A stretch of DNA of 39,531 nucleotides, from positions 1 through 39,531 of IMG/VR virus record IMGVR_UViG_3300027985_001060. One strand, given 5' to 3'. This document shows, in pieces, positions 1-39,531 of this stretch. The notes beneath the pieces were generated by a model. The model saw only the letters and a program-made list of their open reading frames with translations, ran no database searches and had not been told where the DNA came from. Position numbers and translations under genes: made by a program. Source of the stretch: a virus. Within the stretch, counting starts at the first letter, position 1. Every line of letters begins with the position of its first letter.

Positions 1-75
1 GTCAATTTCGCCCGCTGGTGATAACTAATTTTTTTTCAATGATTTCAATAAATACCTAATACCTATTTTTAAAAA

Positions 76-552
76 ATGGCCACTCAACAGCAAGTAGCAG
101 ATCATTTATTTTTCCGAGAGCCCAAGTCTGTTCGAGTTTTAATATCCAAGGGTGTCTTACCAGCGGCGGCTACCAGAGCTGGATTGGACTTGGATATATG
201 CAGAGAGGCTTACATTCGGTATCTCCGCTCTGTGAACTCAGGACAGACCGAACCGATTGTCAACGACGAAGATAAAGAAAATTTCACATTGCTTCTTGAG
301 AAAGAGAAATGGCGGGAAAAGAAGAGGCAGAATGATGAGGCTGAAAATTTAATCGCGCCAATAGCTTTACTTGTCGAAGCTCTTGAAAAAACCGGTGTTG
401 AAATAATACAAATTCTTGATATGATAACACCTAACATGAAAAGAAGATGTCAGGATTTCAGTGCCGTTCAAGCTGAAATTTTGAATAAAGAACTGATAAA
501 ATGCAGAAATTTAATCTCTAAAATCGAAATAAATTTACAGAATGAATCTTGA
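76..552 (+). CDS. Terminase small subunit, Nu1-like
   Basis: This 158-aa protein is the likely DNA-recognition subunit of the packaging motor. It would bind the phage DNA end and load the large subunit. The N-terminus (residues 4-45, with QQQVADHLF, SVRVLISKGVLP and RAGLDLDICREAYIRYL) has the pattern of the Nu1/winged-helix domain: a short HTH followed by a conserved block. The C-terminal half is charged and helical, as expected for the part that contacts the large subunit. It overlaps the large-subunit gene by 11 bases, which matches the lambda Nu1-A order. No clear Shine-Dalgarno sequence precedes the ATG; only A/T-rich sequence is present. The assignment rests on pattern and position rather than alignment. 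Confidence 0.8.
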   Translation: MATQQQVADHLFFREPKSVRVLISKGVLPAAATRAGLDLDICREAYIRYLRSVNSGQTEPIVNDEDKENFTLLLEKEKWREKKRQNDEAENLIAPIALLVEALEKTGVEIIQILDMITPNMKRRCQDFSAVQAEILNKELIKCRNLISKIEINLQNES

Positions 553-2353
553 TAACGTAAAACACTCTGTATCATCTGCGTTGCAAATTTACAAGACCCG
601 GGAATTTATGACGTGTAGCGAATGGGCCGATAAATATTACTATATGTCTCCTGAATCTTCGTCTGTTTCTGGTAAATGGACATGTCTACCGTACCAAAGA
701 GATATTTTAAACTTGGCTGGTGATGACCGCTGTGAACAATTGAGTTTGATAAAACCTCGGTGTATCGGTTACACTGAAATGTTAAAAATTATCATTGGTT
801 ATTTTATAGAATACAAAACTAGAAACAGTCTTATTTATCAACCTACTGAAGCCAACGCCAGAGATTTTACTGTTGACTCAATTGACACGATGATCAGAGA
901 CGTTGAACAATTACACGAATGTTTTAAAGGTGTTCCCGGTGTTAAATCAAAATATAATACATCCAATAAGAAAGTCTTCAAGGGGTGCATACTTGATATT
1001 AGAGGCGGTACGACACCGGCCAACTATCGCAGGATGAGGAAAGAGGTTGTCGGTTACGACGAATGCGACGCTTTCCCGGTTGACATAGGAGGTGAAGGAA
1101 ATTGCTTCAAGCTCGGTGACGGTAGGTTAGACGACGCTTCGTTTCCGAAATCCATTCGCGGTAGTACCCCCGGTATCAAAGAATTATCTTTGATTGAACC
1201 AGCAGTCGAAGAATCTGACATTGTGTTAGAACGATATGTCCCGTGCCCCCTGTGTGGTTTTTATCACGTTTTGAGATTCGCGAATTTGGTTTTGGAAGAT
1301 GCTGAATTTGAATGTCCATCCTGCAAGGGTAGGATAACCTATGACAAACTTCCTTCCATGGACTCGGAGGGTTATTACGGAAACGACGAAGGTGTCAGGC
1401 TGGATCCCGATTTGGTTAAATTTTTCGATAAAGAAGGTATCGAAGTACCGTTCCCGAAGAAGATTGGAATAAAGTTGTGGATAGCCTACAGCTATTTTAA
1501 ACATTGGTCGTTTTTTTGTCAGGAATGGGTTTCAGCGTCAAAAAAATCGAAATCTGGTGACGTTACAGATTTGAAAGCTGTAATCAACACAATGCTCGGT
1601 GAAACATGGATTGAGGAAACTGAATCCACAGAGGCTTCTGCATTCGATCACCTGATTTGTGATTACACCTGTGAATCAGGTATACCAAATGAAGTTTTAG
1701 TTATCACGTGCGGTGTTGATATTCAGGGTGGAAAAGACTCTCGTATCGAACTTGAATTTTTAGGTCATGGACTCGACAATAAGACTTGGTCTATAGATTA
1801 CAAGGTTATAAACGGTGACACAACACAAGATGACGTTTTTTATCATCTTGATGACCAATTTCAAAGAGTTTTTCATCGACTTGACGGGAAAGCCGTACCA
1901 GTGTCTGCGGCTTTTGTCGATTCCGGTTATTTAACAGACCGTGTTTACAGATACTGTGCTAAGCGCAAGAGATTTAACATCTTTGCAACTAAAGGTGTTA
2001 TTACTGGTACAATTCCTAATAAAGGTACATGGGTCGGTGACAAAAAATCTGGTACGCGCTGTATTCTTAGAAGTGTAAATGTATTCGATTGTAAAACGAT
2101 TTTTTACAAACGAATTAAAAAAGCTAAAGATTCCGGTAAATGTCATTTTCCCAACAATTACCCAGAAAAATATTACTTACAACTTGCAAATGAGCGCAAA
2201 TATGCTAAAGTGGTCAAAGGTAGAATAGTCGGATATTTTTGGGATGTAAAAGACTCATATACAGGGAATGAAGCCCTTGATTGTCGATGTTATGCGATGG
2301 CGGCATTTAATTATTTGAATGTTAATATGTCAAGAGTTGAGGAAAGATTATGA
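542..2353 (+). CDS. Terminase large subunit, lambda gpA family
   Basis: This is the ATPase and nuclease of the DNA packaging motor (603 aa, close to the 641 aa of lambda gpA). The N-terminal ATPase has a degenerate Walker A at residues 71-80 (KPRCIGYTEM) like the SARVGYSK of lambda gpA, and a Walker B at 169-178 (VVGYDECDAF). PKSIRGSTP (202-210) is a strongly conserved family block. Cys235, Cys238, Cys258 and Cys261 form a zinc-ribbon insert. LGETW (352-356) leads into the nuclease domain, where VLVITCGVDIQGG places the first metal-binding Asp at 393. The family makes staggered cos cuts, so a cos-type genome is implied but no cos site was identified. The gene overlaps both neighbours, with an ATGA junction downstream. 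Confidence 0.95.
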   Translation: MNLDNVKHSVSSALQIYKTREFMTCSEWADKYYYMSPESSSVSGKWTCLPYQRDILNLAGDDRCEQLSLIKPRCIGYTEMLKIIIGYFIEYKTRNSLIYQPTEANARDFTVDSIDTMIRDVEQLHECFKGVPGVKSKYNTSNKKVFKGCILDIRGGTTPANYRRMRKEVVGYDECDAFPVDIGGEGNCFKLGDGRLDDASFPKSIRGSTPGIKELSLIEPAVEESDIVLERYVPCPLCGFYHVLRFANLVLEDAEFECPSCKGRITYDKLPSMDSEGYYGNDEGVRLDPDLVKFFDKEGIEVPFPKKIGIKLWIAYSYFKHWSFFCQEWVSASKKSKSGDVTDLKAVINTMLGETWIEETESTEASAFDHLICDYTCESGIPNEVLVITCGVDIQGGKDSRIELEFLGHGLDNKTWSIDYKVINGDTTQDDVFYHLDDQFQRVFHRLDGKAVPVSAAFVDSGYLTDRVYRYCAKRKRFNIFATKGVITGTIPNKGTWVGDKKSGTRCILRSVNVFDCKTIFYKRIKKAKDSGKCHFPNNYPEKYYLQLANERKYAKVVKGRIVGYFWDVKDSYTGNEALDCRCYAMAAFNYLNVNMSRVEERL

Positions 2354-2568
2354 TACAGGACACTGTAAAGCTGGATTGGAAAAAACTGGAAGAATACCCA
2401 ATTGATAAAACTCATGAGGCTGTTTTATTATATTGTTCTTTCAATGAGGCTATCGTTCAAGGTCATCTGAACGAAGATTATGAATGGGTGCCTGCACATG
2501 GAGACCGTTATGACTGCTGGATGCCAACTCATTGGACAAATTTACCAAACTTTCCAAGCGAACGTTAA
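2350..2568 (+). CDS. Small DUF551-like protein
   Basis: This is a 72-aa protein between the terminase and the head-joining gene. It contains DKTHEAVLLY near the start and ends with DCWMPTHWTNLPNFP. The pattern of a hydrophobic strand followed by a terminal W-x-P-x-x-W-x-x-LP resembles the small DUF551 proteins that are common in phages and have no known function. It starts at the ATGA junction with the terminase stop, so its translation is probably coupled. It overlaps no other convincing reading frame apart from the alternative long start of the next gene. DUF551 genes usually sit in early regions, so its place inside the packaging block is a little unusual. Confidence 0.6.
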   Translation: MIQDTVKLDWKKLEEYPIDKTHEAVLLYCSFNEAIVQGHLNEDYEWVPAHGDRYDCWMPTHWTNLPNFPSER

Positions 2569-2594
2569 CAAACTATCATCAACAACAAAAGATT

Positions 2595-2804
2595 ATGACA
2601 CTCGAAGAGCAGTTAATCAATGTACAAGAGGCGATTACCAAAGCCGAGCAGATGGAAGAGTACGAAATCAAAGATAGACGTATGAAATACGCTAATCTTG
2701 ACGCTTTGTACAAGAGAGAAAGCATGTTACTTTCACGAATCCAACGTCGTGACGCAGCTATTTACGGGAATCGTGCTTGGAGAATTGCTAAGTATGAAGA
2801 TTGA
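2595..2804 (+). CDS. gpW-like head-to-tail joining protein
   Basis: This is a 69-aa protein starting MTLEEQLINVQEAI, with two helical stretches, an alternating hydrophobic pattern and a basic C-terminus. Its size and its place between terminase and portal are those of lambda gpW (68 aa), which plugs the portal after packaging. An in-frame ATG at 2532 would give 90 aa but overlaps the previous gene for 12 codons; the ATG at 2595 fits the gpW length and gives a 26-base gap instead. The end overlaps the portal start by 11 bases. Sequence similarity to gpW is weak by eye, so the name is positional. Confidence 0.6.
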   Translation: MTLEEQLINVQEAITKAEQMEEYEIKDRRMKYANLDALYKRESMLLSRIQRRDAAIYGNRAWRIAKYED

Positions 2805-4266
2805 AGAGATAATCAAGTTTATATTCCCTGGGTGGGCCGCACAGAGGGCTAAAGATCACCTTCGTGTTCAAGCGTCTGAAGCATGGCGCGGTGCCTCGCG
2901 TCGTAAAATAACTTTTGACGGTTTGAATACTTCTAATGGTACAGCAGACGATGATTTGCGTTGGGATTTGCAAGAGTTAAGAAATCGTTCTGGGCATTTG
3001 TTCAGAAACAACGCTACAGCAAGAGGTGCGATAAACACAAAGATCGTAAGCGTGGTCGGCAGCGGATTAAGACTTCAGTCTCAGATAGAAGGTGCCGATT
3101 CTGAGCAATACGAAAGTAGAATAGAAGAAGAGTTTAAACTATGGTCTTCCAGAAAGTACGAATGTGATGGTCGAGGTCAGTCTAATTTTTATGAACTTCA
3201 ATCTCTGCTTTTTCAAAGCGTTTTAGAACGCGGTGATTGCTTTGTTGTCTTTTCATACAACAAAAGAAAAGGAAATCGCTACGGTTTAAAATTAAATTTG
3301 ATTGAAGGTGATAGAGTTTCAAATCCTAACGGACAATCTGACACAGATGACCTGTCGATGGGTATAAAATACGACAAATCTGGTTGCGCTATCGGTTTCT
3401 GGTACTCAACGTCGAATCGATACGGTTCTGTGAAAAAATGGACATATCAACCGTTTTATGCGCCATCCGGTAGACAAGTGGCTCTACATCTTTTCCATCA
3501 AACAAGGGTTGACCAATCTCGTGGCATCCCTGATCTTGCACCAGTCATAGAGTTATTAAAACAACTTGGTGATTTTACTGATGCGTATTTGCAAAAAGCC
3601 CTTGTGTCTGCTATTCTTTCTGTGTTTGTAAAGTCTGAATCTGGGCAAGGAATGGATGGGTTGAGTACTTTAGATCAGAACCAGCAAGCTACAGGTCGCT
3701 ATAAACTCGGCAGCGGAACCGTCATTCAAGGCCTTCCAGATGAAAGTGTAGATATTATTGAGTCTGATACTCCTAATACTTCTTTTGACCCATTTGTGAC
3801 AGCTATCACAAGGAATATCGGAGCAGCCTTAAATGTTCCTTATGAGGTTTTAGTCAAACACTTCACTTCATCTTATACAGCCGCCCAAGCTGCTTTTATG
3901 GAAGCATGGCGTTACTTTCGAACTCGTAGACGATTTTTGATTGATAATTTTTGTATGCCTGTTTTTGAAACCTGGCTCGACGAAGCAGCAAGTACTTATA
4001 TCAATTTACCAGGTTACTCGACAGGCGATATTCTTGCTAAATCTCGTTATCAATCATGTGAATGGGTGGGTGACCCGCAAGGACATATTGACCCGCTGAA
4101 GGCCAACAAAGCTGATGAGTTAGCGGAGAAAAACAACTGGGTTTCCGGTAGTTATAACGCTTCGCTGAGAGGTCAAGATTGGAGAAAAGTAAATATCAAA
4201 AGAAAATCTGAAAATCAAATGACAGTGGACGCAGGTTTGATTTTACCGCTGGAGGGTAATACATGA
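2794..4266 (+). CDS. Portal protein, lambda gpB family
   Basis: This 490-aa protein would form the dodecameric ring at one capsid vertex through which DNA enters and leaves. Family marks include RNNATARGAINTKIVSVVGSGLRLQS near residue 70, FHQTRVDQSRGIP followed by LAPVIELLKQLGDFTDAYLQKA in the middle, and VKHFTSSYTAAQAAFMEAWRYF towards the end, all typical of the lambda-type portal (Phage_portal_2). I chose the ATG at 2794 because the frame extends upstream only to a TTG, and the segment between them lies inside the gpW-like gene. It overlaps the protease gene by four bases (ATGA). Lambda gpB is 533 aa and is trimmed during maturation. Confidence 0.92.
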   Translation: MKIEEIIKFIFPGWAAQRAKDHLRVQASEAWRGASRRKITFDGLNTSNGTADDDLRWDLQELRNRSGHLFRNNATARGAINTKIVSVVGSGLRLQSQIEGADSEQYESRIEEEFKLWSSRKYECDGRGQSNFYELQSLLFQSVLERGDCFVVFSYNKRKGNRYGLKLNLIEGDRVSNPNGQSDTDDLSMGIKYDKSGCAIGFWYSTSNRYGSVKKWTYQPFYAPSGRQVALHLFHQTRVDQSRGIPDLAPVIELLKQLGDFTDAYLQKALVSAILSVFVKSESGQGMDGLSTLDQNQQATGRYKLGSGTVIQGLPDESVDIIESDTPNTSFDPFVTAITRNIGAALNVPYEVLVKHFTSSYTAAQAAFMEAWRYFRTRRRFLIDNFCMPVFETWLDEAASTYINLPGYSTGDILAKSRYQSCEWVGDPQGHIDPLKANKADELAEKNNWVSGSYNASLRGQDWRKVNIKRKSENQMTVDAGLILPLEGNT

Positions 4267-5564
4267 AGAAAACCGCAATAAGTTACATGTCTGGGATGAT
4301 CTGGGCATGTCAAGAAGATTACCTAAAAAAGATGTGTTCAATCGCTGAAAGAACACACGAAATACCAGAGAATGGTATCCACAATCGAGCGTTGGATACT
4401 TTAGGTGGAATGAGATATGGTGATTCTCACATTGCCGAAACTTTCGGTTCTACAGGGGTTGTTCATATAACCGGGCCTATTTTCCGTTACGCCGGGCTGT
4501 TCACTGAAATTTCAGGAGCGACAGCTATAGGCAGGGTCGCTAAGGTTTTTTCGGAAATGCAACAAGATGAATCAATAGAGCATATTATTTTAAACATTGA
4601 CAGCCCTGGTGGTGAAGTCACCGGGATTTCCGAATTCGCTCAGCGTGTGAGAAACTCAACAAAACCTGTGACGGCATATGTCGACGGAATGGCAGCATCC
4701 GCTGCTTATTGGATAGCATCCGCTGCTGGCAAAATTGTAATGAATGATACATCTTCTGTTGGTTCTATAGGTGTGGTCATTACTGTTTATCGTAGTGATA
4801 AAGATGAAGAATATACCGAATTTGTGTCTAGTCAGTCGCCAATGAAAAGACCTGATTATGATTCTGAAGAGGGAAAATCAGAAATACAATCAAGAGCCGA
4901 TCAGTTAGCTGCCGTTTTTGTGGCTACTGTTGCCGAAAATAGATCGACTACTGTTGAAAATGTCTTGATAAATTTCGGAAAAGGGGGTATCAAAATAGGT
5001 GAACAAGCTGTATCTGCTGGAATGGCAGACGAAATAGGGAATTTTGAAGATTTAATCAACAATGAGGAAAAGCGTATGAGTGACAAAAGTCTTGACATTA
5101 AAGGTGCACCGACAACTACAACCCCTCGTGTTTTGACGGTCGATTCTGTTAAAACAGATCACCCGGACATTTTTGCTGCTATTTTCGCAGAAGGTGTCAG
5201 AGCTGAAAATGATCGTGTAAAAAGTGTTCAAGCGCAATCATTTCCTGGTCATGAAAAATTAATTGCTGAAATGATTGCGGATGGAAAAACTACCGGTTCT
5301 GAAGCAGCAATTAAAATTTTGGCGGCTGAGAGAGAGGGTAAGAAAAACACAATCGCTAACCTTGCTGTCGATCTTCCGAAACATGTAGAACCTCAGTTTG
5401 ATGATTTAGAAGATGATTCTGCAAAGACTGGCGAAGAACTTTGGAAAGCTGAATGGGATTCTTCCGTCTCTCTTCGTGATGAATTCAGCGGCGAATTCTC
5501 GACCTATATGAGTTATAAGCGAGCTGAAGAATCTGGAAAAATTAAAATGCGCAAAGGAGAATAA
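4263..5564 (+). CDS. Prohead protease, S49 (lambda gpC-like), with C-terminal scaffold region
   Basis: This is a 433-aa capsid maturation protease. The SppA-type core spans about residues 60-260. IILNIDSPGGEV (108-119) is the oxyanion strand, VDGMAASAAYWIASAA (140-155) carries the likely nucleophile Ser146, and SVGSIGVV (165-172) follows. Lys195 (SPMKRPD) is a candidate for the general-base Lys of the Ser-Lys dyad. From about residue 272 the protein becomes a charged helical tail without protease motifs. That tail can also be made separately (see the nested gene at 5076). In lambda, gpC is the same kind of fusion of protease and scaffold and digests the scaffold in the prohead. The gene follows the portal with an ATGA overlap. 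Confidence 0.93.
   Translation: MKKTAISYMSGMIWACQEDYLKKMCSIAERTHEIPENGIHNRALDTLGGMRYGDSHIAETFGSTGVVHITGPIFRYAGLFTEISGATAIGRVAKVFSEMQQDESIEHIILNIDSPGGEVTGISEFAQRVRNSTKPVTAYVDGMAASAAYWIASAAGKIVMNDTSSVGSIGVVITVYRSDKDEEYTEFVSSQSPMKRPDYDSEEGKSEIQSRADQLAAVFVATVAENRSTTVENVLINFGKGGIKIGEQAVSAGMADEIGNFEDLINNEEKRMSDKSLDIKGAPTTTTPRVLTVDSVKTDHPDIFAAIFAEGVRAENDRVKSVQAQSFPGHEKLIAEMIADGKTTGSEAAIKILAAEREGKKNTIANLAVDLPKHVEPQFDDLEDDSAKTGEELWKAEWDSSVSLRDEFSGEFSTYMSYKRAEESGKIKMRKGE
5076..5564 (+). CDS. Nested capsid scaffold, Nu3-like, internal in-frame start
   Basis: An in-frame ATG at codon 272 of the protease gene is preceded by GAGGAAA at 5064-5070, a strong ribosome-binding site five bases upstream. It would give a 162-aa protein (MSDKSLDIKGAP...) identical to the protease C-terminus. 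It is mostly helical and acidic, and ends with a basic tail (KIKMRKGE). Lambda makes its scaffold gpNu3 in exactly this way from the 3' part of C. Separate expression is inferred from the ribosome-binding site and the lambda parallel and is not shown directly. Confidence 0.6.
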   Translation: MSDKSLDIKGAPTTTTPRVLTVDSVKTDHPDIFAAIFAEGVRAENDRVKSVQAQSFPGHEKLIAEMIADGKTTGSEAAIKILAAEREGKKNTIANLAVDLPKHVEPQFDDLEDDSAKTGEELWKAEWDSSVSLRDEFSGEFSTYMSYKRAEESGKIKMRKGE

Positions 5565-5567
5565 AAT

Positions 5568-5996
5568 ATGACAACACTTGCTGCAAACGTTCAACGTTTT
5601 TATCAGATCGGTGATAACGAGGATTATCCTATCATTGCCGATGATATTATTTTCGAGGGTGCTGCTGTTGGTGAGAATGCTTCAGGTTATGCCCGCCCTC
5701 TCGTTGCTGCCGACCCTTTCTTAGGTTTTGCGTACGCAAACTGTGACAATACCGGCGGTTCCGCTGGCGATCTAAACGTAACTGTCAAAACTCGCGGAAA
5801 GGTTGTAGTTCCTGTTGTTGGCGCAGCGGCGATTACAGCGAACGACCGTCCAGCGGTATACGCTTCTGACGATAATACTTTTACCCTTACGGCTGCCGGC
5901 AATAGTCTTATCGGTTATGTAAGTCGTTGGATTTCTGGGACAAATTGCGTCGTTGAATTTGACGCTCTTGCTGTTAAAGCAGCACTGCAAGCGTAA
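5568..5996 (+). CDS. Capsid decoration (cement) protein
   Basis: This 142-aa, Ala/Gly/Val-rich beta protein lies between scaffold and major capsid, where lambda has gpD. A strong ribosome-binding site (AAAGGAGA) precedes the ATG. The body has alternating short beta strands: a core of VKTRGKVVVPVVGAAAITANDRPAVYASD followed by the closing block LIGYVSRWISGTNCVVEFDAL. This pattern is typical of capsid-stabilising proteins related to DUF2190 or cement families. It probably binds the outer surface of the expanded capsid. No signal peptide is present. The assignment rests on position and pattern. Confidence 0.7.
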   Translation: MTTLAANVQRFYQIGDNEDYPIIADDIIFEGAAVGENASGYARPLVAADPFLGFAYANCDNTGGSAGDLNVTVKTRGKVVVPVVGAAAITANDRPAVYASDDNTFTLTAAGNSLIGYVSRWISGTNCVVEFDALAVKAALQA

Positions 5997-6011
5997 TACA
6001 GGAGAATAAAT

Positions 6012-6962
6012 ATGCCTCAAAAATTTAATAAAATTACAAGTCGCCAGGTGATCGGTTGGTTTTATGAAGCCCTTGATACTGCTGTCGATGCTACCTGGCT
6101 CGATCAAGTTTCCAGTTATTTTCGGTCAGATCAGAAATCAGAGGAGTATCCTTGGCTCGGTCAGGTACCTAAAATGCGTCTTGCTGTTGGTGGTAGACAG
6201 GCAACAGGTCTTTCTGAGAATTCTATTATCGTGGTGAATGAACGATATGAAGCCACTCTTGAATTTGATCTCGACGACCTTCGTCGTGAAAAGACAGACC
6301 AGACCCGTACACGAATTCAAGAACTTGCCGATCAGAGTATATTACATTTTACCGAGTTGGCATCTGATGCAGTGTTGAACGGTGCATCGACACTGTCTTA
6401 CGACGGTCAATACCATTATGACACTGATCATGCAGAGGGTGATTCTGGCACACAGAGCAATTCGATTACCACAGATATTTCTGCCCTCCCCGCACTGGTA
6501 CATGGTACAACGACTGCACCGAGTCCTGAAGAACTACAACAGGCTGTTCTCAAGTCTGTCAATCAATTGATCGGATTTAAGGACGACCGAGGACGAGCTA
6601 TGAACAACAACGCCCGCTCTTTCTTGGTAATGCTTCCTGTTTCTTTATGGATTACCGCCCTCAACAGTCAATTGATGCCTCGGAATGCCGGAACTTCTGT
6701 TCAATTGGTGGCACCGGGTATGACGGTCGACATCGTTCCTAATGCGAATCTTTCCGCATGGACTGATAAGTTCGTGACTTTCAGGACTGACGCGAGAACG
6801 AAAGCCTTTATTCGTCAGGAAGAAACAGATCTGATGTTGAAGGTAAAAGCAGAAGGGTCTGATTTTGAGTTTGATTACAATGCTCATCAGTACGGTGTTG
6901 ACACAAACCGAGGTATCGGAAACGGTAGATGGCAAAACGTTGTCCTCAATCAATTGGTATAA
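6012..6962 (+). CDS. Major capsid protein, Mu gpT-like
   Basis: This is a 316-aa head protein with a good ribosome-binding site (CAGGAGA). It resembles the Mu-like major head subunit family (gpT): an N-terminal SRQVIGWFYEALD, then LSENSIIVVNERYEATLEFDLDDLRRE, then YDGQYHYDTDHAEGDSGTQSN (compare the family's YDGxxFFxTDH), the block NNNARSFLVMLPVSLW, and a C-terminal FDYNAHQYGVDTNRGIGNGRWQNVVLN. It probably has the HK97 fold. The packaging genes upstream are of lambda type and the capsid is of Mu type, so the head module is mosaic. The next gene starts two bases after the stop. Confidence 0.88.
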   Translation: MPQKFNKITSRQVIGWFYEALDTAVDATWLDQVSSYFRSDQKSEEYPWLGQVPKMRLAVGGRQATGLSENSIIVVNERYEATLEFDLDDLRREKTDQTRTRIQELADQSILHFTELASDAVLNGASTLSYDGQYHYDTDHAEGDSGTQSNSITTDISALPALVHGTTTAPSPEELQQAVLKSVNQLIGFKDDRGRAMNNNARSFLVMLPVSLWITALNSQLMPRNAGTSVQLVAPGMTVDIVPNANLSAWTDKFVTFRTDARTKAFIRQEETDLMLKVKAEGSDFEFDYNAHQYGVDTNRGIGNGRWQNVVLNQLV

Positions 6963-6964
6963 TT

Positions 6965-7294
6965 ATGGAAACTATCATTGTAGATAAGCCTATAACTTTT
7001 AACGTAGGGGCAAAACTAAGATTGTCCGTTCAACAGGTTGCCGCTCGTCCTCTAAGTCTCGCCCCCGTGAAAGGCGAAGAAGATGTGTATCACGTAATGA
7101 GCAGAGTTGTTTTCAAACGCGGTGAAGAGATTGGAATCGAAGAGGACAGCGTGAAGAAACGATCTGATGAAGAGAAAATCGTTCGACCTAAACATCGAAC
7201 TCAGACTAAAAAACGATTGTTGAAAAGTCAGGTGGAATCGGAAGTAAAATTTGCACCTGAAGAAGACCCTGTCGATTCTGAACCTGAAGAATAA
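6965..7294 (+). CDS. Small putative neck/head-completion protein
   Basis: This is a 109-aa protein that I do not recognise. The first 60 residues (METIIVDKPITFNVGAKLRL...) look beta-rich and folded. The rest is a highly charged, probably disordered tail, first basic (RPKHRTQTKKR) and then acidic (EEDPVDSEPEE). It lies between the major capsid protein and the joining protein, where many phages encode a head-completion or connector protein, so that role is possible. An in-frame ATG at 6929 lies inside the capsid gene; the ATG at 6965 gives a clean two-base gap. The stop overlaps the next start by one base (TAATG). Confidence 0.6.
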   Translation: METIIVDKPITFNVGAKLRLSVQQVAARPLSLAPVKGEEDVYHVMSRVVFKRGEEIGIEEDSVKKRSDEEKIVRPKHRTQTKKRLLKSQVESEVKFAPEEDPVDSEPEE

Positions 7295-8676
7295 TGTTTA
7301 CTGAAGATTTAACTCCGTTTTTCTCAATCGAAGATTTCGGGGTTAACATATCATTCGACAATCCAGACAGGCGGGAACCTTCGGCTTTTGGTTCCGCTCT
7401 GTCTTTGTCTGCTGACACCCTTGTCGTTGGTTCCCGCCTGTCTGATTCTGATAACAAGGGTGTTGTTTTTGTTTTCGAAAAAACTGTCGATAACACATGG
7501 GAACAGCAGACATTTTTGCAACCATCTGGCTTATCCGCGAATGCTCATTTCGGACAATCTGTCTCTATCGAGAATGACACCCTTGTTGTTGGTTGCCCTG
7601 GTGAAAACAGCGTTTACATCTATACTCGTGCCAACGGCGTATGGAATTTTTCTCAGAAGATTGAACCAGACGATGCCGTAGGTAGTTCTTCGTTCGGTTA
7701 TCATGTAGCTATTTCTGGGGACTATCTTACAGTATCAGACCCTTACGATGACAACTACAAAGGGGCTGTTTACGTCTATTACCTATCAACTACGTGGCAA
7801 AAGGTCGCTAAGCTCATAGGTTCCGATTCTGTCAGTTTCGATAATTTCGGCCGATCTCTCGATTTCGATTATCGCACTATCGTCATTGGATGTTACAACA
7901 GTGCCGGTGATACTAAAGGTGCTGTTTATGTATTTTACAGAGATTCGGGAACTGGTTTGTCTTCTGTTTGGCTTCAGCAGGAAAAACTACAGCCTTCTGA
8001 GTTGTCTTCCGGTGATCATCTGTCATACGATTTATCATATGATAATGATTACCAAACGTTGATTATTTCTACACCAAATTATAACTTCAATTCTGGTGCG
8101 GTTTTCGTTTATACTAGATCATCTGGTATATGGGCAAAGCGCGTTGTCATCGAATCGCCTATTCCGACACCCGGGGAATACTTTGGTTATCATGTTTCGC
8201 ATTACCCAGGTTCTATAATTGTGAATTCATGGGGTGACGGGGACGGGAAGTTATACGAGTATTCGGGTAGCTCTTCTTCGTGGTCGTTGACGAATGAATT
8301 CGCATCTGACAGTATCAACATGATCTCAGATGTGGTTTTAATTTCTTCGGACGATGAAATATTTTTCAATAACCAAGATGATGAATTCTATAGTTTTCCT
8401 TATGACGCTGGGTATCCTGACACCCCTGTACAAATTGAATATATCAGTCGTTATGGTGATTTCAAAGGAATATTCGATCACGAGTATGTAGCGGTTAACA
8501 ACGGTGACTTGAGCTACGAAGGATATAAACCGACGATAATTTGCAGAACAGAAGATTTAAAAGCCGTTGACCTCGGTACATTCATGACGGTCGAAGATTT
8601 TGACCCGACTCTGAAAGTAATTTCAAATCAACCTGACGGCACAGGTGTTTCTGTGTTAATTCTGCACAAGGTATAA
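7294..8676 (+). CDS. gpFII-like head-tail joining protein with inserted FG-GAP beta-propeller
   Basis: This 460-aa protein seems to be a small connector split by a large insert. Residues 1-20 (MFTEDLTPFFSIEDF...) and about 385-460 (YGDFKGIFDHEYV, then TIICRTEDLKAVDLGTF, then ISNQPDGTGVSVLIL) together look like a 100-residue gpFII-type joining protein. Compare GVFDDPENISYAG and LFVRTDEVRQLRRGD in lambda gpFII. Between them are six or seven FG-GAP repeats, with FG or equivalent at about residues 32, 86, 134, 185, 241 and 297. Each is followed by strands such as DTLVVGSP and KGAVYVYY, the pattern of integrin-like propellers. The propeller probably projects from the neck or collar. The fold of both parts is inferred from pattern. 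Confidence 0.75.
   Translation: MFTEDLTPFFSIEDFGVNISFDNPDRREPSAFGSALSLSADTLVVGSRLSDSDNKGVVFVFEKTVDNTWEQQTFLQPSGLSANAHFGQSVSIENDTLVVGCPGENSVYIYTRANGVWNFSQKIEPDDAVGSSSFGYHVAISGDYLTVSDPYDDNYKGAVYVYYLSTTWQKVAKLIGSDSVSFDNFGRSLDFDYRTIVIGCYNSAGDTKGAVYVFYRDSGTGLSSVWLQQEKLQPSELSSGDHLSYDLSYDNDYQTLIISTPNYNFNSGAVFVYTRSSGIWAKRVVIESPIPTPGEYFGYHVSHYPGSIIVNSWGDGDGKLYEYSGSSSSWSLTNEFASDSINMISDVVLISSDDEIFFNNQDDEFYSFPYDAGYPDTPVQIEYISRYGDFKGIFDHEYVAVNNGDLSYEGYKPTIICRTEDLKAVDLGTFMTVEDFDPTLKVISNQPDGTGVSVLILHKV
7364..7444. repeat. 16-bp perfect inverted repeat at the start of the propeller insert
   Basis: CAGACAGGCGGGAACC at 7364-7379 pairs with its exact complement at 7429-7444. A third, imperfect copy (GGTTCCGCTCTGTC) lies at about 7389-7402 and would pair as a shorter alternative hairpin. 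Confidence 0.88.
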
Positions 8677-8678
8677 TT

Positions 8679-8804
8679 ATGAAAATTCTTATGGTTACGC
8701 TTGTTTTTTTGTTCTTGGTAGCTGGATGTGCACCGCAGAATATTTATCCTTCGTCTGAACCGACATTTCGTTTACCGGACGACGTTCTGATTGCGACAAC
8801 ATGA
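8679..8804 (+). CDS. Tiny lipoprotein (41 aa), possible outer-membrane spanin partner
   Basis: This short gene reads MKILMVTLVFLFLVAGCAPQ and then a Pro/Ser-rich tail. Residues 1-16 are a lipoprotein signal peptide with lipobox V-A-G-Cys17, leaving a mature peptide of only 25 residues. It begins two bases after the joining gene and ends in an ATGA overlap with the next gene. Its size and the overlap with a coiled-coil membrane protein recall Rz1-type outer-membrane spanin lipoproteins. The mature part has several prolines, as Rz1 often does. A superinfection-exclusion lipoprotein is the main alternative. No clear ribosome-binding site is visible. Confidence 0.65.
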   Translation: MKILMVTLVFLFLVAGCAPQNIYPSSEPTFRLPDDVLIATT

Positions 8805-9232
8805 AAAAATCAATAATATTGCTAATATTATTGATGCCTTCTCTTGCGCTCGCACAACCAGACGATTATCGAGAAGTACAAGCAAGAATGGAAGTTAGAC
8901 TTGATACATTAACGACATTGTTGACAGAAGCTCGTCAAAATATCGCGTCAACTGACAAACGATTCGCAGAGGCGTTAGTTCAAGTACAAGGTTTAAGTAT
9001 GGAACTAAAGAATTTATCTTATCAGGTTCAGGAAAACAAACAGACCCTAAAAGGTGTTGAAATCTATGTGGCGGATTCAAAAAAAAAAATTGATTTAATG
9101 TATTTCATGTTCAATTTGTTTTTCGGTGCTGTTTCGTTCTTTGGTTCACTCGCTGCTTTAATCTTTGCTTTTGTCAAATGGCAGTTTATAAAAGCATCAA
9201 CATTGACTATAATTAGGAGATTGAACAAATGA
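8801..9232 (+). CDS. Secreted coiled-coil protein with C-terminal membrane anchor
   Basis: This is a 143-aa protein. Residues 1-18 form a signal peptide ending ALA before Gln19. Residues 20-92 are a heptad-like coiled coil (VQARMEVRLDTLTTLL onward). Residues 100-125 are a hydrophobic segment followed by a basic tail (RRLNK). The mature protein would be a periplasmic coiled coil anchored in the inner membrane at its C-terminus, the mirror image of a classical Rz spanin. An uninterrupted run of eleven A at 9079-9089 lies just before the membrane segment and could cause slippage. Neighbours (a lipoprotein upstream, a two-TM protein and lysin downstream) suggest a lysis role, but this is inference. 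Confidence 0.7.
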   Translation: MKKSIILLILLMPSLALAQPDDYREVQARMEVRLDTLTTLLTEARQNIASTDKRFAEALVQVQGLSMELKNLSYQVQENKQTLKGVEIYVADSKKKIDLMYFMFNLFFGAVSFFGSLAALIFAFVKWQFIKASTLTIIRRLNK

Positions 9233-9846
9233 AGAAAACTACTATTATTCAGCATTTTGTTTTTTGGCCGATGGTATTTCTGTACGCCTATCTTTCATTT
9301 CTTGCGAGCACGAACGTAAAGTTGTCATTTTTCGGTTTGTTATTGACTGCCGGTATTGGTACACCTGTTGCTCTGTATTTCGATAAATTGCGTCGTTATT
9401 TCGCAAACGTAAGGTATCGTCAAGGCCGCTTACAACGCACTGGTGACGGTGGTGAGGATTGTTGGACAGTTATTGTTGAGAAATATTGGATTTCCTTCTG
9501 GCAATACCCCTTGTGGCATTTCATCCGACCGTTTACAGCGTGGGAAGTAACCGTAGATTGTGGCGGGTATTCTCCTGGCTCTGTTCGTAGCGGCGAGCGA
9601 GCTTTAGGTTTTATTGCGCAGCATGAAAAGTTTTGCGTGAAGATCGGGCACAACGATTTTGCCCCTAAAGCAGCCGGTGAAAAAATTGAACAACTCATCG
9701 ATAAAATTGTTGCAGCTAATATCCCTATTAGTATTAGCATGCTTTTAACTGAAGCGTATGAGACAGAAGGTTACTTGACCGATCACGATAGATTGACATT
9801 GATAGGACTGTTAATTTTAGAAAGAGACGGTCTCCAATTTGCATAA
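9229..9846 (+). CDS. Membrane protein with two N-terminal TM segments, lysis-region
   Basis: This is a 205-aa protein of unknown function. Two hydrophobic segments occupy about residues 9-27 and 32-51, followed by a basic stretch (KLRRYFANVRYRQGRLQR) that should stay in the cytoplasm, and a soluble domain of about 145 residues with several Trp and Cys. A good ribosome-binding site (AGGAGATTGAACAA) lies upstream and the gene overlaps its predecessor by ATGA. Because the lysin downstream has no signal peptide, a holin must exist, and this is the best candidate in the cassette. It is, however, much longer than a normal two-TM holin, so the role is open. Confidence 0.6.
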   Translation: MKKTTIIQHFVFWPMVFLYAYLSFLASTNVKLSFFGLLLTAGIGTPVALYFDKLRRYFANVRYRQGRLQRTGDGGEDCWTVIVEKYWISFWQYPLWHFIRPFTAWEVTVDCGGYSPGSVRSGERALGFIAQHEKFCVKIGHNDFAPKAAGEKIEQLIDKIVAANIPISISMLLTEAYETEGYLTDHDRLTLIGLLILERDGLQFA

Positions 9847-9855
9847 CAAAATACG

Positions 9856-10476
9856 ATGAACCCAGCGGAAGCAGTTTTATGGTTGACCCTTAACTGCATG
9901 AAAGAGGGACCATTTGAACCACCGAAAGCACAACAAGCGATCTCTCATGTTGTGCTCAATCGTGCGAAACGCGCTAACAGTTCTGTTGCTACAGAACTTC
10001 TCCGAAGAAAACAATTTTCTTGGACAGTCACATCTAAACACAGGTGGGTTATAGATTTAAAGAACCCGCCTGTGTTTGCTGCTTACACTCAGTGCTTGTC
10101 GTCTTCGATGAAAGCGTTATCCGAAAACGATTTCACAGGTGGTGCAGAATATTATCACAGATACGACGTAAACCCTTTGTGGGCGAAAGAAAAAAATAAA
10201 ATATCAAACCGTTATGGCGGCGTTCACATTTTTTACAGAGATAGCAATTCCATTTGCGATTACTGTAAAAAGCCTGTAATATATGACGTAAACAAATATT
10301 CGGTTGTTGTAAAAAATGCGAACGCCGAAGCAATTCCGAAAATCGAGATTGCGCCAGAAGAAAGAAAGATCGTTATGTTGACACCTGACTCAAAGAAGAC
10401 CCCTGTGGCTGTTGAGAAAACTAGCAACGACGGTGTAAATTATTTGATTCTTATACTAGGAAGTTTGTATTTATGA
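9856..10476 (+). CDS. Endolysin, SleB-type cell-wall hydrolase
   Basis: This 206-aa protein has the SleB (Hydrolase_2) domain in the first 135 residues. The block LTLNCMKEG places the likely catalytic Glu at residue 17, AQQAISHVVLNRA follows, then RKQFSW, GGAEYYHRYDVNPLWA and GGVHIFYR, all family marks. It would cut the glycan strands of peptidoglycan. There is no N-terminal signal peptide, so access to the wall needs a holin. The C-terminus ends in a short hydrophobic run (NYLILILGSLYL), which is unusual and might be a weak membrane tether. A 15-base-pair inverted repeat lies inside the gene (10036-10077). The stop overlaps the tail terminator start. Confidence 0.82.
   Translation: MNPAEAVLWLTLNCMKEGPFEPPKAQQAISHVVLNRAKRANSSVATELLRRKQFSWTVTSKHRWVIDLKNPPVFAAYTQCLSSSMKALSENDFTGGAEYYHRYDVNPLWAKEKNKISNRYGGVHIFYRDSNSICDYCKKPVIYDVNKYSVVVKNANAEAIPKIEIAPEERKIVMLTPDSKKTPVAVEKTSNDGVNYLILILGSLYL
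10036..10077. repeat. 15-bp hairpin inside the lysin gene
   Basis: AAACACAGGTGGGTT at 10036-10050 pairs with AACCCGCCTGTGTTT at 10063-10077 (one G-U wobble), with a 12-base loop. The end with TTT looks like an intragenic terminator or RNA structure. Confidence 0.8.
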
Positions 10477-10913
10477 GTCACGCAAAAACCCAAATTCGAC
10501 AGGCTTTTATCGACCTGCTGATGAACAATACTGCCGCTGGCGCAAACGTTTTGGATCGGCGTAAACTACCGATCAATGTTTTGCCTGTCATAGGTGTGTA
10601 TTCGGCTTCCGAAATGATTGATAAAACTGAAGGTCAACAGTCTTCTTTACAGTTCAGAACGATAACAGTGCTTGTCAGGGCACAGATACGATACACGAAC
10701 GAGCTTGAAGATGAGATTGATGCACTTCAGTCTACAATTGAGGCTTTGATTTTTGCTGACAAATTTTTAGGAAATCTCGCGTATGCCAACGAACTGACAG
10801 AAGTCAACTCGACCATTGACAACAGTGGAGAAATCGAAATAGGAATACTTCAGATGACTTTCGAAGTGCAGGTGTTGACAGATGAAGGATTTCCTGAAAT
10901 ATGTTTAAACTAA
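10473..10913 (+). CDS. Tail terminator, lambda gpU-like
   Basis: This 146-aa protein begins SHAKTQIRQAFIDLL. It has a central RTITVLVRAQIRYTNELEDEIDALQSTIEAL and ends with EIGILQMTFEVQVLTDEG. This is the layout of lambda gpU-type minor tail proteins, which cap the tail tube and join it to the head. Length (gpU is 131 aa) and position just before the tube protein agree. It overlaps the lysin by four bases (ATGA). The lysis-like genes therefore sit inside the neck-tail block, between joining protein and tail terminator. Confidence 0.78.
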   Translation: MSHAKTQIRQAFIDLLMNNTAAGANVLDRRKLPINVLPVIGVYSASEMIDKTEGQQSSLQFRTITVLVRAQIRYTNELEDEIDALQSTIEALIFADKFLGNLAYANELTEVNSTIDNSGEIEIGILQMTFEVQVLTDEGFPEICLN

Positions 10914-10940
10914 TTCAAACAGACAGGAGTACAAACAGTC

Positions 10941-11225
10941 ATGCCGCGTAAAAAAACAGGTTTTTTTATAGAATTACCCTGTGATGAATACATGAATGTA
11001 TTCACAGAGCGTGCAGTTTTTCTATGTGAAATAGAAACGAAAAAAGATGCGACCCCGGGAACATTAAGGGCAGTCCCGTCATATCACGTAAAGGAACCTT
11101 CAGATTACAACGGGATTGAAGTTCACGGTTTTACGGCAATGAGATTTACAGAAGTTGAAGGGCCGAGTAGAAAATTAAGCTACGATCAATACGTTGATCT
11201 TGTAGAAAAGATCAGAAATATTTGA
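10941..11225 (+). CDS. Hypothetical tail-region protein
   Basis: This is a 94-aa protein that I do not recognise. It has a basic N-terminus (MPRKKTG), a short beta-rich body and a C-terminal helix (YDQYVDLVEKIRNI). An AGGAG lies 11 bases before the ATG, a somewhat long spacing. It sits between the tail terminator and the tail tube and runs in the same direction, so a structural or tail-assembly role is likely. No signal peptide, membrane segment or cysteine cluster points to any other function. Confidence 0.55.
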   Translation: MPRKKTGFFIELPCDEYMNVFTERAVFLCEIETKKDATPGTLRAVPSYHVKEPSDYNGIEVHGFTAMRFTEVEGPSRKLSYDQYVDLVEKIRNI

Positions 11226-11237
11226 AATGGGGTGTTT

Positions 11238-12404
11238 ATGGCTACACAAGGTATAGGACTTTTACGAGAGCAACAAGTATTTGTGGTCAAAGAGACTGCA
11301 TCAGGTACAATCGCTTACCCATCTGCTACGGATTTCATTGTGGCAGCAGGAATGGCAACACTAAAACAAACAGAGGCTTTCGAGGATTCACCAAAGATTT
11401 ACAATTCTCGCGACATTACGGACGTTTGTCAAAATCAAACACCTCCTGGTGAATGGATGATTCCAGTTTTGCTGCAACCTTCTGGTGCAGCAGGCACCCC
11501 ACCCGCAGAGGCTAAGTTGATGGAAGGATGGCTTGGTCAACAGACTGTAAACGCAGGAACAAGTGTGGTTTATTCTCAGACTATCGAGAAACCTTCTTAC
11601 ACAATTTGGGTGCGAAGCGGTCACACTGTTTTTTATGGTATCGGTGCGACGGTCAATACACCTAAGATCACATTCGATAGCAGTTGTCAGATCAAAGCAG
11701 ACTTCGCTGGTCAGTTCATGAAAATGGGCTGGGCAGGAAGTTCTCAACTTTCCGCCGCCAAAACATCCGGTACAACTTGTGTTGTTGATGACGCTAAGTT
11801 GTATACGGTTGGGTCAATGATTTATTTTGTCAATGCTGCCGGTACTACGATCGACGATAACACAGGTTCTGGGTACACTGTTACCGGTGTGAATACCACG
11901 ACAAACACCCTGACTTTTTCCCCAGCAAGCGGAACCGCGTTTGCTGTTGACGATTGGGTTAAAGGTTTCTTACCTGATGGCACCGAGGTCGGAACCGGAC
12001 CTGTCAAAGCGCGCACAGGTATCGTATCGATTGACGCAGTAAACATTAAAACTCGATCTTTCACAATCAACAGCACTGACAATATTAAATATCTCGACGA
12101 TGAACGAACAGACTCCGGTTATCCTGAATCTTATGTTGAAGGCACCCGCAATCTCACTGGTGATATGTCTTTGTATTTCCGTGCACCAGATTTGGCCCTT
12201 TATCAAGATGCTAGAGATAACGAGTATAAAGTATTAGCTTTCAATGTCGGCAACACTGCCGGTGCTCAGATAGAATTTGAAATGCTGCGAACACAGATTG
12301 AAATGCCGGAGATTGAAAACGCTGACCCGACTCTCGGAATTAAAGCTAATTACCGAAGCATTGGTACTTCTGGTGAAGATTCTATGACTGTAACTTATAC
12401 TTAA
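11238..12404 (+). CDS. Major tail (tube) protein
   Basis: This 388-aa protein starts ATQGIGLLREQQVFVVKETASGTIAYP, typical of phage tail tube subunits. It contains TLKQTEAFEDSPKIYNSRDITDVCQ and many beta strands, and ends GIKANYRSIGTSGEDSMTVTYT. In the middle (about residues 175-270) is a segment rich in Thr, Gly and Asp (TNTLTFSPASGTAFAVDDWVKG), probably an extra exposed Ig-like or decoration domain. That would explain why it is longer than lambda gpV (246 aa). An upstream GTG at 11232 is possible, but the ATG at 11238 follows a G-rich stretch and fits the N-terminus of the family. Confidence 0.8.
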   Translation: MATQGIGLLREQQVFVVKETASGTIAYPSATDFIVAAGMATLKQTEAFEDSPKIYNSRDITDVCQNQTPPGEWMIPVLLQPSGAAGTPPAEAKLMEGWLGQQTVNAGTSVVYSQTIEKPSYTIWVRSGHTVFYGIGATVNTPKITFDSSCQIKADFAGQFMKMGWAGSSQLSAAKTSGTTCVVDDAKLYTVGSMIYFVNAAGTTIDDNTGSGYTVTGVNTTTNTLTFSPASGTAFAVDDWVKGFLPDGTEVGTGPVKARTGIVSIDAVNIKTRSFTINSTDNIKYLDDERTDSGYPESYVEGTRNLTGDMSLYFRAPDLALYQDARDNEYKVLAFNVGNTAGAQIEFEMLRTQIEMPEIENADPTLGIKANYRSIGTSGEDSMTVTYT

Positions 12405-12405
12405 T

Positions 12406-12606
12406 ATGAACTACAGAGCTGAAGCAATCAGAAAGAGACTGAAATTGACACTCAGGCAAGAAAAAGATATGGTGCAGGCAATCAAAAACAAAGCTGAAGC
12501 TGAAGAAACTTCAGCTTTTAACGTAGCGTACTATGTGTATTTTGTTTGTTGCATGTCAATGTATCCGACGAATTACGAACAAATTATGAAAAATCTTGCT
12601 GTTTGA
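12406..12606 (+). CDS. Small helical tail-region protein
   Basis: This is a 66-aa protein starting one base after the tube stop, so its translation is probably coupled. The first half is strongly basic and helical (AEAIRKRLKLTLRQEKDMVQAIKNKAEAEE). The second half is aromatic and hydrophobic (NVAYYVYFVCCMSMYPTNYEQ). It has no recognised family. Its place between tube and tail chaperone suggests an assembly factor. A GC-poor hairpin of 9-10 base pairs at 12490-12518 lies within the gene and is followed by four T. Confidence 0.5.
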   Translation: MNYRAEAIRKRLKLTLRQEKDMVQAIKNKAEAEETSAFNVAYYVYFVCCMSMYPTNYEQIMKNLAV

Positions 12607-12715
12607 TTGCTGTTAGTGTATATTGCATCTAATCGTGTCTGACTCCCTGTTTCGACGAACTGCGATCGATTCACAGTCAGACCTTCTTGTTATCAATATT
12701 TCAAAGGTGCAAAAA

Positions 12716-13066
12716 ATGTTCAAAACAGAAAGTATCGAAGTTAAAACTACCGGCGGATTTGTTTTCAAAAATCGCTCCCCCGTGGAAGTCGCAAAACTGG
12801 TTGATAAAATTAAGGCGTTGAATCCGCAGGTTGGTTTTTCCGAGTTTACCGAACTTGTAACAATGGAAGGATTCGCGGATAGTCTTGTTGATTGGTCTGT
12901 GAAAGAGGAACTAACCCGCGAGAATGCTATCGAATTTTATAAGTCTTTCAAATCTTTTGCTCAGTCTCAGCTTCAGGAAGCGAAGAAACTCATTGAAAGT
13001 GAGACCAATGAGCAATTAAAAAACTTACTGACTGGACGGAATGGCGATGTCGCCCAGGTAGAGTAA
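12716..13066 (+). CDS. Tail assembly chaperone G (unshifted product)
   Basis: This 116-aa protein starts at the ATG at 12716, preceded by AAAGGTG at good spacing. The frame is open upstream to a TTG at 12623, but that stretch has no ribosome-binding site and includes an inverted repeat. Residues 1-40 (MFKTESIEVKTTGGFVFKNRSPVEVAKLVDKI) and the helical rest fit the G-type chaperones that coat the tape measure during tail assembly. Near its end, at 13018-13024, is the slippery heptamer A AAA AAC, at which a fraction of ribosomes should shift by -1 to make G-T. Confidence 0.72.
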   Translation: MFKTESIEVKTTGGFVFKNRSPVEVAKLVDKIKALNPQVGFSEFTELVTMEGFADSLVDWSVKEELTRENAIEFYKSFKSFAQSQLQEAKKLIESETNEQLKNLLTGRNGDVAQVE

Positions 13067-13329
13067 CAAATTGTGAAGAATGCAGAGACCTCTGGGGAGA
13101 CGAAACACAGTGTGAAGGTTGTTTTGGCAGAGAATCCCTGCATTCTTCCAACATAATCGCCGTCAACATTTTCACAATTTGCTTGAGATTATCGAGAGAT
13201 AGAACTTTAAATCTACAAGACATTGTAGCAACCTGTGAAAGTTTGGGCGCATCAGATCAGGACTTCTACAAGATTGTCAATGTAATAGTACCGAAATATT
13301 ATGAAATCTTACAGGAAACGAAAAGATAG
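12716..13329 (+). CDS. Tail assembly chaperone G-T, -1 frameshift product
   Basis: In the G frame the codons TTA AAA AAC at 13016-13024 contain A AAA AAC, a classical -1 slippery site. In the -1 frame there is no stop from there to a TAG at 13327-13329, giving a fusion of about 204 aa. The added part has a zinc-ribbon pattern, C-x2-C (NCEEC) then C-x2-C (QCEGC) 11 residues later, and a helical end (ATCESLGASDQDFYKIVNVIVPKYYEIL). The T region has no start codon of its own in a sensible place. The tape measure ATG follows the TAG directly. This is the lambda G/GT arrangement. A small GGCGA/TCGCC hairpin 20 bases after the site may stimulate shifting. Confidence 0.75.
13018..13024 (+). other. 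-1 ribosomal frameshift slippery heptamer
   Basis: The heptamer A AAA AAC lies in the X XXY YYZ phase relative to the G frame. A short hairpin (GGCGA, two-base loop, TCGCC) follows at about 13043-13054, with CTG and CAG able to extend it. Shift to -1 opens 101 further codons, ending exactly before the tape-measure ATG. Confidence 0.75.
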
Positions 13330-15828
13330 ATGGCCAACGATATTAATATTATTATCGGGGGTGACGTACGACAATTAGAAAGAGCGATGGACGATGCTGT
13401 AAGACGTGTCAGATCAAGCACCGACACAATGTCAAGCAGCATCAGCGGTTTTCAAAATTTATTAATTGGTGCGTTTTCTCTTGATAAACTAAAAGAAGGT
13501 TTAGATTTTGCGACGACGTTTGATGACAATTTGCGTCAAGTTCAAGCTGCTGCAAAATTAACAGCGGAACAATTTGAGGTCATTAAGCAGAAGGCGTTAG
13601 AACTAGGTGCGGAACCTGGTCAAACACCCGAGATGATTGCCGCTGGCATGGCCGACGCTGCCCGCGCTGGTCAAAACTTCAATCAAATCTTAGATTCTAT
13701 CAGTGGTACAGCAAAATTAGCAGCAGGCAGTGAGTTAAATTTTTCAGAAGCAACAGAAGCATCTGTTGATATTTTAGCTCAATTCGGGCTTACATCTAAA
13801 GAAACCGCTGGCTTGACAGATGTTCTCATTGCTGGTGCAAACTCGGCTTCTGTCAAGGTTGGTCAACTCGCTGAATCTTTCAAATTTGCAGGCTCTCTGT
13901 CTCACGTTCTAGGCGAATCTGTAATCGATACAGAGGCAGCTCTCCTCGTCCTGGCGAATGCAGGTTTGAAAGCTGAACAAGGTGGTACAGGTCTGCGCGG
14001 CGTATGGACTCAACTGATAAAACATTCCGATACGCTTCAAGAATCTTTCGGCGTGGCTGTATCCAGAATGGAGAACGGACAGAGAGTTTTCCGTTCTCTA
14101 GACGAAATAATTGGTGATCTTAGTAAGTCAGGTATTCAAGCCGACGAAATTTTCAAAATTTTCGGCAAAACTGCTGGGCCTGCCGCCGCTGTTTTGTTGC
14201 AAGCTGGACAAGACGGTTTGCTCAAATACGAAGAGCAGTTAAAGTCTGCTGGCGGTGCCGGTCAGGAAGTAGCTGAAACACTTCAAAGCGGTCTTGGTGG
14301 CTCTGTTCGTACCATTACAAGTCAGTTTCAAAACGCCGTTGTTCTATTAACTGATCAGGTTACACCCGCTATAGGGTTTGTTGCAGATAATATCTATTTG
14401 TTGAATTCTGCTGTGCTCGGCGGCATCGGTGTGATCAATACAATGCGCGAAGCATACGCGACAATGTTAGCAACGGCTGTTCAAGGAGTTTCTTACTTTG
14501 CTGAAATTTCGGATGCGATCGGCGCAACTTCTGGTCAAGCTGAACACCTGCGCCAAGTGTCTGCTGATTTCACATATGTCGCAGGACAGATGGGTGATCA
14601 GGCGGGTAAAGCGTTCAGTGACATGGTTGATAGTATCGGTGCAGCAACTGACGCTCAAGAAAAACATAAAGAAGCAGTTGATCTGACTGCTCTCAGCTAC
14701 AAGAAAGATGCAGAAGAACACGACAAACGAGTCGAAGACATCATTGACGGCACTGAAGAAATGTCAAAGGCAGAGGTCAAAGCTACTAAAGAGCGAGAAA
14801 AAGCTCTTGATGACATGTATAAGACTCTCGATTCTCATAGTAGCGATTATTACGAACGAGAAGCCGGAAAATTATTGAATCAAGCTGATAAGTTTAGAGA
14901 GCTGGGCGGAAGTGAGATTGAAATTCAACAACACGCGTATGACGAGATCTCTAAACTTTCAGAAGCTGCTTATGCTGCTGGTAACGAATCCGCTGGTGTG
15001 TATCTTGATAATCTTCGTTCTGGATTTTCTGGTGTTACGACTTATATTTCTAAAGAACATCAAGATTTAATTGATAAATTCCAAGAACTTTCTGGTGAAA
15101 CAATTGAGGTTACGGATACTACAGATTGGGAATCTATGAAAGCCGATGTTCAAGAATTAGAATATGAGATAGAGAATGTTTCCGACTTATACGTTGATGA
15201 TTCTACTCCTTGGGAAGAAACTCAAAATAATATCAACGCTGTATCAGAAGACATAGATAATGTACCAGATTTAAGCATTGATGCGGATATTAATACCAAT
15301 GACTTCGATACTAAAATATCAAGAATGGCTTCGCAGATTTCTAGTATTCAATCTTCTTGGAATTCTGTTTCGAATCAATCAGGTACAGGAGGTATAGGGC
15401 TCACGGTTGATCAAATATTGGCGGATTCATCTATTCTTGGTGACAAAGGTGTTTATCGAAGTGCGAAGTATGCTTATCAACATGGCAAAACTACATTTGT
15501 TTTCCAAGGGAAAGAGTATGATTTGAGTCAGTTTAATTTTTCAGGCGGCGGTTACACTGGGAATTCCCCTCGTTCTGGCGGTTTAGATGGCGAAGGAGGT
15601 TTTTTTGCAATTCTCCATCCACAAGAAACTGTAGTTGATCATACAGTTTCTGGTTCTGGCGGGAATTCTGAAGCATCTGAAATTTTTAACAAACTGTTAG
15701 CCGCTGTGAATAATATCCAATCCGGGAACAGAATAATAATAGAAAACATCACAGTGGATAAGAAAATGACTGGCGAAGAACTCGATAGCCTTGTCGAGGA
15801 TTTGAGCCGTAGATCAAGAAGAGGTTGA
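13330..15828 (+). CDS. Tail tape measure protein
   Basis: This 832-aa protein would set tail length and enter the cell during DNA ejection. The N-terminus (INIIIGGDVRQLERAMDDAVRRV) and the TP901-type core at about residues 60-240 match the PhageMin_Tail family (AAGMADAARAGQNFNQIL, SEATEASVDILAQFG, LAESFKFAGSLSHVLG, NAGLKAEQGGTGLRG). The middle is hydrophobic and helical. A charged helical region follows, and the C-terminus is Gly/Ser rich (GGGYTGNSPRSGGLDGEGG) with FFAILHPQETVVD, a block seen at the end of many tape measures. By the usual rule of about 0.15 nm per residue, the tail would be near 125 nm. It begins directly after the G-T stop. Confidence 0.9.
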   Translation: MANDINIIIGGDVRQLERAMDDAVRRVRSSTDTMSSSISGFQNLLIGAFSLDKLKEGLDFATTFDDNLRQVQAAAKLTAEQFEVIKQKALELGAEPGQTPEMIAAGMADAARAGQNFNQILDSISGTAKLAAGSELNFSEATEASVDILAQFGLTSKETAGLTDVLIAGANSASVKVGQLAESFKFAGSLSHVLGESVIDTEAALLVLANAGLKAEQGGTGLRGVWTQLIKHSDTLQESFGVAVSRMENGQRVFRSLDEIIGDLSKSGIQADEIFKIFGKTAGPAAAVLLQAGQDGLLKYEEQLKSAGGAGQEVAETLQSGLGGSVRTITSQFQNAVVLLTDQVTPAIGFVADNIYLLNSAVLGGIGVINTMREAYATMLATAVQGVSYFAEISDAIGATSGQAEHLRQVSADFTYVAGQMGDQAGKAFSDMVDSIGAATDAQEKHKEAVDLTALSYKKDAEEHDKRVEDIIDGTEEMSKAEVKATKEREKALDDMYKTLDSHSSDYYEREAGKLLNQADKFRELGGSEIEIQQHAYDEISKLSEAAYAAGNESAGVYLDNLRSGFSGVTTYISKEHQDLIDKFQELSGETIEVTDTTDWESMKADVQELEYEIENVSDLYVDDSTPWEETQNNINAVSEDIDNVPDLSIDADINTNDFDTKISRMASQISSIQSSWNSVSNQSGTGGIGLTVDQILADSSILGDKGVYRSAKYAYQHGKTTFVFQGKEYDLSQFNFSGGGYTGNSPRSGGLDGEGGFFAILHPQETVVDHTVSGSGGNSEASEIFNKLLAAVNNIQSGNRIIIENITVDKKMTGEELDSLVEDLSRRSRRG

Positions 15829-15829
15829 C

Positions 15830-18800
15830 ATGAGAGACGATATATCGACCGATCTAAAAAATAAACTTGTAATAAATGGTGCGACACCGATTTATTATCT
15901 TATTTTTCATTTTGCAACTGGTGACGAATATGTTTCAGATCGTCAGATGTATACAGCTGATGGACACCTGACGAACGATCTTCTTTCTGGTGTTGTAAAC
16001 ATTCGTCAGTCAGCAGCCTTAGACGAAGCTGTGAACAATCTTCTATTGCCAAACACTGAGATAAAAATCACTTTGAAAAATACATCTTTGACAGGGTGGT
16101 TTTGTTCTAAGATTAATGTCAATCCTATAGAAAACACCAAAGTATCTCTATATTTGACATCTTCAGATTCTGTAGATAGTCTATTGATCGATAAATATTT
16201 GATTCGTGACCCTATAGAATATTCTGAAGATTCTCCTTTTGTCGATTTGACTTTAGTCACAAGTATTCTCGCACAGAATGTGACTATTGGCGGGATAGAC
16301 CCTGCGACAAATGATTACTATCCGCTAGTTGTTGGCGCAGCAGCAGAAATAATAGGTAGCCCTTACGGTGATCAAAAAATTGCCAAAATAACCGCTACTA
16401 TAAACTCTGGAACAACAGTTATTCCTACAGATCGGGACTTAGTAACAGCCGGGTTTCCTAGTTCTGGTGACCTCTCGTTAGGTTTTGGGACATGTCATTA
16501 CGCTGGAATTTCTAGTCAAAGTTTTACAGGTGTGACAGGAATTGACATAGAGGTTCCTGTAAATTCCTACATATGTGCGTTACATAACGACATAACGTTT
16601 GCGTATGGAATTGGCCCAGTGGACATTGCAGAGCCATTGTATGTGAACGGAGAAATTTACGAATACGATTATACTGTTTATAAAAACGAAACCACTGTGA
16701 AAGTTGTGTTTCCTGACAGTTTGCCTTATCGCATTCAAACTTTATATGAAAACAAGCATGTAAACAATAACTTGTCGCAAAGCATGTACTTAGATTCAAG
16801 TTATTATATTGCAACCTATGACAGTTATAACATTACCAGTGATGCAGTAATCACTTATATAACTAAAAATACTGCGGCACCGTGGAGTTCTCGTGTTTTG
16901 TTTAAAAAAGCTATTAGTTTAGACTTTCAAATCCCAGAAGGTGCTGTAATAACATCGACTAATATATATCTGAAAGTTAGTCTAGGGTCTTATTCCGGTA
17001 GCCAATATGTAGGTAAAGGGTATACGGTTATAAGCGGTAAACTACACGGTGTGGAAATTTATGGCAAATTGAATCCGTCAACAGTACAATCGGATTATTG
17101 GAGATATGTGACATGGTTGTACGACAAAAACAACATAACAAAATCCAATACTGTTGTAAATGACCCTGACCAAAATTATTTCCAATTAGAATTTACAGGG
17201 TTCGATTTTGTGTCACCGCTGACACAATTCGGACCTTTTCAGACATCTGAATTTTTCGAATTTTCAATGTCTGTCACTTATGAACAAGTGAAACCCGGGT
17301 ATCCTAAAAAAATCTACACTGTCACAACGTCTTTGAGTATTGGTAGCTCTTCAGGTTCGATGAACCCTAGCACTCTCATTCAATCCGTAGTCAAACAACA
17401 AAGTCCTGATACGAAAATAGATTCGGCATCATTCCTTAACTGTTACAATTGGTTTGAAACTAACAATTATTCTTTTGCGGGTACAGTTGACGGCGGAATG
17501 TATTGTCTTGACCTACTCAAACATTTATTGTTTTTGAGTAGGAGTTATTTGACTTTTGCTGGAGGATATGTGAAGCTGCATATTTCACAACTTCCTAATT
17601 CAGCAGAATCGAAGATTATTTCGACAGAAGACACGAGACTGCCGAAGAGTATAAAAATCAAAAGACAACCGGTAGACGATATATCGAATAATATTACGCT
17701 TCGATATGATTATAATCTGACTACAGAATTATACGACTCGGTGTATAACAATTTTGAACAAGATTCAATTGAAATTTTAGGTGTGCACGAAACGACGGTC
17801 GACGGATGGTTGATTGTAAATTCTGAGCACGCTCAGAATTTAACAGATTATTGGCTGGCAGAAAAATCTATACCAAAAACAGTTTTTACAATTAAAGAAA
17901 CCGCCAGAATGACAGGTGTAGAGATCGGCGATTCTGTCATTGTAAAAACTGATTATTCAGATATTCGTTTTTTCACCGGCACAGTGATTAAACTTGACAA
18001 ATCTCCAGCAACAAAAGACAATGTAACAACTTACAATCTAACACTGGTCGGAAAACTGAACCCACCGCCTAAAATAATCAATTTGTATGATGACGCTGTC
18101 AATGTTGTGGAGGTTAGATGGATAACAGCTATTGACGGTAATGGCCTTCATAGTTTAGCTATCAAATCTGATAACACTCTGTGGGCTTGGGGCTGGAATG
18201 CGTACGGACAGCTAGGCGACGGAACAACAACTGATCGCCATTCTCCTGTGCAGGTAGGGTCAGACACTGATTGGGTCGAGTGTCGCGGCGGTTATTCTTT
18301 CAGCGCAGGTTTAAAATCTAACGGCACATTGTGGACATGGGGACTGAATCAGTATGGTGAATTGGGTGACGGAACAACAACTGATCGCCATTCTCCTGTG
18401 CAGGTAGGGTCAGACACTGATTGGGTTAATTGTAATCTAGGTTATCGTCACAGCTTGGGAATCAAATCTGATAACACTCTATGGGCGTGGGGACTGAATC
18501 AGTATGGTGCGTTGGGTGACGGAACAACAACTGATCGCCATTCTCCTGTGCAGGTAGGGTCAGACACTGATTGGGCTGATTGTCGTGGCGGCTATCGTCA
18601 CAGCTTGGGAATCAAATCTGATAACACGCTGTGGGCTTGGGGCTGGAATGTGTACGGACAGCTAGGCGACGGAACAACAACTGATCGCCATTCTCCTGTG
18701 CAGGTAGGGTCAGACACTGATTGGGTTAACTGCAGTGGAGGTGGTGTCCACAATTTAGCTGTTAAGTCCGATGGTACGCTGTGGGCTTGGGGCAGAAATG

Positions 18801-19339
18801 TGTACGGACAGCTAGGCGACGGAACAACAACTGATCGCCATTCTCCTGTGCAGATAGGTTCAGACACTGATTGGATTAACTGTGACGCAGGCTACGAGTA
18901 CAGTTTAGCTATCAAATCTGATAACACTCTGTGGGCTTGGGGCAGAAATGTGTACGGACAGCTAGGCGACGGAACAACAACTGATCGCCATTCTCCTGTG
19001 CAGATAGGCTACGGTAGCCTATACAGAGCAGGACATATTCACTGTATTTCCACGACGAATCTAAACGATCTTTTAACTTGGGGCAGAAATCAGTACGGAC
19101 AGTTGGGTGACGGAACAACAACAGATCGTCATTCACCTACAGTAATCGACGATCAGTATAGAGTGTTGAAAGAATCCTTTAAAATCAATGATTCTTCTAT
19201 TGACATTGTCGAATTAATGGATGCTGAGACATCGCTCGGTTGGTCGATTGCTCCTTGGAGTATTCTTCCTTGGTCGGATAAAGCACCTACTTCAGGATGG
19301 AGCATAGACCCGTGGAGCACTTCAGGATGGTCAATTTAA
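15830..19339 (+). CDS. Tail hub/tip protein with C-terminal RCC1 beta-propeller
   Basis: This is a 1169-aa distal tail protein. Residues 1-750 look like a tail hub: MRDDISTDLKNKL, then TGDEYVSDRQMYTADGHLTNDLLSG, and near 620-745 a gp27-like portion (DDISNNITLRYDYNL, then TDYSDIRFFTGTVIKL). Residues 763-1113 hold seven RCC1 repeats of about 50 residues. The consensus is L-x-IKSDNTLWAWGxNxYGQLGDGTTTDRHSPVQ, which would form a beta-propeller. The DNA of the first six repeats has an exact 150-base period. The last 56 residues return to a hub-like stretch and end in a GWSI/PWS-rich tail. It is probably the receptor-contacting tip. Which cell-surface molecule the propeller binds cannot be told. Confidence 0.78.
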   Translation: MRDDISTDLKNKLVINGATPIYYLIFHFATGDEYVSDRQMYTADGHLTNDLLSGVVNIRQSAALDEAVNNLLLPNTEIKITLKNTSLTGWFCSKINVNPIENTKVSLYLTSSDSVDSLLIDKYLIRDPIEYSEDSPFVDLTLVTSILAQNVTIGGIDPATNDYYPLVVGAAAEIIGSPYGDQKIAKITATINSGTTVIPTDRDLVTAGFPSSGDLSLGFGTCHYAGISSQSFTGVTGIDIEVPVNSYICALHNDITFAYGIGPVDIAEPLYVNGEIYEYDYTVYKNETTVKVVFPDSLPYRIQTLYENKHVNNNLSQSMYLDSSYYIATYDSYNITSDAVITYITKNTAAPWSSRVLFKKAISLDFQIPEGAVITSTNIYLKVSLGSYSGSQYVGKGYTVISGKLHGVEIYGKLNPSTVQSDYWRYVTWLYDKNNITKSNTVVNDPDQNYFQLEFTGFDFVSPLTQFGPFQTSEFFEFSMSVTYEQVKPGYPKKIYTVTTSLSIGSSSGSMNPSTLIQSVVKQQSPDTKIDSASFLNCYNWFETNNYSFAGTVDGGMYCLDLLKHLLFLSRSYLTFAGGYVKLHISQLPNSAESKIISTEDTRLPKSIKIKRQPVDDISNNITLRYDYNLTTELYDSVYNNFEQDSIEILGVHETTVDGWLIVNSEHAQNLTDYWLAEKSIPKTVFTIKETARMTGVEIGDSVIVKTDYSDIRFFTGTVIKLDKSPATKDNVTTYNLTLVGKLNPPPKIINLYDDAVNVVEVRWITAIDGNGLHSLAIKSDNTLWAWGWNAYGQLGDGTTTDRHSPVQVGSDTDWVECRGGYSFSAGLKSNGTLWTWGLNQYGELGDGTTTDRHSPVQVGSDTDWVNCNLGYRHSLGIKSDNTLWAWGLNQYGALGDGTTTDRHSPVQVGSDTDWADCRGGYRHSLGIKSDNTLWAWGWNVYGQLGDGTTTDRHSPVQVGSDTDWVNCSGGGVHNLAVKSDGTLWAWGRNVYGQLGDGTTTDRHSPVQIGSDTDWINCDAGYEYSLAIKSDNTLWAWGRNVYGQLGDGTTTDRHSPVQIGYGSLYRAGHIHCISTTNLNDLLTWGRNQYGQLGDGTTTDRHSPTVIDDQYRVLKESFKINDSSIDIVELMDAETSLGWSIAPWSILPWSDKAPTSGWSIDPWSTSGWSI
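18119..19150 (+). repeat. 150-bp tandem repeats encoding RCC1 blades
   Basis: The segment beginning GGCGACGGAACAACAACTG recurs at or near 18211, 18361, 18511, 18661, 18811 and 18961, exactly 150 bases apart, with a seventh, more diverged copy near 19102. About half of each unit is almost identical at the DNA level, while the blade segment between (for example ECRGGYSFSAGL against NCNLGYRHSLGI) varies. This suggests recent expansion by unequal recombination, with variation kept in the loops. Confidence 0.9.
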
Positions 19340-19354
19340 CAAAAGGAAAGAACT

Positions 19355-19882
19355 ATGGAAATCAAAGAAAGACCTACAACCAAAGGAAGAGTGAAAGTTT
19401 TTAAAAACTTTCACTCTGGAAATTTAAAACTTTTAACAACTTTTTGGAAATCGAAAAGAAAGAAAGAGACATTCTACAGTATGTGGTGCGAAAAACTCAT
19501 AAATAATTTATTGGGTGAACCACAACTTAATACTCACAACTTAATTGTAAACAGTGGTCTCAATGTATATCCGATATTGCTGCAAAATCAAACAGTTCCG
19601 ACAATATCTGTTGCGATAGGGACAGATAACACTGCTGAAGCTGTCACACAAACTGCGCTGGGGGGCCAAGTAGCCGTCGATAATTCTCCTTCAGCTTCAG
19701 CTTCAGGAACAGATTGTGTTATTTATGCTATTATCGGTGCCGGTTGGAGTGGAACTTTTTACGAATTTGGGCTGTTTATCGGCGGCTATTTGCACTCTCG
19801 TATAGTTGATGCAGTCGGCAATACGAAAGCGGCAGATGAGCCGATAGTTATACAATGGACTCTATCTTACGCGAGAGGTTAA
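19355..19882 (+). CDS. Distal tail protein, fibre-associated
   Basis: This 175-aa protein has a good ribosome-binding site (AAAGGAAAG). The basic N-terminus (IKERPTTKGRVKVFKNFH and FWKSKRKKE) is followed by NTHNLIVNSGLNVYPILL, SVAIGTDNTAEAVTQTALGG and YEFGLFIGGYLHSRI. Similar NxGxN...IAxGTGxTxxxxxDTxL patterns occur in phage proteins encoded beside tail fibres. Its role is probably in the distal tail or fibre attachment. A perfect 30-base palindrome lies inside the early codons (19388-19417). The next gene starts three bases after the stop. Confidence 0.6.
   Translation: MEIKERPTTKGRVKVFKNFHSGNLKLLTTFWKSKRKKETFYSMWCEKLINNLLGEPQLNTHNLIVNSGLNVYPILLQNQTVPTISVAIGTDNTAEAVTQTALGGQVAVDNSPSASASGTDCVIYAIIGAGWSGTFYEFGLFIGGYLHSRIVDAVGNTKAADEPIVIQWTLSYARG
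19388..19417. repeat. 30-base perfect palindrome within a tail gene
   Basis: The first half is AGAGTGAAAGTTTTT without two edge bases, and the second half is its exact complement, with no loop (centre between 19402 and 19403). It lies in codons 12-21 of the tail gene at 19355. Confidence 0.9.
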
Positions 19883-19885
19883 AAT

Positions 19886-20488
19886 ATGGGAACTTTTACA
19901 ACAAACGGATATGTCTACAAACCTGATGTAGGCGAAACTGGATTCTCTTCGAATTATAATACCGGAGCGGATGCCACTGACACCCAAATTAAAGCAAACA
20001 AAGATCATAAAACAGCTCAGGATGCGATTTCAGGATTACTGAAATGTGATGGTTCAGGGACATATTCAGCGGCTGCGCAACCTTATTTAGTTAGAGGGTC
20101 GGCAATTACCCAAACTCCTACTGATAGTTACGCTGACGTTGTTGGTTCTTCGATTTCTTATACCCCTAAATCTGGAAGCTCTAAGGTTTTATATGGTTTC
20201 ACCTGTCAATTGACAAGAAACACCACAGGGGTTGGGTACATATGGTTCAGACTTCTGAATAACGGTTCAGAAGTAGCTAATGCTAGGAGGTCGATAACAA
20301 TCCCAGCTCAATACGATACGAACTTTACGTATTTTTATGTAATGGATTCGTGGACTGGCGCACATACTTTAAAATTACAGGTTCGATCACTTACAGGTAA
20401 CATTGTATATATGAATGTGACTCAGTACATGGATGGTGCGGCAGGTGTAACGAACCAATACAACAACGTAGTCGTTTTAGAGTTTTAA
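19886..20488 (+). CDS. Putative tail fibre protein
   Basis: This is a 200-aa protein without a recognised enzymatic motif. The N-terminal part (YKPDVGETGFSSNYNTGADATDTQIKANKDHKTAQDAI) looks like a fibre shaft or attachment segment. From about residue 65 a beta-rich C-terminal domain follows (ITQTPTDSYADVVGSSISYTPKSG...KVLYGFTCQL...TGVGYIWFRLLNNGSEV). Its pattern is that of jelly-roll-like fibre heads that often bind receptors. It follows the preceding tail gene by three bases and is followed by one base to the next start. Confidence 0.58.
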   Translation: MGTFTTNGYVYKPDVGETGFSSNYNTGADATDTQIKANKDHKTAQDAISGLLKCDGSGTYSAAAQPYLVRGSAITQTPTDSYADVVGSSISYTPKSGSSKVLYGFTCQLTRNTTGVGYIWFRLLNNGSEVANARRSITIPAQYDTNFTYFYVMDSWTGAHTLKLQVRSLTGNIVYMNVTQYMDGAAGVTNQYNNVVVLEF

Positions 20489-20489
20489 C

Positions 20490-20861
20490 ATGGCGAATAT
20501 ATCTTTCTATTGTCAAGGACAAACATTAGAAATTACAAGTAACATAACGTACCCTAGTTCACCGGTTCCTTCTACAACGCAAGTAATCGAGAGGACACAT
20601 AGCGGCAAACCAATTGTGGAAGATGCTGGAAACTATGAGAAATCTATGATAGTTTTAACATTCTCTAAACTCAAGAACGATGAATATGATCAGCTTGAGA
20701 ATTTTGTCAGAAACGTAAGTCGCTGGGCGGTCTATCCGATAATCTATACTGACCCGGATTCTGTCGAATGGGAAGTAATCATCACTTCGAGGGAATTGAA
20801 TTTCCCTCGAAGTGGGCCGTACTACAGAAGCGGTTCGTTGATCTTAGAGACTATATCGTAA
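20490..20861 (+). CDS. Hypothetical distal tail protein, last gene of late operon
   Basis: This 123-aa protein is beta-rich (ISFYCQGQTLEITSNITYP, ERTHSGKPIVEDAGNYEKSMIVLTFSKL, YDQLENFVRNVSRWAVYPIIYTDPDSVEWEVIITSRELNF). It resembles small phage proteins that form or decorate the distal tail (short tail-tip proteins with a YD..LexF....WA.yPf.y.dp pattern). A 13-base-pair perfect inverted repeat lies near the 3' end (20783-20814). The gene ends two bases before the arm of the operon terminator, which confirms it as the last gene of the + strand block. Confidence 0.58.
   Translation: MANISFYCQGQTLEITSNITYPSSPVPSTTQVIERTHSGKPIVEDAGNYEKSMIVLTFSKLKNDEYDQLENFVRNVSRWAVYPIIYTDPDSVEWEVIITSRELNFPRSGPYYRSGSLILETIS
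20783..20814. repeat. 13-bp hairpin near the end of the last late gene
   Basis: CACTTCGAGGGAA at 20783-20795 pairs exactly with its complement at 20802-20814, with a 6-base loop. It lies about 50 bases before the main terminator, so together they may form a double 3' end structure. Confidence 0.82.
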
Positions 20862-20862
20862 A

Positions 20863-20900
20863 GTTTGTCGCTCAAAATATTAGATTTTTGAGCGACAAAC
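20863..20900. terminator. Bidirectional intrinsic terminator between convergent operons
   Basis: A perfect 15-base-pair stem, GTTTGTCGCTCAAAA at 20863-20877 and its complement at 20886-20900, has an 8-base loop. The A-rich and T-rich ends of the stem make it active in both directions. It lies exactly between the last + strand gene and the last - strand gene. Confidence 0.85.
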
Positions 20901-20910
20901 ACTGTTGACG

Positions 20911-21165
20911 TTAACGTATTAACGCTTGATGGATATTGCCTTTTCCGTCATAGCCACCCGTGATCTTTTTAGACTGTTGAAGTCTTCTTTTACAGGTGGT
21001 TATGAAGTCTTCAACAGTCGAACCTTGATTGTATTTCTGCGATGCTTTGAAGACTTCATAATCTTCTTGATCTCCGCCAGATTTGAAGATTGCAGTCATT
21101 TCTGAATCCATTTCACCGTAAGGAATCGTCCATCCCCAAGGACCGTTCGTTATATCTGTTTTCAT
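20911..21165 (-). CDS. Hypothetical protein, last gene of the - strand operon
   Basis: This is an 84-aa protein that I do not recognise. It begins MKTDITNGPWGWTIPYGEMD and has a hydrophilic helical remainder (EVFKASQKYNQGSTVEDFITTCKRRLQQSKKI) with no membrane or signal segment. GAGGTGG precedes the ATG, and the start overlaps the stop of the next gene upstream (ATGA), so the pair is co-translated. It lies next to the terminator. Confidence 0.55.
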   Translation of the reverse strand: MKTDITNGPWGWTIPYGEMDSEMTAIFKSGGDQEDYEVFKASQKYNQGSTVEDFITTCKRRLQQSKKITGGYDGKGNIHQALIR

Positions 21166-21347
21166 CGTACCACCTCTATTTTACGAAGTTTAGAATCTGA
21201 CAACAGAGTGTCTTTGTGGAAATAATACCTGCCGCTTCTTCGGCTAACTACCGTAATCATTGAATCTTTAATCTCTGTTACAAAGGCACTGTCGATATAT
21301 TTTTCCCCGACAGCGGTTATTATCACTACCTTGTCCCCAGTCTTCAT
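21162..21347 (-). CDS. Small hypothetical protein, KOW/SH3-like pattern
   Basis: This 61-aa protein is mostly beta strand: MKTGDKVVIITAVGEKY, then DSAFVTEIKDSMITVVSRRSGRYYFHKDTLL. It has the look of a small SH3-like or KOW-like barrel, but I cannot name a family. A strong GGAGG seven bases before the start lies inside the possible hsdS remnant, so this gene marks the point where phage sequence resumes after the hsdM island. It is co-translated with the downstream 84-aa gene through an ATGA overlap. Confidence 0.55.
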   Translation of the reverse strand: MKTGDKVVIITAVGEKYIDSAFVTEIKDSMITVVSRRSGRYYFHKDTLLSDSKLRKIEVVR

Positions 21348-21391
21348 GATTTGCGCCTCCAGTCGGTTAGGGGAATCGTCGGTAAACTCAT
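21344..21391 (-). pseudogene. Possible hsdS 5' remnant (15 codons)
   Basis: The last bases of hsdM form an ATGA overlap with an ATG that opens MSLPTIPLTDWRRKS and then a stop. hsdS normally starts exactly this way, overlapping or just after hsdM. The stop is created within the ATG of the following phage gene. With no specificity subunit elsewhere in the window, the simplest reading is that hsdS was cut off after about 13-15 codons when the island entered or was trimmed. It is too short to prove by similarity. Confidence 0.35.
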
Positions 21392-22947
21392 GGCTGAATA
21401 TTCTTCAGCTTCTCGGCCATCTTCACCCGCACCGCTACCAGCTCTTTCTCCAAATCATCAATCTCCATCTGCACCACATCGATATCGATCTCCTCTTCCT
21501 CCTCAAAGGTGTCCACATAGCGGGGGATATTGAGGTTAAAGTCGTTTTCCTTGATCTCGGCGAACTCTGCCACATGGGCGTATTTCTCTTTTTCGGTCCG
21601 GGCCGCGCATATCGCCATAATCTTGTCGATATGCGCCTCCGAGAGGGTGTTCTGGTTTTTACCCGAAACAAACTCCCGGCTGGCATCGACAAAGAAGACG
21701 TTTTTGCATTCTTCACGTGCTCCGCCTTTTTCACGGGAGCGATCAAAGACCAGAATCGCTACCGGAATATTGGTGGTCGGAAACAGATTGCCCGGCAGAC
21801 CGATTACGGCATCCAGCAGATTTTCCTCAATCATTTTTTGGCGGATACGGCCTTCGGTTGCACCTCGAAACAGCACACCATGGGGCACCACCACGGCAAC
21901 GCGGCCTTGCTTTTCAAGAGCCGTCTCAACCATGTGGCTGATAAAGGCCCAGTCGCCTTTGCTCTTGGGCGGCACCCCGCGCCAGAAGCGGTTATACTGA
22001 TCGCTCTCGGCATTCTCAGCACCCCATTTGTCCAACGAGAAGGGCGGATTGGCCACCACGCAATTGAATTTCATGAGCCGGTCATTTTCCACCAGCAGTG
22101 GGCTGTTCAGCGTATCGCACCATTCAATTCTAGCACTGTCAAAGCTGTGCAGGAACATATTCATGCGGCAGAGTGCCCATGTGCTGCCGTTGGATTCCTG
22201 ACCAAAAAGGGCAAAGTTGCGGTTACCCACCGCTTTGCCCGCCTGAATCAGAAGGCCGCCTGAGCCGCAGGCTGGGTCACAGATGCGATCGCCCGGTTTC
22301 GGTCCTGCTAGCCGGACTACCAGTTCAGTTGCCTTCAGCGGGGTAAAAAACTCTCCGGCCTTCTTGCCGGAATCAGAGGAAAAGTGCTCAATCAGGTAGA
22401 TGTAGGTATTACCGATCACATCCTCAGAAACGAGGCTGGGCTTCATATTGAGCTGCGCCTTGTGAAAATCTTCCAGTAGTTGCTTCAGGCGGCGGTTGCG
22501 GTCTTTAGTTTTGCCAAGATTGGCCTCGCTGTTGAAGTCGATATTACGGAACACCCCTTCGAGTTTTTTTTTGTTACTCTCTTCAATATGGTCGAGCACG
22601 ATATTGATCAGCTCACCGATATTGGCGGCTGATCGTCGCTCATACAGGCTGTAATAGGTGGCAGGGAATTCATCCAGAACCGTTTCTTCACCGGTTTCCT
22701 TGTTCTTTTCAATGAGTTTCACCACAGGGAGAACAAAACGTTCACGTTCGAGCTTGCGGCGGATACGAACATCATCACCATACTGCTTTTGATATTCTTC
22801 GTAGTGGTCCTGCCAGACATCAGAGATATATTTCACAAACAGCATCACGAGGATGTAGTCTTTATACTGCGCCGGGTCAACAACACCCCGGAAGGTGTCA
22901 CAAGCCGCCTTTACCGCGTTGTTGATGTCTTTTTGGTCAATCTTCAT
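21388..22947 (-). CDS. hsdM: Type I restriction-modification DNA methyltransferase subunit HsdM, orphan
   Basis: This is a full-length 519-aa N6-adenine methyltransferase subunit. Residues 1-130 are the HsdM N-terminal helical domain (DINNAVKAACDTFRG, DYILVMLFVKYISDVW). The catalytic domain contains GEFFTP, motif I DPACGSGGLL near 225 for AdoMet binding, and motif IV NPPF near 300 for the target base. The C-terminal LSEAHIDKIMAICAARTEKEKYAHVAEFAEI and FNLNIPRYVDTFEEEE are also family features. HsdM needs HsdS to recognise DNA, and neither hsdS nor hsdR is present. G+C is clearly higher than in neighbouring phage genes (39 of 60 bases at 22261-22320, 17 of 60 at 25441-25500), which marks recent acquisition, presumably from a host. 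It may borrow host HsdS to protect phage DNA. Confidence 0.93.
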   Translation of the reverse strand: MKIDQKDINNAVKAACDTFRGVVDPAQYKDYILVMLFVKYISDVWQDHYEEYQKQYGDDVRIRRKLERERFVLPVVKLIEKNKETGEETVLDEFPATYYSLYERRSAANIGELINIVLDHIEESNKKKLEGVFRNIDFNSEANLGKTKDRNRRLKQLLEDFHKAQLNMKPSLVSEDVIGNTYIYLIEHFSSDSGKKAGEFFTPLKATELVVRLAGPKPGDRICDPACGSGGLLIQAGKAVGNRNFALFGQESNGSTWALCRMNMFLHSFDSARIEWCDTLNSPLLVENDRLMKFNCVVANPPFSLDKWGAENAESDQYNRFWRGVPPKSKGDWAFISHMVETALEKQGRVAVVVPHGVLFRGATEGRIRQKMIEENLLDAVIGLPGNLFPTTNIPVAILVFDRSREKGGAREECKNVFFVDASREFVSGKNQNTLSEAHIDKIMAICAARTEKEKYAHVAEFAEIKENDFNLNIPRYVDTFEEEEEIDIDVVQMEIDDLEKELVAVRVKMAEKLKNIQP

Positions 22948-22958
22948 GATTATACCCT

Positions 22959-22992
22959 ATTCAGTTTGTCTGCCCATTCAGTTTGTCTGCCC
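22959..22992. repeat. 17-bp perfect tandem duplication at hsdM boundary
   Basis: ATTCAGTTTGTCTGCCC occurs twice back to back (22959-22975 and 22976-22992), directly upstream of hsdM. It encodes the last residues of the small upstream gene (WADKLN, then a frame-shifted repeat). It may be a scar of the insertion that brought hsdM. Confidence 0.85.
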
Positions 22993-23161
22993 ATGAAAGC
23001 ACCCTCAAATATTCAGAAGGTGTAATATCTACCGCAGTTATGACAATCCTGTAATCATCGTAAGTTTTCTGAGGTTCCCCGGCCATAAAAAATTCTTTAG
23101 CTATCGGTCTACTCATGATCTGCTCATAACTCATTTCCCATTTTACAGAAGGTGCGTTCAT
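22961..23161 (-). CDS. Small hypothetical protein upstream of hsdM
   Basis: This is a 66-aa protein, soluble and mixed alpha/beta (MNAPSVKWEMSYEQIMSRPIAKEFFMAGEPQKTYDDYRIVITAVDITPSEYLRVLSWADKL). I do not recognise a family. GAGGA precedes the ATG. It is the first gene after the promoter at 23204-23232. Its last ten codons run into the 17-bp duplication, so the original C-terminus may have been different and the present NGQTN end may be a product of the duplication. Confidence 0.5.
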   Translation of the reverse strand: MNAPSVKWEMSYEQIMSRPIAKEFFMAGEPQKTYDDYRIVITAVDITPSEYLRVLSWADKLNGQTN

Positions 23162-23203
23162 TTTGTCCTCGGTTCGTTGAGTTTTTATTTATCCTCTATA
23201 AGT

Positions 23204-23232
23204 ATAATAGAGGATAACAAGACCGATGTCAA
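23204..23232 (-). promoter_or_regulatory. Sigma70-type promoter overlapped by an inverted repeat
   Basis: On the - strand, TTGACA (23227-23232), a 17-base spacer and TATTAT (23204-23209) form a near-consensus promoter about 40 bases upstream of the 66-aa gene. An 11-base-pair inverted repeat (TTATCCTCTAT at 23189-23199 and its complement at 23207-23217) overlaps the -10 box and the start point, so it could be an operator. It should drive the small gene, hsdM and the two terminal genes. Confidence 0.7.
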
Positions 23233-23240
23233 ATAAAAAA

Positions 23241-23768
23241 TTACTCCTCGGTATAATAAAGTCCTTCGACGGTGACGTTCACGGAGCCAGATACCACAAT
23301 AACTGCAACCACGATGTCCCCATTTCCAAAACCTGTAGTATCTCCAGCAGGATAGAGAGTTGACTTTGGTGTAGCTGCTGACGAAAGAGACCCAGAAACG
23401 GTTATATCTTTCGTCAGTATGTGAGACGAATCAACAGTAAGTCCGGGATGTTGCCAGTATAAATATTCACTGAAAGAAGTTCCCACAGCTTTTGTTTCTT
23501 GCCAAGATTTGAAACAATTGAAAGTTCCAGAAGAACCGTCGACATCCGACATGTAACCAAGACAAATTTCGAATTCCGACAATGCTTCAGCGTCTACCTG
23601 CGCCTGAAGGAATTCAAGGTTGACCACATTATCGAATTCATGTGGATAATTGGCGGTATCTGACAAATCAATTATCTTAAAAAATTGATTTGTTGTAACA
23701 TTTGTTGCTTTGAAATGTACGAAAGAACCTTTGGTTATCCGCACATTGTGTGAGTTGCTGTATGCCAT
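23241..23768 (-). CDS. Beta-rich virion-like protein on the early strand
   Basis: This is a 175-aa protein that I do not recognise. It is rich in beta strands and small polar residues. The N-terminus is NVRITKGSFVHFKATNVTTNQFFKIIDLSD, a central GYMSDVDGSSGTFNCF follows, and the C-terminus is SLSSAATPKSTLYPAGDTTGFGNGDIVVAVIVVSGSVNVTVEGLYYTEE. The composition is that of a structural or decoration protein rather than an enzyme. That is odd for the replication strand, so a late-acting accessory function is possible. AAGGAAT precedes the ATG, and the lipoprotein gene ends only a few bases upstream, so the two are one operon. Confidence 0.5.
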   Translation of the reverse strand: MAYSNSHNVRITKGSFVHFKATNVTTNQFFKIIDLSDTANYPHEFDNVVNLEFLQAQVDAEALSEFEICLGYMSDVDGSSGTFNCFKSWQETKAVGTSFSEYLYWQHPGLTVDSSHILTKDITVSGSLSSAATPKSTLYPAGDTTGFGNGDIVVAVIVVSGSVNVTVEGLYYTEE

Positions 23769-23771
23769 AAT

Positions 23772-24311
23772 TTATTCCTTTTTGGTCGTAGTAGTTGTCG
23801 TTTCTGTGCTGGTAGTTGTCACATCATGTTTGTCTGTATACTCACTGCCTGTAACAACGGTACCCTCACTTGTAATCTTATCACCTGCTGCTTGTACACC
23901 TGTTTCGACGGCACCCATCGCGGATTTAAATGCACCGTAAGCGAACGCAGGCAATGCCACACCTTTAACAAGATTTAATCCGTCTGAGGTAATCTTAGAC
24001 ACGGTCGTTTCTGGTGCATCTGGTGCGTTTTGTTTGAGCAGATCGGCAACAGCGTCCGACAATGATCTGTTGCCGACACTCAAAGCCAATGCAGCAAACG
24101 CAGCGGATTGTCCATCTTTTAAACCTACTTGACCAACAGCCATAGCAGAAGCCTTTTGTACCTCGGCGAGTTGAGAAATAGCCTGTTTTTGTGCTTCTCT
24201 GAGTTCTTTTACAGTCTCTGAGTGAGATTGAAACTGCACTGTATCAGCGTTATCGATTGAAGCACAGGAAACAAGCAAAGGTAGAATCGCAATTGTCAAT
24301 AGTTTTTTCAT
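23772..24311 (-). CDS. Lipoprotein with Thr-rich tail
   Basis: This 179-aa protein has a lipoprotein signal (MKKLLTIAILPLLVSC, lipid Cys16). After a helical region (VKELREAQKQAISQLAEVQKASAMAVGQVG) comes a hydrophobic, Ala/Gly-rich central stretch (SDGLNLVKGVALPAFAYGAF). The end is a low-complexity tail of Thr and Lys (DVTTTSTETTTTTTKKE). It probably sits in the host envelope. Phage lipoproteins of this kind can block superinfection or alter receptors, but no specific evidence is present. GGAGATGAATA gives a good ribosome-binding site, and the start overlaps the preceding stop by one base (TAATG). Confidence 0.65.
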   Translation of the reverse strand: MKKLLTIAILPLLVSCASIDNADTVQFQSHSETVKELREAQKQAISQLAEVQKASAMAVGQVGLKDGQSAAFAALALSVGNRSLSDAVADLLKQNAPDAPETTVSKITSDGLNLVKGVALPAFAYGAFKSAMGAVETGVQAAGDKITSEGTVVTGSEYTDKHDVTTTSTETTTTTTKKE

Positions 24312-24520
24312 TATTCATCTCCAAAGACGTAGAAACGCCATTTATCTGTAACTTCAACCGTAACATCAGTCATCTTGTGACCGAAACTATTAACAACATC
24401 AAATACGTTACTGACAGATGTTTTTTGAAGCCAGTATTTTCCGGCATAAAAATATCCGTTGACAATCGTCATCATTCCTTCTCGGTCAGACGCTGTGCCA
24501 ACTAAAAATTTCTTGCTCAT
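24311..24520 (-). CDS. Small hypothetical protein
   Basis: This is a 69-aa protein (MSKKFLVGTASDREGMMTIVNGYFYAGKYW..., ending DKWRFYVFGDE), mostly beta strands with many aromatic residues. It has no recognised family. I chose the ATG that overlaps the thyX stop (ATGA, at 24518-24520) over an in-frame ATG three codons upstream, because the coupled arrangement is the rule in this operon. The stop overlaps the lipoprotein start. Confidence 0.55.
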   Translation of the reverse strand: MSKKFLVGTASDREGMMTIVNGYFYAGKYWLQKTSVSNVFDVVNSFGHKMTDVTVEVTDKWRFYVFGDE

Positions 24521-25407
24521 TTTATCCACCCTCTATCAAAGAATTCTTGTTGCAAAGGTTTCATAACCCGCTGTATTTCCGGGTCAGCTCCTGAAGCGCA
24601 CCGTTGTGAAAATATATGCCTCCACTCATTCATGTCAGCCATCACATACAATTCTGTTTTAATATCCTGTGGTAAACATCCGCGAGCCTCTTGAGGCTTA
24701 AGACCTTGTTGAATTCGTCTATTGTATCGATAAAAAGCGTTTTCGCAATCATCTGCGAATAATTCAGATTTTTCAGTGCTATCAACCCATAAAGGTTCGA
24801 TGAACGTCATTTCCTTATCGTATCGACAATACCTTTGCGATTCCTGCATAAACGAACAAACTCTATGTCTTACGATCTGATGTGAGATAGCCCTGGAAAC
24901 GGTAAATTTCACAAGGGGTCTACGATGGAAAAGCGGTGTCGGTATGATCGCAGCGCGGCGAATATGAGTGTTTGGAACGGGAATGTCTCTTTTTGTGAAA
25001 ATCCTATTTAATTTCGGGTCTTCGACGAAAACAGCCCTCGCGTTTAACTCTATATCACCAAAAGGGTTACTGTCTATCATATCCAACCACACTCTTAAAC
25101 TGGTTGTGATTATGACATCTGCCGGGTCATAATCAATAAATGTTGAAATATAAGGATTGCTGCGCAAATATTCAGTTCTCTTGAACGCCTTGCTGTAATG
25201 TACAAATCGAAAACAGACGCTAATTAACCCAAATTCCAACACGCTGTTGTGACCTAATTTAATCACAGTGTTCACGAATTTGAAACGACTATTGTCTTCG
25301 ATTTTGTCTTCAGACTTGTAACAAATCCTACCAACTCTTTCAATTCTTTGTAGAACTGTGTCGTTGTTGACGATTGTTTCGGCATTAGGTTTTACGATCT
25401 TAATCAT
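24517..25407 (-). CDS. thyX: Flavin-dependent thymidylate synthase ThyX
   Basis: This 296-aa enzyme makes dTMP from dUMP with FAD and methylene-tetrahydrofolate. The diagnostic ThyX motif RHR-x7-S is present at residues 180-190 (RHRVCSFMQES), followed by QRYCRY. SRAISHQIV before it and LGHNSVLEF at 51-59 are further family blocks. The length is a little above the usual 220-260 aa because of a middle segment (about 100-160). It lies directly downstream of the DNA polymerase with an ATGA overlap, fitting a role in supplying dTTP for phage replication. GGAATTATC before the ATG is the ribosome-binding region. Confidence 0.93.
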   Translation of the reverse strand: MIKIVKPNAETIVNNDTVLQRIERVGRICYKSEDKIEDNSRFKFVNTVIKLGHNSVLEFGLISVCFRFVHYSKAFKRTEYLRSNPYISTFIDYDPADVIITTSLRVWLDMIDSNPFGDIELNARAVFVEDPKLNRIFTKRDIPVPNTHIRRAAIIPTPLFHRRPLVKFTVSRAISHQIVRHRVCSFMQESQRYCRYDKEMTFIEPLWVDSTEKSELFADDCENAFYRYNRRIQQGLKPQEARGCLPQDIKTELYVMADMNEWRHIFSQRCASGADPEIQRVMKPLQQEFFDRGWIK

Positions 25408-27272
25408 GATAATTCCATTTTATTTTTGAGATCGGTTATTTTTTCAGTCTCTTTGATGTAATAGTCGAAATTCAATTTCTTATAATCGAAATCTTTCGAC
25501 TTGTTGCAGAGTGCAACATTGAAGTTCTTTTTGACAGCGAACCACCTCTCTTGGTCTGGTTTTTTCTTAGTTGGTGGCATCCACTTGTACAATGAATCGT
25601 TGGTATTTGCCACATAATATCTCACACATTTATCTAATTCAAACTCTTTGTTTAAAAATAACTTGGAGTTTGAATTTACTCTTGCTCTGATCATAAAATC
25701 GAAAGCATCATCGTTGTCACACAGTGTTTTGGCTATTTTGATGCCATGTAGTAATTTACGTTCTGCCGCTTTCTGAATAGCCAAACTGGATTGATCTTTG
25801 TGCCATTCTAAATTATATTCATAGCAGCCTTTTCTTTTAACTTTTCCTGATTTATATTCGGCTATATAGTTGTTAACATCTCGAATGAACATTCTATTAT
25901 ACTCGTTTGTTTCGAGTGTCAATTTTGTTAATTTCTCCCAACGTCTGCATTGATCAGATACAATATCCATATTTTTTTCATGAACAATGAAAGTCAACCC
26001 GTCAGTATTGGCCTGTATTAACTTCAACCCAGGTACGTTTTCAATCAAAAATTCAATAAGCATGGTCAATAATAATTGACCATTGATTGTTATTGACATT
26101 GTATAACGAAAGTCAAAAAACGGAGAATACTTGTTGTTAGAATCACCGTAAACACCGTTCAAAGCTAATTTTAACGCTCCATTCATTGGTGTACCCTTCT
26201 GATATTCCTTCCTTTTGTGGTATAAATCTTCATAAATATCACAAAAAGTTTCGTTCAGATGAGCAGGATATAACTGATTAGCGATCGCTAGATTCGGGTA
26301 ATAACTGGCTACATCCACATCAACGATCTTAAAACCTCCATAGGATTCTATCACAGTGTGTTCTAAACTTCCATGCAGTCCACCTTTTCCGTAGACCAAA
26401 GGCACCCCAAAACTATCAAACTTGAGGTTTTTGAAAACGTCTTTCATACCACCTGGTTCAGCGGAAATAACAAGGTTTTTAAACTTTTCAAGAACCTTGT
26501 TTGCCTCACTGTTGTTGAATTTTATATAAGGAAATACTATATCATCTCCAGAGACAGACGATCTTACGGTCTGTCGCATTGTTTTCTTGCCTGATATTCT
26601 TTCGTAACATGAACCGGGCGAATATTCTTCGAGACTGTGAATGAATATTGCTTTACCGATCTTCGTATCGTTATGGTTTGAAAAATCTATACCATATAAG
26701 TCAGTCAATGACTTTCTGAATTGCAATGCTGGTATACATTGTAAAAAAAACTTATATGTCGCTACAACATCGTTGATATTATACTCGATAAGTTTATTGC
26801 ATTGATCGTTTGAAAGGCTAACATGAGGACTATACGGCAATGACTCAACATTCGATAATCGCATGTTGAATTCAAGATTCTTCAATGATGTTCTTCTAGC
26901 TTCGTTATCGAAGTGATTGATTAAATACAGGTCGAGTTGCCTGACCAAACAATCTCTATCCCAAATTACGTTCGCGTATCTGTTATACCACGGTGTTTGT
27001 ATTATTTCTTGTGCCCGTTCGTACAGATCGTGAGCGGTTATATGTGCTGCATTATTGATGAGATAATGCAGCACAGGGTAATCAAACATCACGTTATTGA
27101 AACCAACCATTGAATCCCCTTCAGACGACCAAGAATACAAAGTATCGATAATCTTATCAATTTCGTTTTTTCTGTCGGAAATCTCAAGAACTTTGTATTC
27201 TTTAGTCTTCCAGGTTCTCCACCCCAGTGTGAAAATATTCTTGTAGGTTTCAATATCGTAGATGTGATACAT
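25404..27272 (-). CDS. DNA polymerase, family B with 3'-5' exonuclease
   Basis: This is a 622-aa replicative polymerase. Exonuclease motifs: YDIETYKN (Exo I, Asp6 and Glu8), GFNNVMFDYPVL (Exo II, Asp64) and EYNINDVVATYKF (Exo III, Tyr164 and Asp168). Polymerase motif A is VDVASYYPNL near residue 320, motif B KLALNGVYGDSNNKY near 367, and motif C QANTDGLTF near 420, where the usual DTD is reduced to NTD. It is short for family B, so thumb and palm extensions may be minimal. The frame continues upstream to a TTG, but the ATG at 27272, preceded by GGAATAAA, is the better start. It follows the ribbon-helix-helix-like gene by one base. Confidence 0.9.
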   Translation of the reverse strand: MYHIYDIETYKNIFTLGWRTWKTKEYKVLEISDRKNEIDKIIDTLYSWSSEGDSMVGFNNVMFDYPVLHYLINNAAHITAHDLYERAQEIIQTPWYNRYANVIWDRDCLVRQLDLYLINHFDNEARRTSLKNLEFNMRLSNVESLPYSPHVSLSNDQCNKLIEYNINDVVATYKFFLQCIPALQFRKSLTDLYGIDFSNHNDTKIGKAIFIHSLEEYSPGSCYERISGKKTMRQTVRSSVSGDDIVFPYIKFNNSEANKVLEKFKNLVISAEPGGMKDVFKNLKFDSFGVPLVYGKGGLHGSLEHTVIESYGGFKIVDVDVASYYPNLAIANQLYPAHLNETFCDIYEDLYHKRKEYQKGTPMNGALKLALNGVYGDSNNKYSPFFDFRYTMSITINGQLLLTMLIEFLIENVPGLKLIQANTDGLTFIVHEKNMDIVSDQCRRWEKLTKLTLETNEYNRMFIRDVNNYIAEYKSGKVKRKGCYEYNLEWHKDQSSLAIQKAAERKLLHGIKIAKTLCDNDDAFDFMIRARVNSNSKLFLNKEFELDKCVRYYVANTNDSLYKWMPPTKKKPDQERWFAVKKNFNVALCNKSKDFDYKKLNFDYYIKETEKITDLKNKMELS

Positions 27273-27273
27273 T

Positions 27274-27444
27274 TTATTCCGAACGTTTAGATTTATAGAA
27301 AGCAATCAGCTTGTCGATTGCTTTACCCCTTGATGGCCCTATAGAATCCAAGAATTTCCAGTTCTCACGATGCAGTGTAATCGTGGATATTATTCTATGG
27401 ATTTTTTTTATCGTACCTTTCGGCCTGCCGACTCTTCGTTTCAT
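27274..27444 (-). CDS. Small DNA-binding protein, ribbon-helix-helix-like with AT-hook-like N-terminus
   Basis: This is a 56-aa basic protein starting MKRRVGRPKGTIKK. The GRPKG piece looks like an AT-hook. The rest (TITLHRENWKFLDSIG, then SRGKAIDKLIAFYKSKRSE) has the strand-helix-helix pattern of small ribbon-helix-helix proteins. It starts within the stop of the SSB-like gene (TAATG) and ends one base before the polymerase ATG, so it fills the gap exactly. It may regulate the operon or bind DNA at the replication fork. Confidence 0.65.
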   Translation of the reverse strand: MKRRVGRPKGTIKKIHRIISTITLHRENWKFLDSIGPSRGKAIDKLIAFYKSKRSE

Positions 27445-28016
27445 TATAGATCAACGTCCACTTTGTCGAAAACGGATGAATAATCTGTTTTCTGTTGGAT
27501 TGGTTCTCCGTCAGTTACTTTGCTGACAGCGAGCTGATTGAGATATATACCTGGATTGCCGCGTCTGAAATCTGTATCCCCGTTACCGGCAACCCTGACA
27601 TACACCTGTGCGTAATCACCAGTTTTGAATTGTTGATCAGAAATTAATTCTTCTTTAGTTTTACCGTCGATTATCTGCGGCGCAAAAGAAGTTCCGAATT
27701 TGAAAACCCAACAACCTGAATATCCGTCACGGTCGCACCAGTCCTTATGATCTCCGTCTATGATTTTCCAGGAGAAATTCTCAGACGGGAAAGTTATCAT
27801 GTCTTTATGCGAGGGGTAATCAGCCTTAGCGGCTTCGACTAAACTGTCGATGAATCTGTCGACAAGTTTATTGGTTTTCTTTACTGCCATCGAAAACCAA
27901 TAACTTTTTCTAGGGTTCCCATCCTTGAATGTCAAAGGTAATCCTTTTTTGTTCGTTGTGGAGAAAGTGAATGGTGTTCCTTGTACAATTCTTCCGATAG
28001 GTGTTAATAATTCCAT
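27444..28016 (-). CDS. Single-strand DNA-binding protein, DUF2815-like
   Basis: This 190-aa protein has the layout of phage OB-fold ssDNA-binding proteins. The N-terminus is LTPIGRIVQGTPFTFSTTNKKG, YWFSMAVKKTN follows, and near the C-terminus are DYAQVYVRVAGNGD and NPGIYLNQLAVSKV, which match DUF2815 (compare GxYxNxxxV). The C-terminus is acidic (VFDKVDVDL), as in proteins that recruit replication partners. The frame opens with a TTG at 28022, but the ATG at 28016 has AGAGGC upstream and is preferred. It sits between nuclease and polymerase in a replication and recombination operon. Confidence 0.75.
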   Translation of the reverse strand: MELLTPIGRIVQGTPFTFSTTNKKGLPLTFKDGNPRKSYWFSMAVKKTNKLVDRFIDSLVEAAKADYPSHKDMITFPSENFSWKIIDGDHKDWCDRDGYSGCWVFKFGTSFAPQIIDGKTKEELISDQQFKTGDYAQVYVRVAGNGDTDFRRGNPGIYLNQLAVSKVTDGEPIQQKTDYSSVFDKVDVDL

Positions 28017-28018
28017 AT

Positions 28019-29002
28019 TCAAGCCTCTATTAGTTTTATTTTTCCGTCAGATGTTTCTGACAATTTGTCCACCATGCTTTGTGGTATGCCTGCCGCAATT
28101 GCCTGTTTCGGTGTGATCAACGATTTGTTCTCGTCAAGTTTACCAAACACCTTTAACAACTTCAAGGCTTCTTCTTGATTCTTCCAGGTCATTTGACCTT
28201 TAGATTTTCCTAGTTGCAGACCCGGTAAGGACTTGCCGTTATTCAAATCGTTTATGGCTTTTTCTTCCTCCAATATCAAAGATTTTTCAGCGAGCTTGCG
28301 AAGATACTTGAGTTGTTTGATTCGCATCGCGATGTTATAGTCTTCACAATCTTCGAATCTCGTCTCGCAAATATCACCCAAGATGTCTAATGTCTTAGAG
28401 ATCGCTGGGCATATGCTCTTGTGATCACAGTTGATACAATGAGCACCTGTTTTCACGGGTGGATTTGGTTCGTCACTAAGAACAGCAGCCTTTCTCAGTC
28501 TCTTGATATAAACTTCCAACTCTCCTCTGGTTATAAACCATTTCTTTACAAAGGATTTCCTTGACTTTGGTTGGATAATGTATAACCCAACCATTTGAGT
28601 CTCTGGTGCAAAATTATCAATCAGCCCTTTAGCGTATGCAATCAATTGATAATTTTCAACAGCTTCAACTTCGCCCCAGCCTGTCTTGAAGTCTATTACG
28701 TCTACGCTCTGTTTGGTATAAAATCCGGCATCTAGCACGCCTCTAGCTTCAGGATGAATGGCCGGTACCGAAAGTTTATGCTCGATTAGTCGTGTCCCTT
28801 TGTTGGAAAAATTATTCACGAAACCGACATACTGATTGACTTCTGGTTTACTGCTTGCTCGATTTGAGAGCAAGCAGTCTTGGGCTTCTTTATGTAGCTC
28901 AATACCGTCGAGAGCTGCTTGACATCTCTGTCTTTTCCGTTCCTTAGACAATCTTACATACGCTGGGCAGTGTAAGATTGTCCCGATCTGTGATAGATTC
29001 AT
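28019..29002 (-). CDS. PD-(D/E)XK nuclease, RecB/Cas4-like (DUF2800 type) with likely Fe-S cluster
   Basis: This is a 327-aa exonuclease candidate. Motifs in order: DGIELHKEAQ (His37), RLIEHKLSV (Glu74), GVLDAGF (Asp91), DVIDFKTGWG (Asp104 and Lys106, the catalytic D-x-K) and ENYQLIAYAKG (Gln119, Tyr123). Cys12 near the start plus Cys189, Cys192 and Cys198 make the four-cysteine pattern of Fe-S-containing Cas4/AddB nucleases. The C-terminal 120 residues are helical and contain GLQLGKSKGQMTWKNQEEA, a piece common to DUF2800 proteins. Next to an SSB-like gene, it is likely part of a recombination or end-processing pathway. Confidence 0.85.
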   Translation of the reverse strand: MNLSQIGTILHCPAYVRLSKERKRQRCQAALDGIELHKEAQDCLLSNRASSKPEVNQYVGFVNNFSNKGTRLIEHKLSVPAIHPEARGVLDAGFYTKQSVDVIDFKTGWGEVEAVENYQLIAYAKGLIDNFAPETQMVGLYIIQPKSRKSFVKKWFITRGELEVYIKRLRKAAVLSDEPNPPVKTGAHCINCDHKSICPAISKTLDILGDICETRFEDCEDYNIAMRIKQLKYLRKLAEKSLILEEEKAINDLNNGKSLPGLQLGKSKGQMTWKNQEEALKLLKVFGKLDENKSLITPKQAIAAGIPQSMVDKLSETSDGKIKLIEA

Positions 29003-29214
29003 TATTTTGGTATATATTCGTTGCAGATAGATTTATTCTTTACAGCGAAATTTCCGAACGAACATTTTATACTTTTCCGTAAAGTATAAACTTCTCCAGA
29101 CCAATCCTTGTGTTCTTCCTCAACACATGTGAAATAATGACATGTGTTGCACTGTTTCAGTTCTGGTTTTTCTACATAACCCTGATTGCGTTTTGCTTCT
29201 GATTGCTTTGACAT
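29002..29214 (-). CDS. Small four-cysteine zinc-finger-like protein
   Basis: This 70-aa protein has QCNTCHYFTC near residue 21, KCSFG in the middle and SICNEYIPK at the end. The six Cys and one His suggest bound zinc. This CxxC...C...C pattern occurs in small phage proteins of unknown function. The end overlaps the nuclease start by one base (TAATG), and GGAGAAT gives a good ribosome-binding site. It may be an accessory factor for the nuclease beside it. Confidence 0.6.
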   Translation of the reverse strand: MSKQSEAKRNQGYVEKPELKQCNTCHYFTCVEEEHKDWSGEVYTLRKSIKCSFGNFAVKNKSICNEYIPK

Positions 29215-29218
29215 TTTA

Positions 29219-29854
29219 TTATTCTCCTACAGCTTCGTTTAATAATTCAAGAATCTCTTGCGGCTGTTTTTCAATATCATCAACACTCAGCAACCCGTTC
29301 TCATCGAAAATGTTCATCATTTCTTCAATGGACAATTCCCCTTCTTCAAGCCTTGAGATATACTTTTTCTTGACTTGAACCGCGAAATCATCCGTCTTAC
29401 TTTCATCGACAGGTTGTAGACCTTTTTTGACTCTCCAACGTCCATCTTTGGTCTTTGTCTTGCCCATAGAGTGAACCGCTGGATTCCATTCTACGCCGTC
29501 TGCATCGGTCTCTGAGGTCTCTTCAGACCAGTCTGCATCGGTCTCTGAGGTCTCTTCAGACCAGTCTGCATCGGTCTCTGAGGTCTCTTCAGACTGGTCT
29601 GCATCGGTCTCTGAGGTCTCTGAGGTCTCTTCAGACCAGTCTGCATCGGTCTCTGAGGTCTCTTCAGACTGGTCTGCATAGATTGTATCTCCGGATGAAA
29701 CATTTACGAGTTCCGAAGATGTTTCTATCTTGAAGGGTTTAATACCATCCGCGAATTGTAAAATCTCATTCGCTTCAGCTGTTATCGAAGGTTGTTGTGT
29801 AAATAAATCCAATAACGATTTCAATTCTTCGATGCTGTCAATTCTTAGTTTCAT
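29219..29854 (-). CDS. Acidic repeat protein with phage DGxxWNxxVHSxxKTKTKDGxW motif
   Basis: This is a 211-aa protein. The N-terminus is a helix (IDSIEELKSLLDLF). Residues about 62-119 are five acidic tandem units, DWSEETSETDA or DQSEETSETDA, one with a three-residue internal duplication. After them comes DGVEWNPAVHSMGKTKTKDGRWRVKKG. The same conserved block occurs in many phage proteins near SSB, exonuclease and recombinase genes, but its function is unknown to me. The C-terminus is helical and acidic. The promoter at 29894-29922 lies just upstream, and AGAGGATACT precedes the ATG. Confidence 0.7.
   Translation of the reverse strand: MKLRIDSIEELKSLLDLFTQQPSITAEANEILQFADGIKPFKIETSSELVNVSSGDTIYADQSEETSETDADWSEETSETSETDADQSEETSETDADWSEETSETDADWSEETSETDADGVEWNPAVHSMGKTKTKDGRWRVKKGLQPVDESKTDDFAVQVKKKYISRLEEGELSIEEMMNIFDENGLLSVDDIEKQPQEILELLNEAVGE
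29498..29671. repeat. 33-bp tandem repeats in acidic protein gene
   Basis: Five nearly identical units, four of 33 bases and one of 42 (a 9-base internal duplication), encode 11-residue or 14-residue acidic repeats. Identity is near complete at the DNA level, with only a DW/DQ alternation, so the number of copies probably varies among relatives. Confidence 0.9.
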
Positions 29855-29893
29855 AGTATCCTCTGTTCAAGTGTGCATTAATCTTATAGCGGT

Positions 29894-29922
29894 ATAATAA
29901 ACTACTGTTCAACCGTTGTCAA
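29894..29922 (-). promoter_or_regulatory. Sigma70-type promoter for the acidic-repeat/nuclease/polymerase operon
   Basis: On the - strand, TTGACA (29917-29922), 17 bases, then TATTAT (29894-29899). The -35 box overlaps the end of the helicase gene. The start point would be about 30 bases before the ATG of the acidic repeat gene. It should transcribe that gene through thyX. Confidence 0.75.
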
Positions 29923-31543
29923 GAAGTTTTCCAAGAATAATTGACATTTTTTTATTTGTCAAAGATAAACACGAAATGGTGTCCGTACCAGTCATAGCGT
30001 AAAATTTCCTGAATATTTCTGACAGCTTATAGTTTTCAATCACTCTATCGAAAATCCATTTTCTAACCGTTTTATCCAATAGTTCTCTGGTTTTTATTTC
30101 CTCCTTTTTATTTTTCGCTGCTGAATATGCGGCAACGGTCGGTGCACCGGCTCTGAGCATTTTGTTTTTCAACTCTTCCGGCGACTCAGAATTGGAAATC
30201 AATAAATTGCGTTTCATTTCTGCGATTGTTTCCTTATCAAGAAGAGTGAGATCGCCATCTACCATGTCAGGAGTAACACGTTCTCTTTTCTTAGGTTCAT
30301 AACCACAGTAAGGGCATGACATTTCTGTTTTACTGTAAACCATGCAACATTCTGGACATGGTTTGATTATAGATACTTGTGACTTGCTTGAAACAACACT
30401 AGAACCTCTATCTAACGACCATACTCTATGCTGATCTGGCAACCCGTGTCCGCCGTGTTCAGGCATAACGTTGCCCACATGATCGATAATCAGACCGTAC
30501 TGTTTACCTTCGCAAGGTCTGAGAACTCTACCAACTGCTTGCATATACCAGCCCAACGATGCAGTTTTTCTGCCCATGGAAACAACTTCGATAGCTGGTA
30601 AATCGAAGCCTTCAGCGAATAAATCAACGTTGATCAATTGATGGATTTCTTTATTTCTAAACGCTCGAACAGCATCAAATCTTTCTGCGTCTGGTGTATT
30701 CGAGGTCAAAACACATGATCTGATGCCTGAAGCTCTAAATTGTTGGTTAACATCTTCGCACAATTTAACTGATGGCATAAACGTTATTCCGAGTTTCCCT
30801 TGAGCGAGCTTCTTGTAATTATCAACAATATCCCCGATTATCATAGCTTTCTCGGTTCTGGAGATAATTTCTTTCGTTGTCCAGTCACCGTCAGAACCTT
30901 TTTTTGCGCCGGTCATGTCAATATATTTTCCGGGAAAGTATATCCGGTATTCGGTGAGATTACCTTGTTCGATGTGCCACTCGACATTTTCACCTTCAAC
31001 CATCAAATCGAAAATGCCATCTGCATGAGAGCCAAGACCCTTCTTGTCTGTCCGCTGCGGTGTGGCGGTAACACCCAATCCTTTCGCATCACCAAACGAA
31101 TTCACAGCTTTACCCCACATGTTAGAATTCAAGACGTGGTGACCTTCATCAATAATCCAGTAATCGTAATGCGTTAGGTCTTTATTTCTTCTGACCACAG
31201 TGTTGACACTCATTACTGTTAATCTCGAGTCAGGTCTATAGTAGCATTTGCTCAGCTCGTCATATTGAATTTTACAAATTGATCGGATTATGTTACTCGG
31301 AGCTAGAATACTGTGGTTAATCTCATACTTCCCGAGTGTCACAGAAATCTGTGACAATAATTCTTTACGATGCACCAACAACGCAACCTTAAACCCTTGA
31401 TCTGATAAAACTTTCGCGATATGACAGAAACAAACCGTTTTACCTGTCCCGGTCGGTTGAACTTGAAGAATTTTATTGTATCCAGAATTCCATGCTTCAA
31501 AAGTTCTGGATACAATATCAGTCTGATAGTCTCTGAGTTTCAT
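29909..31543 (-). CDS. SF2 DNA helicase, DEAD/DEAH type
   Basis: This is a 544-aa helicase. Motifs: LRDYQTDIV at the start (Q-motif region), Walker A PTGTGKT (30-36), Ia LLVHRKELL, motif II DEGHH (132-136), motif III TATP (159-162), ITFMPSVKLCEDV and ISVDLFAEGFD-like INVDLFAEGFDLP (motif V), and motif VI QAVGRVLRP. Near residue 390 lies a zinc ribbon (CPECCMVYSKTEMSCPYCGYEP). The family (SSL2/RecG-like helicases of phages) unwinds or anneals DNA during replication and recombination. It starts three bases after the LRR-like gene. Confidence 0.9.
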   Translation of the reverse strand: MKLRDYQTDIVSRTFEAWNSGYNKILQVQPTGTGKTVCFCHIAKVLSDQGFKVALLVHRKELLSQISVTLGKYEINHSILAPSNIIRSICKIQYDELSKCYYRPDSRLTVMSVNTVVRRNKDLTHYDYWIIDEGHHVLNSNMWGKAVNSFGDAKGLGVTATPQRTDKKGLGSHADGIFDLMVEGENVEWHIEQGNLTEYRIYFPGKYIDMTGAKKGSDGDWTTKEIISRTEKAMIIGDIVDNYKKLAQGKLGITFMPSVKLCEDVNQQFRASGIRSCVLTSNTPDAERFDAVRAFRNKEIHQLINVDLFAEGFDLPAIEVVSMGRKTASLGWYMQAVGRVLRPCEGKQYGLIIDHVGNVMPEHGGHGLPDQHRVWSLDRGSSVVSSKSQVSIIKPCPECCMVYSKTEMSCPYCGYEPKKRERVTPDMVDGDLTLLDKETIAEMKRNLLISNSESPEELKNKMLRAGAPTVAAYSAAKNKKEEIKTRELLDKTVRKWIFDRVIENYKLSEIFRKFYAMTGTDTISCLSLTNKKMSIILGKLLDNG

Positions 31544-31546
31544 CGA

Positions 31547-32206
31547 TCAAGCCTTAAAAACAGCAATTTTATTCTTATTTGCTAATTTGTGAGAATATTT
31601 GACATGTTTTGACATTTCTATCAATATCAAAGATTTGCAAAGAACGGAATCAGGTATCGATACAACGAGAGATCGTTGCAAACACAACTGTTTCAGTTCA
31701 TAGAATTTACTGAAAACTTCTTCGTCCAGGTCGGTAATCAAGGTATCAGAAATATCAAGAATATTGATGAAACCGCATTCAATTATTAATTCAGGCAGTC
31801 GATCTATTCTGAGATTGCTCAAATCCAACCATGTCTCACCGGTTTTTATACAACGTTTAACCAATGCTTCAGCTTTCTTCACATCCGTCTTGATTTTTTT
31901 ACGATGTTTTGCGATGAAGATCGGCGATGAATTAGGTTTTTTGATTGTTTTTGGGTCAAAGTTTATCCATTTTTCATTTTCCGTGAGGTATGCAAATCCG
32001 TCAATCCCCAAATTATATCTAACTGTGATTATCCATTGCATATTACCAATTTTTGAAGGAAACGGAAGGTCTAAAAACTCCTCAGCAACAATCTCGTTGC
32101 GCTCATTGTAAATGTGATCTATAATGTCTATGTCTTCGAAGTCACTAATAGCTTCGAGAGCTTCTTTCTTTGTGTGATATGTTAATAACTTCACGAGAAA
32201 CCTCAT
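31547..32206 (-). CDS. Hypothetical protein with leucine-rich-repeat-like C-terminus
   Basis: This is a 219-aa protein. The first 110 residues are mixed alpha/beta (WIITVRYNLGIDGFAYLTENEKWI). The C-terminal 90 residues read as three or four degenerate LRRs: TWLDLSNLRIDRLPELI, INILDISDTLITDLDEEVF, LKQLCLQRSLVVSIPDSV and ILIEMSKHVKYSHK. Such repeats usually bind proteins. LRRs are uncommon in phage replication regions. Its ATG is back to back with that of the VRR-NUC gene on the other strand (CATATG), so neither gene has an upstream leader of its own. Confidence 0.6.
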   Translation of the reverse strand: MRFLVKLLTYHTKKEALEAISDFEDIDIIDHIYNERNEIVAEEFLDLPFPSKIGNMQWIITVRYNLGIDGFAYLTENEKWINFDPKTIKKPNSSPIFIAKHRKKIKTDVKKAEALVKRCIKTGETWLDLSNLRIDRLPELIIECGFINILDISDTLITDLDEEVFSKFYELKQLCLQRSLVVSIPDSVLCKSLILIEMSKHVKYSHKLANKNKIAVFKA

Positions 32207-32575
32207 ATGAAAAATGAATCTTTAGTACAGCAAGAAATACGATTGAAAGCGTCGCAGAAAGGTGTCATTCTTTGGCGTAATAACTCCGGGTGTATGAAAA
32301 CACCATCGGGCGGTTTCGTTCGTTTTGGACTAGGAAACGAATCCAAAGAGATGAACAAAAAATTTAAGTCTGCTGATCTCATCGGTATAACCCCCCATGT
32401 GATAACCGCTGACGACATCGGTAAAACGGTTGGTATCTTCACAAGTATTGAGGTGAAGAAGGAAGGGTGGAAAACTGATAATTCCACCCGGTCTAAAGGT
32501 CAATCCGCTTGGGCAAAACTGATCACAAGGTTAGGAGGCATATCAAAGATTATCAGTTCGCCAGATGATATATAA
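32207..32575 (+). CDS. VRR-NUC domain nuclease
   Basis: This is a stand-alone 122-aa VRR-NUC. Motifs: QQEIRLKASQKGVILWRNNSG (Glu10 and the RNN block), FVRFGLG (VRF), SADLIGITP (Asp57), GIFTSIEVKKEG (Glu82 and Lys84, the catalytic E-x-K), and SKGQSAWAKLITRLGG (Gln99). Phage members of the family cut Holliday junctions or flaps. It lies on the + strand inside a long - strand block. Its ATG touches the ATG of the divergent gene, and its 3' end overlaps the end of the convergent repeat gene by 23 bases. No promoter is visible for it, so how it is expressed is unclear. Confidence 0.9.
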   Translation: MKNESLVQQEIRLKASQKGVILWRNNSGCMKTPSGGFVRFGLGNESKEMNKKFKSADLIGITPHVITADDIGKTVGIFTSIEVKKEGWKTDNSTRSKGQSAWAKLITRLGGISKIISSPDDI

Positions 32576-33134
32576 ACACACCTTTTGCGCGATCTTCGAT
32601 GGTGATTTCACAAGAATCTAAGTCGCCAGATAACTCGGAACAGTCACCGTACAACCCGGAGCAATCACCGCGCAACTCGGAGCAATCACCAGATAACCCG
32701 GAGCAATTTCCAGATAACCTGGAGCAATTTCCAGATAACCTGGAGCAATTTCCGTATAACTCGGAACAATCACCAGATAACCCGGAGCAATCACCGCGCA
32801 ACTCGGAGCAATCACCAGATAACCCGGAACAATCACCAGATAACCTGGAACAATCACCAGATAACCCGGAGCAATTTCCGTATAACTCGGAACAGTCACC
32901 AGATAACCCGGAGCAATTTCCGTATAACTCGGAGCAATCACCAGATAACCTGGAACAATCACCGCGCAACCCGGAACAATCACCAGATAACCTGGAACAA
33001 TCACCAGATAACCCGGAGCAATCACCGCGCAACTCGGAGCAATCACCAGATAACCCGGAGTAATCACCGTACAACCTAGAGCAATCATCAGATAGCTTGG
33101 AGCAATCTGTTTTTATAACAAGCATCTTCTTCAT
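32553..33134 (-). CDS. Protein of 23 tandem cysteine heptads (DCSxLxG)
   Basis: This 193-aa protein is almost entirely repeat. After nine residues (MKKMLVIKT) come 23 uninterrupted seven-residue units with consensus [DN]CS-[GER]-L-[SYR]-G, then 23 residues ending DLDSCEITIEDRAKGVFIYHLAN. Only unit 3 lacks the Cys (DYSGLSG). The regular Cys-Ser-x-Leu-x-Gly-Asp pattern suggests a solenoid or beta-helix with stacked Cys and Leu ladders. A Cys-less GDVSGL version with the same ending seems familiar from other phages. The function is unknown. AAGGAG precedes the ATG, and the gene overlaps the upstream stop (ATGA), which marks this strand, not the open + strand, as coding. Confidence 0.78.
   Translation of the reverse strand: MKKMLVIKTDCSKLSDDCSRLYGDYSGLSGDCSELRGDCSGLSGDCSRLSGDCSGLRGDCSRLSGDCSELYGNCSGLSGDCSELYGNCSGLSGDCSRLSGDCSGLSGDCSELRGDCSGLSGDCSELYGNCSRLSGNCSRLSGNCSGLSGDCSELRGDCSGLYGDCSELSGDLDSCEITIEDRAKGVFIYHLAN
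32625..33107. repeat. 21-bp tandem repeats (23 units)
   Basis: This is the DNA basis of the heptad protein: about 480 bases of 21-base units, each containing a variant of TCNCCAGATAACCCGGAGCA on the + strand. Because the period is a multiple of three, long open frames also appear on the + strand and in another - strand frame. Units differ at a few positions only. Confidence 0.92.
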
Positions 33135-33313
33135 TTCGGCTCCTTGTATGTTTTAAATTTCTCTTGATCGAGAAACGCTATGAAGTCTTCAATCCATTCT
33201 TCAGGGCTACAACCTTCTGGGAATTTCCCTTTATTGAAAAGGTTTTTGATCGAGAAAATGTAATCGTTTACCAATTCTGTCAACATTTCTTGAGCTTTTT
33301 GGTGATTCAACAT
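33131..33313 (-). CDS. Small hypothetical protein
   Basis: This is a 60-aa helical, acidic protein (MLNHQKAQEMLTELVNDYIFSIKNLFNKGKFPEGCSPEEWIEDFIAFLDQEKF...). It has no recognised family. GGGAGAAG gives a ribosome-binding site. It overlaps the upstream DUF5664-type gene by seven bases and the heptad-repeat gene by four, so the three are translated as a unit. Confidence 0.55.
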   Translation of the reverse strand: MLNHQKAQEMLTELVNDYIFSIKNLFNKGKFPEGCSPEEWIEDFIAFLDQEKFKTYKEPK

Positions 33314-33963
33314 GATCGCTTCTCCCTTTCTTTAAGTTCTACGATGGCCATCATATTCCATAGTTGATGATAGTAATGCGGAAGGCCTGATTCATCGTCG
33401 TTCCCCACCGTCAATCCGTGTCTCCACATAGCATCGGTGTATCTTTCGACTGCGTTATCGACATCCTGCCAACTGTTTCTAGCATACTTGTTTGCGCCGA
33501 ATGTCCCAACTTCGGCGATAGCTTTCAATGCTAGCGGAAAATCAGCGAGAATGCCAGCTTTCAACTTGCCGGCATCGTATTTTAGACCACCGTTACATCC
33601 CGTCTGTTTGGTTGTCATTATGTCGTGACATTTATCCAGGTTCTTAAAGAACTCTTCAACTTGGAACTTCTCAAACCTTGTGTGTTCATACACTGTTCTA
33701 TAAAATGCCCCATACATTTTATGAATGTCGTACTCATGAGTTAAACGATCGACTGTTTTCGCTCTTGCCGAGTTGGTGAAGAACAACCACAAGACAGTAT
33801 CGACACTTAGTAAGTTCTTGACAGTTTTCGATGCAATCTTTACAATGGCGCGATCGATGATTCGACACATTTCGTAAAAATTACATTCTTTCTGGTCGGT
33901 ATAGTTCTCGATACTGTGTATATTATCGAGAATTGTCAATAATTTGTGTTTTGCAGATTTCAT
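33307..33963 (-). CDS. dATP/dGTP diphosphohydrolase-like (DUF5664-type) protein
   Basis: This is a 218-aa protein. The C-terminal 100 residues fit the DUF5664 family (also called dATP/dGTP diphosphohydrolase N-terminal domain): GGLKYDAGKLKAGILADFPLALKAIAEVGTFGANKYARNSWQDVDNAVERYTDAMWRHGL, then DDESGLPHYYHQLWNMMAIVEL. Conserved Asp, Lys, His and Glu residues would bind metal and nucleotide. The N-terminal 115 residues are helical and not typical of the domain. A nucleotide-pool role would fit with thyX in the same phage. The promoter at 34001-34029 lies directly upstream. Confidence 0.75.
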   Translation of the reverse strand: MKSAKHKLLTILDNIHSIENYTDQKECNFYEMCRIIDRAIVKIASKTVKNLLSVDTVLWLFFTNSARAKTVDRLTHEYDIHKMYGAFYRTVYEHTRFEKFQVEEFFKNLDKCHDIMTTKQTGCNGGLKYDAGKLKAGILADFPLALKAIAEVGTFGANKYARNSWQDVDNAVERYTDAMWRHGLTVGNDDESGLPHYYHQLWNMMAIVELKEREKRSC

Positions 33964-34000
33964 TTCGCGCCCTCTATTGAAGAATTTATCTTATATAAAA

Positions 34001-34029
34001 ATAATAAACCCTCGTAAGGTAAAAGTCAA
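34001..34029 (-). promoter_or_regulatory. Sigma70-type promoter for the DUF5664/heptad operon
   Basis: On the - strand, TTGACT (34024-34029), 17 bases, then TATTAT (34001-34006). An 11-base-pair inverted repeat (34020-34030 with 34038-34048, ending in TTTTA) overlaps the -35 box and the end of the primase gene, so it could be the terminator of the primase message or an operator. Confidence 0.7.
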
Positions 34030-34032
34030 ACG

Positions 34033-36318
34033 TTATTTTTGACTTTTAACGAAAATTTCAGAAATATTATTAGATTCTGAAATTTCAAGAGTTTTCAGGC
34101 AGTACAAGCTGTGTCTGACTTTGGTACCCGGTGAATATGGACATCCTGGAGTATTCGGAACCAATCCGGCTACAGGAAGTTCTTTAGTTCTTGGAGATAT
34201 TTTCATGTATCCCAACTTGTCAAGCCCTTCGGATATTTCATTCCATCGGGTGGGTTTGTAACCGAGTACAGACGCGATGGCACAAGAGGAAATAAAACCA
34301 TTCTTGAATCCTTGAAGACCTTCGTCGATAGCCTCTTTGATTTTCTGAACAGACACAGGTAAACTGTCAATTGTAGCGTCTGCTGTACTGCTTGTTTCTG
34401 GTGCTCTGCTATGATTGACAGGGTTGTACTCTTCATCAATTTCGAAATTCTGAAGATAATTCGTCACAATCGCAAATCCTTCCAAATCAAGCCATTCGTT
34501 CAATTCGGAAAAATATTCTTTGGTCAATCCGTCTCGGACGAGATCATCGTGACATTGCTGAGGCGTGTAAAAAATACACCATCGGCGGGTGTCTCCGTTT
34601 ACTTCAACCGCGTCTTTATGGTTTGTGCAGATCATGAAGTTAGTGTAATTACCGCGCTGAACAGGGTCACAATACATCTTGCGAATGCTTATTCGATGAT
34701 TCGTAATCATGTCGTTGAGATCATCAACGTTGTCCTTGTAGTGAACCTTTTTGAGTTCATCTATGCCAACAAACAATTTTCCTTCTAACCACCCGTTGAA
34801 ATTATCACCAAATATCTTTTTTGCTGACTGAACAGACGATACTTGGTGACCTATAGCTTGTTCTACAATCCTCATCAAAGTCGTTTTACCGTTGCCTTGA
34901 GTACCTTGTATGACAGGGCACCAACGCACTTTTTTACCTTTGTTTTGGACTATTGAAGCCATATACGAAAGAATTAGTTTTTTGTCTTTCTGATCAGGGA
35001 ATAATTTATCAACAAATTCTTCAAATCTCGTTGCGTCACCTGATCTGCTATCAACTTCAGGGACGGCGAAAGCATTCACAAATTTAGAATCTGGAAAACC
35101 AGAATATTTCAAACCTTCAAGAATTTCACCGTATTCTCGGTTCGGTTCGTATAGAACATCTTCACATGACATAGGAATGCAAGCCTTGGACTCACGAAAT
35201 GCCTCGTATGCGCTTTTTGTATATTTTTCGCCGTCCCAATCGAGTGCATAACTGTAGTGATTATATAGACCGTTGAAAGCGTCTCTATCTAAAACCTGAT
35301 AGCGAGACGAATCAAAAATAAGACCAGATTTCCACAGGTAGACGCAGTGTTTGAATAGCTCTTTCTGCATTTCTATCGAAGCGTATCGACCATTTTCGTT
35401 AATGTCTTTGACATGATGATCATACGACGGTGTTTTGCTTGCAGTCTTTTGAATTGTCGCTTCATTAATGTTTGCTACTTTTTCACAGGTGGCACAAGCG
35501 TTAATGATCGTGCGTTTTCGATAGTCATCCCTATTCTGCCATTTTTCTCTTTTACCGAGCTTAGACCTCGAAAAGAGTCGTTCAATTCGTTCACAATTTC
35601 TTCCCGTCCAGAAAGCCAAATGGCTGCATAGAGCGGCATCGGCTGAAGAATGATCATTGGCGTATGTTTCTTCGATAAATTCTTCATCGGCTTTCCATAG
35701 GTTGCGAAAGTTGTCATTGGTCAGAGCTTTAGCAATCAGAACATCGTCATTCTTCGAGCCGCTCCAGTCGTTGCTTGGTGTTTCTGTCCAGCGGTAGTTC
35801 AATTGTCCATCAGAAACGGGAAGCAATTGAAAATTATTAATAAATCCATCAATAATATCATCGCAGACACGATTAATATTATTTTTTCTCCCTTCGAATA
35901 CGTTACCAGTGATAAGTACTGATCGATTTTCAGTATAGAACTCGATACCCAGTTTGCTATTTTTTGTCCTGTGTTTGTATTTCTCATTTAACTTACCTAT
36001 GATATGAATGCCTTCTTCAGACTGAGAGATTTCTTGATAGCAATGCTCGAAATCATCACAAATCCTTCGAGCATTCTCTGAAAGTTGACCGTCAACAATG
36101 CAGTGATCTAAGTCGATCAGAAAATAACCATCGCCGATGATGAAATTACATCCTCTATCTTCACCCATGACGCGAGCCAACTTTACAGCTTTTTCACCAG
36201 TCATCCAGTTGTCCGAGTTCATCGCATCTATCGGATAGCCTCTATACGGGTGTACTGGGATTTTCCGCAACGAAGACACGAAACGCTTCTGAAAAAGGAA
36301 AAAATAGGGGATTTTCAT
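34033..36318 (-). CDS. PrimPol-helicase (AEP primase plus D5-type/SF3-like helicase)
   Basis: This 761-aa protein would start and unwind DNA for replication. The N-terminal third has archaeo-eukaryotic primase marks: FLIDLDHC (Asp69 and Asp71), SEEGIHIIG (100-108) and GIEFYTENRSVLITGN (Glu126), as in NrS-1-type prim-pols. The C-terminal helicase has Walker A GTQGNGKTTL near residue 475, a Walker B-like LFVGIDELKKV near 515, and CTNHKDAVEVNGDTRRWCIF. The long frame opens further upstream, but the ATG at 36318 lies about 32 bases after the predicted start point of a consensus promoter. The upstream codons would run through that promoter's palindrome. Confidence 0.87.
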   Translation of the reverse strand: MKIPYFFLFQKRFVSSLRKIPVHPYRGYPIDAMNSDNWMTGEKAVKLARVMGEDRGCNFIIGDGYFLIDLDHCIVDGQLSENARRICDDFEHCYQEISQSEEGIHIIGKLNEKYKHRTKNSKLGIEFYTENRSVLITGNVFEGRKNNINRVCDDIIDGFINNFQLLPVSDGQLNYRWTETPSNDWSGSKNDDVLIAKALTNDNFRNLWKADEEFIEETYANDHSSADAALCSHLAFWTGRNCERIERLFSRSKLGKREKWQNRDDYRKRTIINACATCEKVANINEATIQKTASKTPSYDHHVKDINENGRYASIEMQKELFKHCVYLWKSGLIFDSSRYQVLDRDAFNGLYNHYSYALDWDGEKYTKSAYEAFRESKACIPMSCEDVLYEPNREYGEILEGLKYSGFPDSKFVNAFAVPEVDSRSGDATRFEEFVDKLFPDQKDKKLILSYMASIVQNKGKKVRWCPVIQGTQGNGKTTLMRIVEQAIGHQVSSVQSAKKIFGDNFNGWLEGKLFVGIDELKKVHYKDNVDDLNDMITNHRISIRKMYCDPVQRGNYTNFMICTNHKDAVEVNGDTRRWCIFYTPQQCHDDLVRDGLTKEYFSELNEWLDLEGFAIVTNYLQNFEIDEEYNPVNHSRAPETSSTADATIDSLPVSVQKIKEAIDEGLQGFKNGFISSCAIASVLGYKPTRWNEISEGLDKLGYMKISPRTKELPVAGLVPNTPGCPYSPGTKVRHSLYCLKTLEISESNNISEIFVKSQK

Positions 36319-36342
36319 AATATTGAACCTGAGACGGGTGTA

Positions 36343-36387
36343 TTGACAAGATCTGGGATTATACAAAATAATCCCAGATCTTGTCAA
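36343..36387. repeat. 20-bp perfect inverted repeat over the promoter
   Basis: TTGACAAGATCTGGGATTAT at 36343-36362 pairs with its exact complement at 36368-36387 across a five-base spacer. The arms contain the -35 and -10 boxes of the promoter. It could be an operator, or a hairpin at the end of the ibrB-like message (stop at 36392). Confidence 0.92.
36358..36387 (-). promoter_or_regulatory. Consensus sigma70 promoter inside a perfect palindrome
   Basis: On the - strand, TTGACA (36382-36387), 18 bases, then TATAAT (36358-36363), both perfect matches. It drives the PrimPol gene. Confidence 0.82.
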
Positions 36388-36391
36388 GGTA

Positions 36392-37042
36392 TTATTCAGA
36401 TTCCCACGCTTCGCTGAAATTCTCATCAGCGAACAACTCCGCCAAACCTGTAATTTGCTTCAACCTCAACACTTCATCCATATCCATACCTAACTCCTTT
36501 GCGATTTTTTTATCAGACCAATTTTTCCTAGACAACTCCACAACTATATCAGACATCGCTGATATAGCATGTTTACCTCTAGCTCTATTGTGTCTAATTG
36601 TTGATGCGATTCTATCCCCACGTCCTTCTCGACTTTGGTTTATAGTGGTGACAGGTAAGTAACCTGTCACCTTTTTCTTCACATCATCGCATTCATTCCC
36701 GACTCGGTATCGATGAAATCCGTCTATAACTTCTCTCTTACCTTCTTCGTCCACCCAAGATACAATCGGTTGAGTGTACCCATCTTCTCGAATACTGTGT
36801 GTCAACAGTTCCATCTCGGGAGGAGCTACAGAATTTGGATTGTAATCGTTGGCAAAAATCGTATCATGAGGAACCCATATTACACAGTCCACCGGCTCAT
36901 CTTTGAATGGTGATATTTTATGGATGATTATTTTTATCGCATTTATCGCATCAATCTTCGATGAATCATCCATTCCTGATGTAACTGATCGAATAATAGA
37001 TTCGACTTCTTTTAACCATTCCGGTTTATTTATCTTTTCCAT
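36392..37042 (-). CDS. ibrB: ParB-like protein, IbrB type
   Basis: This 216-aa protein has a ParB/Srx fold core: WVPHDTIFANDYNPNSVAPPEMELLTHSIREDGYTQPIVSW, then REVIDGFHRYRV (103-114, the motif that binds CTP or ATP in ParB-type proteins), then RGDRIASTIRHNRARGKH. A C-terminal HTH follows (WSDKKIAKELGMDMDEVLRLKQITGLAELF). The partner gene directly upstream encodes the PAPS-reductase-like IbrA, and they overlap by 13 bases. IbrA and IbrB were described together in E. coli as activators of eib genes, and the pair is common in phages. The biochemical role is not settled. Confidence 0.82.
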   Translation of the reverse strand: MEKINKPEWLKEVESIIRSVTSGMDDSSKIDAINAIKIIIHKISPFKDEPVDCVIWVPHDTIFANDYNPNSVAPPEMELLTHSIREDGYTQPIVSWVDEEGKREVIDGFHRYRVGNECDDVKKKVTGYLPVTTINQSREGRGDRIASTIRHNRARGKHAISAMSDIVVELSRKNWSDKKIAKELGMDMDEVLRLKQITGLAELFADENFSEAWESE

Positions 37043-38298
37043 AATGGAAAGTATCCTCTTTGCATTTTTCTTTTAACCATATACTTTCTATAACGTTCGT
37101 AATTTCCAGATACGTTCGGTACGAAAGTTAACCCTTTACACCAATAATCATGCCGTAGCAAACATTTCGCTATTCTTCTCCAAGACGGGGCTTTCTTCGC
37201 AGCTTCTAGCGAATGGTGTACTTCGTCTGGTATATCACCTCTTATCGTACAGAAGTCGCCGTTTTCGTCGAAAAAACCCCCTTTTTCTGTCCACCATCTT
37301 ATGAATGTAAATATTTTATCGTCATAATGATCTGCCAACTTTTCTGGCATGGAATTCATGATCAACATAGAAAAACTTTTCCATGTGTGACCTGGAGGGA
37401 GACTGATTTTCAGTTGTCCTGATATGTTACCTGAATATTTGACAAATTCTGCTCCAGAATTTGCTCCGTTGACTCTGGATACAATCTTTGCCCACGTATC
37501 AGGTTCCAGGATGTGAAACAACCATAGACCTTTTCGCTGATCTACACCGTATGGCTGACACAGTCTCTGCTGATGCAAAGACAATCCGGCACAACGCATA
37601 AGGTCATAGATTTTGTTATGGCACTTTCCGGTTTTTCCGTGGTATCTCCAAATGTCTTCAACCTTCCAATCATATATTGGATGAGTTGAATACACGGGTA
37701 AACCTGTTGACTTCTGTCGCAAACACCACATTTTTTTATTATAAAACTCTCTGTTGTGTTTCACGGAGAGTTTTAAATGCCTGTTAAAACTCTCCTCTGT
37801 TCTTATTCCGATGAAGACCGCTGTATCTTCTCCGCCGGAATACCATTTACCGAATTCGTGTACAAAATCTTCAAATTCCATTCCGGGAACGTAAAAAGGA
37901 AAGTATTTTTCGTCCGATATTACAAATTTATTTTTCGGTCTCGGTCGAACTAATTCCTTTCCGTCTTCCCAACATGTCCAACGCGGTTCGTATTCTGAAA
38001 CAGCGTTGTCGAGAGATATCGGCAGACACACCCAATACGGTATTATCACGTCTTCGTATAAGTTATAAATCTCTTCAACGTGTTCATATGTGTGTCGGTA
38101 TTGAGCTTCAAAATCGACACACAGCAATCCTACCTTGACACCTCTTCTGATAGCCTCTTCACACACGAGATGTGTCATGACCGTAGAGTCTTTCCCGCCA
38201 CTAAAAGAAATGTATATTCTTTTAAAGTTATCAAAAATATAAGATATTCTTTCAGTGGCCGCTGTCAACACGTCAACACCTAACATTTTCTTAGCCAT
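37030..38298 (-). CDS. ibrA: PAPS-reductase-like PP-loop protein, IbrA type (DUF3440)
   Basis: This 422-aa protein has the PP-loop SFSGGKDST at residues 31-39, which binds and cleaves ATP. The typical IbrA/DUF3440 blocks follow: LLCVDFEAQYRHTYEHVEEI, YWVCLPISLDNAVSEYEPRWTCWE, FIGIRTEESFNRHL, HPIYDWKVEDIWRYHGKTG, YDLMRCAGLSLHQQRLCQPYG and LPPGHTWKSFS. The family is related to PAPS and DndC-like sulphur-transfer proteins. It has no obvious CxxC partner domain here, so whether it uses sulphur is unknown. I chose the ATG at 38298, preceded by GAGGAACAGC, over a longer open frame. It is paired with the IbrB-like gene. Confidence 0.88.
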   Translation of the reverse strand: MAKKMLGVDVLTAATERISYIFDNFKRIYISFSGGKDSTVMTHLVCEEAIRRGVKVGLLCVDFEAQYRHTYEHVEEIYNLYEDVIIPYWVCLPISLDNAVSEYEPRWTCWEDGKELVRPRPKNKFVISDEKYFPFYVPGMEFEDFVHEFGKWYSGGEDTAVFIGIRTEESFNRHLKLSVKHNREFYNKKMWCLRQKSTGLPVYSTHPIYDWKVEDIWRYHGKTGKCHNKIYDLMRCAGLSLHQQRLCQPYGVDQRKGLWLFHILEPDTWAKIVSRVNGANSGAEFVKYSGNISGQLKISLPPGHTWKSFSMLIMNSMPEKLADHYDDKIFTFIRWWTEKGGFFDENGDFCTIRGDIPDEVHHSLEAAKKAPSWRRIAKCLLRHDYWCKGLTFVPNVSGNYERYRKYMVKRKMQRGYFPLWKR

Positions 38299-38596
38299 TT
38301 GCTGTTCCTCGTAGAAGTTTATTGTACTTCTCCCATCCCGCAGCGACCAGCAGAGTATAATAACGCTTCCACTCTGCTGGCATAGACTCGTCAATTTTCG
38401 TGAGAATGTCAATCATTTTACACGCTGATGATAATGAATTTCCGACACAAATGACAAGAGGTGTATGGACTCTCGGTAACGCCGCACTCTTGAAGTCTTC
38501 AACACAGTACTGGTTGTATCCAGCCTCTGTGTTCATTGATACGATATATCCATATTCAGTCGGTTTTCCGTTCTCAGGGTATATTATTGTTCTCAT
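38291..38596 (-). CDS. Small protein linked to the IbrAB-like pair
   Basis: This is a 101-aa protein of unknown family, mixed alpha/beta: MRTIIYPENGKPTEYGYIVSMNTEAGYNQYCVEDFKSAALPRVHTPLVICVGNSLSSACKMIDILTKI, then ESMPAEWKRYYTLLVAAGWEKYNKLL. It has AGGAG at good spacing. Its stop overlaps the ibrA-like start by eight bases, so the three genes form one translational unit. It may be a third component of the module or simply a neighbour. Confidence 0.6.
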   Translation of the reverse strand: MRTIIYPENGKPTEYGYIVSMNTEAGYNQYCVEDFKSAALPRVHTPLVICVGNSLSSACKMIDILTKIDESMPAEWKRYYTLLVAAGWEKYNKLLRGTANG

Positions 38597-38608
38597 TTTT
38601 ATCTCCTG

Positions 38609-38989
38609 TCAGTCGTTATTCTCTTTCACTACGGCATCCGTAATTCTCACTGCCTGCGGGCTACCGTTAACGTCGATAAGCAGTAGCCCGTGCTGTGCGA
38701 GGAACGGACTAATCCTCTGAACTGCGTCCCGCTTACCCTGTTCGCCAAGTAAATCGACGAACAGGGTGTAAATAGATTTACACCCTCCAGTCGGATATCT
38801 AAGACTGTAGGTCTTATCAGGACTGTCTTTTGCTAACGAGCGCATTTTAAAAACTATACTCAGAGCAAGATCAGCACGAACTTCTGGTGTTCTTGCTCCA
38901 TCCTGCTTTAACGTGGTCAAAAGGGTTTGACTTAATAGGTAATCCGCTAAGGTAAGCGGATGATGCAACCTGTTTATAGTCAACCTCAT
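38609..38989 (-). CDS. Hypothetical basic helical protein
   Basis: This protein of about 126 aa (MRLTINRLHHPLTLADYLLSQTLLTTLKQDGARTPEVRADLALSIVFKMRSLAKDSPDKTYSLRYP...) has no recognised family. The start is uncertain: 39001 (130 aa), 38989 (126 aa) or 38845 (78 aa) are all ATG. The longer forms overlap the preceding gene out of frame by about 120 bases, far more than elsewhere in this phage. The continuous helical pattern across 38845 favours the longer forms. A frameshift or start inside the upstream gene is possible. Confidence 0.5.
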   Translation of the reverse strand: MRLTINRLHHPLTLADYLLSQTLLTTLKQDGARTPEVRADLALSIVFKMRSLAKDSPDKTYSLRYPTGGCKSIYTLFVDLLGEQGKRDAVQRISPFLAQHGLLLIDVNGSPQAVRITDAVVKENND

Positions 38990-39143
38990 ACAAGCATCCA
39001 AACGGGGTATCCCCTATCTCATCCTCACCACGCATCAAACTATCCATCAGGCTATCATATGCTGACTTCCTGATAATATACAATGCGCCATCAAGATTGA
39101 TGATCATTTCATAAACCTTTGGTTCTCTGATTTTCACCGTCAT
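38871..39143 (-). CDS. First gene of the - strand operon, hypothetical
   Basis: This is a 90-aa protein (MTVKIREPKVYEMIINLDGALYIIRKSAYDSLMDSLMRGEDEIGDTPFGCLYEVDYKQ...) that I do not recognise. It begins with strands typical of a small regulatory or anti-host protein. CGGAGAAAAATC precedes the ATG. It is the rightmost gene and lies directly after the gene-free control region with a promoter. The last 40 codons overlap the next gene in another frame, so either this C-terminus or the N-terminus of the next gene may not be real. Confidence 0.55.
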   Translation of the reverse strand: MTVKIREPKVYEMIINLDGALYIIRKSAYDSLMDSLMRGEDEIGDTPFGCLYEVDYKQVASSAYLSGLPIKSNPFDHVKAGWSKNTRSSC

Positions 39144-39204
39144 GATTTTTCTCCGTGTTGTTTCATATCAATTGTTCTATCTCACCCTTTATGCTGGTTG
39201 ATTA

Positions 39205-39232
39205 TTTATAATAAGAATAACAGAGATTGCAA
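39205..39232 (-). promoter_or_regulatory. Putative early leftward promoter
   Basis: On the - strand, TTGCAA (39227-39232), 16 bases, then TATAAA (39205-39210), about 60 bases before the first gene of the operon. It is a weaker match than the other promoters but in the right place. Confidence 0.45.
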
Positions 39233-39275
39233 ATGAACGCAAATCAAAAATATTAATGATTATCATAAGAGTTTT

Positions 39276-39387
39276 AGATAGTGTTACAAACAGTCTATCT
39301 GTAACACTGAAAACAAAAGTTTATTTTTCTGAAAACAAAAGTTTAAAAATAGATAATGTTACAGATAGACTGTTTGTAACATTATCT
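39276..39387. repeat. Large inverted repeat flanking direct repeats
   Basis: GTTACAAACAGTCTATCTG with TAAC at 39283-39305 recurs as its exact complement at 39358-39380 (23 bases perfect; 30 of 31 bases with flanks). Each arm also has its own GTTACA...TGTAAC dyad. Two 22-base-spaced direct repeats of TGAAAACAAAAGTTTA lie between. The spacing of about two helical turns suits protein binding. Confidence 0.9.
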
Positions 39388-39531
39388 TGTAGCGAAGTGA
39401 TGAAATATTCAATAATATCATATGTCACGCAAACTGTCACAATGAATACAACGAGTTACGGTACAAGTTGTCCTGGCTGTCATTTGGCTGTCATTCGTTT
39501 TTTGTAGTCTTTTTATATACTTATATTACTT

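Follow-up and report, generated by a model that had tools for sequence, protein, structure and literature searches.

What use could a phage make of a type I DNA methyltransferase subunit carried without its partners? Because type I specificity changes quickly through the HsdS subunit, it is hard for a phage to bring along a suitable methylase; and HsdM, which has no target-recognition domain, is expected to be inert when alone—as is established for the family. The question is raised by one gene in IMG/VR virus record IMGVR_UViG_3300027985_001060, analyzed here over its entire 39,531 nucleotides (hereafter, the window). Phage methylases without a specificity of their own are already known, and this locus is a variant of that theme, represented by a single instance. 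Solitary phage DNA methyltransferases are likewise encoded without a restriction partner, yet they recognize DNA themselves, which a type I HsdM is not equipped to do.

The hsdM gene and its phage context

The first-pass annotation had described the gene as encoding a full-length type I methyltransferase subunit in a phage, and both parts of this description were borne out. The open reading frame starts with an ATG at position 22947 of the minus strand and runs for 519 codons without interruption. Its product matched the Pfam families N6_Mtase (E = 3.8e-98) and HsdM_N (E = 6.3e-26), passed the curated equivalog cut-off of TIGR00497 (hsdM; 287 bits against a cut-off of 243), and also matched phrog_2713, a phage protein family without known function. 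The SAM-binding and catalytic motifs GEFFTP, DPACGSGG and NPPF are all intact, with conservation of D224-P225...G228 and N300-P301-P302-F303. The predicted structure (mean pLDDT 77) found its best solved match in PacII M1 (7vru_A; Z 39.0, rmsd 6.0, 477 residues aligned, 35% identity), and solved HsdM chains aligned along its entire length. PacII (PDB 7vru, 7vs4) is an M1M2S enzyme with two different M subunits and an S, whereas the phage encodes one M and no S. Single-chain enzymes of type IIG, type IIB or type ISP were ruled out, as there is no fused target-recognition domain or nuclease: HsdM_N, N6_Mtase and a short C-terminal helix account for all 519 residues. On these sequence features, the product is a full-length type I HsdM.

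The phage nature of the record is evident from a plus-strand block encoding terminase, portal, protease, capsid and tail proteins, and from a minus-strand block with thyX, DNA polymerase, SSB, exonuclease, helicase, primase, ParB-like and PAPS-reductase-like genes. No integrase was found among the scanned window genes, and a tRNA scan of the window returned none. The record is linear, without end repeats, and the phage genome may be incomplete. Relatives sought in IMG/VR through the polymerase, the terminase, the portal and the hsdM neighbor reached at best 37% identity, while the polymerase matched those of Klebsiella and Escherichia siphophages at 46%. Since no related phage with or without hsdM was found in this way, an empty site could not be seen, and the locus stands as a single case.

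Small open reading frames flank hsdM, which is one of the last genes of the minus-strand block (Table 1). The gene is probably transcribed together with the minus-strand (replication) genes. Ahead of it and the 66-aa ORF is a promoter-like sequence of a quality (at least 11 of 12 positions) expected 0.43 times per strand of the whole window and found three times on the minus strand. The stem-loop that separates the convergent blocks is a probable bidirectional terminator, judged by its fold. At the upstream border, a tandem duplication alters the last residues of the 66-aa ORF and may be an insertion scar.

Table 1. Features at and around hsdM; positions are those of the window.
Feature	Position	Strand	Remarks
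hsdM, 519 aa, type I DNA adenine methyltransferase subunit	21388..22947	-	GC-rich insert; ORF, domains, composition
66-aa ORF	22961..23161	-	directly upstream of hsdM; phage-like composition, no family match
17-bp perfect tandem duplication (TTCAGTTTGTCTGCCCA, twice)	22960..22993		upstream hsdM border, end of 66-aa ORF
61-aa ORF	21162..21347	-	downstream of hsdM; own ribosome-binding site GGAGG; no NCBIfam match
84-aa ORF	20911..21165	-	last of minus-strand block; no NCBIfam match
Promoter-like TTGACA-17-TATTAT (11/12)	23204..23232	-	upstream of 66-aa ORF and hsdM; consensus match only
Perfect 15-bp stem-loop	20863..20900		between convergent blocks; -23.0 kcal/mol on plus strand

Partner subunits in the window and in other hsdM loci

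The gene had been reported to stand alone, and dedicated searches agree. Profiles for HsdS, for the short S-like protein termed mini-S below and for the BRO-N protein gave nothing significant across the 39.5 kb, lax thresholds included; profiles able to detect a half-S of 140 aa gave nothing significant in frames of at least 25 aa (best E 0.04, in a 37-codon frame), and Pfam Methylase_S was absent from the larger unknown window genes scanned. The HsdR motor and nuclease subunit was not found in the window by profile search either, the sole, weak match being the phage's own SF2 helicase (29909-31543, phrog_16). An M2S enzyme supposes an HsdS encoded with HsdM, and none accompanies the gene in the window. 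By these searches, the phage hsdM is a true orphan within its 39.5 kb.

How unusual this arrangement is can be gauged from 100 other viral HsdM loci (21 records from an annotated collection and 79 IMG/VR loci), which are not independent events since some are near-copies of each other and some are prophages: an S-like gene was found nearby in 93 of them (20 of the 21 annotated records and 73 of the 79 IMG/VR loci). In the six IMG/VR loci without one, the sequence stops no more than 1.1 kb beyond hsdM; in the remaining viral locus without S (L111), the gene is split and sits at the edge of its record. The window is therefore an outlier, with S absent despite 16.6 kb of sequence on one side of hsdM and 21.4 kb on the other. 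Where S was found in viral loci, it lay near or adjoining HsdM, and in some phages it measured only ~140 aa (L100, L101). HsdM-family methyltransferases thus occur in other phages and prophages—IMG/VR loci L003, L005 and L118-L166 among others, the P1-like phage phi456, and the Streptococcus phages Pika and phiZJ20091101-4—but those type I loci carry an HsdS or half-HsdS and often an HsdR, while the phage described here has neither. None of the other viral HsdM proteins exceeded 75% identity to this one. Some viral loci (L168-L170, L007, L192) contain a tandem hsdM pair, followed by one hsdS where the contig continues, and resemble the PacII M1M2S arrangement.

Cellular operons of the same hsdM family have a recurrent layout, with mini-S upstream of hsdM, often a BRO-N protein, and a full HsdS and HsdR downstream. 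Among loci with sufficient room, the mini-S, a short single-TRD S-like gene, lay directly upstream of hsdM in 68 of 72, and a full HsdS lay downstream in 48 of 51. Full HsdS sequences are highly variable and HsdM is conserved (identity correlation 0.35), so that one M appears able to meet many S subunits. The cellular clade closest to the phage gene (L012, L021, L014 and L015) resembles it in motifs, length and high GC3; its members keep mini-S, often BRO-N, HsdS and HsdR, in contrast to the phage, which has hsdM only and bears the substitution W13K.

The mini-S genes themselves encode ~190-220 aa with a single-TRD Methylase_S domain and often overlap hsdM (L011-L090; e.g., L012:7410-7985, L015:3885-4460 and L040:7410-7985); they are also found upstream of hsdM in most viral loci of the subfamily (L003, L005, L118-L166). 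Their divergence tracks that of HsdM (r 0.83) far more closely than does the divergence of full-length HsdS, which is encoded separately. Mini-S thus has the look of a constant, second S-like subunit. In many loci (L013, L015, L018, L021, L044 and others), hsdM and hsdS are separated by the gene for the BRO-N protein, of ~285 aa.

Composition, origin and constraint

The gene had further been called a visibly recent, GC-rich acquisition. Its foreign composition is clear: GC content is 51.2% against 41.2% in the other phage genes of at least 140 aa (z 3.4), and GC3 is 61.5% against 37.4% (sd 4.1; z 5.9), with the shift stopping at the hsdM borders in a 100-base GC profile. The contrast drawn earlier between hsdM and the polymerase gene is likewise real, but the two sampled lines on which it was based exaggerate its size, because the polymerase is the most AT-rich large gene of the phage (35.4%). 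Similarity to cellular DNA is confined to the open reading frame, with blastn matches beginning close to the start codon and finishing at the stop; an apparent 15-nt upstream homology proved to be alignment slack, the bases before the ATG having no correspondence to cellular loci. A remnant of an operon beside hsdM was sought by sequence comparison and partner profiles, and none was found. Together, the GC3 outlier and the homology limited to the ORF support acquisition of an orphan gene.

Recency, on the other hand, holds only in part. The closest cellular copies share 89-92% amino acid identity over the whole protein and ~82-86% nucleotide identity; no full-length copy closer than ~92% at the amino acid level was found among the best 80 cellular loci and 395 genomes from the phylum of L014. 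At the nearest sampled copies, ~14-15% of bases differ and the synonymous distance is ~0.66-0.75, a value that yields no date of entry. Moreover, GC3 is ~63-72% in most members of the clade, even where the flanking genome has 43-47% GC; the lineage stays GC-rich in GC-poor cells too, so high GC characterizes this mobile hsdM lineage and, on such sequence comparison, is neither a clock nor a pointer to a GC-rich donor. Composition thus supports a foreign origin and dates the entry only weakly. The excess of AT-directed third-position changes (32 versus 8) fits adaptation to an AT-rich genome; its use as a clock was dropped, because cellular members such as L015 are equally biased.

Nor did the suggested search for the nearest hsdM lead to a donor. 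The closest copies reside in type I operons of Planctomycetota, Kiritimatiellota, Thermodesulfobacteriota and other phyla, and their clade, supported as a whole, mixes phyla with many internal forks unresolved, so no donor can be named. Capture of the hsdM ORF only, from a type I restriction-modification family that moves horizontally, would best explain these sequence patterns.

The ratio dN/dS between phage HsdM and its closest cellular copies is 0.06-0.08 (0.04-0.10 among the cellular copies), and the phage branch, estimated from three points, gave ~0.08. With divergence spread evenly along the gene, these low values give no sign of decay, although they may mostly predate entry into the phage. 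Four changes, A12V, W13K, V206A and A211V, occurred at columns that are at least 97% conserved, compared with 0-1 such changes in the closest sampled cellular copies; they could reflect impaired function. Of 81 aligned homologs, 80 have a tryptophan at position 13, as do the aligned solved HsdM chains with the N-terminus shown, whereas the phage protein has a lysine there; this tryptophan is a conserved residue rather than a defining feature of HsdM. In the predicted structure, A12V and W13K fall within the first helix (residues 5-19) of the N-terminal domain, and W13K could represent either damage or changed regulation. The C-terminal part has changed little, A491V and R519P being its only changes at clade-invariant positions.

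Candidate roles for an HsdM without HsdS

We tentatively propose that hsdM serves the phage as an accessory gene: its product would combine with a host HsdS and methylate phage DNA. The steps that we infer for pairing, expression timing and protection would run as follows: the phage HsdM would dimerize and bind the HsdS belonging to a type I system of its own family that resides in the host; the resulting hybrid M2S methyltransferase would methylate replicating phage DNA in the host's pattern; and progeny marked in this way would be spared restriction by hosts of matching specificity. By relying on the S of its host, the phage would acquire the specificity currently in force there without encoding an S. 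Phage-made HsdM would arrive too late for the first incoming genome, and only replicated DNA and progeny would benefit. Subunit exchange within type I families is established, and phage Ral promotes modification through the N-terminal domain of HsdM (PMC12707154). The proposed scheme is similar to the action of lambda Ral in that a host type I enzyme would be steered to modify phage DNA (PMC12707154); Ral differs, however, in being a 67-aa modulator of host HsdM and not HsdM itself.

The intact ORF and catalytic motifs, the full-length structural match, the low dN/dS, the little-changed C-terminal part, the lack of S, R and mini-S and the ORF-only homology appear to support borrowing of a host HsdS, whereas the single case, the need to presume a compatible host HsdS, and W13K with A12V, V206A and A211V count against it. 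The first-pass annotation had envisaged either such pairing or competition with host HsdM; both are plausible, and pairing would be the most economical and the best explanation. If true, a constant subunit plus a borrowed HsdS would provide the appropriate methylation pattern in any strain of a compatible family. Our survey marks the S-less arrangement as unusual among viral HsdM, and among the papers searched there was no description of an S-less phage HsdM that uses a host HsdS.

It is also conceivable, if somewhat unlikely, that hsdM is a recent passenger—caught by illegitimate recombination and of no useful function, with W13K and the other changes as early decay. A missing S partner, when nearly all other viral hsdM genes keep one, would fit this account, as would the changes at near-invariant columns and retention of the gene by no known relatives; yet the intact 519-codon frame and catalytic motifs, the low dN/dS and the placement among small same-strand phage genes, with a plausible promoter and terminator, speak for a working gene, and the changes are not excessive overall (12 clade-unique residues versus 9-10 in several cellular members). 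Even as a passenger, the gene would still document the capture of a single subunit, cut at ORF borders, from a type I family found in many phyla. We consider it unlikely that the protein acts as a decoy or poison, competing for HsdS and forming complexes that methylate without HsdR restriction or that methylate new sites faster. Such an HsdM would resemble an EcoKI de novo methylation mutant, with the same outcome as lambda Ral. The N-terminal domain of EcoKI HsdM determines whether methylation is of the maintenance or the de novo kind, and it is through this domain that the enzyme responds to lambda Ral; restriction was also lost in 5 of 14 mutants of the domain (PMC12707154). The phage-specific A12V and W13K lie in the first helix of that very domain. 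The likeness to these mutants is drawn at the level of the domain, and W13K could simply disturb the helix. More specific still, and distinctly improbable in our estimation, is an A12V/W13K HsdM that replaces Ral, displacing host HsdM on HsdS, methylating unmodified phage DNA de novo with any specificity that the host happens to have, and blocking the switch to restriction.

Two further accounts would do away with the orphan itself, and we give little credence to either. An S gene might have been missed, being very divergent or located in a missing part of the genome: the linear record without end repeats may be incomplete, and some phage S proteins measure only ~140 aa. Against this very unlikely case, viral S genes, where found, lie near or next to HsdM and at least 16 kb per side contains none here, with the half-S profiles and Methylase_S both silent over the frames and genes covered. 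An assembly chimera, joining a bacterial hsdM fragment into a phage contig, would agree with the sharp change of composition at both borders and with how common this hsdM lineage is in metagenomes. It would, however, require two breaks, one falling where the ORF starts and one where it stops, with no additional cellular sequence flanking hsdM and intact phage genes beyond each border, and is similarly remote.

Other genes of the phage deserve brief mention. A 1169-aa tail-region protein (15830-19339, plus strand) contains RCC1-like (regulator of chromosome condensation) repeats and is probably involved in receptor binding. On the minus strand, a 193-aa protein (32553-33134) has an unusual composition, a reversed AT skew and weak matches to repeat-type Pfam families. 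The ParB-like gene (phrog_2159) adjoins the PAPS-reductase-like gene (phrog_2302) at 36392-38412, forming an IbrB/IbrA-like pair on the minus strand for which, by analogy, a role in DNA modification or defense is possible.
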